Notes under the pieces: generated by a model
Database searches by the model: none
What the model saw: the letters and a program-made list of their open reading frames with translations, nothing else
Told to the model about the DNA's origin: nothing
Part shown: positions 1-64,000 of the stretch, in pieces
How positions within the stretch are numbered: position 1 is the first letter of the stretch
How the letters are laid out: every line of letters begins with the position of its first letter
Translations under genes and position numbers: made by a program
Assembly (NCBI RefSeq): GCF_001553265.1
Contig: NZ_KQ960601.1
Location: forward strand, 62,001-126,000
Origin: Prevotella sp. DNF00663
Lineage (GTDB): Bacteria; Bacteroidota; Bacteroidia; Bacteroidales; Bacteroidaceae
Length of the DNA stretch: 64,000 nucleotides
Direction: 5' to 3'

Positions 1-329
1 AACTTATCTTGATTCATGCGACTCTCCGCACGAAAATTGAATATCTGATAGATGTAGGGATTCAGTTTGACAGCCTCCGTAAAGTCACTTTCTGCCCCAG
101 CATAATCACCCAAACACTCTTTGGCCACTCCCCGATAATACCAAGGCTGGTACAGATACGGTTTCCCCGAAAGAATATTGTTGCAATGCTGAATAGCAAC
201 CACATAGTCATGATAGTCCAATGCAATCTCTGCTGAGATTAAAAGTCTGTTCGTGTTGTACTGCGCTCGCATAGAAACGGTACACCACAAGAACAATATC
301 AAGACTACAAGTTTTCTATTCTTCATCAT
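1..329 (-). CDS. TPR-repeat protein, N-terminal part (cut by window edge)
   Basis: Reading the minus strand from an ATG at 329 gives an open frame of 109 codons that leaves the window at its left edge. It starts MMKNRKLVVL with a hydrophobic stretch ending near MRAQ, a likely signal peptide, so the protein should be exported. The next part (about residues 28-95) contains helix pairs of TPR type, for example YLYQPWYYRGVAKECLGDY followed by AESDFTEAVKLNP. TPR proteins act as protein-binding scaffolds; no specific partner can be read. It starts 18 bases after the def stop, so it is probably the last visible member of the SPOR-ruvX-def operon. The second ATG (326) is an equally possible start. 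Confidence 0.72.
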   Translation of the reverse strand, partial: MMKNRKLVVLILFLWCTVSMRAQYNTNRLLISAEIALDYHDYVVAIQHCNNILSGKPYLYQPWYYRGVAKECLGDYAGAESDFTEAVKLNPYIYQIFNFRAESRMNQDK

Positions 330-347
330 CGCAAACTAAGAATTATC

Positions 348-911
348 TTATTTGCGAGCTACCTTTACGCGATAACTGCAACTGAATTTGCCCTTGACAA
401 TGGACTTTAATTTACTACTGATAATCTGTTTACGGAATGGAGTCAGATGGTCTACAAACATTTTTCCATCCAAATGGTCAAACTCATGTTGCATGACACG
501 AGCCAAATAACCATCTATCCATTCCTCATGCTCGGTAAAATCAGGATCCATCCACTTCACGCGAATGCGCGAATAACGTGGCACTCCCTCGTGAATACCG
601 GGAATCGAGAGGCATCCCTCTTCCATCGTCACCTTCTTAGAAGTTTCGTCTATCTCCAAGATATGGGGATTGATGTAAGCATGACGGAAGTCTTTATATT
701 CGGGTAAATCACCACTCAACACATCCAAATCAATCACCGCCAAGCGAATAGCTTTTCCTATCTGCGGTGCGGCAAGCCCTACACCTTCGCTAGCTGTAAG
801 CGTTTCAAACATGTCGGCAATGAGTTTGTCAAGTTCAGGATAATCAGGTGTGATGTCTTCTGTCACTTTACGAAGCACACCCTGACCATAAGTATAAATG
901 GGTAATATCAC
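348..911 (-). CDS. def: Peptide deformylase
   Basis: Removes the formyl group from the initiator methionine of nascent proteins in the cytoplasm, using a bound metal ion. All three family motifs are present: GVGLAAPQIG (about 43-52), EGCLS with metal ligand Cys100, and QHEFDH with ligands His142 and His146 and catalytic Glu143. The 187-residue length is normal. The start codon is GTG, because an in-frame TAG lies 9 bases upstream and no ATG is available; a purine-rich stretch precedes it. It lies 46 bases after ruvX and 18 bases before the TPR gene, in a housekeeping operon. No defect is seen. Confidence 0.95.
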   Translation of the reverse strand: MILPIYTYGQGVLRKVTEDITPDYPELDKLIADMFETLTASEGVGLAAPQIGKAIRLAVIDLDVLSGDLPEYKDFRHAYINPHILEIDETSKKVTMEEGCLSIPGIHEGVPRYSRIRVKWMDPDFTEHEEWIDGYLARVMQHEFDHLDGKMFVDHLTPFRKQIISSKLKSIVKGKFSCSYRVKVARK

Positions 912-957
912 TTTCTCGTTCTAATTTATTTTTTGTTGTTTCTGTGTTTATTCGGCC

Positions 958-1377
958 TTATAGCCTACGGCTCGACATATAATCCTGCAAGATAATAGTC
1001 GCGCTGATTTCATCTACCAGTCCTTTGTTCTCCCTTCTGACTTTCTTCCCCACTCCACTTTCTATCAACACGCGATGAGCAAGCACCGATGTGAACCGTT
1101 CATCATAATAGTCGATGGGAATTTCGGGATGAGCATTGCGCCAACGATTGACAAATTGCTGCACACGCTGTAGGTTCTCGCTCGGCAATCCATTGGTTTG
1201 CATAGGCTTACCTATGACCAATTGCTCCACCGGCTCGCGTCCAATATACTGTTGGAGATAGTCGAATAGTTCAGACGTAGAAACAGTCGCCAATCCGTTA
1301 GCAATAAGTTTTAACGGATCGGTGACTGCAAGTCCTGTACGTTTCTTACCGTAATCTATAGCAAGTATACGTCCCAC
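958..1377 (-). CDS. ruvX: YqgF/RuvX family RNase H-fold nuclease (putative Holliday junction resolvase)
   Basis: The 139-residue protein begins with the family signature MGRILAIDYGKKRTGLA, where Asp8 is the first acidic residue of the RNase H-like site. It continues with VIGKPMQTNG and the C-terminal DEISATIILQDYM, which supplies the last conserved Asp. The family is linked to processing of 16S rRNA 3' ends and, from fold, to Holliday junctions; the latter is not proved in Bacteroidetes. The start is GTG, forced by a TGA immediately upstream. It begins 16 bases after the SPOR lipoprotein stop and is followed by def. Confidence 0.9.
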   Translation of the reverse strand: MGRILAIDYGKKRTGLAVTDPLKLIANGLATVSTSELFDYLQQYIGREPVEQLVIGKPMQTNGLPSENLQRVQQFVNRWRNAHPEIPIDYYDERFTSVLAHRVLIESGVGKKVRRENKGLVDEISATIILQDYMSSRRL

Positions 1378-1393
1378 TCAGTATATGTATGGT

Positions 1394-1876
1394 TTACTTT
1401 TTAAAGAGCAACCATGCATCGGGATACTTACTACGCAAGTCGTCACGACTACGAACAGCATCACTCTTAGACGCAAAAGACGTTGCTACAACACGATACA
1501 TACCGCGTTCGCTGTTAAACACGATAGATGGGGTATAACCTGCAGACTGCAATGTGCTCTGAAGTCCTTCAGCGTTAGCCTTCAAAGAGAAAGAACCAAC
1601 TACCACACCGAATCCGTTAATAGCCGGGCCACTCACTACTGCATAGTTCTCACGGCGCACGGTAGCGTTATCAGCATTGTCTACAACCGTAGTTTGGGTT
1701 ACAGGCTGCTGTGTTACTGGTGTCACTGTCGGAGTAGTTGTCTCTGGTTCGGTTGTTGTCTGTTCCTGTGCTTTAGCTCTTTCATAAGCTTTCTTATAAG
1801 CACTTTCACTCGATTTACAACTTGTAAAAGCCAATGCCACACATAGTCCGGCACATGCTACCATATACTTCTTCAT
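1394..1876 (-). CDS. SPOR-domain lipoprotein
   Basis: A 160-residue secreted protein. Residues 1-20 form a lipoprotein signal with lipobox LAFTSC. A low-complexity linker rich in Thr, Pro and Val follows (about 38-70). The last 75 residues form a SPOR domain (GFGVVVGSFSLKANAEGL, then GMYRVVATSFASKSDA). SPOR domains bind denuded peptidoglycan glycans, typically at the division septum, so a role at the envelope or in division is likely. It is the first gene of the minus-strand set with ruvX, def and the TPR gene. The 225-base gap to the divergent 2102 gene must hold its promoter; no clean minus-strand TAnnTTTG box was found there. Confidence 0.85.
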   Translation of the reverse strand: MKKYMVACAGLCVALAFTSCKSSESAYKKAYERAKAQEQTTTEPETTTPTVTPVTQQPVTQTTVVDNADNATVRRENYAVVSGPAINGFGVVVGSFSLKANAEGLQSTLQSAGYTPSIVFNSERGMYRVVATSFASKSDAVRSRDDLRSKYPDAWLLFKK

Positions 1877-2033
1877 ATTTCTTATTGTTTAGACGATTAA
1901 ACTTAATTGGTCGTTACTAATATTATCTTGCGAAATTACAAAATATCCAATGAATACAGGAGCCAACCCCGCATAAAGATTGTTAAATCGTTTGAATACA
2001 ACCTATTTAACAAAAAATCACCTAGGATACCGG

Positions 2034-2062
2034 TTGCGTTCACAAAACATTTAGTATATTTG
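2034..2062 (+). promoter_or_regulatory. Bacteroidales-type promoter for the YtxH operon
   Basis: TTG at 2034-2036 and TATATTTG at 2055-2062 match the Bacteroides TTTG / TAnnTTTG consensus with an 18-base spacer. Transcription would start near 2069, giving a leader of roughly 33 bases ahead of the ATG at 2102. Confidence 0.6.
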
Positions 2063-2101
2063 CCTAAGACTATTTTTATCGTTTAATTAAAAAACAAGCT
2101 T

Positions 2102-2317
2102 ATGAAGACATTAGGTTATATCGGAGCTTTCCTTGGTGGCGCTATTGCCGGCGCAGCACTTGGCATTCTCATGGCTCCCGAAAAGGGAACAGACACTCGT
2201 AACAAGATTGCTGACACTGTAGAAGACTTCTGCCAGAAGCATAACATCAAACTCACACGTAAGGAAGTAGACGACTTGGTAGACGACATCAAGGACGCCA
2301 GCACCGTTACAGAATAA
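2102..2317 (+). CDS. YtxH domain-containing small membrane protein
   Basis: A 71-residue protein with one N-terminal membrane segment rich in Gly and Ala (IGAFLGGAIAGAALGILMAP), followed by PEKGTDTRNKIADTVEDF, the hallmark of YtxH/YqjD-type envelope proteins. The rest is a charged amphipathic helix. It leads a three-gene operon (gaps of 7 and 7 bases) with a holin-like four-helix protein and a small basic protein. The layout resembles the enterobacterial yqjD-yqjE-yqjK stress operon, which suggests a membrane-stress role; this is inferred from arrangement only. Confidence 0.85.
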   Translation: MKTLGYIGAFLGGAIAGAALGILMAPEKGTDTRNKIADTVEDFCQKHNIKLTRKEVDDLVDDIKDASTVTE

Positions 2318-2324
2318 GGAGTAC

Positions 2325-2675
2325 ATGTTTTCTAACGACAGAAACATCGACAACATCGGGCAACTGGTAGAGGTTGTCAAGCATTACATCGGGCTTCAAA
2401 GCGAATACGTGAAGCTCGATGTAATAGATAAGATTGTGCGTTTGTTCACTGCTATCGCCATAGCGGCGACCTTTGCCCTGCTTCTTTTGTTGGCTCTCAT
2501 CTACCTATCATTTGCACTTGCCTACGCATTGCAACCATTGCTGGGCAGTGTCGGTGCCTTCGGCTTGGTGGCAGGTGGCTATATCTTTATTCTTATTTTA
2601 TTTGTGGCATTCAGAAAGGCATGGATAGAACGTCCACTTGTACGCTTCTTAGCAAGCCTTCTCATGTCTAAATAA
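2325..2675 (+). CDS. Phage-holin-family / YqjE-like membrane protein
   Basis: A 116-residue protein with an amphipathic N-terminus (residues 1-40) and two long hydrophobic segments (about 44-72 and 77-97), ending with a basic tail. This is the pattern of the DUF1469/YqjE family, which databases label phage holin. No phage gene is nearby, and the neighbours are a YtxH protein and a small basic protein, so a host envelope role is far more likely than cell lysis. The start ATG is 7 bases after the preceding stop with GGAG just upstream. Confidence 0.8.
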   Translation: MFSNDRNIDNIGQLVEVVKHYIGLQSEYVKLDVIDKIVRLFTAIAIAATFALLLLLALIYLSFALAYALQPLLGSVGAFGLVAGGYIFILILFVAFRKAWIERPLVRFLASLLMSK

Positions 2676-2682
2676 TTGCATT

Positions 2683-2946
2683 ATGTATACCGACCAGCCA
2701 AACCAACCCATAGAAAGTTTCCGCTCACTCAGCGATATCAGATTGCGCAAAGAAGTGTTGCTCAGCGAGATTCAGCACGATGACAAACGCATCAAAACAC
2801 TTTGGACCGACTTATTCCATGCGCCCAAAGATATGGTTTCATCCACTCCATCCAAACGTTTCTCCGGATTTATGAATACCGGAGCAGGACTTCTTGATGG
2901 CATCATACTAGGATGGAAACTCTATCAGAAGTTCAAAAAGAAATAA
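2683..2946 (+). CDS. Small conserved hypothetical protein (YqjK-like position)
   Basis: An 87-residue soluble-looking protein, not recognised by name. The first half is charged and helical (SDIRLRKEVLLSEIQHDDK); the second contains GAGLLDGIILGWKLYQKFKKK, a short amphipathic or weakly hydrophobic segment with a strongly basic end that could touch the inner face of the membrane. It is the last gene of the YtxH-holin operon and is read in the same direction with a 7-base gap. By order it corresponds to YqjK of the enterobacterial operon, but sequence similarity cannot be claimed. Confidence 0.75.
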   Translation: MYTDQPNQPIESFRSLSDIRLRKEVLLSEIQHDDKRIKTLWTDLFHAPKDMVSSTPSKRFSGFMNTGAGLLDGIILGWKLYQKFKKK

Positions 2947-3002
2947 AGTTGATAGCAAGCAGTTTGTAGACACTTTGAATATAGACTGTTAACTATAAGA
3001 CA

Positions 3003-3065
3003 TAAAAAAAGGAGTACCGCTGTACTCCAACCTTGTTAACCTTAAATCTAATACTATGAAAAACA
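3003..3065 (-). ncRNA. Candidate small RNA, about 60 nt, ending in an intrinsic terminator
   Basis: Starting about 7 bases past the perfect promoter (3101-3071), a minus-strand transcript would begin near 3064. It would run through an unstructured A/T-rich stretch and end in the hairpin GGAGTAC-AGCG-GTACTCC (3028-3011) followed by seven T residues (3010-3004). This is a complete promoter-to-terminator unit with no credible reading frame. It lies between the convergent 2946 and 3541 gene ends. Not identified with any named RNA; tmRNA, RNase P and 6S RNA are excluded by size. Confidence 0.5.
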
Positions 3066-3070
3066 CATTG

Positions 3071-3101
3071 CAAATGTACGAATTATTTAAACACGTGCAA
3101 A
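3071..3101 (-). promoter_or_regulatory. Consensus promoter for a candidate small RNA
   Basis: Read on the minus strand there is TTTG (3101-3098), exactly 19 bases of spacer, then TACATTTG (3078-3071). Both boxes and the spacing match the Bacteroides consensus with no mismatch. No protein gene follows on this strand within the intergenic space; instead a hairpin plus T-run comes about 45 bases later. Confidence 0.65.
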
Positions 3102-3204
3102 CTATGTAAGGATAAAAACGCATTATTATAACAATTATTAACTTATTTGCGACATTTTACCTTCTTAACAAGGCTTTCAGAGCCTCTACAAGCTCCACTT
3201 TCAT

Positions 3205-3294
3205 TTTACTGCCAAAGCCTTGCAAACTCGTTGTTCGGTCTATGCAGCATTACTGAAAAGGCCGAACAGCATTATTGTCCAGCCCCTGCAAGAA
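3205..3294. repeat. R1 interspersed repeat, copy A (GCAGCAATGCTGC family)
   Basis: This 90-base stretch begins TTTTACTGCC and ends CCCTGCAAG. It shares with five other intergenic stretches the units ACTGCC, CAGCATTACTG, GGCCGAACAGCA and a right-hand TGCA end. The arms TGTTCGG and CCGAACA can form a hairpin with CAGCATTACTG in the loop. It lies between two convergent genes. The remaining gene-free sequence from 2947 to 3540 holds the small RNA unit and an AACTCA-rich stretch (about 3295-3340); nothing else was recognised. Confidence 0.65.
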
Positions 3295-3540
3295 GTTGAG
3301 TTGATAAGTCTTTGAGTTTATAACCAATCAACTCATCCGACAAACAAAATATCTTTTGTCCGAAGCACAATCCTATTCACACCTGAATACCTTTAGACTC
3401 TCAGATAATAAGAATATAAAAGACAGATCTGAAAGACTTCCTTATATTCATACACGATAAATATAGAGTACGCTCAGACCTGCCTTTTATCTATTATACA
3501 AAAAAATATCGACGTAACAGCGACCAATAAGTCGCGATAA

Positions 3541-4629
3541 CTATCGCCTTAAATCTAACAAAATTTGCACAATGCGCTCGGCACTACGGCCATCCCAGCG
3601 TTCAGGGATACCGGCTTTCTTCCACTGTCCATTCACCATCCCACTGACAGAGTTGCCTAATAACTCGGCATCTTCGCCCACCAACACATTCGTACCCACC
3701 TTGACAGTCTCGATATGTTCGGTATAACTATTGAGCGTGATACATGGTATTTGGCGGAAAGTAGCCTCTTCGGCCACGTTACCGGAATCGGTAATCACCC
3801 CTTTGGCGTGCTCCATGAGGTATCCGAACTCCAAATATGTCAACGGATTGATAATCTTAAACCCTTCAGCGTCGGCCGGCAAACAAGCCTCGACTACTTC
3901 GGCTGCAGCTCCACGTAACGGTGCAATAATGGGTAATGACTGTGCAGACTCTATTAAACGGGCCAACATAATTTTCAAATTGTCCTCATTAGCCATCAAA
4001 GCCTTGCGATTGAGCGTGAACATCAAGTATTCCCCATCTTTCAAATCATCTGAAACAGCAGGACGTTGCTCCTTTCCGTGGTTCAAACGTAGCGTATCCA
4101 TCAAGATATTCCCAACCATATAAACTTGCGCATTGTCCGTACCGCCACGCGTAGCCATACTGCTACTACCTATCCCGGCAGTGAAAAGAAGATCGCTCAA
4201 GCCATCAATGACAAGCCGATTGATTTCTTTCGGCATATTGATATCAAACGAGCGAGTGCCCGCAACCAAATGAGCCAGACACACACCACGCTTCTTGGTG
4301 ACAATAGCTGCTGCCATCGTGGAGGCCAAATCGTCTACAACGATGACAACATCTGTTGGAGTAGCATCCAAATACTTCTCGAATGCCGACATCACCTGAC
4401 CGGTAAGTTCGTTCAGATTCTCACAGTCTACACCCAAATACATATCGGGACGTGCTATCTCTAAGTCATCAAACAGCGACGGCTCAAGCGTAGGGTCATC
4501 CTCGCTACCAGTATAAATTAATTTGAAATTAATATCCTTACCTTCTTTCGCTGCCCGCTGAATGGCATGGACAATAGGGGCTACCTTCATAAAATTGGGA
4601 CGTGCACCGGCTACAATACAAATATTCAT
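3541..4629 (-). CDS. WecB-like UDP-GlcNAc 2-epimerase homologue with altered active site
   Basis: The 362-residue length, the opening IVAGARPNFMKVAPIV and the C-terminal ITDSGNVAEEA block place it in the non-hydrolysing UDP-N-acetylglucosamine 2-epimerase fold (GT-B). That family makes UDP-ManNAc for surface polysaccharides. Several catalytic positions differ: HVEAG becomes HLVAG (Glu to Val122), and the TxHR block becomes TLNR (His to Asn207). The GDTT loop is VDDLAST, keeping an Asp at 99 or 100; Glu135 in PKEINR is kept. The protein may have a different substrate or no epimerase activity. It stands alone, with a CAAAGGTA box (4679-4686) upstream as its likely -7 element. No glycan genes adjoin it. 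Confidence 0.75.
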   Translation of the reverse strand: MNICIVAGARPNFMKVAPIVHAIQRAAKEGKDINFKLIYTGSEDDPTLEPSLFDDLEIARPDMYLGVDCENLNELTGQVMSAFEKYLDATPTDVVIVVDDLASTMAAAIVTKKRGVCLAHLVAGTRSFDINMPKEINRLVIDGLSDLLFTAGIGSSSMATRGGTDNAQVYMVGNILMDTLRLNHGKEQRPAVSDDLKDGEYLMFTLNRKALMANEDNLKIMLARLIESAQSLPIIAPLRGAAAEVVEACLPADAEGFKIINPLTYLEFGYLMEHAKGVITDSGNVAEEATFRQIPCITLNSYTEHIETVKVGTNVLVGEDAELLGNSVSGMVNGQWKKAGIPERWDGRSAERIVQILLDLRR

Positions 4630-4824
4630 ATCATAAAGTTGTTAAAACGATTCTTATATCATATTTATTCTTGATTGGCAAAGGTAACGATTTAATAGGG
4701 AATACAGCAGGAACAAAGGGAGAAGATTCACAGCCATATGTAAATAACCCTACCAACCATGCCCCAATATACACATTATTGAGTAACTTTGTAGACAATC
4801 ATCGAAAACTAAGAATATAGAGAC

Positions 4825-5373
4825 ATGAAGAAAGCACTTATCAACATCGACTACACCAACGACTTTGTGGCTACCGACGGAAAACTCACTTGTGGCGAAC
4901 CGGGACAGCAGATAGAAGCTGCCATCGTAGATATTACCAAGCAGTTTCACGATGAAGGCGAATTCGTTGTATTCGCTATCGACTTACACAAAACCAATGA
5001 TGAGTTCCATCCGGAGAGCAAACTCTTCCCGCCCCATAACCTTGAAGGCACTGAGGGACGACAACTCTATGGGCAACTGGGCGACTATTACAAAACCATC
5101 AAGGCTGATAAAAACGTCTACTATCTCGACAAAACACGTTATTCGGCCTTTGCTCACACCGATTTAGCCCTACAACTGCGTGTGCGTGGCATTGAAGAGG
5201 TGCATCTAGTAGGTGTCTGTACCGACATCTGCGTGCTTCATACGGCTATGGATGCTTACAACCTTGGCTTTAAAATTGTTGTACATCAGGCTGCCGTAGC
5301 TAGTTTCAATCCACAAGGACATGCTTGGGCGCTCGGTCATTTCGAACACTCGCTCGGTGCAGAAGTGATTTAA
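4825..5373 (+). CDS. pncA: Nicotinamidase (PncA-type cysteine hydrolase)
   Basis: Hydrolyses nicotinamide to nicotinic acid in the NAD salvage pathway. The 182-residue protein keeps the isochorismatase-fold triad: Asp9 in INIDYTNDF, Lys in YLDKTRYSAF and Cys in VGVCTDICVLHTA. The metal-binding residues fall in AIDLHKTNDEFHPES. The wording of these blocks, including KLFPPHN and the C-terminal HFEHSLGAEVI, is that of Gram-positive-type nicotinamidases. It is monocistronic: TAACTTTG at 4784-4791 is a likely -7 box and a strong terminator follows. A related amide hydrolase function cannot be fully excluded. Confidence 0.85.
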   Translation: MKKALINIDYTNDFVATDGKLTCGEPGQQIEAAIVDITKQFHDEGEFVVFAIDLHKTNDEFHPESKLFPPHNLEGTEGRQLYGQLGDYYKTIKADKNVYYLDKTRYSAFAHTDLALQLRVRGIEEVHLVGVCTDICVLHTAMDAYNLGFKIVVHQAAVASFNPQGHAWALGHFEHSLGAEVI

Positions 5374-5391
5374 CGATACGTATATACACTA

Positions 5392-5460
5392 AAAAGCCGG
5401 AGCCAATATCCATTGTCTTCACCTGTAGAAGATGATAGACGGATATTGATTCCGGCTTTT
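5392..5460. terminator. Bidirectional terminator between pncA and the stomatin gene
   Basis: Arms AAAAGCCGGAGCCAATATCC (5392-5411) and the near-complementary GGATATTGATTCCGGCTTTT (5441-5460) form a long stem ending in A-run and T-run, so it can stop transcription from both convergent genes. Confidence 0.8.
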
Positions 5461-5485
5461 GTTATGATTTAATGATAGCTTAGAC

Positions 5486-6439
5486 TTATTCGCCTTTGAA
5501 TAGTTCTTTGATGCCTCCTATGCTTCCCATCACGTTGGTTGCTTCATAAGGCAGGTATACAGTCTTTGCCTTATCGCCCGAAGCCAGTTCTTGCATCATG
5601 GCAATATACTTCTGAGCGAGCAGATAGTTGGCCGGATTGGTGCTCTTGCCCACGGCTTCCGTAATCTTCTCAATAGCCACCGCTTCGGCCTCAGCCTTAC
5701 GGATTCGAGCCTGTGCTTCACCTTCGGCGCGAAGGATAGCCTGCTGTTTGTCGGCCTCAGCTCGGTTGATGGTAGCTGCTTTCTCACCCTCAGACTGCAA
5801 TATCTGCGACTGCTTATCACCCTCGCTTGTAAGAATCATGGCACGCTTATTACGCTCTGCCTGCATCTGTTTCTCCATGGCTTGAAGTACACTTTCGGGC
5901 GGAATGATGTCTTGAAGTTCCACACGGTTCACCTTGATACCCCACTTATTGGTGGCATCATCGAGCACTGCACGCAACTTGGTGTTGATGGTGTCGCGAC
6001 TGGTAAGCGTTTGGTCGAGTTCCAACTCACCAATGATGTTACGCAAAGTGGTCTGCGTAAGCTTCTCAATGGCATTGGGCAGATTGTTGATTTCATACAC
6101 AGCCTTGAATGGATCAACGATTTGGAAATACAACAGAGCATTGATTTGCATCTGAATATTATCCTTGGTAATCACATTCTGCTTGGCAAAATCGTACACT
6201 TGCTCACGTAAATCAATGGTATTCGAATATCGATACATGCCACGCGTCATTGTTACGATAGTCTTCGATTGGTCTATGATTGGAATAATCACGTTGATTC
6301 CGGGTTTAAGCGTAGCATAGTAGCGTCCCAGACGTTCTATTATCATCGTCTCGCTCTGCGAAACTATGACCACAGCCATCTTGACAAAGATAAGCGCCAA
6401 GACGACAATAGCAATCAATACGATAGAGGTTAATGTCAT
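5486..6439 (-). CDS. SPFH/band 7 stomatin-like membrane protein (QmcA type)
   Basis: A 317-residue protein with a single N-terminal membrane anchor (about 3-27), then the band 7 domain (IIERLGRYYATLKPGIN to about residue 180). A long Ala/Glu/Lys/Arg-rich coiled coil follows (about 185-260), and the C-terminal part has YLLAQKYIAMMQELA. Such proteins form large rings in the membrane and modulate proteases and membrane microdomains. It follows the NfeD gene by 31 bases; the NfeD-stomatin pair is widely conserved and the products are thought to work together. Length and domain order match QmcA/paraslipin; no odd features. Confidence 0.9.
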   Translation of the reverse strand: MTLTSIVLIAIVVLALIFVKMAVVIVSQSETMIIERLGRYYATLKPGINVIIPIIDQSKTIVTMTRGMYRYSNTIDLREQVYDFAKQNVITKDNIQMQINALLYFQIVDPFKAVYEINNLPNAIEKLTQTTLRNIIGELELDQTLTSRDTINTKLRAVLDDATNKWGIKVNRVELQDIIPPESVLQAMEKQMQAERNKRAMILTSEGDKQSQILQSEGEKAATINRAEADKQQAILRAEGEAQARIRKAEAEAVAIEKITEAVGKSTNPANYLLAQKYIAMMQELASGDKAKTVYLPYEATNVMGSIGGIKELFKGE

Positions 6440-6470
6440 AATTTGATAGATATTTAGTTTAAAATAAAAA

Positions 6471-6926
6471 TTAGTCTACAGGTTCCACGGTTAGGATGAT
6501 GCTGTCAAGCGACACCACTTTCACCCTACTTCCGACAGCAATGTCTTCAGATACAGTCGGTGCCACGGCTTTCCAATCATCACCATCAATCTTCACACGA
6601 CCGGAAGCGTTGGCCACAATAGTTTCACTCACACGCCCCACACGTCCTATCAAAGCATCAGCATTACTCAATCGCTCGTCGCCACCTGCATGAATATAAG
6701 CTACCAAACGAGGTCTGATGAGCCAAATACTCATAACCGAAGCAACAGCCCAAATAGAAACTTGTGCCCAGAAAGGCACATCAAACAGGCTGACACCGCA
6801 TGCTACGAATGCTCCTATGGCAAAGCAAGTGACGAAGAAGTCGCCCGAAGTAAGTTCAAGGATTAAACATACGAAGACAATAATTGTCCAAAAGAGCCAA
6901 TAATGTTGTGTAAAGTATTCTATCAT
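6471..6926 (-). CDS. NfeD family membrane protein
   Basis: A 151-residue protein with three to four hydrophobic segments (about 9-24, 30-46, 51-72), followed by a soluble beta-rich domain (LIGRVGRVSETI to IILTVEPVD) of the NfeD OB-fold type. It lacks the ClpP-like protease domain, so it is the short form, like E. coli YbbJ. It is the upstream partner of the stomatin-like gene and probably assists assembly or quality control of that membrane complex. Start ATG at 6926; no better alternative. Confidence 0.88.
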   Translation of the reverse strand: MIEYFTQHYWLFWTIIVFVCLILELTSGDFFVTCFAIGAFVACGVSLFDVPFWAQVSIWAVASVMSIWLIRPRLVAYIHAGGDERLSNADALIGRVGRVSETIVANASGRVKIDGDDWKAVAPTVSEDIAVGSRVKVVSLDSIILTVEPVD

Positions 6927-6990
6927 AGCTTATTTTGTGAATATAGGTTCGCGCCTGTAAAGATAAAGAAAAGATTTTTGACTACAAAAA

Positions 6991-7026
6991 AAATGGAGCT
7001 ATAATCTCATGACTATAACTCCATTT
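6991..7026 (-). terminator. Terminator after the M48 peptidase gene
   Basis: Arms AAATGGAGCTATA (6991-7003) and TATAACTCCATTT (7014-7026) form a stem with one mismatch; on the minus strand it is followed by a T-run (6990-6984). Confidence 0.7.
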
Positions 7027-7055
7027 ATATATTTAATAGCTCCTGCTACAACATT

Positions 7056-7964
7056 CTAACGTCTCTTACTCTTGACGGTTGTCTTTCTTGAAGAAGTCTT
7101 TTTCGAAGATTTTGAGGTTGTAGAAGATCCGGATGTTGTTGCCTTGACAGCTGCTCCCGATGCTTGATAATACTTCAAAGCTTCAGGCATCTGCTGCTGT
7201 AAAGCTGCGATACGTTTGGCATCAGAGGGGTGATCGCTAAACATGTCGTTGTTATTACCATTACCTTGTGCCATGCGTTTCCAAAAAGGAATAGCTACTT
7301 CGGGATTATATCCAGCCATGGCAGCAAATATCAAGCCCATATGATCAGCCTCGGTCTCGTTGTCGCGAGAATACTTCAAGTTACGGAACGAGAAATATTG
7401 GCCGGCAACAGCAGAAGCAATACCCGACACATCGCCCAATCCGATAGCCGATAGTACGCTACCACCAATCTGTGTACCATACTGCTGACGCATCTTCTTA
7501 GACATTTGTTCGGCACTATGTTTGGCTACGGCGTGAGCTATCTCATGCCCTAGAACAATAGCCAAGCCTGCTTCGGTTTGTGTGTACGGGAGGAGTCCCT
7601 CGTAAACCACAATCTTACCACCGGGCATACAGAATGCATTGGCCACTTTATCTTGTACCAAATTAAACTCCCAAGCGAAATTCTGAATTTCTGAAGCCAT
7701 ACCATTGTTACGCAAATAAGTCTCTACGGCATTGGCCAAACGTTGTCCTACTCGCTTCACCATGGCAACATTGACAGCATCGGTAGACGTCTTAGCCGTT
7801 TTCATAAACTTGGTATACTCCTGTTTACTCAAACTTAAAACCTCGGCATCCGATACCATTAAGGAATGTTTACGCCCGGTAATTGGCACTGTTGATGTAG
7901 TTCCACAAGAAGCCATCAACATAGATGCCACTAAAGAGAGCAATAATAACTTGCAACTTTTCAT
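7056..7964 (-). CDS. M48 family metallopeptidase, lipoprotein
   Basis: A 302-residue zinc protease anchored in the envelope. Signal and lipobox LMASC end at Cys20. The catalytic motif HEIAH is at 140-144, and the third zinc ligand lies in DNETEAD (about 201-207), typical of the BepA/LoiP-like Oma1 branch of M48 used in outer-membrane protein quality control. The DHPSDAKRIAAL block near 245 is also family-typical. The last 35 residues are a Ser/Thr/Lys/Arg-rich basic tail, which is not part of the fold. CAAAGGTA at 8000-8007 is a probable -7 box. No chaperone gene adjoins it. Confidence 0.9.
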   Translation of the reverse strand: MKSCKLLLLSLVASMLMASCGTTSTVPITGRKHSLMVSDAEVLSLSKQEYTKFMKTAKTSTDAVNVAMVKRVGQRLANAVETYLRNNGMASEIQNFAWEFNLVQDKVANAFCMPGGKIVVYEGLLPYTQTEAGLAIVLGHEIAHAVAKHSAEQMSKKMRQQYGTQIGGSVLSAIGLGDVSGIASAVAGQYFSFRNLKYSRDNETEADHMGLIFAAMAGYNPEVAIPFWKRMAQGNGNNNDMFSDHPSDAKRIAALQQQMPEALKYYQASGAAVKATTSGSSTTSKSSKKTSSRKTTVKSKRR

Positions 7965-8077
7965 CTTCTCTAATTTTTGAAATATCTATAAATACATGGC
8001 AAAGGTAAATAATTTCGCAATGATGAGGTCGTGAAGATGGTGGAAAATGCAGTTTTTTAACATTCACTTGAATATAC

Positions 8078-8108
8078 TTGGAAATCGAAGAGAATTATCA
8101 TATCTTTG
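8078..8108 (+). promoter_or_regulatory. Orphan plus-strand promoter with no gene downstream
   Basis: TTG (8078-8080), a 20-base spacer and TATCTTTG (8101-8108) match the consensus. No plus-strand gene follows for 4.5 kb; the hairpin at 8137-8173 comes first. It could drive a short RNA or be a chance match. Confidence 0.35.
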
Positions 8109-8136
8109 TAGAACGCTGAACTGTAAGAAAACAAAA

Positions 8137-8173
8137 AAGGTATATTCCCTTTTTTAATGTGGGAATATACCTT
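8137..8173 (-). terminator. Terminator after the acyl-CoA dehydrogenase gene
   Basis: A perfect 13-bp stem, AAGGTATATTCCC (8137-8149) with GGGAATATACCTT (8161-8173), 11-base loop. On the minus strand it is followed by TTTTTTGTTTT-type sequence, 25 bases past the gene stop. Confidence 0.8.
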
Positions 8174-8197
8174 ATTATATAATACGTATATGTCTAC

Positions 8198-9910
8198 TTA
8201 TTCAGTAGCACGGAAACTCTCAAGACTGTCTGCATCGAAGTTATTGATGTAAGTCGCATGACCACAAACCTCTTCCTCAGCATGACGAACATATACGTTA
8301 GCACTCTTGGTAAAGAGTTCTGGAGCACGATTAGCATCGTCAATGATAAGCAATGACATGATGATATCAGCCGTCATATCGTACAAACGACGAGCTAAGA
8401 AGTCTTGTACCTCTTGATTATCGGCTGCTTTCACCCCCTCTAAAGCTTCCTCATAGAGAGCCACGAGTTTAGCTGTACGAGCTTGTAAAGGCTTGAAAGC
8501 ATCAGAAACCTCTGTCTCTAACATCTCTTTCATGATGCCAAGATAAGTTCCATTGGTGATATAACGGATGGCAGCAACCACTTGTAGCTGCGTGGTACCT
8601 TCGTAGATAGAGAAGATACGAGCATCGCGGAACAAGCGTTGGCTCTTGTATTCCATGATAAAACCAGAACCACCATGGATACTGATAGCATCGTAAGCAT
8701 TCTGATTGGAATATTCTGAGTTCATACCCTTAGCCAAAGGAGTAAACGCATCGGCCAAACGTGTGTACTTTTTCTGTTCCTGTCGCTCTTCTGGAGTGAG
8801 TTTACGATCGCGTGAAATATCGTCAAGAGCCTTGTAAATATCCACATAACGAGCCGTCTGATAAAGCAATGAACGACCGGCATCCAGCTTCGCCTTCATA
8901 CGTGAAAGCATGTCATAGACAGCCGGAAATTCGATGATCTTCTTGCCAAACTGGGTACGATCTTTAGCATAAGCAAGTCCTTCGTTGTAAGCTTCCTGCT
9001 CTACGCCGACGCTCTGTGCTGCAATTCCAAGGCGAGCACCATTCATCAAGGCCATCACATACTTGATAAGTCCGAGACGAGTACTACCACATAGCTCTGC
9101 CTTAGCATTCTTATAAGTAAGCTCACAAGTAGGAGAACCGTGGATACCGAGTTTATGTTCGATGTGACGAACGTCTACTCCACCATCGCGTTTATCGTAA
9201 ATAAACATAGAAAGTCCACGTCCGTCGTGTGTTCCTTCTTCCGAACGAGCCAATACCAAGTGGATATCTGAATCGCCATTGGTAATGAAACGCTTCACAC
9301 CATTGAGCCTCCAACAGTTTTCTTTCTCGTCGAATGTAGCCTTCAACATTACACGTTGCAAGTCGGAACCGGCATCCGGTTCGGTCAAATCCATTGACAT
9401 CGTCTCGCCGGCACAGATACGTGGGATGTATTTTTGGCATTGTTCTTCTGTTCCAAACTCATAAAGCGTGTCGATACAAGACTGTAAACTCCATATATTT
9501 TGGAATCCTGCATCAGCGGCAGAGATGATTTCAGAGAGCATAGAGAACACTACATTGGGCAGATTGAGTCCACCAAAGCGACGTGGCATGGATATTCCCC
9601 ACAGTCCGGCCTTACGTGTTGCGTCCAAATTCTCGTATGTTTTGCTTGCATAAATCATGCGTCCATTCTCCAAGTGTGGCCCTTCAATATCCACATCTTC
9701 CGAGTTTGGCTCAATGATATTAGCCGCTACATCACCTGTAATATCCAAGATACGCTTGTAATTTTCAATCGCATCCTCATAATTTACGGGTGCATCTTCA
9801 AACTGTTCCTTCTCTACGAAGTTACGTTCCTTTAGTTCTACGATGCGTTTCATCAGAGGATGATTCAAGTGGAATCCTATCTCTGGATGGTCTGTATAAT
9901 AGTTTGCCAT
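8198..9910 (-). CDS. Acyl-CoA dehydrogenase family flavoprotein
   Basis: A 570-residue FAD enzyme that should oxidise an acyl-CoA to the enoyl-CoA and pass electrons to the ETF encoded just upstream. Visible family blocks are SMDLTEPDAGSDLQ (about 172-185), FITNGDSDIHLVLARS, ARLGIAAQSVGVEQEAYN, FGKKIIEFPAVYDML and DAISIHGGSGFIMEYKSQRLFRDARI, the C-terminal FAD and catalytic region. It is longer than the usual 380-residue enzymes, with N- and C-terminal extensions like the large bacterial FadE-like or AidB-like forms. The substrate cannot be told. It is the last gene of the etfB-etfA set, though a repeat-flanked cassette now separates it from etfA. Confidence 0.9.
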   Translation of the reverse strand: MANYYTDHPEIGFHLNHPLMKRIVELKERNFVEKEQFEDAPVNYEDAIENYKRILDITGDVAANIIEPNSEDVDIEGPHLENGRMIYASKTYENLDATRKAGLWGISMPRRFGGLNLPNVVFSMLSEIISAADAGFQNIWSLQSCIDTLYEFGTEEQCQKYIPRICAGETMSMDLTEPDAGSDLQRVMLKATFDEKENCWRLNGVKRFITNGDSDIHLVLARSEEGTHDGRGLSMFIYDKRDGGVDVRHIEHKLGIHGSPTCELTYKNAKAELCGSTRLGLIKYVMALMNGARLGIAAQSVGVEQEAYNEGLAYAKDRTQFGKKIIEFPAVYDMLSRMKAKLDAGRSLLYQTARYVDIYKALDDISRDRKLTPEERQEQKKYTRLADAFTPLAKGMNSEYSNQNAYDAISIHGGSGFIMEYKSQRLFRDARIFSIYEGTTQLQVVAAIRYITNGTYLGIMKEMLETEVSDAFKPLQARTAKLVALYEEALEGVKAADNQEVQDFLARRLYDMTADIIMSLLIIDDANRAPELFTKSANVYVRHAEEEVCGHATYINNFDADSLESFRATE

Positions 9911-9930
9911 GTTATTATCGTTTATGGTAG

Positions 9931-9980
9931 GTAACTGAAGTTATCTGAAGTTAAGCGCTACGCGCCGGAGTTAACAGACA
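9931..9980 (+). repeat. R2 repeat, left end of the four-helix-bundle cassette
   Basis: Contains TAACTGAAGTTAT (9932-9944), a second GAAGTTAA, a GCGC-TAC-GCGC hairpin (9955-9965) and CGGAGTTAACAGAC (9966-9979). The first and last of these recur inverted at 10433-10445 and 10392-10401, and CGGAGTTAACAGAC recurs exactly at 58481-58494. Confidence 0.7.
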
Positions 9981-10061
9981 ATAGCTTATCTATGATTGAG
10001 CATCTTGCTCTTTTTGTAAAGCATGGTTTTCCACAATTCCCTTTACATAAGCATTGAGAAA

Positions 10062-10382
10062 CTAACTTGTCTTTTCTATTTGGGTGTTCAATTCCAAATA
10101 TTTATCCTCATTAATATATCCCAAATCGTGCGAAAGAATGATATAATAACGACACTCTTCCAAACTTCCTTGAGCTATATTCATAAACTTGAGCTTATCA
10201 GCTTTGGATAGTTTACGATAGTCTTCCGATATATTTGCTGCAATAGATACTGCTGCACGCTGGAATTGAGAGGTAAGTCCAAACTTCTCTTCATTTGGAA
10301 ACATCTTTGTAACTCCATACACACGCAATACAAAATCGTGTGCTTCTCTCCAAGCAATAATATCGGTAAAACTATTCGCCAT
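10062..10382 (-). CDS. Four-helix-bundle protein (S23/IVS-encoded family), C-terminus cut by in-frame TAG
   Basis: A 106-residue protein with the family blocks IIAWREAHDFVLRVY, FPNEEKFGLTSQFQRAAVSI, ANISEDYRK and AQGSLEECRYYIILSHDLGYI. The family includes proteins encoded inside 23S rRNA intervening sequences and the Avd accessory of diversity-generating retroelements; its role here is unknown. The frame continues beyond the TAG at 10062-10064 as FLNAYVKGIVENHALQ, matching the usual family C-terminus, until a TAG at 9990. The gene therefore looks interrupted by one nonsense change, or is read through. It sits exactly inside two nested inverted repeats between etfA and the dehydrogenase gene, which suggests insertion into an existing operon. 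Confidence 0.85.
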   Translation of the reverse strand: MANSFTDIIAWREAHDFVLRVYGVTKMFPNEEKFGLTSQFQRAAVSIAANISEDYRKLSKADKLKFMNIAQGSLEECRYYIILSHDLGYINEDKYLELNTQIEKTS

Positions 10383-10390
10383 AAGACATT

Positions 10391-10450
10391 GGTCTGTTAA
10401 CTTCCGTCGGTCAAAAGACCGACTAAATCCTAATAACTTCCGTTATCTCC
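10391..10450 (-). repeat. R2 repeat, right end of the four-helix-bundle cassette
   Basis: Read on the minus strand it carries TAACGGAAGTTAT (10445-10433), a hairpin GTCGGTC-TTTT-GACCGAC (10423-10406) and GTTAACAGAC (10401-10392). The outer and inner sequences are inverted copies of those at 9932-9944 and 9970-9979, so the 514 bases between form a compound inverted-repeat unit. Confidence 0.7.
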
Positions 10451-10460
10451 TATTCTTTTA

Positions 10461-11492
10461 TTATTTGCTATTCTGTTTATAATACTTAATGAGTTTCGGA
10501 ACAACCTCTTCTACCGTACCATTGATGATATAATCGGCGATTTTGTTAATCGGAGCATCCGGATCATTATTAATAGAGATGATGATTCCGGCATCTTGCA
10601 TACCTGCAATGTGCTGAATCTGACCTGAGATACCACAAGCAATATATACCTTTGGATGAACGGTAACGCCTGTTTGACCAATCTGACGGTCGTGGTCTAC
10701 CCAACCGGCATCCACAGCTGCACGACTGGCACCAACTTCTCCATGAAGTTCTTTAGCCAACTGGAAAAGCTGTTCAAAGCCCTCTTTGCTGCCAACACCA
10801 TAACCACCGGCTACTACAATAGCACTACCTTTCAAATTGTTTTGCGCTGCTTCCACATGGCGGTCAATGACTTTTACCACGTAATCGGTCTCTGGTACAT
10901 ATTTAGCTACATCAGGATATACGACTTCGCCTTTTGCTTGTCCCTCATATATAGCCTTCTGCATTACACCAGAACGAACCGTTGCCATCTGAGGACGGTG
11001 GTCTGGATTCACGATAGTAGCCACGATGTTACCGCCAAAAGCCGGACGAATCTGATAAAGCATGTTCTCATAGTGCTTACCGGTCTTCTTATCGTCGTAG
11101 TCACCAATCTCTAATTGTGTACAATCGGCAGTCAAGCCAGAGGTCAATGAAGAAGATACGCGGGGACCAAGGTCACGTCCTATCACCGTAGCACCCATCA
11201 AAGCGATTTGGGGTTGCTCCTCTTTAAACAGATTTACGAGTATATCTGTATGGGGAGCAGAGGTGTAAGGAAATAGTCTTTCTGCGTCGAATACAAACAA
11301 TTTATCCACACCATAGGGCAGTATCTGATCTTCAACCTTGCCTTTGATATCTGTTCCGGCAACAATAGCATGCAGGTCTACGCCCAGCTGATTAGCCAGT
11401 TTACGGCCCTTGGTCAGCAATTCTTGAGATACTTCAGCTACTTCTGTGCCTTCAATCTCACAATATACAAATACGTTATTCATAATGATCAA
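10461..11492 (-). CDS. etfA: Electron transfer flavoprotein, alpha subunit
   Basis: A 343-residue FAD-binding subunit that with EtfB accepts electrons from acyl-CoA dehydrogenases. The C-terminal FAD domain shows GGYGVGSKEGFEQLFQLA, GEVGASRAAVDAGWVDHDRQ, GQTGVTVHPKVYIACGISG and IISINNDPDAPINKIADY, all standard. The N-terminal third is the AMP/Rossmann-like domain. It follows etfB by 69 bases; that gap holds a TATGAGTTTATGAGT-like low-complexity stretch (about 11495-11545). The start is ATG at 11492; an ATG three codons later is also possible. Confidence 0.95.
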   Translation of the reverse strand: MIIMNNVFVYCEIEGTEVAEVSQELLTKGRKLANQLGVDLHAIVAGTDIKGKVEDQILPYGVDKLFVFDAERLFPYTSAPHTDILVNLFKEEQPQIALMGATVIGRDLGPRVSSSLTSGLTADCTQLEIGDYDDKKTGKHYENMLYQIRPAFGGNIVATIVNPDHRPQMATVRSGVMQKAIYEGQAKGEVVYPDVAKYVPETDYVVKVIDRHVEAAQNNLKGSAIVVAGGYGVGSKEGFEQLFQLAKELHGEVGASRAAVDAGWVDHDRQIGQTGVTVHPKVYIACGISGQIQHIAGMQDAGIIISINNDPDAPINKIADYIINGTVEEVVPKLIKYYKQNSK

Positions 11493-11561
11493 GTCTTTGA
11501 GCCTATGAGTTTATGAGTCTATGCCGTCCTACAAAGGTCGACAACTCAAAAACTCAATCAC

Positions 11562-12431
11562 TTATCCTATAATCTTTTCGTTCAACAATTCCTTTATCAA
11601 ACCTTCCACATCAGCATCGCTACCCGTCAGAGTCTGGCTTTCTTTTGCTTGGAACACAATATTCTGAACCGACTTTACCTTTGTAGGAGAGCCGCTCAAA
11701 CCGCATTGTGAAACATCACCATCAACATCGGCTACCGACCATTGATTCAATGTCAGATAAGGACGTTCGGCATACAGCGCTGTCCAAGGTTCATTGCCTT
11801 TACGCTCCATAGGACATGTAGCATACTTATACTTCATGACCAATTTCGCATTACATGGGCGACAAGGAGCAGCACTTCCATTGACTGTCACGACAACTGG
11901 CAACGGAGCCTCCACTGTTTCCACACCTCCATCAATATGACGACGAATTGTTGCCTTACCATTCTCTACCTTTTGGATTTCTTCAGCATATGTCACCTGA
12001 TTCAAACCCAACTTCTGAGCCACCTGAGGACCTACCTGTGCCGTATCACCATCAATGGCCTGACGACCACCAACTACGATATCTACACCACCAATCTTCT
12101 TGATAGCGGTAGCCAAAGCATAACTTGTGGCCAACGTATCAGCACCGGCGAATAGTCTATCGGTTAACAACCAACCCGTATCGGCACCACGATAAAGTCC
12201 TTGGCGGATAATCTCGCCTGCGCGAGGAGGACCCATTGTCAGTACACCTACAGTAGACCCCGGATACTGGTCCTTCAAACGAAGAGCCTGTTCCAGCGCA
12301 TTTAGATCTTCAGGATTGAAGATTGCGGGCAAAGCAGCACGATTAACTGTTCCTTCAGCAGTCATCGCATCTTTGCCAACATTTCTTGTGTCTGGTACTT
12401 GTTTGGCAAGTACAACGATTTTCAAAGTCAT
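11562..12431 (-). CDS. etfB: Electron transfer flavoprotein, beta subunit
   Basis: A 289-residue subunit of the ETF heterodimer. Recognisable blocks are IVVLAKQVPDTRN at the start, FNPEDLNALEQALRLKD, VLTMGPPRAGEIIRQGLYRGAD and GGRQAIDGDTAQVGPQVAQKLG. Slightly longer than mammalian EtfB but usual for Bacteroidales. It is the first gene of the electron-transfer operon, behind a consensus promoter. With etfA and the dehydrogenase it should link acyl-CoA oxidation or reduction to a quinone or other carrier; the final acceptor is not encoded here. Confidence 0.95.
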   Translation of the reverse strand: MTLKIVVLAKQVPDTRNVGKDAMTAEGTVNRAALPAIFNPEDLNALEQALRLKDQYPGSTVGVLTMGPPRAGEIIRQGLYRGADTGWLLTDRLFAGADTLATSYALATAIKKIGGVDIVVGGRQAIDGDTAQVGPQVAQKLGLNQVTYAEEIQKVENGKATIRRHIDGGVETVEAPLPVVVTVNGSAAPCRPCNAKLVMKYKYATCPMERKGNEPWTALYAERPYLTLNQWSVADVDGDVSQCGLSGSPTKVKSVQNIVFQAKESQTLTGSDADVEGLIKELLNEKIIG

Positions 12432-12474
12432 AAATTTAATATATATATTGTTCGATTTTACGTCAACATGGTCG

Positions 12475-12506
12475 CAAAAGTACTTAAATTCTCACGTAAT
12501 TCCAAA
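12475..12506 (-). promoter_or_regulatory. Promoter of the etfBA-dehydrogenase operon
   Basis: On the minus strand TTTG (12506-12503), a 20-base spacer and TACTTTTG (12482-12475) fit the consensus fully; a leader of about 37 bases would precede etfB. Confidence 0.7.
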
Positions 12507-12606
12507 TAAAAAACATGAAATCGAACGTATAAAACACGAATGTGAATCAATGTAAAAGAGCCTTTCTAGTTAAATAAGTACAATGCCCGAAACTTTATAA
12601 CACGAC

Positions 12607-12639
12607 TTGATAAAGATATTAATATTTTAGTTAAATTTG
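12607..12639 (+). promoter_or_regulatory. Probable promoter of lutABC
   Basis: TTG (12607-12609) and TAAATTTG (12632-12639) with a 22-base spacer, a little longer than usual; leader of about 30 bases to lutA. Confidence 0.5.
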
Positions 12640-12675
12640 TAAGCGATAAGAAGATTTAGCGAACAAACTAATAAT

Positions 12676-13413
12676 ATGAAGATAGGTTTATTTATACCTT
12701 GTTACGTAGACGCACTGTACCCAGAAGCAGGAGTGGCTACCTATAAGTTGCTTACCCACTTAGGACTAGACGTAACATATCCTGTTAAGCAGACATGCTG
12801 TGGCCAACCTATGGCCAACGCAGGATTTGAAAACATGGCCAAACCATTGGCCATGAAGTTTGAAGACATGTTCAAAGCCTTTGACTATGTAGTAGCTCCG
12901 TCGGCCTCATGTGCAGCTTTTGTCAAAACATTCTATCCTCGTATCCTTGAAGGAGAGCATGAATGCGTCACCTCTACACGCATCAAAGACATCGTGGAAT
13001 TTCTCCACGACATCATTCAGGTGAGGTCTTTGCCCAGCAAATTTCCACATGTTGTGAGTGTACACAACAGTTGTCATGGTGTACGAGAATTAGGACTGTC
13101 TTCTCCTTCCGAGAGAAACATCCCCCAATATAATAAAATTATAGACTTATTGAACCTTGTAGAAGGTATCACGGTGAAAGAGCCTGAACGCCCGGATGAG
13201 TGCTGTGGGTTCGGTGGAATGTTCGCCGTAGAAGAGCCTGCGGTCTCTACTCGCATGGGACGCGACAAGATTGCGCGTCACATAGCTACCGGAGCTGAAT
13301 ATATTACAGGCCCCGATAGCTCGTGCTTGATGCACATGCAAGGCATTGCCAAGCGCGAAAACAAGCCTATCAAATTCATTCATGTAGCAGAAATCTTAGC
13401 AGCAGGACTATGA
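12676..13413 (+). CDS. lutA: Lactate oxidation iron-sulfur protein LutA
   Basis: A 245-residue protein with two CCG-type cysteine-rich domains (QTCCGQPMANAGF near residue 40 and DECCGFGGMFAVEEP near 178), plus the cysteines of PSASCAAF and HNSCHGVRELG. This is the LutA/YkgE pattern. LutABC oxidises L-lactate to pyruvate at the membrane through iron-sulfur clusters, feeding electrons to quinone. It is followed by lutB with a 4-base ATGA overlap and then lutC, the complete standard operon. Confidence 0.93.
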   Translation: MKIGLFIPCYVDALYPEAGVATYKLLTHLGLDVTYPVKQTCCGQPMANAGFENMAKPLAMKFEDMFKAFDYVVAPSASCAAFVKTFYPRILEGEHECVTSTRIKDIVEFLHDIIQVRSLPSKFPHVVSVHNSCHGVRELGLSSPSERNIPQYNKIIDLLNLVEGITVKEPERPDECCGFGGMFAVEEPAVSTRMGRDKIARHIATGAEYITGPDSSCLMHMQGIAKRENKPIKFIHVAEILAAGL

Positions 13414-14783
13414 GCACATTTCATTCTAAGAACGCCACATTATTTAATAAAGATGTGGAAAAGACCACATGGCACGACCAAACCTTTTGGTCAGTACGCG
13501 CCAAGAGAGACATCATGGCCAAGCAACTGCCCGAATGGGAGACTCTACGCGACCATGCCAGCGCTATCAAGAAGCATACCATCACTCATCTAGCCGACTA
13601 TTTGGAAATGTTTTCCAAGAATTTGGAGACCCGAGGTGTCATCGTGCATTGGGCCAAAGATGCCGAAGAGTTCAACAAGACGGTACTTGATATTCTCGAA
13701 AGTCACAAAGTGAAGAAGATGGTGAAATCGAAATCCATGCTCACCGAAGAGTGCGGAATGAACGATTATCTCATGAGTCGCGGCATAGACGTTGTGGAAA
13801 CCGACCTTGGAGAGCGCATCATCCAATTGCTCCATCAAGGTCCCAGCCACATCGTGATGCCTGCTATTCACTTAAAACGAGAAGAGGTTGGGCGCATGTT
13901 TGAGGAAAAAGGTATCAGCAAAGAGATTGGAAATTACGACCCTACCTACTTGACACGCTGCGCACGCTATCACCTTCGTGAGGAGTTTATGGGAGCAGAA
14001 GCCGGCATGACAGGCTGTAACTTCGGTGTGGCAAGTACGGGGGATTGTGTGGTTTGCACCAATGAGGGAAATGCCGACATGACCACTTCGATGCCAAAGT
14101 TGCACATCGTGTCAATGGGTATAGAGAAATTGGTGCCCGACTACGACTCATTGGCCGTATTCCAGCGCCTGCTCTGTCGTTGCGGAACAGGTCAACCTAC
14201 CACCACCTACACCTCTCATTTCCGCCAAGCACGTCCGGATGCCGAGATGCACGTGATTCTTGTAGACAATGGTCGTAGCAATATGCTCGCCGATGACGAC
14301 CACTGGAGAAGCATGAAATGCATTCGTTGTGGTGCTTGCATGAACACTTGTCCGGTCTATCGTCGGTCGGGTGGATATAGCTACACATACTTTATTCCCG
14401 GCCCAATCGGCGTAAACTTAGGTATGTTGAAAGATCCACAGAAGTACAGCGACAACGTCAGTGCATGCTCATTATGCTTGAGTTGCGACAACGTATGCCC
14501 CACTCACGTCGATCCGGGAAGCCAAATCTATCTCTGGCGGCAACGGCTTGACAGTTACGGCAAAGCTGATCCGATGAAGAAGACCATGTCTATGGGGATG
14601 AAAATGCTATTCAATTCGCCCACCCTCTATACCACAGCTTTGAAGTTTGCACCACTTGCCAACTACGTACCAGAAGCTCTCACACATCTCCAAAGACTCA
14701 ATCCGTGGGGCATCGGACATGCCAAACCGGAATTTGCCAAGAAGTCTTTCCACGAATTATGGAACGAGGGAAAAGTAAAATAA
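13410..14783 (+). CDS. lutB: Lactate oxidation iron-sulfur protein LutB
   Basis: A 457-residue protein with an N-terminal LUD domain (about 60-280) and a C-terminal double ferredoxin region: CIRCGACMNTCPVYRR and CSLCLSCDNVCPTHV. An open frame extends 29 codons upstream into lutA, but the ATG at 13410 overlaps the lutA stop as ATGA and gives the family N-terminus (STFHSKNATLFNKD), so it is chosen. In the Lut complex LutB carries electrons from lactate through two 4Fe-4S clusters. A 29-base gap leads to lutC. Confidence 0.93.
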   Translation: MSTFHSKNATLFNKDVEKTTWHDQTFWSVRAKRDIMAKQLPEWETLRDHASAIKKHTITHLADYLEMFSKNLETRGVIVHWAKDAEEFNKTVLDILESHKVKKMVKSKSMLTEECGMNDYLMSRGIDVVETDLGERIIQLLHQGPSHIVMPAIHLKREEVGRMFEEKGISKEIGNYDPTYLTRCARYHLREEFMGAEAGMTGCNFGVASTGDCVVCTNEGNADMTTSMPKLHIVSMGIEKLVPDYDSLAVFQRLLCRCGTGQPTTTYTSHFRQARPDAEMHVILVDNGRSNMLADDDHWRSMKCIRCGACMNTCPVYRRSGGYSYTYFIPGPIGVNLGMLKDPQKYSDNVSACSLCLSCDNVCPTHVDPGSQIYLWRQRLDSYGKADPMKKTMSMGMKMLFNSPTLYTTALKFAPLANYVPEALTHLQRLNPWGIGHAKPEFAKKSFHELWNEGKVK

Positions 14784-14812
14784 TCCATTGTTGCGACTAA
14801 ACGAACATAGAA

Positions 14813-15394
14813 ATGAACAAGGAAGAATTATTCGCCAAATTACGCGCCAACACTAAGGAGCAGTTTGACATGCCCGATATGAACATCAACGGCATCCGCT
14901 ATGAGGACACCGTCAAGCAATTTATTCAAACGACTATCACCTCCGGTGGAAAGATAGTGGAAGCCAAGAAGACCGACGACTTAAACGAAATCGTACGTCA
15001 GGCTTACCCCGAAGCGCAAGTATTTGCTAGCAATCTACCGGCCATTACCATTGCTCAAAAGAATCCTGATACCGCGGCTGAAGCCGCAGACCTTAATGGT
15101 ACCGATGTCGGAATTATTCAAGGAGAGGTTGGGGTGGCTGAGAATGCCTGCGTATGGGTACCTCAAACCATGAAAGAGAAGTCTATCATGTTTATCTCAG
15201 AGAATCTGGTTATCCTGCTCGATCGCCAAAACATCGTCGATAACATGCACGATGCTTACAAGCGTATCAAGATGGATGAACGATATAACTTCGGTACTTT
15301 CATCAGCGGACCATCTAAAACGGCCGACATCGAACAGTCTCTTGTCATGGGTGCACAAGCAGCTCGCAGCGTAACGGTGGTCATCTTAGACTAA
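14813..15394 (+). CDS. lutC: Lactate utilisation protein LutC (LUD domain)
   Basis: A 193-residue single LUD-domain protein (YkgG/LutC type), third component of the lactate oxidation complex. Family blocks include GIIQGEVGVAENACVWV, LVILLDRQNIVDNMHDAY and the C-terminal GTFISGPSKTADIEQSLVMG, which closely resembles LutC of other bacteria. The gene ends the operon; about 150 bases later comes a strong terminator, with repeat R1-B between. It differs from the orphan LUD protein at 47657, which has an added cysteine cluster. Confidence 0.92.
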   Translation: MNKEELFAKLRANTKEQFDMPDMNINGIRYEDTVKQFIQTTITSGGKIVEAKKTDDLNEIVRQAYPEAQVFASNLPAITIAQKNPDTAAEAADLNGTDVGIIQGEVGVAENACVWVPQTMKEKSIMFISENLVILLDRQNIVDNMHDAYKRIKMDERYNFGTFISGPSKTADIEQSLVMGAQAARSVTVVILD

Positions 15395-15432
15395 GCATCA
15401 ATCAGTTGGGCACTGTTCAAGCATCTTGATTG

Positions 15433-15525
15433 ATTTACTGCCAAGACGGTTCAATTTTGCTGCCAAGCTTCTACAGCATCACTGCCTAGCCCCAACAGCA
15501 ATGTTGCCTCACTCTTGCAGTGAAG
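15433..15525. repeat. R1 interspersed repeat, copy B
   Basis: Begins TTTACTGCC and ends CTTGCAGTGAAGC, so ACTGC and GCAGT make short inverted ends. Internal units are GCTGCCAAGC, CAGCATCACTGCC and AACAGCAATGTTGCC. It lies between convergent lutC and the aminotransferase gene, just before the terminator hairpin. Confidence 0.65.
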
Positions 15526-15542
15526 CTAGATAAAAAAAGACA

Positions 15543-15576
15543 CGATAAAAGGCGATGGTTTCATCGCCTTTTATCG
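15543..15576. terminator. Perfect bidirectional terminator after lutC
   Basis: CGATAAAAGGCGATG (15543-15557) and CATCGCCTTTTATCG (15562-15576) form a perfect 15-bp stem with loop GTTT. Preceded by A-rich and containing T-rich sequence, it can serve both convergent genes. The rest of 15577-15667 is AT-rich with no gene. Confidence 0.85.
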
Positions 15577-15667
15577 TATATATACATCTACAAAAAACAC
15601 TATATATCTTTTTAATATACCTCTTAAGATTTCAAAATTCTTATATTTCTTCTAGTCTCTTATTTCA

Positions 15668-16765
15668 TTATTTAGGAGCGGAATTTATCACTTGAACCAC
15701 CTCTTCCACCTCTTCATCACTTAAAGCGGGATGAAGGGGCAAGCTCAATTCTTGTCGATGAATCTGCTCGGTAATGGGGAAATCAAGTTGATTCCAATCT
15801 ACATAACACTTCTGCCTGTGCGGTGGAATGGGATAATGAATCATAGTTCCAATGCCATGTGCCTGCAAATAGGCCTGTACCACATTACGCCCTTCGCATA
15901 ATATAGGGAAAAGATGGTACACATTATCTGCTGATATACGCGGAATATGAATCCTTAAATGATTGATATGGGTCTCGTAAAAGTGGGCAATTGCCTTGCG
16001 ACGCGCATTCGTTTCATCCAAATACTTCAGTTTTACCGACAGAACGGCAGCCTGAATCTCATCCATTCGGCTGTTCACGCCTTGATATTCAAATACATAT
16101 TTGCGATTGCTACCATAGTTACCCAATGCCCGAATACAGTCAGCCAAGGCTTGGTTATCGGTCGTAACAGCCCCGGCATCACCCAAGGCGCCTAGATTTT
16201 TGCCGGGATAAAAGCTGTGTGCAGCTGCATCACCCAGCGAACCCGTCTTCTTACCATGCCATGTACACCCGTGAGCCTGCGCATTGTCTTCTATTAATAA
16301 TAGGTGGTGTTGCCGACAAAGTTCGGCTATCCGAGCAGTATAAGCACATCGTCCATACAAATGTACGATAAGAATAGCTCGCGTATGAGAGGTAATGGAT
16401 CGTTCAATAGCTTGCTCGTCTATCTGCAAAGTCTCTATATTCGGTTCTACCAAAACCGGTTTCAACCTGCAGCGTGTTATAGATAAAATTGAAGCAATAT
16501 AAGTATTAGCGGGCACTATGACCTCATCACCCTCGCGTAATAATCCCAATTCGATATAAGCACGGAATATAAGCGTAAGCGCATCCAACCCATTGCCACA
16601 CCCAATACAGTGTCGGCTACCGATGTATTCGGCATATTCCTCTTCAAACCGCCGCGTAGCTGTACCTTGCAAATACCATCCACTCTCTATCACGCAGTTG
16701 ATAGCATGTCGAATTTCCGCCTCGTAAGGCGCATTCACATCTTTATATTGAAGAAATGGTATCAT
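15668..16765 (-). CDS. DegT/DnrJ/EryC1-type sugar aminotransferase
   Basis: A 365-residue PLP enzyme. The PLP lysine is Lys189 in [15 protein letters not shown] and the ring-binding Asp is Asp160 in [35 protein letters not shown] is a typical substrate-site block. With the ketoisomerase homologue two genes upstream it best fits the FdtB/QdtB group, which aminates C3 of dTDP-3-keto-6-deoxyhexoses for surface glycans. It is the last gene of the rmlB-to-aminotransferase run and starts 12 bases after the transferase gene. The exact sugar (Fuc3N or Qui3N) cannot be told from sequence. Confidence 0.85.
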
Positions 16766-16777
16766 ACTGCCGCGTAT

Positions 16778-17716
16778 TTAAAGTTGCCACTCATACCAGT
16801 CATAACAAACGCCTCGACCACCAAAACCTTCTTTCTGAAAGATTAGTTTAGTATTCAGATAACTGCCAAGTTGCTCTGTTGATTTTCCAAAATCAAAATA
16901 TGGTACGTCTTTGAATGTATGATGAATGAGTGTATCGAAAAGTAAGTCCAATGCTCCTAAAGCCTTACCGCTTGGTGAGGCTGATATATACTGACAATGA
17001 ACGACTTGATTTGACACATAAACAAGGACACCTCCAAGTGTTTCATCGCCTAATTTGGCCACGAAAGCACGAATATTTCGAGGAAAAAAATCTTTAAGTC
17101 GGCGTATTTCTGCCAACGTGTGTACCGGTGTCGCATGATACTTTGATTGCAAATTGGCATTAAGTACATCCCAAAAGGAAGCCAAGTCTGTGGTTTCTTC
17201 TATCGTTACCTGATGTTGCAAAGCTTTGCGACTGCCTCGTCGGCGCAGTTCTGTAAATTTCAAATTCGTAGAAGATACGATGGTACTGGCTATATCGCGT
17301 GCCATCAACCGTGCTTTACAGACATGGACAAGTGCGTATAAATCTTCCTCGGAAGGTAGCCGGTGGTAAATCCACGGAATGGCTTTATAGACCACCCGAT
17401 GAATATCTTCGCACTTCAAAAAGTCGTTGATACATTGGAAAATCTCACACACTGTCTCGGCAGTAGCTTGCCATTGGGTGAGCAAACCGCCATAAGTAAG
17501 TCCCTGATGAGAATAAAGCATGTCACCATCGCGATTGGCCGGTAACACGGCAAAGAGCTTGTTCTTTACATAAATCATCAAAGAGAAGTCGGAAAAACGG
17601 TCGCAATGATAATCCATATAGTCGCGCTCAAACAAGAAAGTGCCCTGCCGGGATGTCTTGACAAAGCCATCCCAAGCCTCTTTCATATCCGGACTATATC
17701 GCTTTATTTCAAACAT
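16778..17716 (-). CDS. FemAB/GNAT-like acyltransferase, probable amino-sugar N-acyltransferase
   Basis: A 312-residue protein of GNAT/FemAB-like character: LEADING blocks are GTFLFERDYMDYH, YVKNKLFAVLPANRDGDMLYSHQGLTYGG-type text near 50-75 and, in the second half, RAFVAKLGDETLGGVLVYV and ASPSGKALGALDLLFD, followed by YFDFGKSTE. This resembles the BioF2-like acetyltransferase domain found in polysaccharide clusters. It overlaps the ketoisomerase gene by 13 bases and is followed by the aminotransferase, so N-acylation of the 3-amino sugar is a reasonable job, replacing the hexapeptide transferase FdtC. That role is inferred from context only. Confidence 0.65.
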   Translation of the reverse strand: MFEIKRYSPDMKEAWDGFVKTSRQGTFLFERDYMDYHCDRFSDFSLMIYVKNKLFAVLPANRDGDMLYSHQGLTYGGLLTQWQATAETVCEIFQCINDFLKCEDIHRVVYKAIPWIYHRLPSEEDLYALVHVCKARLMARDIASTIVSSTNLKFTELRRRGSRKALQHQVTIEETTDLASFWDVLNANLQSKYHATPVHTLAEIRRLKDFFPRNIRAFVAKLGDETLGGVLVYVSNQVVHCQYISASPSGKALGALDLLFDTLIHHTFKDVPYFDFGKSTEQLGSYLNTKLIFQKEGFGGRGVCYDWYEWQL

Positions 17717-18111
17717 TCCATGTAATTGATATATTCGTTGTACTCCCGAATATAGTCGGACTCCTCGAAAGGTTCAGAAGCCAGCACCAAGCATACGGCT
17801 CCTGAAGAAAACTTTTCGAGCGTACGCCAAACGCCGGTATCGACTAATAAGCCCTGATTGGGATTGTTCAAGAAATATGTTTTCTGCTCTTTCCCATTGT
17901 CAAGCACCACTTCGAACGAGCCACTCACGGCTACTATTAATTCTAGACACAGCTTGTGGGCATGCCCACCACGGCAGCCGCCACTCGGAATATCGTAAAC
18001 CCAATAAACACGCTGTGGCACAAAAGGGAGGTTTTCGCCCTTTTGTGCCACAGTAAGATTGCCCCGAAGGTCTCTGATTTTTTGTAAATGAATGAGTTTA
18101 CCTAGCTCCAT
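17704..18111 (-). CDS. FdtA/WxcM-family dTDP-4-keto-6-deoxyglucose 3,4-ketoisomerase
   Basis: A 135-residue single-domain cupin. Conserved blocks are IRDLRGNLTVAQ, FVPQRVYWVYDIP, GGCRGGHAHKLCLELIVAVSG with the catalytic His pair, and the C-terminal FEESDYIREYNEY. FdtA-type enzymes move the keto group from C4 to C3 of the RmlB product so that an FdtB-type aminotransferase can act. RmlB and the DegT protein are both in this run of genes, which supports the reading. It starts 5 bases after the purT stop, pointing to translational coupling with an unrelated purine gene. Confidence 0.85.
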   Translation of the reverse strand: MELGKLIHLQKIRDLRGNLTVAQKGENLPFVPQRVYWVYDIPSGGCRGGHAHKLCLELIVAVSGSFEVVLDNGKEQKTYFLNNPNQGLLVDTGVWRTLEKFSSGAVCLVLASEPFEESDYIREYNEYINYMECLK

Positions 18112-18116
18112 GATGT

Positions 18117-19280
18117 TTATAATACAGTTGCTGCCAATCGCTTAGCCTTGTCACGTAGGGCATCCATATCGCACCCTATCTCGCCATAACAAAGCACCAC
18201 ACCCATGCGACGGCCTACGTGCTGGTCGGGCTTTCCGAAGATACGAATACGTGTATGGTCTTCTTTCAACGCTTCAACTAGATTAAATTCCGGTGCATGG
18301 TCGGCTTCTTCTTTCGCCAAAACCACGGCCGAACAACCGTAATGTTCCAAGTGTATGCCGGCAATAGGAAGTCCCATAACGGCACGGAAGTGCAATTCAA
18401 ACTCGCTCAAATTGGTGGTATGCCCCAATGTTACCATACCGGTATCGTGCGGACGGGGCGATAATTCAGAGAAGATAACCTCTTTGTCCTTAGTCAGGAA
18501 GAATTCTACGCCCCATATACCGGCTCCCGTCAACGCCTTAGTCACCTTGTCGGCCATCTCTTCCGCGGCTTTCAAAGCCTCATCGGGAATGGCATAAGGC
18601 TGCCAACTCTCGCGATAATCGCCACCTTGCTGCACATGTCCAATAGGCGGACAGAACAATGTGGGACCACTTTTTTGCGTTACAGTGAGCAACGTAAATT
18701 CACTTTCAAAGTGTATGAATTCCTCTATGATGATTTCTTTTACATCCCCTCGACTCCCTTCCATCGCATTGTGGAAAGCAGCATCGAGTTCTTCGTCGCC
18801 ACGAACAATACTTTGACCATGCCCACTCGACGACATCAACGGCTTCACAACGCAAGGGAAACCTATCTCGTCGGCTGCCTGTTTGAACTCATCGTAGGTC
18901 TTTGCATAGAAATACTTGGCTGTACGAATGCCCAACTCCTTAGCTGCAAGGTCGCGAATAGCCTTACGATTCATCGTATAATTGACGGCACGGGCACTCG
19001 GAACGACCTGTATGCCTTGCTTTTCGAAGTCGAAAAGTCGCTCGGTACGGATAGCTTCTATCTCAGGAACGATGATATCAGGACGGTGTTTAGCTACCAT
19101 GGCAGCCAAAGCATCACCCTCTAGCATGCTAAAAACTTCGCGTTCATCGGCTACTTGCATAGCCGGAGCGTTGTCATACTTATCACATGCTATTACATAC
19201 TGGCCGGCACGCTTGGCCGCAATCGTAAATTCTTTGCCCAGTTCTCCTGAACCTAGCAGCATAATCTTCTTCATTGTCAT
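18117..19280 (-). CDS. purT: Formate-dependent GAR transformylase
   Basis: A 387-residue ATP-grasp ligase that makes formyl-GAR from formate, ATP and GAR in purine synthesis. Family blocks include [19 protein letters not shown] at the start, [78 protein letters not shown] and the C-terminal RMGVVLCYG. The length equals that of E. coli PurT. It is embedded between the small sigma-like gene and the sugar ketoisomerase, an unusual position for a purine gene. The ATG at 19274 is a possible alternative start. Confidence 0.95.
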
Positions 19281-19295
19281 GACGTTGTGTATAGG

Positions 19296-19616
19296 TTATT
19301 GAGGGTGTATCAAATTCTTTACCATCTGCCACTCAGGCGTAATGGCTAGTTGACGTAAATGTTTTGCTATCTGTGCAGCCAATTCTTCCATCGATATCTT
19401 GCGTTCATCGGCCAACGACTTCAACGTTTCTTGCCGATGACCGAAGATACCATAGAAATGAAGCAAGGTTTCTTCATCGTCCGCACTCAACAGGTGAAGA
19501 ATGTGTTCTACGTAATGTGCTGTCTTATGACTGACACAATCGGGCTTCTTCCCCAATTGGATGAGGAAAGCATGAAGTTCCGCTCCCACCGTATCTATAG
19601 CATGCTTGTCTGCCAT
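19296..19616 (-). CDS. Small protein with sigma-70 region 4-like C-terminus
   Basis: A 106-residue protein, not recognised by name. The middle part EETLLHFYGIFGHRQETLKSLADERKIS resembles the start of sigma region 4 (the usual LRYGLFG ... TLEEIG), followed by EELAAQIAKHLRQLA in place of the recognition helix. No region 2 is present, so it is not a complete sigma factor; it could bind DNA or RNA polymerase. Spacing is 5 bases after rmlB and 15 bases before purT, so all three are co-transcribed. The resemblance is by eye and moderate. Confidence 0.7.
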   Translation of the reverse strand: MADKHAIDTVGAELHAFLIQLGKKPDCVSHKTAHYVEHILHLLSADDEETLLHFYGIFGHRQETLKSLADERKISMEELAAQIAKHLRQLAITPEWQMVKNLIHPQ

Positions 19617-19621
19617 TATCG

Positions 19622-20770
19622 TTATCTATTGCCGTACATCTGTTCGTAGTACTTCTGGTAATCGCCACTGGTTACCTCTTGAATCCACTGTTGATTCTCT
19701 AGATTCCACTTGATAGTCTTCACGATTCCTTGTGCAAACATCGTCTCAGGATACCATCCCAACTCGTTCTTAATCTTGGTTGGATCAATGGCATAACGCT
19801 GATCGTGCCCTAAACGGTCAGATACGAAAGTGATTAAATCGTCGTTAATCCAATCTATACGAATCTCTCCGTTTTCATCAAGTTCCTGCTTCTTCAATAC
19901 TTGACGGAGACTCTTGTCGTCCATCATCATATCGTGGATGGTCTTAATGGTCAACTTCACGATGTCGATATTCTTCATTTCGTTATGTCCACCCACATTA
20001 TAGACCTCGCCGTCGCGACCTTCACACACGACCATATCAATGGCCTTGCAATGGTCTTCTACGTACAACCAGTCGCGAACATTATCTCCCTTGCCGTAAA
20101 CAGGGAGTTTCTTGCCTTCCAAGATATTGTTGATGATTAATGGAATGAGCTTCTCCGGAAAATGATAAGGGCCGTAATTGTTAGAGCAACGAGTGATGGT
20201 TACCGGCATGTGGTAGGTATCATGATAAGCCATCACAAAGAGGTCGGCACTCGTTTTAGACGCACTATAGGGGCTATGAGGACACACAGGAGTCTCTTCG
20301 GTGAAGTATCCTTCGGCTCCAAGTGAACCATATACCTCGTCGGTAGCAACCTGATGGAATCGCTTACCGGGCTTCCAAACAGGATACCCCTGTTCGTCTT
20401 TGCCTGTCACCCAAGCACGACGAGCTGCATCAAGCAAGTTCTGCGTACCGAGAATATTAACAGATAAGAAGAGTTGAGGGTCTTCAATAGAACGGTCGAC
20501 ATGGCTTTCGGCAGCGAAATTGACCACATAATCGATATCATTTTCAGCAAAAAGCTTGTCGGCTAGTTCCCTATCGCGAATGTCACCACGCACAAAAAAG
20601 CAACGTTTATTGTCGATATCATCCTTAATAGTGCCCAAATTTCCGGCATAAGTCAGTGCATCCAAGATAATAATCTTGATGTCTTGATCTTTATATTTCT
20701 TGCCAAGCAGGTACTTAATAAAGTTTGCTCCAATGAAACCTGCGGCACCTGTAACGAGATAAGTCTTCAT
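19622..20770 (-). CDS. rfbB: dTDP-glucose 4,6-dehydratase
   Basis: A 382-residue SDR enzyme (also called RmlB) converting dTDP-glucose to dTDP-4-keto-6-deoxyglucose, the branch point to rhamnose and 3-amino sugars. Blocks: TGAAGFIGANFIKYLL for NAD, FAAESHVDRSIEDP, ATDEVYGSLGAEGYFTEETP with the catalytic Asp/Glu, YSASKTSADL with Tyr/Lys, RCSNNYGPYHFPEKLIPL, and VRDWLYVEDHCKAI. It heads the run down to the DegT aminotransferase. No rmlA, rmlC or rmlD is in the window, so the nucleotide-sugar precursor must come from elsewhere. Confidence 0.96.
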   Translation of the reverse strand: MKTYLVTGAAGFIGANFIKYLLGKKYKDQDIKIIILDALTYAGNLGTIKDDIDNKRCFFVRGDIRDRELADKLFAENDIDYVVNFAAESHVDRSIEDPQLFLSVNILGTQNLLDAARRAWVTGKDEQGYPVWKPGKRFHQVATDEVYGSLGAEGYFTEETPVCPHSPYSASKTSADLFVMAYHDTYHMPVTITRCSNNYGPYHFPEKLIPLIINNILEGKKLPVYGKGDNVRDWLYVEDHCKAIDMVVCEGRDGEVYNVGGHNEMKNIDIVKLTIKTIHDMMMDDKSLRQVLKKQELDENGEIRIDWINDDLITFVSDRLGHDQRYAIDPTKIKNELGWYPETMFAQGIVKTIKWNLENQQWIQEVTSGDYQKYYEQMYGNR

Positions 20771-20817
20771 TATCTAAATCTTTAAATGATTATATAATAA
20801 TATTATCGTTCCTATAT

Positions 20818-21315
20818 TTACCCCTTGGTTCCTAACGTCACCACTTCGCAATCAGTAAATTTACTACCGTCAATGGCGAGTCTTACGATGGTACGGTCGT
20901 GATGCCAACCTTGCATCCCGGCTGCTCCGGGATTGATATGCAACAGATTGAGCGATTTGTCGAACTTCACTTTCAAGATATGCGAGTGTCCACTGATGAA
21001 CAACTGTGGCGGAGAGGCATAGATAATCTTGCGAATCGACCAGTCGTAATTGCCCGGATAGCCCCCTATATGTTTCATCAACACATCCACATCTTCGCAT
21101 TTAAAACGAAGCGTTTCGCGATACATCAAACGTAAATCGCCACCATCTATATTGCCACAGACGGCTCTCAATGGGCGAAAAGCAGCCAACCGGTCGGCCA
21201 ATTCCATTGTTCCGATGTCACCGGCATGCCATATCTCATCGCAAGGTTCAAAATACTTCAAGTATTGATCGTCCCAATATCCATGCGTATCGCTGATAAT
21301 TCCTATCTTCCTCAT
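20818..21315 (-). CDS. YfcE/MJ0936-type metallophosphoesterase
   Basis: A 165-residue calcineurin-like phosphodiesterase. Metal-binding motifs are IGIISDTHGYW (D-x-H), HAGDIGTMEL (GD), CGNIDGGDL (GN-D) and SGHSHILKVKF with INPGAAG. The family hydrolyses phosphodiesters; its natural substrate is unclear. A frame beginning with TTG four codons upstream is open, but the ATG at 21315, two bases after the cytidylate-kinase-like stop, gives the family start MRKIGIISDTHG and is preferred. It is the last gene of the MATE-kinase-phosphoesterase set. Confidence 0.88.
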   Translation of the reverse strand: MRKIGIISDTHGYWDDQYLKYFEPCDEIWHAGDIGTMELADRLAAFRPLRAVCGNIDGGDLRLMYRETLRFKCEDVDVLMKHIGGYPGNYDWSIRKIIYASPPQLFISGHSHILKVKFDKSLNLLHINPGAAGMQGWHHDRTIVRLAIDGSKFTDCEVVTLGTKG

Positions 21316-21316
21316 G

Positions 21317-21955
21317 CTATTCTGCAACCTCAGCTAGGTCGAAACGCTTGCGAATATAGTCGGCAATCAACTGCACAGTACCTTCTATTCCCAAATGAGT
21401 CGAGTTGATACACAGGTCGTAGCAGGCACTATGCCCCCATTTCTTGCCCGTGTAATAGTTATAATATGATGCTCTTTCGTCTTCTTTATACTCTATCAAC
21501 TTGCGTGCTTCTTCCTCTGTTAAGCCTTTACGATCGCATACTCTCCGTACACGCTCATCTATATCAGCTGTGATAAAGATGTTAACACTGTCTTTACGAT
21601 CTCGTAATACGTAGTCGGCACAACGTCCTACAAACACACAACTGCCACTTTCGGCCGCCTTTCTGATGGCATCACTCTGGAATTGAAACAGACTTTCTTG
21701 CGAAATATTGTTTCGATAGAAGTTACTTTCACCTAAAATGGGCACGTGAGCATGAAATAATACACGCATAAAACCTTTCTGCTCATCATTCTGTTCAAAA
21801 AACTTTGCACAGAAACCACTCTCCTTTGCTGCCAAATTCAGGAGTTCCTTATCATAGAGCGTACACCCAAATTCCTTGGATAATAGGTCGGCTATGATAC
21901 GACCGCCGCTTCCAAACTGCCGCCCGATATTGATGATGATATGCTTATTATTCAT
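21317..21955 (-). CDS. Cytidylate kinase-like protein
   Basis: A 212-residue P-loop-like protein. The opening INIGRQFGSGGRIIADLLSKEFG replaces the classical GxxGxGK loop and is typical of the cytidylate-kinase-like family common in Bacteroides and Clostridia. Further blocks are FVGRCADYVLRDRKDSVNIFI, RVRRVCDRKGLTEEEARKLI (lid) and YYNYYTGKKWGHSACYDLCINS. The true CMK is a separate gene in such genomes, so the phosphate acceptor is unknown. It overlaps the MATE gene by 8 bases. Confidence 0.85.
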   Translation of the reverse strand: MNNKHIIINIGRQFGSGGRIIADLLSKEFGCTLYDKELLNLAAKESGFCAKFFEQNDEQKGFMRVLFHAHVPILGESNFYRNNISQESLFQFQSDAIRKAAESGSCVFVGRCADYVLRDRKDSVNIFITADIDERVRRVCDRKGLTEEEARKLIEYKEDERASYYNYYTGKKWGHSACYDLCINSTHLGIEGTVQLIADYIRKRFDLAEVAE

Positions 21956-23327
21956 GTATAGAGTCGTTAAATTGCTTTTTGAATTTTCTCATATAGACAA
22001 CCATAATCCACGCGGCCACCACAGCTGCAATGAAATCTGATGCCGGTAACGATGCCCATACGCCATTAACATCGTAGAATTGAGGCAATATGGCCAACAA
22101 AGGCAGCAGAAACAATAGCTGTCGAGACAGCGAAAGGAAGATACTAATCTTCACTTTGCCAATACATTGGAAGAATGTCGTCACCACCATTTGATACCCG
22201 ATAATCGGAAATACTAACATCGTGATACGCAAACCATGGACGGCCTTATCTATCAAAGAGAGGTCGGTCGTAAACATACGAGCACACATCTGTGGCAGGA
22301 ACATGGCCACCAACCATCCCACAAAGGTGATAGCACTGGCAGCTAACACAGAAAGTTTCAGCACACGTAGCATTCTATCAAACTGCAATGCCCCATAGTT
22401 ATAACCCGCAATGGGCTGCATACCTTGGTTAATGCCCATGACAAACATCACAAACACGGTTTCAATGCTGTTCGCTATGCCGTATGCGCCCACCGCCATG
22501 TCGCCTCCATAACGCACAAACTGGTTGTTCATAAAAATGACAATGATGCAAGTACACACGTTCATGAGGAATGGTGAAATACCTATCCCAATAATATTCC
22601 TCACCAAACTTTCTTTCAATCGATATATACCCCGCTTCAAATGTAGCAATTCATCTTTGTTGCTAAAGAGTTTCAATTGCCATACGAGTACAGTAGCTTG
22701 CGACAATACGGTTGCCAAAGCAGCACCGCGGATTCCCCAATGCCACCACCAAATAAAGACAACATCCAACAATACGTTCATCACCACCGTCATAATGGTG
22801 GCCATCATCGCCTTTTGGGGCTTGCCGGCAGCACGCAGCATGGCATTCATACCAAAATACATGTGTGTAAAAACATTACCCAATAGGATGATTTGCATGA
22901 AGCTTCGTGCATAAGGAATGGTTTGGTCGCTCGCTCCAAAAAATCGAAGAATAGGGTCAAGAAACAACAAACACACTATCGTCAAGAAGCATCCGACCAT
23001 CAAATTCAGCGTTACGGTGTTGCCAAGAATATTCTCTGCCGAGTCATAATCGCGCTGTCCAAGCTTCACCGAAACCGCCGTAGACGACCCGATGCCCACC
23101 GCAGCACCGAAAGCTGCCGATAAATTCATAAACGGGAACGTGATGGCAAGCCCCGAAATAGCCATAGGCCCAACCACCTGTCCTATAAATATGCGGTCGA
23201 TAATGTTGTATAACGAAGCTGCCGTCATCGCTATGATGGCGGGCAAAGCATATTGCCAAAGCAGCTTCCCCACCGGTTGGGTACCTAATTCGAGGGTAGC
23301 CGCCTTATTATCTATACCGGTTGTCAT
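21948..23327 (-). CDS. MATE family multidrug/metabolite exporter
   Basis: A 459-residue inner-membrane protein with twelve hydrophobic segments in two related halves, the MATE pattern. The N-terminus MTTGIDNKAATLELGTQPVG followed by LLWQYALPAIIAMTAASLYN and DRIFIGQVVGPMAISGLAI is characteristic of the Bacteroides members. It exports organic cations or drugs in exchange for Na+ or H+; the substrate is not predictable. An upstream open extension to 23354 starts before the promoter-like TAACTTTG box, so ATG 23327 is chosen. It leads the operon with the kinase-like and phosphoesterase genes. Confidence 0.9.
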   Translation of the reverse strand: MTTGIDNKAATLELGTQPVGKLLWQYALPAIIAMTAASLYNIIDRIFIGQVVGPMAISGLAITFPFMNLSAAFGAAVGIGSSTAVSVKLGQRDYDSAENILGNTVTLNLMVGCFLTIVCLLFLDPILRFFGASDQTIPYARSFMQIILLGNVFTHMYFGMNAMLRAAGKPQKAMMATIMTVVMNVLLDVVFIWWWHWGIRGAALATVLSQATVLVWQLKLFSNKDELLHLKRGIYRLKESLVRNIIGIGISPFLMNVCTCIIVIFMNNQFVRYGGDMAVGAYGIANSIETVFVMFVMGINQGMQPIAGYNYGALQFDRMLRVLKLSVLAASAITFVGWLVAMFLPQMCARMFTTDLSLIDKAVHGLRITMLVFPIIGYQMVVTTFFQCIGKVKISIFLSLSRQLLFLLPLLAILPQFYDVNGVWASLPASDFIAAVVAAWIMVVYMRKFKKQFNDSIHE

Positions 23328-23331
23328 TGTT

Positions 23332-23339
23332 GCAAAGTT
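23332..23339 (-). promoter_or_regulatory. -7 box immediately upstream of the MATE start codon
   Basis: TAACTTTG on the minus strand ends 4 bases before the ATG. If used, transcription would begin at or next to the start codon and the message would be leaderless or nearly so. No TTTG box at the right distance is obvious. Confidence 0.4.
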
Positions 23340-23401
23340 ACAAAAAAATAACACACATGCTATCGTCCCTATGCGATTTTATTGAAAAAGCGATGTATTC
23401 T

Positions 23402-23432
23402 TTTGTGTTTCAAATGGTTTTAATTATTTTTG
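23402..23432 (+). promoter_or_regulatory. Promoter of the S8 peptidase-xseA-xseB operon
   Basis: TTTG (23402-23405), a 19-base spacer and TATTTTTG (23425-23432) match the consensus; the leader to the ATG at 23459 is about 20 bases. Confidence 0.65.
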
Positions 23433-23458
23433 CAAGTCAAAATATCAGTAAAATAGGC

Positions 23459-24856
23459 ATGAGAAAGTATTTATCGCTAGCGTTTATCATGATGATAACG
23501 AGCCTTCAGATAGCTGCAAAAGGCTACGAATCGCATAAGATTTCCTACCCCGGCGGTAAATGTTTTATGTTCAGAATCATACTTACCGATAAGCAAGGTA
23601 CCCCTTTTTCTATCCTGCATCCGGAGGAATTCCTCTCGCCACGAGCCATTGCTCGCCGCCAACGACAGCATATTGCCATCGATTCTACCGATCTTCCGGT
23701 GAGCCCGGGCTATATTCAAACACTCAAAAATAATAGACTTGAGGTTGTTGGCAAAAGCAAATGGAACAATTCTGTACTTGTGCGTTGCACCAAAGTATCA
23801 CAGATTGACTGCTTGAAAGGTCTCCCTTTCATCCGCGACATCCGCCACGTTTTCTCCTCACCCGACTCTATCGAGCCCTCCCAACGCGTCAATTTCAAGA
23901 AAGATTTCAACCGTTGGGACACCGTTTCGCACAATCCTTACGGCATGGCCGAGGAACAAATCAAAGCCATGAACGGTATTCAGATGCATCGAGCAGGCTA
24001 TACCGGCAAAGACAAAGTGATAGCCGTACTCGATGCCGGATTCATGAATGTAGACCGAATCCCCATCTTTCATAACATCAAATTGGCTGGATTGGCCGAC
24101 TTCGTGGTTCCCCGAAGCACAGATATATTCGCGGAATTAGACCACGGTACGATGGTTTTATCAACCATGGCAGCCAATCAAGCAGACACATACAGGGGAA
24201 CCGCCCCCGACGCTTCGTACATGTTGATACGTTGCGAAGACCAATATACAGAGAGTTTAGCCGAAGAAGACTACTGGGCTGAGGCTGTAGAGTATGCCGA
24301 CTCAGCCGGTGTAGACATCATCAACTCCTCACTGGGCTTTCATGAATTTGACGACCGCACCACTAGTCATACTTACCAAGAACTTGACGGCCAGCAAACA
24401 CTCATCTCACATACGGCATCTATGTTGGCCGGCAAGGGTATTGTACTGGTCAACAGTGCTGGAAACGACGGTATGGGAACATGGAAAAAAATCAATTTCC
24501 CAGCCGATGCTACCGATATACTAACCGTAGGCTCCATCAGTCCCAACGGTCTTAATGCGGCTTTCAGTGCCGTTGGCCCAACGGCAGACGGGCGCATCAA
24601 ACCCGACGTAATGGCTTATGGAAGTCCCACAACTGTCATTTCAGGACGTGGAACCATCATCAACGATATGGGCACCTCGTTCTCTGCTCCACTCATATCG
24701 GGTATGGTAGCTTGCTTATGGCAGGCACTTCCCGACAAGACTGCACTCGAAATCATCGATTTAGTACGCAAGAGTGGCAATAACTTCGTTCATCCAGACA
24801 CCATCATGGGATACGGTTTGCCCGACTTCTGGAAAGCTTTCCAGTCAGGTAAATAA
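23459..24856 (+). CDS. Secreted S8 (subtilisin-like) serine peptidase
   Basis: A 465-residue exported protease. Residues 1-20 form a signal peptide (MRKYLSLAFIMMITSLQIAA). A propeptide-like region follows (about 25-140), then the catalytic domain with Asp192 in IAVLDAGFM, His229 in ELDHGTMV, the oxyanion Asn in LVNSAGNDG and Ser407 in GTSFSAPLISG. No T9SS sorting tail is seen at the C-terminus. The frame is open to 23321, but that extension precedes the promoter; the ATG at 23459 gives a signal peptide. The stop lies 21 bases before xseA, so the protease and exonuclease VII genes share a transcript. Confidence 0.9.
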   Translation: MRKYLSLAFIMMITSLQIAAKGYESHKISYPGGKCFMFRIILTDKQGTPFSILHPEEFLSPRAIARRQRQHIAIDSTDLPVSPGYIQTLKNNRLEVVGKSKWNNSVLVRCTKVSQIDCLKGLPFIRDIRHVFSSPDSIEPSQRVNFKKDFNRWDTVSHNPYGMAEEQIKAMNGIQMHRAGYTGKDKVIAVLDAGFMNVDRIPIFHNIKLAGLADFVVPRSTDIFAELDHGTMVLSTMAANQADTYRGTAPDASYMLIRCEDQYTESLAEEDYWAEAVEYADSAGVDIINSSLGFHEFDDRTTSHTYQELDGQQTLISHTASMLAGKGIVLVNSAGNDGMGTWKKINFPADATDILTVGSISPNGLNAAFSAVGPTADGRIKPDVMAYGSPTTVISGRGTIINDMGTSFSAPLISGMVACLWQALPDKTALEIIDLVRKSGNNFVHPDTIMGYGLPDFWKAFQSGK

Positions 24857-24877
24857 CCCTTTTATTCTCTCATCTCT

Positions 24878-26173
24878 ATGCAGCATACACTCACTTTATA
24901 CGAACTCAACCAATTGGTACGCGAGACTATTGAGACAACCCTGTCTCGCGAATATTGGGTAGAAGCCGAACTGTCAGAGGCACGCGAGGTTCGTGGGCAC
25001 TGCTACATGGAGCTGATACAGAAAGACAACGCCACCAATACGCCCATCGCTAGGGCTTCTGCCAAGTGTTGGAAGAACACATGGGCATACGTACGACCAC
25101 ATTTCGAGCGCATCACCGGCCAGCAAATCCATCCCGGCATGAAAGTTTTGCTCAAGGTCTACGCCAATTTTCACGAAGCATACGGTTTCTCATGGATTGT
25201 CACCGACATCAATCCGGAATACACCATGGGCGACATGGCACGTAAGCGCCAAGAAATTATACGACAACTACAACAAGAAGGGGTCTTCGATTTGCAACGC
25301 GAACTACGCATCCCCATGTTTGCTCAGCGCATAGCTGTTATCTCTAGTGCTGGAGCTGCAGGTTATGGAGACTTCTGCCATCAACTATCGGACAACGAAT
25401 ATGGACTGGCTTTCTACCCAACATTATTCACCGCGACGATGCAAGGAGAAGGGGTTGAGGCGAGTGTTATCGCTGCTCTCAACCTCATCTACCATCGATT
25501 AGACGATTTCGACGTTGTTGTCATTATCCGAGGTGGTGGTGCTACGAGCGATTTAAGCGGTTTCGACACATTGGCATTGGCCGAGAACGTAGCCAACTTC
25601 CCCCTCCCAGTCATCACCGGCATAGGACACGAGCGCGACGAATCGGTGCTCGATATGATTTCGCATACACGCGTAAAGACACCAACGGCAGCCGCAGCGT
25701 TTCTCATCAACCACTTGGCTGAGGTGCTTATTCGCGTAGAAGAAGCCGAACAGACCATAGTTAAGACCATTGAGCGACGCATGGAAATGGAGCAAGTACG
25801 GCTTAGTCGACTCACAGACAAGATACCCATGCTCTTCTCATTGGTTAAAACGCAACAGTCGGCACGTCTCGATCGCCTCTATCAGCATCTGTCTCAACTC
25901 ATGGAGCAGTCTGTTGCCGAAGCCAGTCATCGCATAGACCAACTGGCATTGCGACTCCATCCGGGTGCCGAGCGTAAACTTTTGCAAGGGCATCATCGCT
26001 TGGATATGTTGGCACAACGCGCCGAGGCCCTCGACCCAACACTATTATTAAAGCGCGGTTACAGCATCACCATTCACAACGGACGTGCCGTTCGCAATAC
26101 CAAAGTATTAAAATCGGGCGATGAAATAGAAACCCGATTCTATCAAGGAACCATCAAATCAATCATCAAATAA
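24878..26173 (+). CDS. xseA: Exodeoxyribonuclease VII large subunit
   Basis: A 431-residue nuclease subunit. The N-terminal OB-fold domain (LYELNQLVRETIETTLSREYW to about residue 100) is followed by the catalytic region with ISSAGAAGYGDFCHQL, DVVVIIRGGGATSDLSGFD and PVITGIGHERDESVLDMISH, and then a long coiled-coil arm (about 260-390) and the C-terminal LKRGYSITIHNGRAV. The enzyme degrades single-stranded DNA from both ends. Its last base overlaps the first base of xseB. Normal length; no defect. Confidence 0.96.
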   Translation: MQHTLTLYELNQLVRETIETTLSREYWVEAELSEAREVRGHCYMELIQKDNATNTPIARASAKCWKNTWAYVRPHFERITGQQIHPGMKVLLKVYANFHEAYGFSWIVTDINPEYTMGDMARKRQEIIRQLQQEGVFDLQRELRIPMFAQRIAVISSAGAAGYGDFCHQLSDNEYGLAFYPTLFTATMQGEGVEASVIAALNLIYHRLDDFDVVVIIRGGGATSDLSGFDTLALAENVANFPLPVITGIGHERDESVLDMISHTRVKTPTAAAAFLINHLAEVLIRVEEAEQTIVKTIERRMEMEQVRLSRLTDKIPMLFSLVKTQQSARLDRLYQHLSQLMEQSVAEASHRIDQLALRLHPGAERKLLQGHHRLDMLAQRAEALDPTLLLKRGYSITIHNGRAVRNTKVLKSGDEIETRFYQGTIKSIIK

Positions 26174-26364
26174 TGGCAAAAGAAGATATTAAATACGAAG
26201 AAGCCGTACGACAATTGGAACAAATTGTGGCTCGCATGGAGAATAATGAACTTGACATCGACCACATGACCGAGCAACTCAAGCAGGCTCAAAAGCTCAT
26301 CAAGCTGTGTAAGGACAAGCTAACCAAGACAGATGCCGAGATAAAAAAGGTCTTGGAGAAATAA
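26173..26364 (+). CDS. xseB: Exodeoxyribonuclease VII small subunit
   Basis: A 63-residue helical-hairpin protein. YEEAVRQLEQIVARMENNELDID is the family signature, followed by EQLKQAQKLIKLCKDKL. Several copies wrap each large subunit and are needed for activity. TAATG joins the xseA stop and xseB start by one shared base, giving tight coupling. The operon ends here; the next 160 bases hold an AACTCATAAACT-rich stretch (26388-26440) and repeat R1-C. Confidence 0.95.
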   Translation: MAKEDIKYEEAVRQLEQIVARMENNELDIDHMTEQLKQAQKLIKLCKDKLTKTDAEIKKVLEK

Positions 26365-26444
26365 AGAAAAAACATCTTGATTGATGAGAAAGTCTCTATG
26401 AGTTTCCTAATTTGCAACTCACAAACTCATAAACTAAAAAGTTT

Positions 26445-26536
26445 AAATCGCTGCAAAGGCCGAACAGACTTACTGCCTAAACCGAACAGCAATGCTGCAA
26501 AGCCCAAACAGTAACGTTGCCTCCCTACAGCAGTGG
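26445..26536. repeat. R1 interspersed repeat, copy C, overlapping the cls stop codon
   Basis: Contains GCTGCAAAGGCCGAACAG, ACTGCCTAAACCGAACAG, CAATGCTGCAAAGCC and CAGTAACGTTGCC, ending ACAGCAGTGG. Its right end supplies the last codons and TAG stop of cls (26525-26527). It lies between convergent xseB and cls. Confidence 0.65.
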
Positions 26537-27949
26537 CGAGAGTAAGCGAATAATAGATTCCCAAAGTCGCAAGAGGAAAGGACGACGCATAAGCCTTTGT
26601 ACCTTCTCAATGGGTACACACTGTTGCAAATCGTCTAAGAACACTTTCTTCATACGTAAAGCTAACGCGCTATCATAGAAAAAAGCATTTGATTCAAAGT
26701 TGTTTTCAAAACTACGGAAATCGATGTTTGAACTTCCACAACTACACAGGAAGTCATCGCTAACCAACATTTTGGAATGGTTGAATCCTGCCTGATAAAG
26801 ATGAACTTTTACCCCGGCTTCAAGCGTTTCCATCACATATGAGATGCTAGCCCATTCCACTAGCTTCGCATCGGTACGCATCGGAATCATCAATCTGACG
26901 TCTACTCCGGCCAAAGCAGCTGTTCGCATGGCAAAAAGAATGGGCTCGGTAGGTAGAAAGTAAGGCGTCTCCATGTACACATATCGGCGGGCTTCGAGCA
27001 GAATACGCACATATCCCTGCATGATATCGGGCCAAGGTTGTACCGGACTACTGGTTACTATCTGCGCCAAACAGTTGTTGTCTATTCGCGAATCGGGCTC
27101 CGGATAATACGCATGGTCGGTTATTAATGTGCGATCAACGAAATACCAGTCTATCAAGAAAGCTTTTTGAATAGCATAGACAGCCCCTCCGACGATACGC
27201 AAATGGGTATCTCGCCACGGCATTTTATCCCCTTTAACATATCGAAGTGCAATGTTCATACCACCAATATACCCCACTCGACCATCAATGATGCAAAGTT
27301 TACGGTGATTGCGATAGTTTACTTTGCTACTAAAAAACGACAGAAACTTTACCGGCATAAACGAACGAGTGTCCACCCCGCCCTCTCTCATACGCTCAAA
27401 GAATCGGTTACGCGTCTTCCAACATCCCATATCATCGTAAACCAGACGCACTTCAACTCCTTGCCGAGCTTTATCTATCAGTACATCGGCAATAAGATTG
27501 CCCAGTGGATCGTCTTCTATGATATATGTATCTAGGTGGATATGATGCTCGGCAGTACCAAAGTCTCTCAATAAGGATAGAAAAAACTGATAGCCATCGG
27601 TACAAATATCTACTTCATTATCTTTGAAGGGAAGCGACAGACTCTGATTGGTAAACAGCTTGATAAGCGCTCGATACGATTTTGGTAAACGTAAATCACG
27701 CTGTTCAGCAAACTCTAGCATGGAGCGTTTTGTCAACTGATCCAAGCTTCGTTGACTTATCATGCGTTCCTTTCTAGTATTCTGTCCAAGAAAAAAATAA
27801 AGGATTATCCCTACAATAGGCATAAAAGAAAGTACCAACACCCATGCCATTGTCTTGGCAGGTTGCCTATTGTCCATTAGTACTTTAATCATAGCAGCCA
27901 CAACAACAAATGTGTAGACGACCAAAAATGCCCAATGAATGTAAATCAT
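26525..27949 (-). CDS. cls: Cardiolipin synthase (PLD family)
   Basis: A 474-residue membrane enzyme making cardiolipin from two phosphatidylglycerols (or a related pair). Two N-terminal membrane segments (about 4-24 and 36-55) are followed by two PLD domains with HxKxxxxD motifs: His215/Lys217/Asp222 in NHRKLCIID and His391/Lys393/Asp398 in NHSKMLVSD. Both catalytic motifs are intact. Its C-terminal codons and stop come from an R1 repeat. Upstream, the TPR gene ends 5 bases before the cls start, so the two are co-transcribed. Confidence 0.94.
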   Translation of the reverse strand: MIYIHWAFLVVYTFVVVAAMIKVLMDNRQPAKTMAWVLVLSFMPIVGIILYFFLGQNTRKERMISQRSLDQLTKRSMLEFAEQRDLRLPKSYRALIKLFTNQSLSLPFKDNEVDICTDGYQFFLSLLRDFGTAEHHIHLDTYIIEDDPLGNLIADVLIDKARQGVEVRLVYDDMGCWKTRNRFFERMREGGVDTRSFMPVKFLSFFSSKVNYRNHRKLCIIDGRVGYIGGMNIALRYVKGDKMPWRDTHLRIVGGAVYAIQKAFLIDWYFVDRTLITDHAYYPEPDSRIDNNCLAQIVTSSPVQPWPDIMQGYVRILLEARRYVYMETPYFLPTEPILFAMRTAALAGVDVRLMIPMRTDAKLVEWASISYVMETLEAGVKVHLYQAGFNHSKMLVSDDFLCSCGSSNIDFRSFENNFESNAFFYDSALALRMKKVFLDDLQQCVPIEKVQRLMRRPFLLRLWESIIRLLSPLL

Positions 27950-27954
27950 ACCAG

Positions 27955-29664
27955 CTATCCTCCTGTCTTAATCTTTTGGATATAGGCCAATTCATTGATG
28001 GCAAAATCGCTATTTTCAGGGTCATCAAGCATGTTACGAAGCAATTTCTCGGCCTCATCATAGCGCTGTTTATCTATATAGACACTAGCTTTCCGACGAT
28101 AGAGGAAGTTGATAAACGAAACTTCCATGTCGTTATGAGTTCGTCCACTAATGGCTTTTGTCCGTTCCATTTCCTGTAATAAGCCATCAATAACAGTACT
28201 TGCCCTGAAATCTTTACCATTTACAAGACAGTTAACGTATTCTTCTGTGTACGTGATGCGCCGTTGTGGAAGCGTCATCTCCAAATAATAACAAGCTCGC
28301 TGATACTGTTTTAATTCGCAATAGCAAAAACCTATAAGGTAAGAAACCTCAAAGAAAGCTTCTCGCATATCCTCTTTCAAAGTATCAAATTGCTGACTCA
28401 TGGCTACATAAGCAGGCTCCAAAAGGAATAAAGCTTCGCAGAATCGTTTTTGATTAAAAAGAATTCGCCCCCGATAAGCATTGAAAGCCAATGCCGGCTC
28501 CATACATTTGGCAATCAATTTTTGCTCTTCCGACAAGTCATCAGTTTCTCCACGCTTAGTCTTTTCTATTGCTTCTTTCCACATATAACGGAACTCATCG
28601 AGTCGCTTCTTAGGATTTGTAAGGTCATAAGCAGCCAATACCGACACCACTTTAGGGGCATTATCATCACTTCCTGCCTTCACATCTGTTGTCATGGATA
28701 GCGGAAGTAAGGTCACGGTCATGCGAAAATAAAGAGAGTTATCAGCCTTTTTCTCCGATCGAACATGAATACTTACCGTACGTTCAGCAACGAGTTGACC
28801 GGTTGTCAAAAGCGAAACAGACAACAAAGCTTCATCTTGTAAGAAGTCATCCTTACCTATAATAGTAGATGCCGGAGCAAATTTTCTTATCTCGTCTGTC
28901 TCTTTGATAGTTCTCATCTCGCTTTCGCTAAAGATGCAAAGCGACATGGGAACAACCCCCGACAGCCCTAGTACAGAACTAAACAACTGTTCTAATGTAA
29001 TGGGACACTCCTTTGTCTGTCGCCATCTCGGCCCTGCCACTTGGTGCTGAATCTCTTGTTCACGAATAAGGAAAGTTTCTCTGGCGAGCTCGGCATGTTT
29101 TCGTTCAAAGTCAAGACCAATAGCTTTGTTGCTGTCTTTAATCATTTTATCGATTCGACTCACAAAGTCACTCTGCCATCTAAACATATCTATCATGGCA
29201 CGCGAGAGTATTTTGACCGATGTTTGTTCGTTAATAAGCAATCCGGTTGTCATGTGCAAGTCCACAGAATTATCTTTCTCGTCAAGCGAATACACCATTT
29301 TGAGTGTCTCAGTATTCAGATTACACTGATTCATCAAGGCTCTTACCAAGTCCAAATATTCGGTCTTGGTGGTATAAAAGAATAAATAAGATAGTTGGAT
29401 ATAGGGAGAATTCTGCTCTATTTCTATACGGAAATGCCCACTCTGGAAATCGTATTTAGTAATATCCTTGCCTTGTTCCTGCTTCCAAGTGAAATGGCAA
29501 TTCAACTTCTTCAGGGCATTTGTCACCGTAATTTTGTTATCATCGTCGTGCTTTACGAACAATCCTTTGCCGGCATCGCGCCTTTTGCGCCATATCGGAA
29601 AGAATACAAAGGCAATGATATACAGTATTCCCCAAATGATAAAAAGATAAAATAAATCCGTCAT
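27955..29664 (-). CDS. Membrane-anchored protein with C-terminal TPRs
   Basis: A 569-residue protein not recognised by name. One N-terminal membrane segment (about 4-23) anchors it, with the bulk probably cytoplasmic (RKRR follows the segment). Residues 35-150 resemble a YbjN/type III chaperone-like alpha-beta domain (FHWKQEQGK-type strand pairs, YLDLVRALMNQCN helix). Residues 390-560 contain TPR-like repeats, e.g. AFNAYRGRILFNQKRFCEALFLLEPAY and RKASVYIDKQRYDEAEKLL. It sits directly upstream of cls, so a link to membrane physiology is possible. Function unknown. Confidence 0.8.
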   Translation of the reverse strand: MTDLFYLFIIWGILYIIAFVFFPIWRKRRDAGKGLFVKHDDDNKITVTNALKKLNCHFTWKQEQGKDITKYDFQSGHFRIEIEQNSPYIQLSYLFFYTTKTEYLDLVRALMNQCNLNTETLKMVYSLDEKDNSVDLHMTTGLLINEQTSVKILSRAMIDMFRWQSDFVSRIDKMIKDSNKAIGLDFERKHAELARETFLIREQEIQHQVAGPRWRQTKECPITLEQLFSSVLGLSGVVPMSLCIFSESEMRTIKETDEIRKFAPASTIIGKDDFLQDEALLSVSLLTTGQLVAERTVSIHVRSEKKADNSLYFRMTVTLLPLSMTTDVKAGSDDNAPKVVSVLAAYDLTNPKKRLDEFRYMWKEAIEKTKRGETDDLSEEQKLIAKCMEPALAFNAYRGRILFNQKRFCEALFLLEPAYVAMSQQFDTLKEDMREAFFEVSYLIGFCYCELKQYQRACYYLEMTLPQRRITYTEEYVNCLVNGKDFRASTVIDGLLQEMERTKAISGRTHNDMEVSFINFLYRRKASVYIDKQRYDEAEKLLRNMLDDPENSDFAINELAYIQKIKTGG

Positions 29665-29723
29665 ACGTAATTACAAATATACATTTTTATTACATCTGAC
29701 AGCAAGTTATATGCGTTAAAATG

Positions 29724-31667
29724 TCATAAGATGATGTTATTTCCGAGTTGACGAGCCAATGCGTTGCGTATCTCTTGCATATCCTTGTATTCCGCAAGCA
29801 TCTTCATCATGCGTTCACTATCATTACCTACAGTGGCAATCTCACGTTTTAGGTCTTGCAATCGTTGCTCTACGAAATCCATACGGAAATCAAGTATCAA
29901 GTGCAACACCTTTTGTCGAAGACTCTCCTCATCCTCTACCACCTTATGACTTTCCGATAATATCACCTTGTCTTCGCTCATATCGGTGGCTATACGACTC
30001 ATGTTAATATCGTGATGATGCACAAAATAAGGTTCAGCCTTAAATCCTTCATCCGCCTGATGTTCCACCGCTTCGGCCAACATACGATTAAACAACTCAT
30101 CATGAAATTCCAAACCATCTTCCGATAAATTGTAGGCTACGAACTGAGACAGTGATAAATTGTGTACGTGACCATCTTCATCTTCCACATTATCATAGAT
30201 GATACGCTCACCATATCGCACAATCAGCTGCATCAACATCTGCTCAACCTTAGTGCTTTGAGGCTGTATAATGAGGGCTGTAGATGTAGAAAGAGCCTCA
30301 GATACACCTATTTCTTCTCGTCTACGCTGCCGTTCTACTTCTTTTTTTTGCTCATCTCGCTCTTCCAAAATAAACCTGTTCATCGTGTTTATGAGCGTTA
30401 CTTCATTGATACCCATACGTTGTGCACAGTCGTGCAAGTAGGTATCGCGCAGTATTTGGTTCTGTATCACCGAAATACTCTTCACGATTGAGTTGATAGC
30501 TTCCGAACGTTTCTGTGGATCAGTCTCGTTTTTCAAGAGCAAATCAGTCTTAAACTGGATGAAATCAGTCTGATGTTTCAAGATATAATCGTGGAAATCG
30601 GTCGCCGTATGTTGCCGTGCAAAGCTGTCAGGATCTTCCCCATTGGGCAACAAAAGCACTTTCAAATTCATTCCTTCGGCCAATAACATGTCCGTACCAC
30701 GCAATGCTGCATGGATACCGGCGGCGTCTCCATCATATAATAAGGTAATATTCGAGGTGAAACGGTGCAGCGTATGAATCTGATGGACACTCAAAGCTGT
30801 ACCCGAATTGGCCACTACGTTCTCAATACCACATTGATGCATGGAGATGACATCGGTGTAACCTTCCACCATATATACCCTATCTTCCTTAGCAATAGCT
30901 TTCTTTGCTTGGTAGATACCATAGAGTTCGTGGTCTTTATGATAGATATCCGACTCCGGAGAGTTGACATATTTCTGATTCACTCCTTTCGTCCTAGAGT
31001 CCAATACGCGTCCTCCAAAGCCTACTATCTTGCCGTTCACACCTACCCAAGGGAAAATTACTCGACCGGCATAACGGTCGATAAGTTCCCCTCGATCATT
31101 GCGATAACAGATACCTGTACTCAATAAATACTCATCACGATAGCCTTTATTACGTGCAGCAGTGGCCAATGCGTGACGGTCATTGGTATCATAACCCAAC
31201 TGAAACTTCTTGATAATGTCATCGCGGAAGCCACGACTACGGAAGTATTGCATACCGATAGCCACACCGTCTACATGATTATGCAGCACATCATGGAAGT
31301 AGTTGGCAGCCCACTCGTTCATAATGAACATACTTTCACGTTGACTTTGCTCACGTTTTTCTTCGTCAGAGAGCTCTCGTTCTTGTATTTCAATATGGAA
31401 TTTCTTAGCCAACCAACGTAGCGCTTCAGGATATGTCATCTGCTCATGTTCCATGATGAAACTCACAGAATTGCCACCCTTGCCACAACCAAAACAATGA
31501 CATGTCCCACGAGAGGGCGATACATAGAACGAAGGAGTCTTCTCGTTGTGGAATGGACACAACCCTTTGAAGTTGCTACCACTCTTACGCAACGTCACAA
31601 ATTCGGATACTACGTCTACGATATTCGCAGCATCTTTGATTCTTTCAACTGTTTGTCTATCTATCAT
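29724..31667 (-). CDS. dnaG: DNA primase
   Basis: A 647-residue primase that synthesises RNA primers at replication forks. The N-terminal CHC2 zinc finger has Cys37, His40, Cys58 and Cys61 (CPFHNEKTPSF and CHCFGCGKGG). The RNA polymerase core follows with FGGRVLDSRTKG and the TOPRIM blocks VEGYTDVISMHQ and LLYDGDAAGI. The C-terminal helicase-binding part is less conserved. An in-frame ATG at 31694 exists, but ATG 31667 gives the standard MIDRQTVERIKDAANI start. A promoter-bearing repeat (R3) lies just upstream. Confidence 0.96.
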   Translation of the reverse strand: MIDRQTVERIKDAANIVDVVSEFVTLRKSGSNFKGLCPFHNEKTPSFYVSPSRGTCHCFGCGKGGNSVSFIMEHEQMTYPEALRWLAKKFHIEIQERELSDEEKREQSQRESMFIMNEWAANYFHDVLHNHVDGVAIGMQYFRSRGFRDDIIKKFQLGYDTNDRHALATAARNKGYRDEYLLSTGICYRNDRGELIDRYAGRVIFPWVGVNGKIVGFGGRVLDSRTKGVNQKYVNSPESDIYHKDHELYGIYQAKKAIAKEDRVYMVEGYTDVISMHQCGIENVVANSGTALSVHQIHTLHRFTSNITLLYDGDAAGIHAALRGTDMLLAEGMNLKVLLLPNGEDPDSFARQHTATDFHDYILKHQTDFIQFKTDLLLKNETDPQKRSEAINSIVKSISVIQNQILRDTYLHDCAQRMGINEVTLINTMNRFILEERDEQKKEVERQRRREEIGVSEALSTSTALIIQPQSTKVEQMLMQLIVRYGERIIYDNVEDEDGHVHNLSLSQFVAYNLSEDGLEFHDELFNRMLAEAVEHQADEGFKAEPYFVHHHDINMSRIATDMSEDKVILSESHKVVEDEESLRQKVLHLILDFRMDFVEQRLQDLKREIATVGNDSERMMKMLAEYKDMQEIRNALARQLGNNIIL

Positions 31668-31713
31668 GTTTAGGAAATACAAGGGCAAAAACAAGTTCCC
31701 TTTTTAACTTTTA

Positions 31714-31787
31714 CAAAGATAATGCAAACGAGCGCAATGAAAGTTAACTTTCAAATTGCCGAGTGCAGCTTAGCTTCTACAAAGATA
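31714..31787. repeat. R3 promoter-bearing 74-bp repeat upstream of dnaG
   Basis: A 74-base stretch bounded by CAAAGATA at both ends (31714-31721, 31780-31787), with palindrome GAAAGTTAACTTTC (31739-31752) in the middle. A second copy upstream of the DUF389 gene (55159-55232) differs at only five positions. CAAAGATA is the minus-strand -7 box TATCTTTG. Confidence 0.8.
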
Positions 31788-31810
31788 ATATAAAGCACAC
31801 TAAAATCAAA
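31780..31810 (-). promoter_or_regulatory. dnaG promoter, partly inside repeat R3
   Basis: TTTG (31810-31807), a 19-base spacer and TATCTTTG (31787-31780) match the consensus. The -7 box is the outer end of the R3 repeat, and the -33 box lies outside it. The gene-free stretch beyond (31811-32028) shows nothing else recognisable. Confidence 0.6.
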
Positions 31811-32028
31811 GGGTTTACTTTTATTTATTTACCATATCTGCACACAAACATCCTAAACGGCAAGTAGTTCCCATTCATTTCATATATTACTTACTAATAG
31901 CTGCTTACGGGATAGAAAGGAACTCTAGAAAATTGTTTTGGTTGTTCCATATGACAATGGTTTATAACCGCAGTTTACTTGAATCAAACTATACACTCAG
32001 TTTCTAAGATTCTGCCTTTTCTTGGCTA

Positions 32029-32319
32029 TCACACTTGTATTTGGATATTAAGCTTTCCACCCAACCCACGTTCTACAATATCAAAGAGGGTTTTAAGTGT
32101 TATATTCCCGCCATCGTTCTCTACTTTCGAGATGAATGTACGTTTCTTATCCACACGTTCGGCTAATTGGCTTTGCGTCATACTCAGTTTCTCACGCGCT
32201 TCTCTTATCTGTATACCTATCCGCAAAGCCTCTAATTCATTTTCTATACGCGTTCTTTCGAGCGTACCAACTTCACCATAATATTTATTCTTGATTTCAT
32301 CTAATGTCATTGTTTTCAT
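32029..32319 (-). CDS. HigA-type antitoxin, XRE-family helix-turn-helix protein
   Basis: A 96-residue DNA-binding protein. The helix-turn-helix is seen in IREAREKLSMTQSQLAERVDKKRTFISKVEN (about residues 37-67; read in two pieces around SQLAERVDKKRTFISKVE). The N-terminal LERTRIENELEALRIG is a helix common to HigA-like antitoxins. It lies 2 bases after the toxin gene, the inverted toxin-antitoxin order typical of higBA. It should neutralise the toxin and repress the shared promoter, where a palindrome is present. Confidence 0.85.
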   Translation of the reverse strand: MKTMTLDEIKNKYYGEVGTLERTRIENELEALRIGIQIREAREKLSMTQSQLAERVDKKRTFISKVENDGGNITLKTLFDIVERGLGGKLNIQIQV

Positions 32320-32321
32320 AA

Positions 32322-32672
32322 TTACCTTTCCTCCTCTGACTTCTCTTTAAAATATTCTTTCATCAACTTCTCGGCACGTTTTATTTCCTTGCTTGGTGTT
32401 TTTTGCGTTTTCTTTTGAAAACCGGAAAGAAGAACTACCAATTTGTTTCCATCAAAGAAACAGAATATACGAAATATATTATTTCCAAGTTGTACACGTA
32501 TCTCAAATAGTCCGTCAGTCCCCTCCATATATTTAAGGTAAGTAGAGGGAATACGTTCCATCCATTCTATTATATCAAGGACTTTAATAATCTTATCGCG
32601 CACCTTCTGAGTCTGTGCAGCAAAGAACTTATCAAAATAGTCTTTATATGTAATAACCGTCCTTTGCTTCAT
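32322..32672 (-). CDS. RelE/ParE-superfamily toxin, HigB/Gp49 type
   Basis: A 116-residue basic protein with the Gp49-like pattern VRDKIIKVLDIIEWMERIP, YLKYMEGTDGLFEIRVQLG, NIFRIFCFFDGNKLVVLLSGFQKKTQKTP and a lysine-rich C-terminus. Such toxins are ribosome-dependent mRNA interferases. The phrase LVVLLSGFQKKTQKTP closely matches phage-derived Gp49-like toxins paired with XRE antitoxins. It is the first gene of the two-gene unit, expressed from a promoter with a palindrome in its spacer. No phage remnants lie nearby. Confidence 0.85.
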   Translation of the reverse strand: MKQRTVITYKDYFDKFFAAQTQKVRDKIIKVLDIIEWMERIPSTYLKYMEGTDGLFEIRVQLGNNIFRIFCFFDGNKLVVLLSGFQKKTQKTPSKEIKRAEKLMKEYFKEKSEEER

Positions 32673-32676
32673 ACCA

Positions 32677-32708
32677 CAAAGGTAATTTAAAAATTACATA
32701 TTAGCAAA
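32677..32708 (-). promoter_or_regulatory. Toxin-antitoxin promoter with likely autoregulatory operator
   Basis: TTTG (32708-32705), a 20-base spacer and TACCTTTG (32684-32677) form a full consensus promoter. The perfect inverted repeat GTAATTT-AA-AAATTAC (32682-32697) overlaps the -7 box and spacer, an ideal place for HigA-type repression. The transcription start would fall 2-5 bases before the toxin ATG. The remaining bases to 32877 are AT-rich and unexplained. Confidence 0.6.
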
Positions 32709-32877
32709 TAAAAAGCCAATTATTTACTCCATGTACTTAGCCTCATGTAGTAAAAAGAACAGCTAAACAACATTCGTATTCTACACTTTATCCTCTTTAC
32801 CCATTGACAAGAAACATAAGTAAACCTACCGTCATAAACTGGATATGTAACGATAAAATTAAAAACTCACAAACATA

Positions 32878-33423
32878 TTATTCTTCACCTCTCATTTTAA
32901 AGATAGAGAAGTTCACACTGCCGTAAGCGCGATGCTCTACAAAACAAGGATGAGCCGAAAAATCATTGTGTTTACCATGCTCAAAAACAAATATCCCCCC
33001 CTCAGCAAGCACCCCCTGCTGCAACACGAGGTCGGGAATCGTCTCTAAATGAGGCAAACTATAAGGTGGGTCGGCAAAAATAAAGTCGAATTGTTGATGA
33101 CATTTCTTCACGAAATGAAATACATCACCACGCACAAGAATATCTTTATCGGTACCCAATTTTTGAAAACACTGGCGAATAAAGTTGGCATGGTCACGAT
33201 CGGCCTCCACACTGACCACCTGACGACAGCCACGCGACACCAATTCCAAGGATATACTGCCTGTCCCGGCAAACAGGTCAAGAGCACTGGCATCCTCGAA
33301 ATCCATGTATCCTTGCATCACATTGAAGATATTTTCTTTTGCAAAATCGGTCGTAGGACGCGCCTTGAACGAACGCGGTATTTCAAAATGACGACCTTTA
33401 TAGATTCCTGTGATGATTCTCAT
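32878..33423 (-). CDS. rsmD: 16S rRNA (guanine966-N2)-methyltransferase
   Basis: A 181-residue SAM-dependent enzyme that methylates G966 of 16S rRNA. Start MRIITGIYKGRHFEIP, RPTTDFAKENIFNVM, the SAM loop LDLFAGTGSISLELVSRG and the catalytic FADPPYSLP are all standard for RsmD. It follows DUF3822 by 8 bases, a pairing seen across Bacteroidetes. The stop is followed by 200 bases of AT-rich non-coding sequence before the toxin gene. Confidence 0.93.
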   Translation of the reverse strand: MRIITGIYKGRHFEIPRSFKARPTTDFAKENIFNVMQGYMDFEDASALDLFAGTGSISLELVSRGCRQVVSVEADRDHANFIRQCFQKLGTDKDILVRGDVFHFVKKCHQQFDFIFADPPYSLPHLETIPDLVLQQGVLAEGGIFVFEHGKHNDFSAHPCFVEHRAYGSVNFSIFKMRGEE

Positions 33424-33431
33424 AATCTTCT

Positions 33432-34277
33432 TTACCTTCCTTTTAAGAACAATACAACCATATCAAGTGGTATTCCTTTGATTTTCGTAATAGCAGCTCG
33501 ATTGAATTCTGCCGATGCTGTCATCACATGAACCTTTTGCAAATAGCGGCGCAAGTTTGCTAATAAATCTTCTTGATCAGGTATTCCTCCCATCAACAGG
33601 AGTTCATCGCCACGCACATCGAACCCCATCTGCTGCCATGCATACAACAGAAAATAAGCTGAATCACGTGAGTTTCCGGCATCAAAAGAGTTGCAAAACT
33701 TGAATCGTCCCTGCGCAAAACTGAACACATCAAGCCTCCCGTCGTGGAAATAACCATAGAGTTTGCGCCATGCACCGGTCTGACTGCGACGATACAAATA
33801 GCTCCACATGGGTTGTACAATAGGCATATAACGGATGTCGGCGAAGTGATCATCGAGCACCAACTTCAAATCTTTATTGATGGAATAGAGCGCCACAGCA
33901 TTGATAACCGGCAACACGCTGTGCAGCACACAGTCGTTCTCGCTATTCGTAAACGTATAGTGATAGAGCGATTCCATCGCTTCCTCTTGGAATTCTTCCA
34001 ACGGTATCATCAACACAGGAGTGTCTATCATTACCTGCGCTTTCTTATATCCTTGTTCAAGAATTGCGTTTTCGCGGAAAGCCTCACGCAGATTGGCAGC
34101 CGTCGAGATGCCACTACGCATGATATACGGTTCGTACACCAACTTATCAGTAGCCTTTGAATCGACCACAGCAATCGAAAGTGAGTGTTTGGTGATACGT
34201 AGTGTCACACGTCCGGTGACGTTTGGATGTTTATTCCCAATTTCCTGCATTGTTGTTATCGGTTGTGATGTCGCCAA
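33432..34277 (-). CDS. DUF3822 family protein
   Basis: A 281-residue protein of unknown function found directly upstream of rsmD in Bacteroidetes. The sequence alternates strands and helices in a pattern like the actin-like ATPase fold of PilM (VTLRITKHSLSIAVVDS, GRLDVFSFAQGRFKFCNSF, LLLMGGIPDQEDLLANLRRYL), but ATP-binding residues cannot be identified with certainty. The ATG at 34277 lies inside the preceding gene; an internal ATG at 34250, or one further downstream, may be the real start, since the first ten residues look unstructured. Confidence 0.8.
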   Translation of the reverse strand: MATSQPITTMQEIGNKHPNVTGRVTLRITKHSLSIAVVDSKATDKLVYEPYIMRSGISTAANLREAFRENAILEQGYKKAQVMIDTPVLMIPLEEFQEEAMESLYHYTFTNSENDCVLHSVLPVINAVALYSINKDLKLVLDDHFADIRYMPIVQPMWSYLYRRSQTGAWRKLYGYFHDGRLDVFSFAQGRFKFCNSFDAGNSRDSAYFLLYAWQQMGFDVRGDELLLMGGIPDQEDLLANLRRYLQKVHVMTASAEFNRAAITKIKGIPLDMVVLFLKGR

Positions 34278-34713
34278 TCTTTAGTCCGGGATAGCGTCCC
34301 GCAGCATTGGCTTCTTCGATTAAATTGGTTATACTATAGGCATCAAGTCCTTGCAGATACTGCCCATAAGTGGCTCCACACTCCATGAGCGGAATCTGTC
34401 TGCCAGTTTTACCGAGTGCCATGGAAACCGTCAATGAGAAGCGTTGCCCACCTGAAAAAGGAATATAAGAGAGACTGTCCGCCAACAATCCGGCATCAGT
34501 CAACTGCTTAAAGCTGCCCGCATACACTCGATGTAAACGTCGGTATTGCATCTCTGCCTGCCTTATCTTCAAGAGTCGTTGCTTCACCACAAGCTCGCGT
34601 TGTTGCTGTTCGCGCTTGAATCGAACGGGCGCATTTACACTTAAAAAGCATAATACGGCCAACGCCAGTACACAGCACATCAATATATGGTTGCTCTTGA
34701 CTTTCGGTTTCAT
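34231..34713 (-). CDS. Small membrane-anchored hypothetical protein
   Basis: A 160-residue protein with a single N-terminal membrane segment (HILMCCVLALAVLCFLSVNA), followed by a charged coiled-coil (RFKREQQQRELVVKQRLLKIRQ) and a small globular part with YRRLHRVYAGSFKQLTDAGLL, reminiscent of pilin-like N-termini. Function unknown. The frame is open to 34746, but the ATG at 34713 fits the membrane segment. A TATCTTTG box (34729-34722) is 9 bases upstream, so the leader would be very short. It overlaps DUF3822 and both are probably co-transcribed with rsmD. Confidence 0.7.
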   Translation of the reverse strand: MKPKVKSNHILMCCVLALAVLCFLSVNAPVRFKREQQQRELVVKQRLLKIRQAEMQYRRLHRVYAGSFKQLTDAGLLADSLSYIPFSGGQRFSLTVSMALGKTGRQIPLMECGATYGQYLQGLDAYSITNLIEEANAAGRYPGLKIGDITTDNNNAGNWE

Positions 34714-34774
34714 CTTGTATGCAAAGATAGTAGAAATCAAAGACAAACGGAAATTTATTTCAAATAACTTCCTC

Positions 34775-35782
34775 CTACCGCCTGTCTATCGCTTCAAAGA
34801 GAATTTCGATGAGCCGTGGCAATGCGTATTGGTCAATATCCGACTCCTCAATCCACCGATAGTCGGCAGGTAACTGAGGTTGTAAATCGACTTCAAGGAA
34901 ATAAAAATCAGCATAGAGTACACGATGGGTAAGCACGTGCTTCACCTGTTTGCATAGCTGTTTGCCCGTTGGCAAACCGACAGCCTGCACCACATCTAAA
35001 GTTGGCGGTTCCCACAATCCTTGCCAAATATCCCCCTTACCGCGCCTGCGAATACACGTTTTGCCTTGCCAACGTAGATAAACATAACTCATTTGTCGTT
35101 CCGTCACCTTGACCGTCTTGAGTTTCACGGGCAGCGATTCCACCTGTCCTGTGCGCAAAGCCTCACATGTTTCGTTGATAGGACAGAGCAAACAGCGGGG
35201 CGATTGTGGCGTGCACTGGATGGCACCAAAGTCCATAATGGCCTGATTGTAAGTAGCAGCTTGGTCGGACGGAAGCAAGTCTTGCGCCATTGCAGCAAAC
35301 AGTTTTTTGCCCTCAGTAGAATTGATAGGCGTGGAAATGCCGAAATATCGAGCCAACACACGGTACACGTTGCCATCAACTGCGGCCACCGGAAGCCCGA
35401 AAGCAATAGACCCTATAGCTGCAGCAGTGTAATCGCCGACACCCTTCAATCGCTTGATTTCCTCCAAAGTTTCGGGGAAACGTCCCAACTCCACTATCTG
35501 TTTGGCAGCAGCATACAGGTTGCGAGCGCGACTATAATAGCCTAATCCTTGCCACAATCGCAACACCTCGTCTTCATCAGCAGCCGCCAAGTCAGCCACA
35601 ACAGGGAATCGTTGCATAAATCGCAACCAATAATCAAGTCCTTGTTGAATACGCGTTTGCTGCAAAATTACCTCACTGAGCCAGATAGCATAGGCATCTC
35701 GCGTCTCTCGCCAAGGCAGCGACCGACCATTTTCCCGGTACCATTGCAACAGAGTATGGGCAAAAGCGTGTTGTCGTTTCAT
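34775..35782 (-). CDS. mutY: A/G-specific adenine glycosylase
   Basis: A 335-residue base-excision repair enzyme that removes adenine opposite 8-oxoguanine. Blocks: LPWRETRDAYAIWLSEVILQ with catalytic Glu37, the helix-hairpin-helix RLKGVGDYTAAAIGSIAF, VDGNVYRVLARYF with catalytic Asp, and the iron-sulfur cysteines in CTPQSPRCLLCPINETC. The C-terminal NUDIX-like recognition domain is present. The ATG at 35782 is preferred to GTG two codons upstream. A TACTTTTG box ends 6 bases before the ATG, so the message may lack a leader. Confidence 0.95.
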   Translation of the reverse strand: MKRQHAFAHTLLQWYRENGRSLPWRETRDAYAIWLSEVILQQTRIQQGLDYWLRFMQRFPVVADLAAADEDEVLRLWQGLGYYSRARNLYAAAKQIVELGRFPETLEEIKRLKGVGDYTAAAIGSIAFGLPVAAVDGNVYRVLARYFGISTPINSTEGKKLFAAMAQDLLPSDQAATYNQAIMDFGAIQCTPQSPRCLLCPINETCEALRTGQVESLPVKLKTVKVTERQMSYVYLRWQGKTCIRRRGKGDIWQGLWEPPTLDVVQAVGLPTGKQLCKQVKHVLTHRVLYADFYFLEVDLQPQLPADYRWIEESDIDQYALPRLIEILFEAIDRR

Positions 35783-35787
35783 ACACA

Positions 35788-35795
35788 CAAAAGTA
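35788..35795 (-). promoter_or_regulatory. -7 box directly upstream of mutY
   Basis: TACTTTTG on the minus strand, ending 6 bases before the ATG; transcription would start at about the start codon. No convincing -33 box. Confidence 0.4.
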
Positions 35796-35968
35796 TGATT
35801 TTCTTTTGAAAGCCACGCATTTTCTCCCTCCTTTTATTCCACAACAACATATCATAAGCCGACCGAACACCTCCTCCTTTATTCAGAAAAGACCGTGATA
35901 AAACCATACCTAGCCTACTTATGACATCCAACTCGTTTACCTGTCAACTCGTCTACTTGTTAATCAGG

Positions 35969-36052
35969 TTACTGCAGCGGCTCATCAGCATTCCTGCCTC
36001 GTCTCTTCAACAAAACAGCAAAGGCTCTGCAGCATTGCTGTAGAGCCTTTGC
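35969..36052. repeat. R1 interspersed repeat, copy D, with terminator-like hairpin
   Basis: Begins TTACTGCAGCGG. Its right half is a hairpin: GCAAAGGCTCT (36018-36028), inner arms CAGCA/TGCTG, and AGAGCCTTTGC (36042-36052). On the minus strand it is followed by TGTTTTGTTG, so it probably terminates the DUF4332 gene. Just left of it is an AACTCGTCTACTTGTTAA-type stretch (35929-35968), also found beside copy E. The bases 36053-36132 hold a weak GGGGTG/CACCCC stem and nothing else. Confidence 0.7.
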
Positions 36053-36132
36053 AATCAATCAAGTAAGGGATAGGGGTGCACCTAGAACGATGTTTCCATC
36101 TTGTAATCTCGGCACACCCCAAAGCTAATACC

Positions 36133-36540
36133 CTAATATTCTAATGTCGTAGGCAATTCCTTTGCCTGATCAATCATCTTCTGTAATTCAGTAACCGAAG
36201 GGACACGGTTGCATAGATTCTTCTCATTATTGGTGGCTTCCAACTTGGGTTGCAAGTTCTCAGCTACTCTATGGCGGAACTCCTTCACGGTATCTACCCC
36301 TGCAGCTTCGAGCAATTCTGCAAATTGAGGATCCACTCCATTGATACGGAAAAGGTCAGCGTGGTTGGTCCACTTCAATATTAATTTATCGGATATACCA
36401 GTTTCTTCGGCCAAAGCTTTGCGTCCTGCGGGTTTCGTACACTTCTCCAACAACTGCTCAACAGTCTTGATTCCGGCAGCTACCAGCTTCTCGCCATAAA
36501 CAGAACCTACTCCTTCGATGTCTTCAATTTTATAACTCAT
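36133..36540 (-). CDS. DUF4332 helix-hairpin-helix protein
   Basis: A 135-residue protein built from two helix-hairpin-helix units: IEDIEGVGSVYGEKLVAAGIK with TVEQLLEKC, and LFRINGVDPQFAELLEAAGVD with TVKEFRHRVAENL. This is the DUF4332 architecture, similar to the DNA-binding ends of topoisomerases and RNA polymerase alpha. The last 30 residues (PSVTELQKMIDQAKELP) are a separate helix. It is probably a DNA- or RNA-binding protein, but no partner is visible; it stands alone with 350 bases of upstream space. Confidence 0.85.
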   Translation of the reverse strand: MSYKIEDIEGVGSVYGEKLVAAGIKTVEQLLEKCTKPAGRKALAEETGISDKLILKWTNHADLFRINGVDPQFAELLEAAGVDTVKEFRHRVAENLQPKLEATNNEKNLCNRVPSVTELQKMIDQAKELPTTLEY

Positions 36541-36712
36541 ATCTCTAATTTAAATAGTTAAACAATTCATTTCATACTCCTTTGCATCAGAGACTTTCGC
36601 AAAGAAAGGCTATTTTCCAATACACTCCAAATGTTTTGTCACTATTTTTTTGCCCCATAACGAAGTTCTTGTCTGCCAAGGAAGGTTTTAAACAAATTTA
36701 TGACACCCCATC

Positions 36713-36743
36713 TTGTCGGTCTATACCAAAATATGTACCTTTG
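36713..36743 (+). promoter_or_regulatory. Promoter for the exbB-exbD operon
   Basis: TTG (36713-36715), a 20-base spacer and TACCTTTG (36736-36743) fit the consensus. The transcript would carry a leader of about 208 bases that includes the palindromic block at 36821-36909. Confidence 0.55.
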
Positions 36744-36820
36744 AAAGCTGATTGAAGGGGCGCTGTCAAAGACATATCCTACTTTTTTAAAAGGAAGATA
36801 TTCATAAATTGCATCAGTCT

Positions 36821-36909
36821 CGTATAGAGACGGTAGGTCTACTGTCTCTCTCAGTGATAGTGCAGTTTATATACGATTCTATACGAGCCAGACGGTGTAT
36901 ACACCGTCT
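36821..36909. repeat. Palindromic REP-like block in the exbB leader
   Basis: Contains a near-palindrome GAGACGGTAG-GT-CTACTGTCTC (36827-36848), a perfect 20-base palindrome whose half is AGACGGTGTA (36890-36909), and CGTATAG (36821-36827) inverted as CTATACG (36879-36885). The two palindromes share the GAGACGGT core, so this is a compound repeat of the REP/BIME kind. Confidence 0.65.
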
Positions 36910-36957
36910 CTACAATTAGAATATTCCCTCTATTTTAATATACAACCATTTAAAATA

Positions 36958-37797
36958 ATGAAGAAACAGATAACCAAGATACTCATTTGCATACTCGTCA
37001 CAGGTATGACCTGCACCATAGCAAATGCAGAAAGCCGCGTTGTTACGCCAGAAAAAACAGATACCGCTGCGGCCACACTAGACTCTCTATCCATGGGTAC
37101 AGACAGTGTGGCGGATGCAGGTGGATTTGTCGTCGAATCGGCAGCAATGGAAGAAGCGCCTCAAGGATTGCACCAGATGCTCAAAACCAAGTTCATTGAG
37201 GGTAACGCTGGATTTATGTCGCTCGTGGCATTGGCCTTGGTCATCGGTTTGGCATTTTGTATTGAGCGTATTATCTACCTGAGTTTGTCGGAAATTAATG
37301 CCAAGAAATTCATGGCAGACCTTGACGCACTAATTGCCGAAGAAAAGATAGAAGAAGCCAAAAAACTCTGCCGAGACACACGCGGACCGGTTGCTTCCAT
37401 CTGTTATCAAGGCTTGGAACGCATCAACGAAAGCATCGGTAACGTGGAACGATCGGTTGCTTCATACGGTTCGGTACAGGCTGCGAACCTCGAAAAAGGT
37501 TGTTCTTGGATTACATTATTCATTGCCATAGCTCCTTCGCTAGGCTTTTTGGGAACCGTTATCGGCATGGTAATGGCCTTTGACCAAATACAAATGGCAG
37601 GCGATATTAGCCCTACCATCGTGGCATCGGGTATGAAGGTGGCGCTCATTACAACCATCTTCGGTATTATCGTAGCGCTGATTCTACAGATTTTCTACAA
37701 TTATATCCTCTCGAAAATCGAACATTTAACGGCTCAAATGGAGGAGTCGGCCATTACATTGCTTGATGCTGTGATGAAATACAAGTTGAAACGATGA
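36958..37797 (+). CDS. ExbB/TolQ/MotA family proton channel subunit
   Basis: A 279-residue inner-membrane protein, counterpart of ExbB. An N-terminal signal-like segment and a periplasmic extension (to about residue 85) precede three membrane helices (near 92-112, 190-212 and 230-255). The conserved block is GLAFCIERIIYL, then ITLFIAIAPSLGFLGTVIGMV and SPTIVASGMKVALITTIFGIIVALI. With ExbD it converts proton flow into motion for TonB or a related machine. The frame is open upstream to 36895, but ATG 36958 gives the signal segment. It overlaps the next gene by 4 bases. Confidence 0.9.
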   Translation: MKKQITKILICILVTGMTCTIANAESRVVTPEKTDTAAATLDSLSMGTDSVADAGGFVVESAAMEEAPQGLHQMLKTKFIEGNAGFMSLVALALVIGLAFCIERIIYLSLSEINAKKFMADLDALIAEEKIEEAKKLCRDTRGPVASICYQGLERINESIGNVERSVASYGSVQAANLEKGCSWITLFIAIAPSLGFLGTVIGMVMAFDQIQMAGDISPTIVASGMKVALITTIFGIIVALILQIFYNYILSKIEHLTAQMEESAITLLDAVMKYKLKR

Positions 37798-38315
37798 AGT
37801 GGAAGTGGAGTCATCTTAAAACAATGAGCACCGAGCGAATATCTCAACGCGTGCTCTATGTGCTGACAGGATTGGCTGTCGTGGTATTCGGTCTGTTCTA
37901 TCTGATAGGATTCGATCGACCTTTCGACGACGATTCCAACTTCAATGCCCCCTTGTTCACCGACTTACTCATGGTGTATGCCGCTATATTGCTTGTCGGA
38001 ACGCTTGTATTGGCCGGACTGGCCATGGTAAAAACGGTCAAGATGATGCGTGCAACAGAAAACAAGGTGGTCAACAATATCCCCGTGGGACGTATCCGGC
38101 GTTACGGAATAATAGCACTTGGCGTGGTTATTTTGCTGTCATTGGTGCTGAGTTCTGGTAATCCGATGACCATTAACGGTCATGTATTCGATGACTTTGT
38201 AGCTCTGAGAGTGGCCGATTTGCTGATTTATACATCGCTATTCCTACTATTGGCAGCCATCGCAGCAGTCATCTTCGGCATGACACGCTATCGTCGTGAG
38301 AATCAATTGAAGTAA
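37794..38315 (+). CDS. Membrane protein of the ExbB-ExbD operon
   Basis: A 173-residue protein with four hydrophobic segments (about 20-42, 57-80, 105-122, 140-163) and no recognised domain. It is held between exbB (ATGA overlap) and the first exbD (2-base gap), so it is almost certainly a subunit or assembly helper of the same energy-transducing complex. Proteins in this position are common in Bacteroides operons of this type, but their role is unknown. An ATG at residue 11 (STERISQRV) is a possible alternative start. Confidence 0.8.
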   Translation: MKWKWSHLKTMSTERISQRVLYVLTGLAVVVFGLFYLIGFDRPFDDDSNFNAPLFTDLLMVYAAILLVGTLVLAGLAMVKTVKMMRATENKVVNNIPVGRIRRYGIIALGVVILLSLVLSSGNPMTINGHVFDDFVALRVADLLIYTSLFLLLAAIAAVIFGMTRYRRENQLK

Positions 38316-38317
38316 AC

Positions 38318-38851
38318 ATGTTCAGCCATCGCAAACATAAAGTCCCGGAACTGAATACCACATCAACAGCCGATATTTCATTCATGTTGCTGATATTCTT
38401 CCTTGTGGCTTCGTCAATGGACGTAAGCAAGGGACTTTCGCGCGTACTTCCGCCAATAGATAAGCAGGCAGAAGCGATGGAAACAAGTGTAGACAGCAAG
38501 ACGATGATGGCGCTGAAAGTGACAGCCCGTAATCAGTTGACAATAGACGGAAAGCCTGCCGACATACGCACACTGCACCAACGAGTAGGCACCTTCCTTC
38601 AAACTAGAAAAAGAAATCATCTTATTTCACTGGACGTAGACCCAGTTTCAAGTTACGACACCTATTTTAATATACAGAACGAATTGGCAGTTGCCTACCG
38701 CATTTGGCGCAACCAAGCCGCCTTGAGCATATATCATAGAAGCTACGAACAGTGCTCTCCGCAGCAAAAAGACCAGATACGCACTATCTGTCCGCAACGT
38801 ATTGTGGAAGCAGAACATACTGCTGACGCAGGGAAAGGAGGACAACCATGA
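38318..38851 (+). CDS. ExbD/TolR family protein, first copy
   Basis: A 177-residue protein with a short cytoplasmic start and one membrane helix containing the essential Asp: NTTSTADISFMLLIFFLVAS. The rest is periplasmic and includes TIDGKPADIRTLHQRVGTFL and the ISLDVDPVSSYDTYFNIQNEL block. ExbD dimers sit in the ExbB pentamer pore. The C-terminal 30 residues are longer than usual. It overlaps the second exbD by 4 bases; the pair suggests a heterodimer or separate functions. Confidence 0.9.
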   Translation: MFSHRKHKVPELNTTSTADISFMLLIFFLVASSMDVSKGLSRVLPPIDKQAEAMETSVDSKTMMALKVTARNQLTIDGKPADIRTLHQRVGTFLQTRKRNHLISLDVDPVSSYDTYFNIQNELAVAYRIWRNQAALSIYHRSYEQCSPQQKDQIRTICPQRIVEAEHTADAGKGGQP

Positions 38852-39312
38852 TTTATCGCAACCATCATCGTGGCATTCCGGGGCTGAATACAGCCTCCCT
38901 ACCCGACCTGATTTTCACCGTGTTATTTTTCTTTATGATAGTGACACACATGAGAAAGCTGACCGTAAAAGTGAAATATAGAGTGCCACAAGGTACGGAA
39001 TTGACCCGATTGACAAAGAAATCAGCTGTGAGTACCATCTATGTTGGCCGCCCTGTATCGGCAGATGGGGTGACCACAGAGGCTGGTACACGTCTGCAAC
39101 TGAATGATAAGGTGATTACAATCGGTGAAATTGTAGACTACTTATCGGCCGAGAAAAACCGAATGTCGAGCGAAGACCGTACACTTATGACGATATCGTT
39201 GCGAGCCGATAGGAACACTCCGATGCACATCATATCGGAAGTTAAACAAGCATTAAGACAAGCAGATGTACGTAAAATCAACTATTCTGCAACAAAAAAG
39301 AATAGTAAATAA
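38848..39312 (+). CDS. ExbD/TolR family protein, second copy
   Basis: A 154-residue paralogue of the gene before it. The membrane helix with its Asp is GLNTASLPDLIFTVLFFFMI. The periplasmic domain has TIYVGRPV, VITIGEIVDYLSAEK and RADRNTPMHIISEVKQALRQA, which is the typical ExbD ending. It closes the four-gene operon. No tonB gene follows, so the complex must engage a TonB or other effector encoded elsewhere. Confidence 0.9.
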   Translation: MIYRNHHRGIPGLNTASLPDLIFTVLFFFMIVTHMRKLTVKVKYRVPQGTELTRLTKKSAVSTIYVGRPVSADGVTTEAGTRLQLNDKVITIGEIVDYLSAEKNRMSSEDRTLMTISLRADRNTPMHIISEVKQALRQADVRKINYSATKKNSK

Positions 39313-39352
39313 TTAAAAAATCTAACGATTTAAAACAAAACTGTAATTAAAG

Positions 39353-39387
39353 TTGCAAAACTCATACATTCGTATTAACTTTGCAAC
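39353..39387 (+). promoter_or_regulatory. lrp-type gene promoter with inverted repeat
   Basis: TTG (39353-39355), a 20-base spacer and TAACTTTG (39376-39383) form a consensus promoter. GTTGCAAA (39352-39359) and TTTGCAAC (39380-39387) are perfect inverted repeats 20 bases apart, covering both boxes; binding there would control the gene, possibly by its own product. Confidence 0.6.
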
Positions 39388-39405
39388 CAAATTAAAAAAT
39401 AATCA

Positions 39406-39906
39406 ATGTCACATCATCATTTGGACTCACTAGACAAGAAAATCCTTCGTCTTGTTGCTGAAGATGCTCGCATTCCATTCTTGGAAGTAGCACGAGCATG
39501 CAACGTTAGCGGAGCAGCTATTCATCAACGTATGCAGAAACTCGCTAATGTAGGAGTATTGAAGGGCTCACAGTACATCATTGAGCCTGAGAAAATTGGG
39601 TATGAGACCTGCGCTTATGTAGGACTATATCTGAAAGATCCGGAGTCGCACGACAAAGTAATAGCCGCCTTGAAGAAGATTCCTGAGGTGGTAGAATGTC
39701 ATGCTACAACCGGTGCTATGGACTTGTTTATCAAGCTATATGCGCACAACAACCATCATCTGATGCAGATTATCCACGACAAGTTACAACCTTTGGGCTT
39801 GGCACGTAGCGAGACTACCATCTCGTTCAGCACTCCCATAGACCGTCAGTTGCCTATCACGAATTTCCCACAGACTGCAGAAGACGAAGAGGAAGACGAG
39901 GTATAA
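39406..39906 (+). CDS. Lrp/AsnC family transcriptional regulator
   Basis: A 166-residue regulator. The N-terminal winged helix is LDSLDKKILRLVAEDARIPF with VARACNVSGAAIHQRMQKL; the C-terminal RAM ligand domain has EKIGYETCAYVGLYLKDPE, VVECHATTGAMDLFIKLYA and TTISFSTPIDRQLP. Lrp-type proteins respond to amino acids and bind DNA as octamers. The very acidic end (EDEEEDE) is unusual but common in Bacteroidetes members. It is monocistronic, and its terminator lies inside the 3' end of the convergent folA gene. Confidence 0.92.
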   Translation: MSHHHLDSLDKKILRLVAEDARIPFLEVARACNVSGAAIHQRMQKLANVGVLKGSQYIIEPEKIGYETCAYVGLYLKDPESHDKVIAALKKIPEVVECHATTGAMDLFIKLYAHNNHHLMQIIHDKLQPLGLARSETTISFSTPIDRQLPITNFPQTAEDEEEDEV

Positions 39907-39909
39907 AAA

Positions 39910-40395
39910 TTATACACGGACATATTCTAAGAAAGCGAAGGCGTAATGAGCGTCTTCGCTTTTTTCGTATTGAGAGATGGAGACGAGTTTAAAATCAGAT
40001 TCAAACAGTGGGAAAAAAGTATCTGCATACATCGGTCGGTCGTCAACAATGGTGAGATAGAGACGTTGCGCCATCCCAATAGTCTGCTCATAAAGTTCAG
40101 CTCCACCTATTATATATATATACTCATCTTCCGCACAATGCTCCAATGCCATCTCTAATGAGGCATATACCTCGCTATCGGGCAAAGTTTGAAGCTGTCG
40201 GGAAAGCACAATATTGCGTCGACCGGGCAATGCACCGTGGGGTAAAGAGTCGTAAGTGCGTCGTCCCATAAGGATGGTATGCCCCATGGTAAGCTGTTTA
40301 AACCGAGCCATATCAGCTTTGATATGGTAGAGTAATTGGTTGTTCAGCCCGATAGCTCGATTTTTTGAAAGACAAGCAATAATATTAATCATCAT
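39910..40395 (-). CDS. folA: Dihydrofolate reductase
   Basis: A 161-residue enzyme reducing dihydrofolate with NADPH for one-carbon metabolism. Blocks: NIIACLSKNRAIGLNNQLLY (active-site loop), HIKADMARFKQLTMGHTILM with the substrate Asp, GRRTYDSLPHGALPGRRNIVLS for NADPH, and YIIGGAELYEQTI. The start overlaps the methyltransferase gene by 11 bases; ATG 40392, one codon later, is equally possible. The last 10 codons carry the palindrome that terminates the opposing lrp-type gene. Confidence 0.95.
   Translation of the reverse strand: MMINIIACLSKNRAIGLNNQLLYHIKADMARFKQLTMGHTILMGRRTYDSLPHGALPGRRNIVLSRQLQTLPDSEVYASLEMALEHCAEDEYIYIIGGAELYEQTIGMAQRLYLTIVDDRPMYADTFFPLFESDFKLVSISQYEKSEDAHYAFAFLEYVRV
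39933..39965 (+). terminator. lrp terminator embedded in folA coding sequence
   Basis: AAGCGAAG (39933-39940) and CTTCGCTT (39954-39961) form a stem extended by a few more pairs and followed by a T-run. It stands 27 bases after the plus-strand stop yet encodes the folA C-terminus on the other strand. Confidence 0.75.
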
Positions 40396-41779
40396 GTAGA
40401 TAGATGGCGTGAGTGTTCTCTTCGGGAATATGGCTGCTCTTGATACGCCACTCTTGCGGATAAAGATTGTTGGCTCGGTTACCTATATTCTTCACAAATC
40501 CGAGGGGAAAATACTGATACGTGAGCAACACAAACCCTCTTGGCGTATCCGACGGCAACATAATGGCTTCCTTACGAAGATAAGACAAGGCGGTCGACTC
40601 GTCAATCTCAACACGCGGAAAAGCGTCTTGACAGAGCGCAATATTCAACGCCAACGACTGGTCAGGGATGATGTCCCGTCCTTTTTGTGTACCAATCGTT
40701 ACACCGGCATGAATCACTTTCAAGGCTTTTACGGCCAAAGAATAAAGCCCATACCATGCCGTTGGAATGGCACGAACCTGTCCTTTATTCTCTACAAAAG
40801 CAAAATCGCCTTGCAACCAATGCTCTATTCCTTTGACAGTATCATTCTTCTTGGGAGCTTTTTGCTGTTTCTTATTCGCTTCATCAGCCTCTACGGGCTT
40901 ACGGAGCACGGCCATAAAGAGGCCTTCACTACGCGTTTTACCCGGAATAAAACGATACATAGGGCGGTCATCTACCAACGAACCTGTGATATTCCAATCA
41001 TCATTAATTGCAACAGGGAGTATTTCGGCTTCCAATTCGGCGATGATAGCATTCACATTCTCTTCATCTTCACGGCTGTTAAAGGTGCAAGTGGAATAGA
41101 TGAGCAATCCTCCCGGCTTCAAACAAGGCCATATATCGCGAATAATATCAAGCTGCAGAGTTTGGCATTTATCCACATTCTGTAAGCTCCATTCACCGAT
41201 TGCACCCTCATCTTTGCGAAACATGCCTTCTCCGGAACATGGTACATCAGCCAAAACAACGTCAAATGAGATACCCACCTTACGATAATCACGCGGATAG
41301 TTATTGGTAACGATGCAGTCAGGATGACCAAATTTTTGTATATTCTCAGCCAGAACATTAGCTCTAACATGCATCGGCTCATTGCTGAAAAGTACACTTC
41401 CGGCTGGTAAAGCGGCTCTGGCAACGGTCGATTTGCCTCCCGGAGCAGCACAAAGGTCCAACATAGTAACCGGCCGATGAATATATTGGCGCATCACGAG
41501 GTCTAAAAACATAGATCCCGCTTCCTGTACATAGTAGGCACCGGAATGAAGTAAGGGGTCAAAAGTGAAGTTTGGACGCTCTTGAAGGTACACTCCTTGC
41601 TCACACCAAGGCACTTGCCCATCGGCCAAAGGAACAGAAACATTGTACCCACTGGTCTTCAAAGGGTTCAAACGAATGCTTGTCGGCGGCGTATCTTCAA
41701 GCCCTTTTTGGAGTATTTGATATAATTCATCTCCCATCAGGGTACGTGTATGCTGCTCAAACTCTTGTGGTAAATTCAT
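40385..41779 (-). CDS. RsmF/RsmB-type RNA cytosine-C5 methyltransferase
   Basis: A 464-residue NOL1/NOP2/Sun-family enzyme methylating cytosine in rRNA or tRNA. SAM-binding MLDLCAAPGGKSTVARAAL, DVVLADVPCSGEGMFRKD with the catalytic-release Cys and IYSTCTFNSREDEENV with the nucleophile Cys are all present. The C-terminal PUA-like and RNA-binding part (QWHIKSSH-type, ending EEWRIKSSHIPEENTHAI) follows. The frame is open to 41830, but ATG 41779 gives the usual MNLPQEFEQHTRTLMG start. It is joined to folA by an 11-base overlap. Confidence 0.9.
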   Translation of the reverse strand: MNLPQEFEQHTRTLMGDELYQILQKGLEDTPPTSIRLNPLKTSGYNVSVPLADGQVPWCEQGVYLQERPNFTFDPLLHSGAYYVQEAGSMFLDLVMRQYIHRPVTMLDLCAAPGGKSTVARAALPAGSVLFSNEPMHVRANVLAENIQKFGHPDCIVTNNYPRDYRKVGISFDVVLADVPCSGEGMFRKDEGAIGEWSLQNVDKCQTLQLDIIRDIWPCLKPGGLLIYSTCTFNSREDEENVNAIIAELEAEILPVAINDDWNITGSLVDDRPMYRFIPGKTRSEGLFMAVLRKPVEADEANKKQQKAPKKNDTVKGIEHWLQGDFAFVENKGQVRAIPTAWYGLYSLAVKALKVIHAGVTIGTQKGRDIIPDQSLALNIALCQDAFPRVEIDESTALSYLRKEAIMLPSDTPRGFVLLTYQYFPLGFVKNIGNRANNLYPQEWRIKSSHIPEENTHAIYLHDD

Positions 41780-41902
41780 TCTCTGCGCTTCTTTTCGTGC
41801 GAAAATAGGTATAATTTCCCGCATTACCAACTTTTTTTATTACTTTGCAACCAAAAGAGTTGTTCTGTCGTCTAACTATCAGAAAAAGAACAAAAAAGCT
41901 AT

Positions 41903-42547
41903 ATGAAAAAGTATCTTATCGCAATTACAATGATGTTAGCAGTGGGTACAGCCGTGCTTCCGGCCGCTCCAAAACATCGACACCAACATCAATCCACGCT
42001 CGTTGCGCCCACCGACAGTGCCAAACAAGGTATTGAGGCTTACTCAGATACCACATCTGTCACAGCAGAAGCAGTCGACTCAACAGACAGTTATTACTCT
42101 GTGGCGCCGAATTCTGCCGAAGATGATGATTCCAACATATCTCCCTTTGAACGTACAATGTCCAAACCTTGGTTCATCATCCCCGCTATTTTCTTTGGAT
42201 TCTTAATCGCCATAGCCCCCTTTCTCCTATTCGCATGGGGCATCTATTACCTCATTAAGCGTCATAATGACAAGATTGCACTGGCTGAAAAGTCTATGGC
42301 TATGGGACAACCTTTACCCGAAGTGATACGCACTGCGACCAAAACAGATAACGAATATCAATGGCAACGCGGCATACGTAACTGCTCTATCGGCCTTGGA
42401 TTAGCACTTCTATTTGCTTTCTTGGGCGCAAAAGAGCTGGTAGGTATCGGATTTTTGATTCTATGTATGGGTGCCGGACAAATGTTGATGGCTCGTACAC
42501 GTGCTAGAAAAGACCAAAACGACCATTTCGAAGACCAATCCTTGTAA
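41903..42547 (+). CDS. DUF6249-type membrane protein upstream of a sigma factor
   Basis: A 214-residue protein with a signal peptide (MKKYLIAITMMLAVGTAVLPA), a low-complexity periplasmic region rich in Thr, Ser and acidic residues (about 30-88), then a membrane helix FIIPAIFFGFLIAIAPFLLFAWG, a charged link and two further hydrophobic segments (about 157-190). This is the pattern of DUF6249 proteins linked to ECF sigma genes in Bacteroides. It starts 5 bases before the sigma gene ends its gap, so all three genes form one operon. It may sense an envelope signal; that is inference. Confidence 0.75.
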   Translation: MKKYLIAITMMLAVGTAVLPAAPKHRHQHQSTLVAPTDSAKQGIEAYSDTTSVTAEAVDSTDSYYSVAPNSAEDDDSNISPFERTMSKPWFIIPAIFFGFLIAIAPFLLFAWGIYYLIKRHNDKIALAEKSMAMGQPLPEVIRTATKTDNEYQWQRGIRNCSIGLGLALLFAFLGAKELVGIGFLILCMGAGQMLMARTRARKDQNDHFEDQSL

Positions 42548-42552
42548 AGCCG

Positions 42553-43095
42553 GTGAAAGCACTTGACGACATCTCTCTCGTTACGCAGGTGGCTGTTTTC
42601 CACAACCGTAAAGCCTTCGACAGACTCGTTGTGAAATATCAGTCACCTATACGGCGTTTCTTTCTGAACCAAACGATGGGAGACAGTCAGCTTAGTGATG
42701 ACCTAGCACAGGATACTTTCTTAAAAGCCTACACACATATTACGCAGTTTCAAGGCACAGCCAACTTCTCGACATGGCTCTATCGCATTGCCTACAACAC
42801 TTTCTACGACTACGTAAGACGTAATAAAGCGACCGAGGAGTTGGATATTCCGAGTGTCAACAAACGTAACTCGGAGTCAATGAATAACAATTTAAGAATG
42901 GATATTTACCAAGCTTTGGCCATTCTCTCACCTTCAGAGCGCACTTGCATCACCTTGCAATTGATGGAAGGACAAAGCATTGAGCAGATAGCAAAGATTT
43001 CGGGAATGGCTGAAGGCACCGTAAAGTCCCATCTATCTCGCGGAAAACAGAAACTCACAACTTATCTTAAACAGAATGGATATGATGGAAAATGA
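42553..43095 (+). CDS. ECF-type RNA polymerase sigma factor
   Basis: A 180-residue sigma-70 family protein without region 3. Region 2 is seen in NRKAFDRLVVKYQSPIRRFF, DDLAQDTFLKAY and FSTWLYRIAYNTFYDYVRR; region 4 is ILSPSERTCITLQLMEGQS and IEQIAKISGMAEGTVKSHLS. It directs polymerase to an unknown regulon. The start is GTG, 5 bases after the DUF6249 stop. A small membrane protein (DUF5056) begins inside its 3' end and is the best candidate for an anti-sigma factor. Confidence 0.92.
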   Translation: MKALDDISLVTQVAVFHNRKAFDRLVVKYQSPIRRFFLNQTMGDSQLSDDLAQDTFLKAYTHITQFQGTANFSTWLYRIAYNTFYDYVRRNKATEELDIPSVNKRNSESMNNNLRMDIYQALAILSPSERTCITLQLMEGQSIEQIAKISGMAEGTVKSHLSRGKQKLTTYLKQNGYDGK

Positions 43096-43426
43096 TGATA
43101 AACTACTCATACAGTTCTTCGAAGAAAACCGCCAAGAAATAGAAGATAGAGGCTTTTCGAGGCGCGTCATGAGACAAGTACCGAAGCATTCGCTTTGGTT
43201 CAACCGACTATGGACAGCATTTTGGTCATTGGCCGGAGCCGCCCTATTCATCCATGCCGATGGATTCAAATGGTTCAAAACATTCTTTACCAACCTTAGC
43301 GGTGACCTTTCGGGCACCTTCGTGTCGCTTTATACGTCGGCAACCATCTCGCCGTTGTACGTCTATATCGGCATTATGACCCTTGTCATTGTGGGGTGTT
43401 ACAACGTCGTAACCAGCGAATATTAG
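43076..43426 (+). CDS. DUF5056 small membrane protein, probable anti-sigma partner
   Basis: A 116-residue protein with a soluble N-terminal 45 residues (DDKLLIQFFEENRQEIEDRGF) and two membrane segments (about 45-60 and 93-112). The start overlaps the sigma gene by 20 bases, as anti-sigma genes often do. The N-terminal stretch RGFSRRVMRQVP resembles the DUF5056 proteins that accompany ECF sigma factors in Bacteroides. A regulatory role is inferred from this position. Its stop overlaps the stop of the convergent gene by 3 bases, leaving no terminator between them. Confidence 0.75.
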   Translation: MDMMENDDKLLIQFFEENRQEIEDRGFSRRVMRQVPKHSLWFNRLWTAFWSLAGAALFIHADGFKWFKTFFTNLSGDLSGTFVSLYTSATISPLYVYIGIMTLVIVGCYNVVTSEY

Positions 43427-45480
43427 AAATAGAAATCATCATCTGAGACCTTTTCAGTGGCTTTCTTCATATTCTTCTCTGCATCTTCTTTGAGTTTTCC
43501 TTGCTCATCCAGCAGACCGTAAGTGGTTCGTAGCACACGGAATTCCGTGCGTCTATTGAGTTGATTGCATATCTCTTGTTGTGCTTTATCCATTGTTTTG
43601 ATAAAGTCTTCGGTCAATACATCACCCACTTTCAACCATGCATACTTCTCCACATTCTTCCTCTTAACCATCTTGGGTTGCGATTTCCCGTAACCAACGG
43701 CCGTCAAACGGTCTTTGGCAATACCGCGACTGATGAGATAATCCACCACCGTTTGCGCACGACATTGTGACAAATCCCTGTTATATTCGGCACTTCCACG
43801 ATAATCACAATGCGCTGCTAGCTCAATGATAACGTGCGGATTTTGATTCAACAAGCCTACCAACTCGTCCAAAGCTTTCGAAGATTCGGGACGAAGGGTG
43901 GCTTTATCCAAGTCATAGAAGATATTATCTATAAGCACAGGAGCCGTAATCGAAGCCAAAGGGAACTGCAATATGTACTCTTTCGACTCTTCCACAGTCC
44001 CCGTACTGATCGCTTCTTGATGATTCAGATAGCCCTTACACGTTGCCAACATCACATAGTCTACATTCGGCTTCAGCGTTTCCGTGAACGAGCCATCTCC
44101 TTTTACACTTAGTTTCTTATTTGTTCCATCGTTTCCTACCAAATAAACTTGTGCGGCAGGAAGCTCATATCCATCCATCTCATATACCCATCCTTTCATC
44201 GTCTGAGTAATTTCCGGATTCTCAAACGAGTAGATATGATCCCATCCATGCCCATCATTGCGATTGGAAGAGAAATATCCACGATTGTGATTTCCTTCAA
44301 ACGTCATCCCGAAATCATCTCCTTGACTATTTAACGGATAGCCGGGATGCTCCAACACATAACCTTTCTGCCGGTCGGGATGGGCGATATAAATATCCAA
44401 TCCTCCCATCCCCGGATGCCCATCTGACGAAAAATACAAGTCGCCATTGGGGCGGAACGTAGGGAATTCCTCGTTTCCGGGGGTATTGATGGGCTCACCA
44501 AGATTCTCCACACCCCCCATTCCATTGGCTGATAAACGCACGCGCCAAATGTCAAGTCCGCCTTTTCCTCCCGGCATATCAGACGTAAAATAGAGCCATT
44601 CGCCATCAGGCGAGATGGCAGGATGAGCAAAAGCCGACAACGTATCCCTACTAATGTTGAGCACTTCAGCCTTACTCCAATTGGCATCTGAACGATTAGA
44701 GGTCACAATCTGAGCATAACGAGACGACGACGGACTCGTCGTACACTGCGTGAGATACATCACTCGGCCATCGGGAGAGAAGCAACAAGCTCCTTCATCA
44801 TAAGCGGTATTCAAGTTACCACCCACCACTTCGGGTTTACTCCACTTCCCTTTATCATCTTTCTGTGAAAAGAAAATATCGCCGGGCTTCGTTCCTGTGA
44901 TACCACTCAATTCGTTTCCAACCGCATCACTACGCGTAGACGTGAAATAAAGTTGGTCGTAATTGTCACCAAAAAGCATGGGAGAATAGTCGTCACGGCG
45001 AGAGTTGAATAAGTCGACACGACGCACTCGATACCTACTACCATCTTTTTTCCATTGTAAAGCATGCTGTGCCGAGAACAAACCATTGCGTGCCAACACA
45101 TCATCGGGCAACGTATCGAGTACCAATTGAAACTCTGCGGCAGCCGCTTTATAATCTCCGATTTTCAATAGTTGCCGCGCTAAGGAAAGACGCGTGTGTA
45201 TATTACCTTTCCCATAACGCAATGCATTGCGATAAGCCGATGTAGCTCGTGATGCCTCATTTATCTTTTCGTAGCACACCGCCATCTTCAAGGCTCGCTC
45301 GCCTCGCTTAGTTCGGTCTTTTGGAGGGGTTTTCTGGTAAGCTGAGCGAAACTCTCTGGCAGCATCATGATACTCCCCTAGCGCCAAATAAGTCTCACCT
45401 CGGCGCATGTTTCGATCTACCCCGCACGATAAACACAGGGCTGCAAGAAATAATATATATGGAAAAAACTTTCTTTTCAT
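43423..45480 (-). CDS. PorE-like OmpA-family lipoprotein (TPR, propeller, Cna-like, OmpA)
   Basis: A 685-residue envelope lipoprotein; the lipobox is LCLSCGVDR near residue 16. Domains in order: TPR helices (about 20-140), a WD40/PD40 beta-propeller with repeats such as CFSPDGRVMYLTQC, AISPDGEWLYFTSDMPGGKGG and FRPNGDLYFSSDGHPGMGGLD (about 160-410), a carboxypeptidase-regulatory-like fold (about 425-500) and a C-terminal OmpA peptidoglycan-binding domain (VIIELAAHCDYRGSAEYNRD, RGIAKDRLTAVGYGKSQP). This is the architecture of PorE of the type IX secretion system, but no other T9SS gene is present. The start ATG 45480 is preferred to 45504. Confidence 0.85.
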   Translation of the reverse strand: MKRKFFPYILFLAALCLSCGVDRNMRRGETYLALGEYHDAAREFRSAYQKTPPKDRTKRGERALKMAVCYEKINEASRATSAYRNALRYGKGNIHTRLSLARQLLKIGDYKAAAAEFQLVLDTLPDDVLARNGLFSAQHALQWKKDGSRYRVRRVDLFNSRRDDYSPMLFGDNYDQLYFTSTRSDAVGNELSGITGTKPGDIFFSQKDDKGKWSKPEVVGGNLNTAYDEGACCFSPDGRVMYLTQCTTSPSSSRYAQIVTSNRSDANWSKAEVLNISRDTLSAFAHPAISPDGEWLYFTSDMPGGKGGLDIWRVRLSANGMGGVENLGEPINTPGNEEFPTFRPNGDLYFSSDGHPGMGGLDIYIAHPDRQKGYVLEHPGYPLNSQGDDFGMTFEGNHNRGYFSSNRNDGHGWDHIYSFENPEITQTMKGWVYEMDGYELPAAQVYLVGNDGTNKKLSVKGDGSFTETLKPNVDYVMLATCKGYLNHQEAISTGTVEESKEYILQFPLASITAPVLIDNIFYDLDKATLRPESSKALDELVGLLNQNPHVIIELAAHCDYRGSAEYNRDLSQCRAQTVVDYLISRGIAKDRLTAVGYGKSQPKMVKRKNVEKYAWLKVGDVLTEDFIKTMDKAQQEICNQLNRRTEFRVLRTTYGLLDEQGKLKEDAEKNMKKATEKVSDDDFYF

Positions 45481-45516
45481 GTTGATGTCAATCAACAACA
45501 TCAACGCAATAAAAGC

Positions 45517-47583
45517 CTATTTATTGTCAAAAGGAAAACGGAAAGTACAACCACTCTTCCAGTTACTGCATCCATAAGCAGCCTTCCCTTTTATGATTTG
45601 TCCCTTTCCACACACCGGACAAACCTGCCCGATAATGCTGTCATCGGCCTTCAAGCTAGTTTGTTGTGCAGTCGATTCTTTCTTTGAAGCACGTTTCTTT
45701 CTTGGCTTAGCTTCGGTTTTCTTAGTAGTTGAGGCCTTCTTGGCAGGCTTTTCATCCACCGTCACCGTTACTCTTCGCATGCTATTATCGCACAGTACGT
45801 TGTAGACAATTGCTGAAATCTGCTCTTTCAACTCATTGATAAATTGCCCAGCATCATACTTTTGGTGCTCTATATCGCGCAATTTCTTCTCCCAAATACC
45901 CGTCAGTTCACAACTCTTCAGCAGTTCTTCGTGAATTGTATCAATTAATTCGATACCTGTAGGAGTTGCTACCAGTCGCTTACGTTCCCTCCGTATGTAG
46001 TGTCGTTTGAACAAAGTTTCGATAATTCCGGCACGAGATGAGGGGCGACCGATACCGTTCTCTTTCAAAGCAGCACGCAGTTCCTCATCTTCCACAAACT
46101 TTCCGGCAGTCTCCATAGCCCTCAACAGCGACGCTTCATTATAATACGGTGGAGGTGTAGTCGATTTTTCCGTCAGTGTAGGTGTATGTGTTCCGCTCTC
46201 CCCTTTCACGAATGTAGGCAGCGTTCGTTCCTCATCTTCTTTCTTATTCTCGTCTTCTTCCACAATTTGTACATCCTTTGTATACACCGTACGCCACCCC
46301 GGAGAGAGGATTTCTTTACCCGTTGCCTTGAATTCTATATCGTCTACCTTGCCTAATACTGTCGTAGTAGAAAACTTACAATCGGGATAAAACACACTGA
46401 TAAACCGTTTGGCAATAAGATCGAACACGTTTTGTTCCAACTGAGTAAGCCCACTCGGCACCACACCGGTAGGAATAATAGCGTGGTGGTCGGTCACTTT
46501 CGACGTATCAAACACCTTCTTCGACTTCATCAACTTCTGCCCACCGATGGGTTTTATGAGCGATGCATAGACTGGTTGCGAATCTATTTTCGTTTGAAAA
46601 AGACCATTTAAGATACTTGGACATTTCGGATAGATGTCGTCACTCAGGTATTGTGTGTCTACACGCGGATAGGTAGTATATTTCTTTTCATACAAACTCT
46701 GAATGAGGTTGAGCGTCATCTCGGCCGAATACCCAAACTTACGGTTACACTCTACTTGCAAAGAGGTAAGATCAAACAAATGAGGTGGAGCCTCAGAACC
46801 TTTCTTCTTGGTAACATCCATAACTACGAACGGCTTACCATCTATAACAGAAAAGGCCTGTTCGCCTTCTTCTTTCGAAATAAACTTGCCTTTAGTGGCA
46901 GTAAACTGAGTATCCCTATAAATCGTAGCTAGAACCCAATAAGGTTCAGGTTTGAAGTTATCGATTTCTTTCTGACGGTTCACAATAAGCGCCAAAGTCG
47001 GTGTTTGTACTCTTCCGATACTCAAAACTTGGCGGTTCTGCCCATATTTCAACGTATAAAGCCGCGTAGCGTTCATGCCCAACAACCAATCCCCGATGGC
47101 TCGCGAAAGCCCTGCTAAATAGAGAGGTTGATAGAGTTGCTGGTCTTTCAAGTCGGCAAAACCTTGTTTGATGGCCTCATCGGTCATAGAAGAAATCCAC
47201 AATCGCTTCACCGGGCACTTCACTCCGGCTTTTTGCATCACCCATCTTTGTATCAATTCTCCCTCTTGTCCGGCGTCACCACAGTTGATAATCTCGTCGG
47301 CCTGTTGGTAAAGTCGCTCCACAATCTTAAACTGTTTGCGAATACCATCATCTTCAATAACTTTTATACCAAATCGCTCCGGTATCATAGGGAGTGCAGC
47401 TAAACTCCAATGTTTCCAATTTTCATGGTAGTCATTGGGCTGTTTCAGTTCGCACAAGTGACCAAAAGTCCACGTAACTTGATAGCCATTACCCTCCATA
47501 TAGCCATCTTTTGAGGAGTTGGCACCAAGGATTCGGGCAATGTCTCTAGCCACACTGGGTTTCTCTGCAATACAAACAATCAT
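45517..47583 (-). CDS. topB: DNA topoisomerase III
   Basis: A 688-residue type IA topoisomerase. The TOPRIM domain opens with MIVCIAEKPSVARDIARILG and has INCGDAGQEGELIQRWV; the catalytic Tyr305 is in YTTYPRVDTQYLSDD; LSIGRVQTPTLALIVNRQ is also standard. A Lys-rich linker (about 615-655) and a zinc-ribbon-like end with CPVCGKGQ and YGCSNWKSGC follow. It decatenates DNA and resolves recombination intermediates. Stop is 36 bases from the OmpA-like lipoprotein start, so both may share a transcript. Confidence 0.95.
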   Translation of the reverse strand: MIVCIAEKPSVARDIARILGANSSKDGYMEGNGYQVTWTFGHLCELKQPNDYHENWKHWSLAALPMIPERFGIKVIEDDGIRKQFKIVERLYQQADEIINCGDAGQEGELIQRWVMQKAGVKCPVKRLWISSMTDEAIKQGFADLKDQQLYQPLYLAGLSRAIGDWLLGMNATRLYTLKYGQNRQVLSIGRVQTPTLALIVNRQKEIDNFKPEPYWVLATIYRDTQFTATKGKFISKEEGEQAFSVIDGKPFVVMDVTKKKGSEAPPHLFDLTSLQVECNRKFGYSAEMTLNLIQSLYEKKYTTYPRVDTQYLSDDIYPKCPSILNGLFQTKIDSQPVYASLIKPIGGQKLMKSKKVFDTSKVTDHHAIIPTGVVPSGLTQLEQNVFDLIAKRFISVFYPDCKFSTTTVLGKVDDIEFKATGKEILSPGWRTVYTKDVQIVEEDENKKEDEERTLPTFVKGESGTHTPTLTEKSTTPPPYYNEASLLRAMETAGKFVEDEELRAALKENGIGRPSSRAGIIETLFKRHYIRRERKRLVATPTGIELIDTIHEELLKSCELTGIWEKKLRDIEHQKYDAGQFINELKEQISAIVYNVLCDNSMRRVTVTVDEKPAKKASTTKKTEAKPRKKRASKKESTAQQTSLKADDSIIGQVCPVCGKGQIIKGKAAYGCSNWKSGCTFRFPFDNK

Positions 47584-47656
47584 GCGTTTTCGTTATGGAA
47601 TTGTTAGGCAAAGGTACAAAGAAAATCCGAAAACAGACAGAGACAACATGCTAGTT

Positions 47657-48292
47657 TCAATAACCTATCGGTTCGGGAGTAAGCAATACAATATGCCGAT
47701 GGGCTGGATGCGACATACGTTGAATCGTGATATAATTGCAAATGGAATCGGGCGACTTGCAGTCGTGGCACATACCGTCTACTTGACAAGGTGTCTTGAA
47801 ATCGAAACGAGCCATATTGGTAGGTGCAGCCGTAGACCGAGCGCGTTTCATCGCAGCATCCACGTCCTGACAAACTTTATTCAAACTCACTACAAGTATG
47901 ACATGGTCTGCCCCCCACATGATAGCAGCTACACGGTTACCATTACCATCTACATTGACAAGTACGCCATCTTCGGTCATGGCATTGACGCTGGCCAAAT
48001 AGAAATTACATTCAAAAGCCTTGCGATAAATGCGCATTTTATCTTCCTGCGTAGTCACATCGTCACGATCATACACCTCATAGTTTCCATTCTTAAGCAT
48101 CATTGTGATGCCTGTATCGCGAATAGACATAGAGCCACCCCATGACACTGAACTACCTTGAGGGATGAGTTGGCGTACCTGTTGTAACAAACTTTCGCGG
48201 TCGGAACAATAATATGCGTCGTAATGACGACGTTGAAGATTCTTAATCAACTTGTCGGCTAATCGCTGATTTCTTAATTCTTGAGTTGTCAT
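47657..48292 (-). CDS. LUD-domain protein with cysteine-rich end
   Basis: A 211-residue LUD (DUF162) protein starting at ATG 48292 (MTTQELRNQRLADKLIKNL). Blocks are VSWGGSMSIRDTGITMML, RIYRKAFECNFYLASVNAMT, GVLVNVDGNGNRVAAIMWG and HVILVVSLNKVCQDVDAAM. Close to the C-terminus there is CQVDGMCHDCKSPDSICNY, four cysteines in a pattern that could bind a metal or iron-sulfur cluster. It is not part of a lut operon, so its substrate is unknown. TAACTTTG (48323-48316) is a probable -7 box. Confidence 0.82.
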   Translation of the reverse strand: MTTQELRNQRLADKLIKNLQRRHYDAYYCSDRESLLQQVRQLIPQGSSVSWGGSMSIRDTGITMMLKNGNYEVYDRDDVTTQEDKMRIYRKAFECNFYLASVNAMTEDGVLVNVDGNGNRVAAIMWGADHVILVVSLNKVCQDVDAAMKRARSTAAPTNMARFDFKTPCQVDGMCHDCKSPDSICNYITIQRMSHPAHRHIVLLTPEPIGY

Positions 48293-48506
48293 GTTTTTGT
48301 ATCTGATGTTAGCAACAAAGTTAATCATTTGGCAGGAAAGATGAGACGAAATCATCAGGAAAACACCTTTTGTCTCCAACTCGGTAACCTATCAATCGGA
48401 AAATATCAACACTTAGGAGCAACCAAGAAACTTATAAACTCAAGAAATATAAGAAGTCATCCTCCACCTCATCTACTTGTTTCCTCGTTTACTGGTCAAC
48501 TACCAG

Positions 48507-48591
48507 ACTGCCAAGCCCTTGCAGCAATGCTGCAAAGGCTAAACAAAAAAACTGCGGAGGCTTGGCAGCATTGCTGTTGAGCCTCCGCAGT
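48507..48591. repeat. R1 interspersed repeat, copy E, two hairpins
   Basis: Opens ACTGCC and closes CGCAGT. The first hairpin is GCCCTTGCAGCA with TGCTGCAAAGGC (48515-48539). The second is CTGCGGAGGCT (48552-48562) and AGCCTCCGCAG (48580-48590) around CAGCATTGCTG. Seven A residues at 48545-48551 give a T-run on the minus strand, making the second hairpin a likely terminator of the HAD gene. Confidence 0.75.
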
Positions 48592-48653
48592 AAATTATAA
48601 AAGAATGGATAAAATGACAAATTAACGAGTTAACCGGTTCAAGAATGCCACAG

Positions 48654-49451
48654 TTACACCAACCCTAAGTGTATCAAAGCCTTCGAGAAGCCATCATCGT
48701 CGACATCGGCCGTAACATATTGAGCCTCAGCCTTGACATAATCGGCCGCATTCCCCATCGCCACTCCGATACCGGCACGCTTAAGTATGGGTATATCATT
48801 GCCACCGTCGCCCAGCGCAACCGTATGGTTGATATCGAAGCCTTCGCTCTCTGCCATGCGTTCCAAGCCGTATCCTTTATCTATATGTCCTGCCGTGATG
48901 TCAATAAATTCAGGATGCCAACGTCCCGGCTCACAACTTTTAAGTTGCGGAATCAATCGGGCTTCCTGCTCAGCCGTGACAAACGGAGTCATCTGCAAAA
49001 TAGGTTCGCCCTTGATATCATCCATTGTGAGGTCGAAGTTCAAAGCATCCACCTTCAAATCATCGCAGAAAATTCGCTTTACGCAAGGCTTGTTGTTATA
49101 GACAACGAGTGCTTGCTTACTAACCATAATAACGGCATAGTCCTGTCGGTCGGCATCAGCCAGCTGCGTACAAACATCCTCTTCAGCAATGGCATTGATG
49201 TTAACAAGCTTGTCACCCACGAAACAATGGGCACCATTAGTGGTGATATAGCCATCTATTAAATGGCTGATAGCACCAAGATTGGTAATGATAGGCACCG
49301 GACGCCCCGTAGATATATAGAAGCGATGACCGTTTTGGCGGGCAGCAGTGATAGCTTCTACAGCAGAACGAGGTATCTCGTGGGTAGTGAAACTGACGAG
49401 AGTACCATCTATATCAGAGAATATGGCGTATTTATCTTTTATCTTCTTCAA
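48654..49451 (-). CDS. Cof-type HAD-IIB phosphatase
   Basis: A 265-residue haloacid dehalogenase-fold hydrolase. Motif I FSDIDGTLVSF has the catalytic Asp pair; motif II is FYISTGRPVP; motif III Lys in DKGYGLERMAESEGF; motif IV VALGDGGNDIPILKRAGIGVAMGNA. A type IIB cap lies between motifs II and III (about 85-185). Such enzymes dephosphorylate sugar phosphates or cofactors; the substrate is not evident. It lies 14 bases before the SGNH gene stop, both on the minus strand, so it is the downstream gene of that pair. Confidence 0.92.
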   Translation of the reverse strand: MKKIKDKYAIFSDIDGTLVSFTTHEIPRSAVEAITAARQNGHRFYISTGRPVPIITNLGAISHLIDGYITTNGAHCFVGDKLVNINAIAEEDVCTQLADADRQDYAVIMVSKQALVVYNNKPCVKRIFCDDLKVDALNFDLTMDDIKGEPILQMTPFVTAEQEARLIPQLKSCEPGRWHPEFIDITAGHIDKGYGLERMAESEGFDINHTVALGDGGNDIPILKRAGIGVAMGNAADYVKAEAQYVTADVDDDGFSKALIHLGLV

Positions 49452-49465
49452 TTTGAAAAACAGTT

Positions 49466-51211
49466 TTATCTAAGGAAATCTTGGTAAACCCGCGCAATGC
49501 GTTCATATCCTTGGGCATTAGGATGGAGTCCATCTACAAACAAAGATTCATCAATATGCCCATCAGGTGTCGTAAGTTGCTTGGTCACATCAACCACATC
49601 CACATCCGTATGGTTGGACAATCGCGCTTGTAATAAGTCGTTGAGATGTTGTAAGCGAGCCTCCTGTCCACGACGAGGATAGATTTTTACGACGTGAATG
49701 CAAGCTTGTGGCTGCAACTTCTGAATGAGATTGACCAAACCTTCGATACCATCTACAATCTCTTCATCGGTGTTATAGCCAATATTATTCGTCCCGGCCA
49801 TCATGAAGATGTGGCGCGGTGAGATGTTATCAAGTTCTCCATGATAGAGTCGCCAAAATATGTTTTCAATGCGATCCCAACCATATCCCAAATTCGTCAC
49901 CTTGCGCTTACCAAACAATTTCTTCCATGCTTTATCGCCACGATGTATAGGTGCAGCAGGTTCTCCAGCCCAATAATGCGTAATAGAATTACCGATGAGT
50001 ACCACATCGGGCTTAACTTGGCGATTACGCTGCATGATTTCATAATGACGCTGCGACCAGTTGTAAAAGGCTTGGTCGCGAGTTTGGCGCACCGGCATGA
50101 ACTTCTTCATCGGTTGATAATCCAATATCTCAGAGATCTTTTTCGTATATGCCTCGGCATAATGGCGCATTCCAATATCGTTGGCATGCACTCCATCAAT
50201 CTGAGAATCTAGATCTGAATTAACGCCTAACTCGTCCTTGGTCAGATAGTACAGTCCTTTCACTCCTTCACGTTGCAACTGTAAATAAGCAGCTTTAAGT
50301 CGACTGTTCAGCAACTCTACTTCCTTCTTCTCTGAATGAACGACTAGATAGTTGTTATAACCGCAATGCTCAACAAGTAGAATGGGGGCATCCGATTTGC
50401 TACGAAGCGTATTTACCCCCTCTCGCAAAAGGTTCATGATAGAATCATTAGCCGTCATATTGGGCATACAATCAATGATGAAAAGACGAGCATTGATTTC
50501 TGAAAGAGCATTGAACATTGCTTTTTCAAGACGACCATTGCCCGAAAAAGCCAAATTATAAAGGGGTAAATCGAGTTGACGTTGTACTATATTCGTCCAA
50601 GCCATACCCGGACGAGAAGCCGAAGCGCCTTGACCAATAGACGTACCATATACTACGATGGGACGTTCTGTGGATGTTGGCAAGAATTCAAATTTGCTAT
50701 TCTGTGGCACACCAATCTGGAGTGAGTCGACAGTGTTATAAAGTGGGAGATATAAACGATACTCACGCCAAAGTCCACCGGGATAAGTCAAGCCACGATA
50801 ATGAAAGTCTACCGACTGAGAAGAAATACGATTGTTGGCAAAACATGAACAAGGAAGCGGAGTTCCATCCTCATCAAAAGAATAAAGATCAACTCCACTC
50901 GTAGCTATTGTCACCACATTAGGCAACTGTAATGGGCCGGATACCTTATAATGAATATTGATTTCAGGGGCATCACTGATGAATTCTATATAAAGACCGG
51001 CATTGTTTTGTGACAAATTCCACAAAGGTTTGCGCAACGAGGGTTTGAAACGTTCGGGCATACGTTGGTAACTTTTGCCGATTTCAGCATTCCATGCACG
51101 CCCTTGAATCAGCAGAGTGTCACCACTAACAGGTGAATACCATTTTGTTTGAGCAGCTCCTGAAAATGTCAAAAGAACCAAACAAACAAGTGAAGTAAAA
51201 AGTCTTTTCAT
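49466..51211 (-). CDS. Exported protein with two SGNH/GDSL hydrolase domains
   Basis: A 581-residue secreted protein. Residues 1-20 are a signal peptide, then a beta-sandwich (about 25-175). The first SGNH domain has GTSIGQGASAS, AFSGNGRLEKAM and IDGVHANDIGMRHY (about 186-365). The second begins DVVLIGNSITHYWAG and has GYGWDRIEN, MAGTNNIGYN and VDGLHPNAQGYERI (about 400-581). Both domains keep the Ser and the D-x-x-H, so both may be active. Such proteins deacetylate or de-esterify glycans; tandem copies suggest a branched or multiply acylated glycan. It is followed by the HAD gene. Confidence 0.88.
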   Translation of the reverse strand: MKRLFTSLVCLVLLTFSGAAQTKWYSPVSGDTLLIQGRAWNAEIGKSYQRMPERFKPSLRKPLWNLSQNNAGLYIEFISDAPEINIHYKVSGPLQLPNVVTIATSGVDLYSFDEDGTPLPCSCFANNRISSQSVDFHYRGLTYPGGLWREYRLYLPLYNTVDSLQIGVPQNSKFEFLPTSTERPIVVYGTSIGQGASASRPGMAWTNIVQRQLDLPLYNLAFSGNGRLEKAMFNALSEINARLFIIDCMPNMTANDSIMNLLREGVNTLRSKSDAPILLVEHCGYNNYLVVHSEKKEVELLNSRLKAAYLQLQREGVKGLYYLTKDELGVNSDLDSQIDGVHANDIGMRHYAEAYTKKISEILDYQPMKKFMPVRQTRDQAFYNWSQRHYEIMQRNRQVKPDVVLIGNSITHYWAGEPAAPIHRGDKAWKKLFGKRKVTNLGYGWDRIENIFWRLYHGELDNISPRHIFMMAGTNNIGYNTDEEIVDGIEGLVNLIQKLQPQACIHVVKIYPRRGQEARLQHLNDLLQARLSNHTDVDVVDVTKQLTTPDGHIDESLFVDGLHPNAQGYERIARVYQDFLR

Positions 51212-51363
51212 GATTAAAGTTCATTTTCTTTGTCGCAAAGATAATGCTTTTCCGACTTATAAACATTATATTTTAACACGTATTCACCGCATTAAACAAC
51301 TTGACAATGCCTACATGTATAAAATACAAAGCCATTCCTACCCTCTGTCTACGAATAATTGAC

Positions 51364-51371
51364 TACTTTTG
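51364..51371 (+). promoter_or_regulatory. -7 box of the MFS gene
   Basis: TACTTTTG, with a transcription start near 51378 and the ribosome site AAGGA a few bases ahead of the ATG at 51392. No clear -33 box. Confidence 0.45.
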
Positions 51372-51391
51372 TCCTATATAACAAGGACGAT

Positions 51392-52573
51392 ATGAAAGAA
51401 AAACTATGGAATGGTAACTACCTAAAAGCGATGGTAGCCAATTCAATGATATACTTCGCATTCTACATATTGACACCTCTACTGCCTATCTTTTTAAGCG
51501 AACGATTTGGTGCTACGAAGGATATCATTGGCATTATACTGTCTGGCTACACCATTGCTGCCCTGCTCACGCGCCCCTTCTCCGGTTTCATCGTAGACAG
51601 TTTTTCGCGCAAAAAGGTGCTAGTGATATGCTTTGCACTATTTTTCGTCTTCTTCGGAGGATACATCGCAGCTTCGACTTTGCTCATGTTTGCCATCATC
51701 AGAACTCTGCATGGCGGACCATTCGGAGCTGTAACAGTGGCTAACAGCACGGTAGCCATCGACGTTTTACCATCGAGTAGGCGTAATGAAGGAATTGGAT
51801 TCTATGGTTTAAGCAATAATCTTGCCATGGCGATAGCCCCTTCTGTAGGCATCTACATCTATAAATATCTGCAAGATTTCACCATTCTTTTTTGGATAGC
51901 ATTATTCTTTGCGTTGATAGGATTGTGGGTTGCGTCGTCTATTCAAGTCCCAACAAAGCAGATAGTACGCCGTAAAAGACAATTATCCTTAGACCGTTTC
52001 TTCCTCATTAGAGGTTGGTTAATGGCAGTCAACATAGCCTTCTTCGGATTCTGTTTTGGCGTTTTGAGCAACTATTTAGCTATTTATAGCAAAGAAACAA
52101 TGGGTATTACCGGTGGCACAGGAACCTATTTTGCCATCTTATCTATAGGACTCTTCGCATCAAGATTGCAAGGAGCAAAAGCTTTACGACGTGGTTTGCT
52201 GACACAAAATGCAGCCGAAGGCATGTTACTATCAATGGTTGGATACACGCTCTTTGCCGCTTTTCCCAATGTAATCGGTTATTATGGGTCGGCCATCCTC
52301 ATCGGATTAGGCAATGGACACATGTATCCTGGATTTCTCAATATGTTCATCGCTGTAGCCAGACATGATGAACGAGGTACTGCTAATTCCAGTATTCTCA
52401 CGTCATGGGATGCCGGTTTCGGGATTGGAATATTACTTGGAGGAGTCGTTGCCGAATATTTAGGCTATTCAGCAACGTTTTGGATGGTCGCCATCGCACA
52501 AACTTCAGGCGTCATCTTATTTTTTACAGCTACCAAAAAGTTCTTTGAACAGCATAAAAGAGAGGAAGAATAG
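51392..52573 (+). CDS. Major facilitator superfamily transporter
   Basis: A 393-residue inner-membrane protein with twelve hydrophobic segments. The loop motif between helices 2 and 3 is GYTIAALLTRPFSGFIVDS followed by FSRKKVLVI, the MFS signature. Other blocks are HGGPFGAVTVANSTVAIDVLP, RRNEGIGFYGLSNNLAMAIAPS and DERGTANSSILTSWDAGFGIG, as in drug or sugar exporters of the YfcJ/staphylopine-like group. The substrate is unknown. The frame begins with TTG at 51359, but the ATG at 51392 has a good ribosome site. Confidence 0.88.
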   Translation: MKEKLWNGNYLKAMVANSMIYFAFYILTPLLPIFLSERFGATKDIIGIILSGYTIAALLTRPFSGFIVDSFSRKKVLVICFALFFVFFGGYIAASTLLMFAIIRTLHGGPFGAVTVANSTVAIDVLPSSRRNEGIGFYGLSNNLAMAIAPSVGIYIYKYLQDFTILFWIALFFALIGLWVASSIQVPTKQIVRRKRQLSLDRFFLIRGWLMAVNIAFFGFCFGVLSNYLAIYSKETMGITGGTGTYFAILSIGLFASRLQGAKALRRGLLTQNAAEGMLLSMVGYTLFAAFPNVIGYYGSAILIGLGNGHMYPGFLNMFIAVARHDERGTANSSILTSWDAGFGIGILLGGVVAEYLGYSATFWMVAIAQTSGVILFFTATKKFFEQHKREEE

Positions 52574-52628
52574 TTTCCTTAGAAAACTCGTCTTATCTTT
52601 ATCATACAGAATAATCGCAAGAAGAACC

Positions 52629-53705
52629 TTACACCGTTATCTCTCCGCTACCAAAACAACGATGATGGTTTTCATCGTAAACCACACAGAATTGTCCCGG
52701 TGCCACACCATGAATAGGCTTCTCTGCACGCACCAAATACATTCCGTTATCCATCTTTTCCATCACAGCTGGATGGTATTCGGGAGTATGACGAATCTTA
52801 AATGTGACCATTTTCATTTCCACGGGCTTCGTCAAGAAATGGAAATCATGCACCTTAAACTCTTGCTTATAGGCAGTCTTAGGATCATACCCCTTACTCA
52901 CATAGAGCACATTCTGCTCTACATCTTTCTTCACAACGAACCAAGGACCACCTCCGAAACCCAATCCGTGGCGCTGACCGATGGTATGAAACCACAGTCC
53001 ACGGTGTGTTCCTATCTTCTTACCGGTCTCTAATTCGAGTACATCGCCTTGCTTTTCGCCTAGGTAACGACGCAAATATTCGTTGTAATCTATCTGTCCA
53101 AGGAAGCAGATACCCTGCGAATCCTTTCTTTTAGCATTGATAAGATGCTCTCGTTCGGCAATCTGTCGAACCTCATCTTTTACATAATGTCCGATTGGGA
53201 AGATGGCTTTCTTCAGTTGCCAATCGTATATCTGAGCCAAAAAGTCGGTTTGATCTTTCACCGGGTCGGGACTTGTAACAAGCCATTTCTCCCCATCTAT
53301 AATTTCAGTCTGTGCATAATGCCCCGTAGCAATGAGGTCGTAGTCGTGTCCACGCTTCTCATCGAAAGCACCAAACTTTATCAGTCGATTACACATCACA
53401 TCGGGATTGGGCGTATAGCCAGCCTTCACCTTGTCCATAGTGTACTTGGTTACTTGGTTCCAATACTCATGATGGCAGTCTATAACTTCCAATTTTAGGC
53501 CGTAACGAGCTGCTACTGCCGTTGCCATTTCCAAATCTTCTTCCGATGAGCAATCCCATTCTTCCTGCTCTTCCGGTCCAATTTTGATATAGAAACAGTC
53601 GGGCTTCAGTCCCTTAGTGGCCAATTCATAGACCACTACACTGCTGTCTACGCCGCCCGAAAGCAGCACAGCTATCCGCTTATCCTTGAGTTCTGATAAA
53701 TCCAT
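52629..53705 (-). CDS. mnmA: tRNA-specific 2-thiouridylase
   Basis: A 358-residue PP-loop enzyme that thiolates U34 of Lys, Glu and Gln tRNAs. ATP-binding VLLSGGVDSSVVVYELA, PDVMCNRLIKFGAF with the first catalytic Cys, KDSQGICFLGQIDY with the second, and HRGLWFHTIGQRHGLGFGGGPWFV are family-typical. A consensus promoter ends 5 bases before the ATG, so the message may start at or next to the start codon. It converges with the MFS gene without an obvious hairpin. Confidence 0.95.
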   Translation of the reverse strand: MDLSELKDKRIAVLLSGGVDSSVVVYELATKGLKPDCFYIKIGPEEQEEWDCSSEEDLEMATAVAARYGLKLEVIDCHHEYWNQVTKYTMDKVKAGYTPNPDVMCNRLIKFGAFDEKRGHDYDLIATGHYAQTEIIDGEKWLVTSPDPVKDQTDFLAQIYDWQLKKAIFPIGHYVKDEVRQIAEREHLINAKRKDSQGICFLGQIDYNEYLRRYLGEKQGDVLELETGKKIGTHRGLWFHTIGQRHGLGFGGGPWFVVKKDVEQNVLYVSKGYDPKTAYKQEFKVHDFHFLTKPVEMKMVTFKIRHTPEYHPAVMEKMDNGMYLVRAEKPIHGVAPGQFCVVYDENHHRCFGSGEITV

Positions 53706-53709
53706 GGTG

Positions 53710-53740
53710 CAAAGATACTAATTTCTCGAGGCTTCTGCAA
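53710..53740 (-). promoter_or_regulatory. mnmA promoter giving a probable leaderless message
   Basis: TTG (53740-53738), a 20-base spacer and TATCTTTG (53717-53710). Start of transcription about 7 bases later falls at about 53703, within the ATG (53705-53703). Confidence 0.55.
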
Positions 53741-53795
53741 TCTATCTATAAGATTCTATAGAAGGCTATTACAAGAATACTTTCTTCTCCATCTC

Positions 53796-55139
53796 TTATT
53801 CATAGAGCACCTTTAAATTCACTCCGCCGGTAGATTGATTACCTAAAACAGACTTTCCAATTCTATTTTCAATCCAAGTTTTCAACTTTTCTCTACTCAT
53901 ATCCGGCATTCTTTTCGTGGTTCCAACAACGGCTATAATCAGCCTTTGAGGCTTGATGGTATCAGCACTCACCTCTAACGAAGAAGACATACTTAAACTA
54001 TGAACCTCCGGAAACAATATATGCATTTCGCTACACATCTGTTTACTCAGCCTTTCATACCGCGTATATTGCTCTAGTTTTCCCGTCAATTCCTCGTTTT
54101 CTTGCGTTTGCTTCTCTAACAACTGTACTTTCTCAGACTCAGTATCCGTAGCTTGTAAACCTGCGACAGCCCGTAAACTATCTGATACAGAGCCTTGAAT
54201 TAACTTCAATTTATATCCAGTCAATGCCGGATAGGCTATCATCGACTGCTTAGCCAATGCTATCACGGAGTCACTCAATGTCTTACCGACTACCACAACA
54301 CGCAAAGTACTGTCAGCTCCTACATTACTTGTCACCACCTGCGAACCCTCCCAACGTAACCGGTCGTGTACAAAAGAGTTTACTTGTGTCTTGAAATAGC
54401 TCTCTCTAACGATGTTCCATGTCATGAAAGCAGCCGGTATCATCGTTACAACAATGATTCCAACTATCCAGCGTTGTACGATGGTGGCACGGCGGTCATT
54501 ATCAAATGTACGGGGTGTAAACTTCATGAAACGCACTCCAATCCATGTTGCCGACGCTATAAAAACGGTATTGATAAAATACAAGAAGAAAGCTCCGGCA
54601 AAGTAGGCTAGATTCCCCGAAGCAATACCAAAGCCTGCAGTACAAAGCGGTGGCATTAAAGCTGTGGCAATAGCAACACCCGGTATCACATTTCCCTTAT
54701 CTTTAATACTCAACGCTATCACCCCGGCCACACCACCAACAAAAGCTATCAACACGTCGTACAACGTAGGTGAAGTACGTGCCAACAACTCCGATTGCAC
54801 TTCATGATAAGGTGATAACATAAAAAAGATGGTGGCAGTAGCGATACTAATAATTGTAGCTACCAGATAATTCTTAAACGCCCGGCGCAGTAACAAGAGA
54901 TCGCGAATCCCTACAGCCAACCCCATGGCAATAATAGGTCCCATCAATGGAGATATAAGCATGGCTCCGATAATAACGGCCGTAGAATTTACGTTGAGTC
55001 CTAACGATGCTATGAAAATAGCACAGATAAGAATCCAAAGCGAAGCCCCTTTAAAAGAGGCACCTCCGGATATACGTTCTATGGTCTCTTCACGACTGCT
55101 TAAGTCGTCTTTCAAATTAAAATAGTCTTGAATATTCAT
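53796..55139 (-). CDS. DUF389 membrane protein
   Basis: A 447-residue membrane protein. The N-terminal half has the DUF389 core with five to six membrane helices: SLGLNVNSTAVIIGAMLISP, LMGPIIAMGLAVGIRDLLLL, GGVAGVIALSIKDKGNVIPG, VAIATALMPPLCTAGFG and FLYFINTVFIASATW. The C-terminal part (about 245-447) is soluble and includes a coiled-coil (KVQLLEKQTQENEELTGKLEQY). Function unknown, though membrane channel or ion stress roles have been proposed for the family. It is preceded by an R3 repeat carrying promoter boxes. Confidence 0.85.
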   Translation of the reverse strand: MNIQDYFNLKDDLSSREETIERISGGASFKGASLWILICAIFIASLGLNVNSTAVIIGAMLISPLMGPIIAMGLAVGIRDLLLLRRAFKNYLVATIISIATATIFFMLSPYHEVQSELLARTSPTLYDVLIAFVGGVAGVIALSIKDKGNVIPGVAIATALMPPLCTAGFGIASGNLAYFAGAFFLYFINTVFIASATWIGVRFMKFTPRTFDNDRRATIVQRWIVGIIVVTMIPAAFMTWNIVRESYFKTQVNSFVHDRLRWEGSQVVTSNVGADSTLRVVVVGKTLSDSVIALAKQSMIAYPALTGYKLKLIQGSVSDSLRAVAGLQATDTESEKVQLLEKQTQENEELTGKLEQYTRYERLSKQMCSEMHILFPEVHSLSMSSSLEVSADTIKPQRLIIAVVGTTKRMPDMSREKLKTWIENRIGKSVLGNQSTGGVNLKVLYE

Positions 55140-55158
55140 TTTGTATTACGTTATTTTA

Positions 55159-55232
55159 CAAAGATAACGCACACGAGCGCAATGAAAGTTTACTTTCAAT
55201 TTGCCGAGTGCGGCTTAGCTTCTACAAAGATA
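55159..55232. repeat. R3 promoter-bearing repeat upstream of the DUF389 gene
   Basis: Differs from 31714-31787 at five of 74 positions. Both CAAAGATA ends and the GCGCAATGAAAGTT core are conserved. The inner end is 20 bases from the ATG. The 400 bases to 55637 contain no gene: short hairpins such as TGCAAG/CTTGCA (about 55407-55430) and AGGT/ACCT (about 55518-55531) only; an apparent 61-codon frame (55273-55458) has no credible coding character. Confidence 0.8.
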
Positions 55233-55637
55233 ACGTTTTTTCATCTCATACACATCTATTCATTATCTTATTATGATTTTAGACTACATTCTTAATAAAA
55301 TAAGCAGTAACAACCGTCCACTCTCGGCCTATATTTATTATTTTGTATTCAAAACCAATTATATACACCATGAATACAAACAACTGTATCATCACAAACG
55401 GATTAGCACATGCAAGAAAATCTACTTGCATGGCGATTCTATTTATTCCAAGCCGTGATATGATAAAGACTGTTTATCTCTGTTAATATCCTTAAACTGC
55501 AGTTTATATATAATAAGGTGCAATACCTCGTATCAGTGTTTTTGTGTTAAAAAACATATTTCTCGTGTAACATCTATCGCTTTTTCATCGTCTTGTAGAC
55601 AGTATTTACAAAACAATAGGATTAATTTTTAAGGATT

Positions 55638-56189
55638 ATGAAAAAGAAAATTATGATGGCTTTTGCAGCTGCATTGATAGCTGTTTCAGCAAACGCACAA
55701 GTGTATTTAGGTGGTAACTTTGGTATCGCATCTTCTAAATTGGCAGGTGGCGAAAGCGTTACTACGTATGCGGTGTTGCCCGAACTGGGTTACAATGTCA
55801 ACCGCGACTGGGCTGTAGGTACCACTGTCGGCTTCGGAAAGGGCGACCCTGTCTCTATCGAAGACAACAGCAGAAACTACATCACCGTATCTCCGTATGC
55901 ACGTTATACATTCTTCCACAGCAAGATGGTCAACGTATTTGTTGATGGTGGCTTTGGTTATACACACTACAACAACGCCGGTACTGCTGCTCCTTCTATC
56001 AATGAGTGGAACGTAGGTGTAAAACCGGGTGTGGCATTAAACCTGAATCCGAAGTTCAGCTTTGTGGCTCACGCAGGTTTCTTGGGCTGGAAATCACAGA
56101 AATACGACGGTGCCGACAAGAGCAGCAATGCTTGGGGAGCCAATCTCGACGGCAACAACGTAACACTAGGTTTCTACTATAACTTCTAA
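55638..56189 (+). CDS. Outer-membrane beta-barrel protein
   Basis: A 183-residue exported protein with signal peptide MKKKIMMAFAAALIAVSANA and a mature part of eight alternating amphipathic strands (VYLGGNFGIASSK, YAVLPELGYNVN, WAVGTTVGFGKG, NYITVSPYARYTF, VNVFVDGGFGYTHY, GVKPGVALNLNP, FSFVAHAGFLGW, VTLGFYYNF). It ends with the C-terminal Phe typical of outer-membrane barrels. It resembles the small OmpX/PF13505 group. It is expressed alone, ending in a perfect terminator; the promoter was not identified. Confidence 0.88.
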   Translation: MKKKIMMAFAAALIAVSANAQVYLGGNFGIASSKLAGGESVTTYAVLPELGYNVNRDWAVGTTVGFGKGDPVSIEDNSRNYITVSPYARYTFFHSKMVNVFVDGGFGYTHYNNAGTAAPSINEWNVGVKPGVALNLNPKFSFVAHAGFLGWKSQKYDGADKSSNAWGANLDGNNVTLGFYYNF

Positions 56190-56267
56190 TATTCAATCAG
56201 AAAAGCTTATAAAGGTCAAAGAGAGGGCATACCAAATCCCTCTATAAACAAAATATGAGCAAAATAT

Positions 56268-56305
56268 AAGAATCGAGATGAAGTCTTAGCTTCATCTCGA
56301 TTCTT
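56268..56305 (+). terminator. Strong terminator after the beta-barrel gene
   Basis: AAGAATCGAGATGAAG (56268-56283) and CTTCATCTCGATTCTT (56290-56305) form a perfect 16-bp stem with loop TCTTAG, followed by TATTTATA. Confidence 0.88.
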
Positions 56306-56447
56306 TATTTATAGGAGTAATACCTTCTGATACTAAAACAATAAAATTACCAAATTCTTCAACTGATATATAACTACATTATTGACTATAAAAAACGTTT
56401 AACTCATCATAAAGGCAAAAAAGATACACATTACCCGTAAAAATATA

Positions 56448-56711
56448 CTAAAGAAACGGGGATGATGGCGGTATCAATATATTAGGAGGAAGAACTCTTG
56501 AATCATCAGATGACTTATGATTAGCTTTAGATTTCATTAGCCATTCAAAAAGAATAGGACCAAAAACAGGCGTTAGAGGAACATTAAGGATATAATAAAT
56601 TTGATATTATTCGCCTGCCTTATTGGCAACGTTTAATCTTATGACGAGACAAAATAAGCTTCGTTTAATCGCAAACGTGACTTTTAAAACAAATTCAGAT
56701 GCTTTAACCAT
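56448..56711 (-). pseudogene. Possible decayed gene, C-terminal remnant with in-frame stop
   Basis: On the minus strand an ATG at 56711 opens 34 codons (MVKASEFVLKVTFAIKRSLF to VANKAGE), a TAA at 56607-56609 interrupts, and the same frame then runs 52 codons to a TAG at 56448. The second part is hydrophobic (YQIYYILNVPLTPVFGPILF) followed by a polar tail, like the end of a membrane protein. One stop in 88 codons of an AT-rich stretch suggests a dead gene or chance. The ATG touches repeat R1-F. The other bases of 56306-56944 hold nothing recognised. Confidence 0.3.
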
Positions 56712-56798
56712 TTTACTGCAATAGCTCGGCAATATCGCTGTTTGGCCTTGGCAGCAATGCTGACTCGACTTAATAGCAATCTTGCCACAGCTCTGCAG
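56711..56798. repeat. R1 interspersed repeat, copy F
   Basis: Opens TTTTACTGCAATAGC and closes CTCTGCAG. Contains GCTGTTTGGCCTTGGCAGCA and ATGCTGACTC, then TAGCAATCTTGCC. It lies between the beta-barrel gene and the Dlt-like locus, and its left end meets the remnant gene. Confidence 0.65.
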
Positions 56799-56944
56799 AA
56801 AATCGATTGTGTACGAAAATAAATGTTATAAATACGTTAAAGAATCATAAAAATCAAGATTTTGAAGGGGGATTTTCGGACTTTCCGCGTTTTAAAAACA
56901 TATATATAACTCATAAAGATACGGCTTAATTCGTTAAAAAACTT

Positions 56945-58417
56945 ATGAAACAAGTAATCGCCCAACTCTCTCAGGTATTAGAAACTTATCAAGAACGTCC
57001 GGCATTCTGTATAGAACACATTTACTATTCGTATCAACAACTAGCAGAAACTATTGCTGCCATTCGCTGGGAATTACAAAGTAGGCCAGAAAAAAACGTC
57101 GGTTTAGTGGCCAACGACGACTTACAGACTTACGCATCTATCCTCGCTTTGTGGATGGAAGGCAAGTGTTATATTCCTTTGCATCCCGGGCAACCGCTCG
57201 AACGATGCCTTGATATCATTGAACAAATGGACATGACGCTCGTCTTGGATTCAAGTTCTGAGACGCGTTATCAACATGTTGATGTCATCATGACGGCTCA
57301 GTTAGATGGTGCGAATGCTACGTTAGAGCAGCCGGTAGCATGCGATGACAGCGAATTGGCCTATATCTTATTCACTTCGGGAAGCACTGGTCGCCCCAAA
57401 GGTGTACCTCTTACGCGTGGCAATCTACAGGCGTTTGTCGATGCTTTCTTCGCCATGGGCATCACATTGACACCCGAAGACAAGGGCATGCAGATGTTCG
57501 ACCTCACTTTCGACCTCTCCGTCATGTCGTATCTGCTGCCGCTTCTAGCCGGTGGATGTGTGTACACAGTGTCTTATAAGCACGTGAAATACATGGCAGC
57601 ATTTGAACTTCTCGACACCTACCCTATTACTTTCTTCATGATGGTGCCCTCGGTGATACACTATCTACGGCCATACGTTGACGAGCTTAACTTGCCTCAG
57701 TTGCGTTATGCCATGTTTGCCGGTGAGGCTTTGATGGACGATGATCTCGCAGCATGGGCTGCCTGTGTGCCTAACGCACGCATCATGAACACCTACGGAC
57801 CTACCGAAGACACCATCCTTTGCACTTATTACGACTACCATCCCGGCCAGCCCAATAAGACGGTAAACGGTATTGTCAGCATCGGGCGCGGTATGCAAGG
57901 GGTTGATACATTCATAGCCGACGACGCAGGCCGGCCAGTTGCAACAGGCGAAAAAGGTGAACTGTGCTTGGCCGGTGCCCAACTGACACCGGGCTATTGG
58001 CGTAATGAGGAAAAGAACCGTGAAGCCTTCTTCATGAAAGACGGCAAAAGATATTATCGTACAGGCGATATTTGCGTAGCCGATGAGGATGGCGACATCA
58101 TGTACTATGGTCGTAAAGACTCTCAAATCAAGATACAAGGATTTCGTATCGAACTCAGCGAGATAGAATGTGTAGCTCGTGACTACTTCGATAACAGCAC
58201 GGCCGTGGTGGCATTGCCTATGGGTGACGAGCGTGGGGTAAACAGAATAGAACTCGTAGTAGAGTCGGCCGACACGTCGACAGAGCAAGGTCTCATGGAA
58301 AGGGTGAAGAAGAAGTTGCCCGTCTACATGGTTCCGGCCAAGATACATTATCGCCATAAGTTCCCACTCAATGTGAATAACAAGATTGATAGGAAGAAGT
58401 TAAAAGAAGAAATATAA
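56945..58417 (+). CDS. DltA-like amino-acid adenylating enzyme
   Basis: A 490-residue ANL-superfamily protein that should activate a small carboxylic or amino acid with ATP and load it on the carrier protein encoded next. Core motifs: TSGSTGRPKG (A3, 144-153), NTYGPTE (A5, 282-288), YRTGD (A7, 371-375), GRKDSQIKIQGFRIE (A8) and catalytic Lys480 in NNKIDRK (A10). Length and wording match D-alanine ligase DltA. The DltA pocket has Cys in MFCGE; here it is MFAGE (Ala259), so substrate or stereoselectivity may differ. It heads a locus with carrier, MBOAT and SGNH genes. Confidence 0.82.
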   Translation: MKQVIAQLSQVLETYQERPAFCIEHIYYSYQQLAETIAAIRWELQSRPEKNVGLVANDDLQTYASILALWMEGKCYIPLHPGQPLERCLDIIEQMDMTLVLDSSSETRYQHVDVIMTAQLDGANATLEQPVACDDSELAYILFTSGSTGRPKGVPLTRGNLQAFVDAFFAMGITLTPEDKGMQMFDLTFDLSVMSYLLPLLAGGCVYTVSYKHVKYMAAFELLDTYPITFFMMVPSVIHYLRPYVDELNLPQLRYAMFAGEALMDDDLAAWAACVPNARIMNTYGPTEDTILCTYYDYHPGQPNKTVNGIVSIGRGMQGVDTFIADDAGRPVATGEKGELCLAGAQLTPGYWRNEEKNREAFFMKDGKRYYRTGDICVADEDGDIMYYGRKDSQIKIQGFRIELSEIECVARDYFDNSTAVVALPMGDERGVNRIELVVESADTSTEQGLMERVKKKLPVYMVPAKIHYRHKFPLNVNNKIDRKKLKEEI

Positions 58418-58432
58418 GAGAATCGACAACTC

Positions 58433-58545
58433 GGAAGTTATCGGGAGTTAAACATCTCTTCGAGACGTTGGAATAATTAACGGAGTTAACAGACACATGT
58501 CCGTTTACTTCAAGCAGCTAAGCAGCTTTAACTCCCGACAACTCC
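58433..58545. repeat. R2 element without gene, between adenylase and carrier genes
   Basis: A 113-base element with near-perfect terminal inverted repeats: GGAAGTTATCGGGAGTTAAA (58433-58452) and TTTAACTCCCGACAACTCC (58527-58545). Inside is CGGAGTTAACAGAC (58481-58494), identical to 9966-9979 in the four-helix-bundle cassette. It fills most of the 179-base gap of the operon and looks like a MITE-type insertion. Confidence 0.75.
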
Positions 58546-58596
58546 TATACATATCTTAAGGAAATCAAGCAACATTATATAAAAAGAGACATCAAA

Positions 58597-58836
58597 ATGG
58601 AAAGAAACGAGGTATTAGAACAATTACAAGGTATTTTCAGAAGCGTACTGAACGAACCGGAGTTACAACTCAATTTCGACATGTCGACCAATGATATTGA
58701 CAACTGGGACTCTATTACCAACATGACTATCATCAGCGAAATAGAATCGCGTTACGGCATACATTTTAAGATGCGCGACATCATCAAGTCGAAGAACGTA
58801 GGTGATATGTGCGACGTCATCATCCGCAACAGCTAA
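58597..58836 (+). CDS. Acyl/aminoacyl carrier protein (DltC-like)
   Basis: A 79-residue acidic four-helix carrier. The phosphopantetheine serine is Ser39 in NWDSITNMTIISEIE, followed by the family helix YGIHFKMRDIIKSKNVGDMC. It should carry the residue activated by the neighbouring adenylase to the membrane transferase. Nine bases separate it from the MBOAT gene. General fatty-acid ACP is excluded by context and by the DS-I motif. Start ATG is preceded by AAAAGAGACATC, a weak ribosome site. Confidence 0.85.
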   Translation: MERNEVLEQLQGIFRSVLNEPELQLNFDMSTNDIDNWDSITNMTIISEIESRYGIHFKMRDIIKSKNVGDMCDVIIRNS

Positions 58837-58845
58837 GATAGGTCT

Positions 58846-60219
58846 ATGGAATTTCTTTCGATACCGTTTTTCTGCTGTATGTTTCTGGCCTTCATCTTGT
58901 TTTATGCGAAGGCCGAACGACAGTGGCAGAGGGGCATATTGCTCCTTTCGAGCTGTGTTTTCATAGGTTATTACCACATCGTTTACTTGATTTTTGCCGT
59001 TGCTATGAGCCTCGTCACCTTCGTATGGGGACGTTGGTTACATCGCAAAGCAGAGACCAAGCAAGCCCCATACATCTTTATGGGCGGACTGGCAATACTT
59101 GCCGGTACGTGGCTCGTGAGTCGTTATTGGCTACCGGTGTTTCCTTTGGGCATCTCGTTCTATACTTTTCAAGCCATTTCTTACCTCATAGAAATCTATT
59201 GGGGAGAAGATGATGAAGAAGATTTATTGGACTTTACGCTGTACATGCTGCTCTTCATGAAATTCTTGTCGGGTCCTATCGAGCGGGCACAAGAATTCAT
59301 GCCACAATTCAAGAAGGCTCATACGTTCTGCTACGACAAAGTGGTAGCAGGGACAAAGTTGCTTGCATGGGGTGCTTTCATGAAACTAGTGGTGGCCGAT
59401 CGTGTCGCAACACCACTCAGTACGGTCTTCGATAGCGTGCGCGAAGCATCAGGTATGCAGATTCTACAGGCCACACTCATCTACCCTATCCAACTCTATG
59501 CCGACTTTGCAGGATATACCAACATGGCCATCGGACTCGCTCTAATGTTGGGATTCACCCTGTCTCCCAACTTCAACCGACCATTTGCATCTACCTCTAC
59601 GGGCGAGTTATGGCGCCGTTGGCACATGTCTCTCTCTTTTTGGGTGCGCGATTATATCTACATGCCCCTCTCTGCCAGCTGCCGACAATGGGGAAAAACG
59701 GGCATTTACTTTGCTCTCTTGGTTACCTTTATCACTATCGGCGTATGGCATGGAGCCGGTTGGACGTTTGCACTCTACGGACTTTTCCAAGGCGTTATCA
59801 TCATCTATGAGACCGCAGCCCACAATATGCGTGAGCGCGTTAGACAGTGGTTGCCCTCTTGGTTGTGGACAACCATCATGATAGCGCGTACCTATATTCT
59901 GTTCGCTCTATCACTCTTGCTATTCCGTATCGCCACGCTGAGCGATACGCTGTATGCTTATCGCCACATGTTCGACGGTATTAACTACTCCATAAAAGAA
60001 CTTCAACTAGGCATGGCCGACCGCTATTGGATTTATTTTGGAATCGCTACGGTAGTCATGTTGGTTGTAGAATATATCCATCACGAGCGTTGTAACCTCA
60101 TCGATTGGACCGCTCGTCAACGCCCTTTGGTACGTTGGGCATGCTATTATGTACTGCTGTTGCTCATATTCATATATGGGGCATTCGGTGTAGACAACTT
60201 TATCTATATTCAATTTTGA
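58846..60219 (+). CDS. MBOAT-family membrane O-acyltransferase (DltB/AlgI-like)
   Basis: A 457-residue polytopic membrane enzyme with about ten hydrophobic segments. Family blocks: FPLGISFYTFQAISYLIEIY, KFLSGPIERAQEFMPQF, YPIQLYADFAGYTNMAIG, WRRWHMSLSFWVRDYIYMPL with His260, and the catalytic His302 in VWHGAGWTFALYG. It should pass the residue from the carrier protein through the membrane, as DltB does with D-alanine or AlgI with acetate. It is closest in wording to AlgI/PatA. It is followed after 6 bases by an SGNH-like gene, completing a Dlt-like set. Confidence 0.9.
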   Translation: MEFLSIPFFCCMFLAFILFYAKAERQWQRGILLLSSCVFIGYYHIVYLIFAVAMSLVTFVWGRWLHRKAETKQAPYIFMGGLAILAGTWLVSRYWLPVFPLGISFYTFQAISYLIEIYWGEDDEEDLLDFTLYMLLFMKFLSGPIERAQEFMPQFKKAHTFCYDKVVAGTKLLAWGAFMKLVVADRVATPLSTVFDSVREASGMQILQATLIYPIQLYADFAGYTNMAIGLALMLGFTLSPNFNRPFASTSTGELWRRWHMSLSFWVRDYIYMPLSASCRQWGKTGIYFALLVTFITIGVWHGAGWTFALYGLFQGVIIIYETAAHNMRERVRQWLPSWLWTTIMIARTYILFALSLLLFRIATLSDTLYAYRHMFDGINYSIKELQLGMADRYWIYFGIATVVMLVVEYIHHERCNLIDWTARQRPLVRWACYYVLLLLIFIYGAFGVDNFIYIQF

Positions 60220-60225
60220 TTCATC

Positions 60226-61239
60226 ATGCAGAGAAAATTCTATATTAAGAGCCTGCTGATAGCCCTGCCGTTCTTGCTATTAGTAGGTTATTACGTAGCA
60301 GCCGATCCCTTTATGGTACTACGTTCGTACACCGATTACGATCATTCAAGGGTCTACCAAAGCGAAGGAACTATTAGTTGGCTGAAGTACAAACGCTTTC
60401 GTGCATTGCGACATTATGACTCTTTCGTCATGGGAACATCGACTACCATGTCGTTCCAGACCACTTACTGGAGTAAATATATACAGGGAAGTCCGTTCAG
60501 AATGTTCGGTAACAACGAGGCTATAGGTGATATAGCATTGAAATTAGAAGCACTCGACCGACAAGAAGGACAGAAAATTAAGAATATACTCATCGTACTC
60601 GAAGCCAATAGTCTGGCTAAACCGCAGCCACAATCGGGTATCATGCACGCTGTTCCACCCGAAGTTTCGGGGCAAAGCGAGTGTGTTTTTCAGGCTATGT
60701 TCTTACAATCGTTCTTCACACCGAAATTTTTATTTCCCTATTTGCAGTATCAATTCACTCACCAATATACGCACAAGATGAAAGGAGTGATTGAGCCTAC
60801 ACTGCCAACTCGTGCCACTTACACCAACGACGCCGTCATAGATGCCGACAATCAGATAAAGGCTACCGGCGAGAAGTATTGGACCGACGGACCGGGAAAG
60901 CCATTGAAAGAACATACTTACACCGTCCGCACAGCACCACAATATATATATAGTCAACAAAGAGAGTGTCTGCAACGCATCTATGAAATTTGTCGGCGCC
61001 ATCAAACTAAGTTTAAAATTATTATATCTCCACGTTTAGACAAAGTATTAACCAATCCTTCTGACGTAAAGATACTGGAAGAAATCTTCGGTAAAGAGCA
61101 TGTATTCAACTTTGCTTCACGCCCTTATTTGGCATGGAGCGACTATCATAACTTCTATGATGACACTCATTTCAGCATCGCTTTGGGCTGCCGGATATTA
61201 GATATTATCTATGACAAGAAGATAACTTCTATCAAATAA
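60226..61239 (+). CDS. DltD/AlgJ-like SGNH protein with N-terminal membrane anchor
   Basis: A 337-residue protein with one N-terminal membrane segment (about 6-26) and a periplasmic SGNH-like domain. The nucleophile block is FVMGTSTTMSF with Ser72; the C-terminal D-x-x-H is Asp312/His315 in YDDTHFSIALG. These positions are those of DltD and of alginate-acetylation proteins AlgJ/AlgX, which complete the transfer of the acyl group onto an outside acceptor. The acceptor in a Gram-negative without teichoic acid is unknown. The central region is not similar to known families by eye. Confidence 0.78.
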   Translation: MQRKFYIKSLLIALPFLLLVGYYVAADPFMVLRSYTDYDHSRVYQSEGTISWLKYKRFRALRHYDSFVMGTSTTMSFQTTYWSKYIQGSPFRMFGNNEAIGDIALKLEALDRQEGQKIKNILIVLEANSLAKPQPQSGIMHAVPPEVSGQSECVFQAMFLQSFFTPKFLFPYLQYQFTHQYTHKMKGVIEPTLPTRATYTNDAVIDADNQIKATGEKYWTDGPGKPLKEHTYTVRTAPQYIYSQQRECLQRIYEICRRHQTKFKIIISPRLDKVLTNPSDVKILEEIFGKEHVFNFASRPYLAWSDYHNFYDDTHFSIALGCRILDIIYDKKITSIK

Positions 61240-61251
61240 CCCCATAAAAAA

Positions 61252-61290
61252 TACCCATGCAGTAGCTTCTAGCAGCCACTGACATGGGTA
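61252..61290. terminator. Terminator between the Dlt-like locus and ahpC
   Basis: TACCCATG (61252-61259) and CATGGGTA (61283-61290) form a stem extended by AGT/ACT; flanked by A-run on the left, so it best serves the minus-strand ahpC. Confidence 0.65.
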
Positions 61291-61344
61291 AAACTTGAAT
61301 AAATATATCTAACAGATTTTATGTTGGTCGATCAAGAATGATTC

Positions 61345-61911
61345 TTAGATTTTACCTACAAGGTCGATTCCGGGCTTCAAGGTTTTGTCACCCTTCATCC
61401 AACGAGCCGGACAAACCTCGCCATCGTGGGTAGCTACAAACTGAGCAGCCTCTATCTTGCGAACCAATTCAGCTGCGTTACGACCGATATTGTTATCCTG
61501 TACCTCGGCAACCTTGATGAGTCCTTCCGGATTTACAACGAATGTAGCGCGGTAAGCCACTCCTTCATCCTCCTTATAAACACCGAAACCGCGTGTCAAA
61601 ACGCCACGAGGGTCGCCCAACATAGGATATTCAATGGCCTTAATACTAGGAGATTCATCGTGCCAAGCCTTATGTACGAAGTGAGTATCGGTACTTACAG
61701 AGTAAACTTCCACCCCTATTGACTTGAGGTATTGATACTTTTCCTGCAAATCTTCAAGTTCTGTAGGACATACGAAAGTAAAGTCAGCGGGATAAAAGAA
61801 GAATACTGCCCACTTGCCTTTGATATCTTCGTTTGATACACTCTTGAAGCTACCGTTGTGATAGGCCTCTACTTTGAACTCAGGAACCTGTGTATTGATA
61901 ATTGGTGTCAT
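61345..61911 (-). CDS. ahpC: Alkyl hydroperoxide reductase subunit C (2-Cys peroxiredoxin)
   Basis: A 188-residue peroxiredoxin reducing hydrogen peroxide and organic peroxides. Peroxidatic Cys48 lies in PADFTFVCPTE and the resolving Cys in GEVCPARW near residue 167. The start MTPIINTQVPEFKVEAYHNG is standard; the frame is open to 61977, but ATG 61911 is the family start. Divergent from oxyR, with a consensus promoter and OxyR-like sites between. No ahpF reductase follows on this strand within the window; the gene is followed by a terminator. Confidence 0.96.
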   Translation of the reverse strand: MTPIINTQVPEFKVEAYHNGSFKSVSNEDIKGKWAVFFFYPADFTFVCPTELEDLQEKYQYLKSIGVEVYSVSTDTHFVHKAWHDESPSIKAIEYPMLGDPRGVLTRGFGVYKEDEGVAYRATFVVNPEGLIKVAEVQDNNIGRNAAELVRKIEAAQFVATHDGEVCPARWMKGDKTLKPGIDLVGKI

Positions 61912-61964
61912 ACTTTTGATTTTTATTTTTGTGTTAATTGTGTTGGTTTTGTTTCTTTGTGATG

Positions 61965-61995
61965 CAAAGATAATCAATCTATCAAGCGATTCAAA
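61965..61995 (-). promoter_or_regulatory. ahpC promoter
   Basis: TTTG (61995-61992), a 19-base spacer and TATCTTTG (61972-61965) match the consensus exactly; leader of about 47 bases. Confidence 0.7.
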
Positions 61996-62030
61996 CAGAT
62001 AAAATCTATCGGTCGATAGATAAAAACTAT
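61995..62030. promoter_or_regulatory. Candidate OxyR binding site
   Basis: ATAGATAAAAACTAT (62016-62030) matches the E. coli half-site ATAGnTnnnAnCTAT fully, and ACAGATAAAATCTAT (61995-62009) differs by one base. They are 6 bases apart instead of the usual 7. The site touches the ahpC -33 box, as expected for activation. Confidence 0.6.
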
Positions 62031-62106
62031 CACCAATGATAACACGGTCATTATCAATCGATTATATTTTTAGTCGCCCGATACCATTTACTTAAAATTT
62101 AATACG

Positions 62107-62114
62107 TAACTTTG
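62107..62114 (+). promoter_or_regulatory. -7 box of oxyR
   Basis: TAACTTTG, 29 bases ahead of the ATG; no clear -33 box was seen. Confidence 0.45.
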
Positions 62115-62143
62115 TAAACAACCAACACAGACATAAATATAAT

Positions 62144-63070
62144 ATGACACTACAACAACTAGAATACGTGATAGCCGTCTATCGGCACAAACACTTTGCC
62201 AAAGCAGCCGATGCCTGCAACGTTACGCAACCTACTCTCAGCTCGATGATTCAGAAACTAGAGGAAGAATTAGGACTAAAAATATTCGAACGACGCAAGC
62301 AACCCATCGTTCCGACGGTACAGGGGATGCCCGTTATTGAGCAAGCATGGCAGGTTTTAGTACAGGCACGACGCCTCAAAGAAACCGTAGAAGAGGAGCG
62401 TAACTCACTATTAGGCACTTTCAACATCGGCATATTGCCCACTATCGCCCCTTACTTGATACCTCGTTTCTTCCCACAACTCATGAATGAGCATCCCGAT
62501 ATGGATGTCCGCATCACAGAGATGAAGACAGAAGAACTGAAGAAAGCTTTATTACATGAAGAAATCGATGCCGGTATCGTGGCGCAACTTGATGGCATGG
62601 ACGATGTCGATGTGACTCCGTTGTTCTACGAAAAGTTCTTCGCTTATGTGGCTAAAGGCGATAAACTCTTCGAAAACAAACTTATCAAGACCGTCGACTT
62701 GACTGGTGAATACCTTTGGTTGCTTGATGAAGGCCACTGTTTCCGCGACCAATTGGTGAAATTCTGCGAACTTAAAGAGGCCAATCGTAGCAAGAAAGCC
62801 TACAGCCTAGGCAGCATTGAGACCTTCATGCGAATGGTAGAGAGCGGCAAAGGGGTTACTTTTATCCCCGAACTAGCTCTGCCTCAGCTCACGTCGGAGC
62901 AAAAAGAACTTGTCCGTCCGTTCGCTCTTCCGGTACCAACGCGCCACATCGTAATGATAACAGGTAAAGACTTTATCCGCAAAACACTTCGCGATACCTT
63001 GGCAGAACACATCAAAAAAGCAGTTCCAACAGAGATGTTGAAACTGCGTATAGGCATGCAGACCGTCTAA
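62144..63070 (+). CDS. oxyR: Peroxide-sensing LysR-type regulator OxyR
   Basis: A 308-residue LysR-family activator. The winged helix has YRHKHFAKAADACNVTQPTL and SSMIQKLEEELGLKIFER. The redox cysteines are Cys199 and Cys208 in LLDEGHCFRDQLVKFCELK, the same numbers as in E. coli OxyR. Oxidation to a disulfide switches on peroxide-defence genes. It stands divergent from ahpC, with a binding-site-like sequence between. A short hairpin overlapping its stop codon terminates it. Confidence 0.95.
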   Translation: MTLQQLEYVIAVYRHKHFAKAADACNVTQPTLSSMIQKLEEELGLKIFERRKQPIVPTVQGMPVIEQAWQVLVQARRLKETVEEERNSLLGTFNIGILPTIAPYLIPRFFPQLMNEHPDMDVRITEMKTEELKKALLHEEIDAGIVAQLDGMDDVDVTPLFYEKFFAYVAKGDKLFENKLIKTVDLTGEYLWLLDEGHCFRDQLVKFCELKEANRSKKAYSLGSIETFMRMVESGKGVTFIPELALPQLTSEQKELVRPFALPVPTRHIVMITGKDFIRKTLRDTLAEHIKKAVPTEMLKLRIGMQTV

Positions 63071-63085
63071 TCGGTCTGTATTTTT
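63059..63085 (+). terminator. oxyR terminator overlapping the stop codon
   Basis: CAGACCG (63059-63065) and CGGTCTG (63072-63078) form a stem; the oxyR stop TAA (63068-63070) sits in the loop, and TATTTTTG follows. Confidence 0.7.
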
Positions 63086-63087
63086 GT

Positions 63088-63510
63088 TTATCTTCTGCTC
63101 AATTTACGACCTATCCAACCATCTATTGAGAGTTGTCCGGGACCGGTCAAAAACAACAATAAGTAGACCATGAGGTAAACGAAAGCCAGTTCGCCCTCTG
63201 AAATAGAGAAGTGATGAACCGTTGCAAAGGCTACCAACAGTGTGAAAGCCATCGGGATAACGACCAAACGTGACAAGAAACCGAACACAAAAGCAACAGA
63301 ACAAACCAATTCACCAAAGATAGCAAGTGCCAAAGAGAACTCACTTCCCACACCAATCGGGTCGGGGAACTGAGCCGACATCGCACTGAATGCCATCAAT
63401 TTCTGCCATCCATGACTAGCCAACAAGAGGCCGAAGATAACTCGCGCCAATAATAATACCAATGACATTTGTGGTGTTTCCTTTGCAGAAGGAAACAAAA
63501 AATGCATCAA
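63088..63510 (-). CDS. DoxX family membrane protein
   Basis: A 140-residue protein with four membrane helices (about 15-35, 58-80, 84-102, 107-122). The family opening is LVLLLARVIFGLLLASHGWQ with the conserved KLMAF, followed by IFGELVCSVAFVFGFLSRLV. DoxX-like proteins are quinone- or thiosulfate-linked in some bacteria, and elsewhere are linked to redox homeostasis; a specific role here cannot be given. It lies between oxyR and rsgA, in the opposite direction to oxyR. An alternative start at residue 15 (ATG of MSLVLLLARV) would fit a shorter family member. Confidence 0.85.
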   Translation of the reverse strand: MMHFLFPSAKETPQMSLVLLLARVIFGLLLASHGWQKLMAFSAMSAQFPDPIGVGSEFSLALAIFGELVCSVAFVFGFLSRLVVIPMAFTLLVAFATVHHFSISEGELAFVYLMVYLLLFLTGPGQLSIDGWIGRKLSRR

Positions 63511-63562
63511 CTTTTTTATTTTTATCTCTCTTTAATTTTATGGTTGAGAAAGGATATACCTC

Positions 63563-64000
63563 TTAAAAGGCTTCCCTATATTTATTCTCATCTTTATCTT
63601 CCAACATACTGAGATAGCTCTGATACCTGCTTGCCGCAATATAATGGTCTTCCACAGCTTTCAACACCGCACATCCGGGCTCATGGGTATGCGTACAATT
63701 AGAGAACCGACAGTCTTTCGAGAAGTGGAATATCTCCTTGAAATAACTTGTCAACTCTTCTTTTTCCACGTCAAACGTACCGAATCCTTTTACCCCCGGT
63801 GTGTCTATCACATAGCCACCACTGGGCACTTCGAGCATCTCACTGAATGTTGTAGTGTGCATTCCGGTGTTATGGGCATCGCTGATTTCGGCAGTCCGCT
63901 GTTTGGCTCCGGGTATTAACCGATTGATAAGTGTCGATTTTCCCACTCCACTGTTACCGCTCAACAGAGTCACCTTGCTTTGCAACAGGGGTAACAAGGT
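63563..64000 (-). CDS. rsgA: Ribosome small-subunit GTPase RsgA, C-terminal part (cut by window edge)
   Basis: At least 145 codons, open at the right edge of the window, so only the C-terminal part is seen. The circularly permuted GTPase core shows the P-loop [17 protein letters not shown] and switch block [15 protein letters not shown]; the C-terminal zinc site is in [20 protein letters not shown] (Cys, Cys, His, Cys). RsgA releases RbfA and aids late 30S maturation. The apparent TTG near 63997 is inside the gene and not a start. Confidence 0.93.

Follow-up and report, generated by a model that had tools for sequence, protein, structure and literature searches.

In Prevotella, genes for four-helix-bundle (FHB) proteins are typically found between two inverted arms made of short tandem words. 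Gene-less hairpins of the same words are found elsewhere in the same genomes. Taken together, the genes and hairpins have the appearance of a mobile-element family about which little is known. The reading favoured here, to which we assign a probability of roughly 0.55, is that these are hairpin cassettes similar to the intervening sequences (IVSs) of 23S rRNA, located outside rRNA, and that the FHB protein probably reads the hairpins of its own word and contributes in trans to their upkeep or spread.

The starting point is one such cassette in the window, which is the whole stretch of 64,000 nucleotides that was analysed. The initial annotation had proposed a repeat family that comes with and without an FHB gene. 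This is strongly supported: arms are found at 96% of Prevotella FHB genes, hairpins that have the same words but no gene are common in the same genomes, and etfA junctions exist that are empty.

The cassette in the etf operon

The gene had been described as enclosed by two nested inverted repeats. The repeats are where they were said to be. The outer arms are TAACTGAAGTTAT at 9932-9944 and an inverse near-copy at 10433-10445 (12 of 13 bases matching), while the inner arms are GTTAACAGAC at 9970-9979 and its exact inverse at 10392-10401. The FHB gene lies between the inner arms and parts etfA from the acyl-CoA dehydrogenase gene. The nesting itself did not survive: in the fold, both pairs of repeats belong to one stem, which looks nested because two opposed side hairpins interrupt it. 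A default repeat finder reports no inverted repeats at this locus, since the arm pieces are short and interrupted. Table 1 lists the parts.

Table 1. Parts of the window cassette, its neighbours and a gene-less relative.
Feature	Position	Strand	Remark
FHB gene, PF05635/TIGR02436, 106 aa	10062..10382	minus	TAG end inside profile match
5' arm of stem, upstream of the FHB gene on its strand	10381..10450	minus	words CGGAAGTTA / CGGAAGTTAACAGAC; inner end overlaps start codon
Side hairpin GTCGGTCTTTTGACCGAC in 5' arm	10406..10423	minus	
3' arm of stem	9926..9990	minus	GTCTGTTAACTCC ... TTAACTTCAGATAACTTCAGTTA
Side hairpin GCGCGTAGCGC in 3' arm, opposite the 5'-arm one	~9955..9967	minus	bounds approximate
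etfA, upstream neighbour	10461..11492	minus	5' arm begins ~10 bp past etfA stop codon
Acyl-CoA dehydrogenase gene, downstream neighbour	8198..9910	minus	
Gene-less hairpin	58433..58548	.	words as in window cassette, same inner motif GGAGTTAACAGACA

The minus-strand RNA of 9925-10452 (528 nt) is predicted to form one closed stem that encloses the ORF, with a folding energy of -159.7 kcal/mol. Shuffled sequences reach -118.6 +/- 5.5 (z = -7.5), and none of 100 shuffles does as well. The L051 cassette similarly folds as one stem around its ORF, with z = -10.2. The gene-less element that had been noted near 58433 is real, and folds as a branched hairpin.

Measured by flank complementarity, the window copy is borderline. 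It scores 13.5, where the 95th percentile is 14 for cross-paired flanks and 12.5 for control ORFs. Three copies that share the inner motif with the window (L034, G004 and L129) have different sequences at or near the side-hairpin positions. When their arms are co-folded, these parts pair across the stem, or form hairpins only partly. Among copies with this inner motif, it is the window copy for which a predicted four-way junction has the best support.

The fold places the FHB start codon (10380-10385) at the inner end of the predicted stem, so that opening of the stem could gate FHB translation in the window cassette.

The window protein is well above the curated cut-offs of its family, with 120.4 versus 33.8 bits for PF05635 (23S_rRNA_IVP) and 108.4 versus 24 for TIGR02436. 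This is the protein family of the 23S rRNA IVSs. There are solved structures among the relatives (2gsc and 2rld, five chains each). The window gene ends in a TAG (10062-10064); relatives have Trp there and continue for some 20 more residues. Given that the profile match extends through the TAG and that relatives read on, this copy is C-terminally truncated. It is for that reason probably decaying, and the argument made here rests on the relatives of this decayed member. Elsewhere in this genome, the FHB genes L001 and L002 are intact, and L004 has an internal TGA.

Arms, sites and gene-less hairpins across genomes

That such arms go with FHB genes in related genomes is borne out. The sample includes metagenome assemblies, and its gene calls are crude. 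For 103 Prevotella FHB genes, the upstream flank was compared with the downstream one; the best complementary match scores 25.5 in the median and above 12.5 in 96%, versus 7.5% when the flanks come from different genes. For 298 control ORFs from these loci, the median is 9 and the 95th percentile 12.5. In minimum-energy folds, 94% are closed by a stem of 15 bp or more, versus 59% with the 3' flank swapped. The 5' arms consist of tandem words: 82% are periodic, mostly at 7-8 nt, versus 10% after shuffling. Examples of words are GGAGTTAA, GTTGACGA, GTCGTTTA, GAGGTGA, TAGTTCA and GTTGAGC. Words are highly different from element to element and concordant inside each one.

Arms are also found outside Prevotella. 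In other Bacteroidota they are present at 59% of 29 FHB genes, versus 0.7% for mispaired flanks. On ten cyanobacterial plasmids, FHB genes lie between inverted arrays of short words, many of them heptamers (AGGAGTC, AAAAGCT). Nine of these ten score at least 19, with a mispaired control that is also high, one word being common to several plasmids. CRISPR operons contain three such word-armed genes, one of them flanked by cas10 and a Cmr3-family gene (L368), the other two by cas6 and cas4 (L371, L372). Phages yielded only three distant matches to Avd.

FHB cassettes usually run inside core operons. Crude ORF calls on 95 elements put 74 in strictly the same direction as both neighbours; the median distance from the stop codon of the upstream gene to the 5' arm is 4 bp. 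The sites also recur. Both neighbours are common to another element in 57 of 90 cases, and there are 143 pairs with shared neighbours, where equal use of 300-1000 junctions would give some 4-13. As read from flanking residues, recurrent sites include etfA/acyl-CoA dehydrogenase, plus what we take to be sdhA-sdhB and pta-ackA. One junction can host different FHB clades and different words; GTTGACRAG arms and GTCGTTTRG arms, for instance, both occur at the putative sdhA-sdhB site. At two recurrent sites, FHB identity does not rise with neighbour identity (r = 0.10 over 78 pairs and -0.34 over 21 pairs). Such a pattern seems unlike simple vertical descent, although the neighbours vary little.

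The etfA/dehydrogenase junction was surveyed in 80 Prevotellaceae species, and its occupancy counted by eye. The empty site that the initial annotation had suggested looking for does exist: in about 40 species, or half, the gap is at most 35 bp. Six have an FHB cassette (L016, L034, L044, L049, L051, L072), and around eight a gene-less word hairpin. Another five have CCCCTCTCC arms with a DUF559 gene (L007, L013, L057, L062, L084), and two have a GxxExxY gene. The gene is thus not at this locus in all relatives, nor do the arms lack an association with FHB genes elsewhere. The etfB-etfA junction displays a like mixture of empty, gene-less and gene-bearing states, also among close relatives.

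The direction of change is less clear. L035 is empty and G004 has an FHB cassette, while their etfA genes are 96.8% identical. As L034 (90%) carries the element of G004, a gain in G004 and a loss or replacement in L035 are equally likely.

Some changes within the arms are matched. In an orthologous gene-less hairpin, compared between L034 and L026/L025, each of the two 5'-arm changes has its exact complement in the 3' arm. The FHB cassette pairs L034/G004 and L044/L049 have unmatched arm changes however, so these comparisons suggest that pairing is favoured, but not strict.

Gene-less copies were counted over 380-400 kb per genome. The window's own genome has four FHB elements, and 380 kb of it yielded 25 further arm clusters with their words, a few of these clusters being partial or possibly due to chance. 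Over three genomes and 13 elements, 65 clusters carry words of their own genome, versus a permutation mean of 34 (p = 0.003, kinship ignored). An unbiased scan for tandem-word hairpins finds 14 and 16 per 400 kb in two FHB-rich genomes and 0 and 3 in two FHB-free ones; the window's genome has 4. Two aids for describing gene-less elements were tried and given up. A C-poor 5' arm does not work as an orientation mark, because inverted arms read alike on both strands, and a strict core pattern turned out too narrow for use.

Words also go with clades. In 60 genomes, with kinship ignored, GTTGACRAGTWGACRAG is present in 11 of the 13 with an FHB gene at the sdhA-sdhB site, versus 7 of the 47 others (p = 5e-6). 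Similarly, and again with kinship ignored, GTCGTTTRGTCGTTTRG is present in 4 of 4 genomes with the corresponding FHB clade (at least 78% identity), versus 6 of 56 others (p = 4e-4). Five genomes contain the window motif GRAGTTAACAGACA, with 7 occurrences in G000; in four of the five (G000, G004, G046, G058), the etf site holds an FHB gene. These associations between word, clade and genome are consistent with the FHB protein taking part in the spread of the element, which is what the initial annotation had raised as a possibility.

The correlation between protein and word was at first read as recognition. This has been demoted: the sites recur, and linked inheritance also gives such a correlation. 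Part of it may therefore be shared descent. In addition, words exist without a gene of the matching clade, in G037, G044 and G028. G037 has 28 matches to GTCGTTTRGTCGTTTRG and no FHB gene of the corresponding clade, in an assembly that is 86% complete; that gene may be absent from the assembly, lost, or replaced by another FHB gene.

Two other gene families have arms of their own. DUF559 (PF04480, Vsr-like) genes, which also include L176-L205, have inverted GC-rich CCCCTCTCC-type arms at the same kind of operon junction. These arms match for 88% of 34 genes, but the mispaired flanks also reach 33%, because the arm word is shared. GxxExxY (PF13366, PD-(D/E)XK fold) genes (L043, L058, L206-L235) have inverted arms of words like CACGGATT/CACGAATT, matching for 86% of 29 versus 4.6% of mispaired flanks. 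The GxxExxY cassettes are possibly a parallel system with nuclease cargo.

Likeness to known systems

The closest anatomy is that of the IVS in the 23S rRNA of Coxiella burnetii, which is excised by RNase III (PMC4990558). It shares the S23p (PF05635) protein family, with a sense ORF in the loop of a terminal inverted-repeat stem (PMC4990558). Length is also similar, at 428 nt for the Coxiella IVS (PMC4990558) and a median of 501 bp for FHB elements. What 23S rRNA IVSs do and where they come from has been called unclear (PMC4990558). Unlike these, FHB cassettes lie between cistrons of protein-coding operons, have arms of tandem words, and come with many gene-less copies in the same genome.

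Rfam gives no match to the window element and finds no rRNA in the window. It also gives none in 12 FHB loci, most of which have weak arms, so these are not rRNA IVSs. Elsewhere in the window, 3001-3066 (minus) matches RF04319, the Bacteroidetes FopS paralogous sRNA family, with 77.3 bits.

RAYT/REP systems consist of a Y1 (HUH) transposase gene flanked by inverted short palindromic repeats, of which many gene-less copies are dispersed in the genome. The FHB gene is likewise flanked by inverted repeat copies, and its repeat is also dispersed without a gene in the same genome. The protein is a different one however, a four-helix bundle and not a Y1 (HUH) enzyme, and the long stem is built from arms of tandem 7-8 nt words. 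No Y1 (HUH) transposase is encoded in the window cassette. Its domain matches are PF05635 and sub-threshold bAvd only, and the FHB protein has no catalytic domain. The Avd proteins of diversity-generating retroelements (DGRs), which act with nucleic acid, are remotely related four-helix bundles; the window protein stays below the Avd cut-offs (35.6 versus 80 bits, and 28.7 versus 40).

The STRR sequences of cyanobacteria are heptamer repeats. TAACTGA repeats, which are intergenic heptamers, have spread with "no mechanism evident", and a repeat-binding protein acting as a mobile element has been a speculation for heptamers of this type (PMC4679880). Both resemble the FHB words in being short tandem intergenic 7-nt words in Cyanobacteria and Bacteroidetes. 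They are described as direct repeats with no associated gene however, whereas FHB words are inverted around one. STRR/TAACTGA repeats are contiguous 7-nt direct repeats; FHB arms as a family have a period of 7-8 nt, those of cyanobacteria are heptamers, and the window arms have only a few degenerate, spaced words.

Unlike DDE transposons and MITEs, FHB elements have no target-site duplication on average. Over 103 elements, the direct-repeat score of the flanks is 4.16, versus 4.15 when mispaired, although fuzzy arm ends could hide a duplication of 2-3 bp. In the open-licence literature, no link was found between FHB, DUF559 or GxxExxY genes and inverted word arms.

Weighing the explanations

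It is proposed that FHB proteins are word readers, based on the IVS anatomy, the RAYT/REP-like population structure and the suggestion of a repeat-binding protein for heptamers. Two arms, each with a few inverted copies of a 7-8 nt word, would pair into a long stem that has the FHB gene in its loop. Because the cassette is inter-cistronic, in sense and just behind a stop codon, the gene would be transcribed by read-through. By analogy with the 23S rRNA IVSs, RNase III could cut the stem, which would free the FHB mRNA from that of the operon. The protein would then most likely recognise its own word hairpins, as RNA or as single-stranded DNA. As RAYT does for REPs, it may help to maintain or spread the cassette and its gene-less copies in trans. 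Purifying selection on the protein counts in favour of this reading. Counting against it are the lack of a target-site duplication and of a catalytic domain, the words in genomes without the clade gene, the recurrence of sites, the L035/G004 comparison, where loss is as likely as gain, and the unmatched arm changes of two cassette pairs.

The IVS likeness also allows for a more modest account, in which the cassette is a passenger at the RNA level, the mRNA counterpart of the 23S rRNA IVS. The stem would serve RNase III excision or insulation, FHB would act in cis, and the other word hairpins would be relics or host slippage. The Coxiella IVS shares protein family, sense ORF and terminal stem (PMC4990558), folds are strong, and the sense orientation immediately behind stop codons fits as well. 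Many gene-less hairpins, preferentially with the FHB words of their own genome, are more than action in cis predicts however, and these hairpins are scarce in the two FHB-free genomes. We consider this account unlikely. Slightly more unlikely still is a host regulatory system, where FHB proteins are RNA-binding regulators and gene-less hairpins are selected mRNA targets, spread by ordinary duplication and recombination. FHB proteins are indeed under strong purifying selection, with dN/dS around 0.05-0.1 (dN 0.018 and dS 0.367 for L034/G004, 0.098 and 1.03 for L116/L087). The positions between cistrons of core operons would suit regulation, and a translational role has been suggested for TAACTGA repeats (PMC4679880). 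But occupancy of the same junction is patchy in close relatives and lacking in about half of the species, and the same site has different words between species, which argues against a conserved regulon.

It could also be that FHB is an ordinary host gene between chance inverted repeats or terminators. The window arms by themselves are borderline, and FHB genes occur at the same junction in several species. The family-wide arm statistics contradict this idea, as do the empty sites at the etfA junction and the lack of a positive correlation between FHB and neighbour identity at the two recurrent sites, which makes it highly improbable. At the other end, the reading of FHB proteins as trans-acting word readers can be extended to a whole class of selfish or semi-domesticated hairpins. 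A non-catalytic FHB protein would read a tandem word, as RNA or single-stranded DNA, and drive both its genome-wide spread and its concerted change in trans. The 23S rRNA IVSs and the heptamer repeats would be products of this class, and the DUF559 and GxxExxY cassettes parallel systems with arms of their own. This extension is tentative, and we hold it to be possible, though on the doubtful side.

If FHB proteins do read their own words, this would account for common "hypothetical" genes and intergenic clutter in core operons, in Prevotella and in other bacteria. One protein family and a defined stem would then link the questions around 23S rRNA IVSs and heptamer repeats, making both directly testable.
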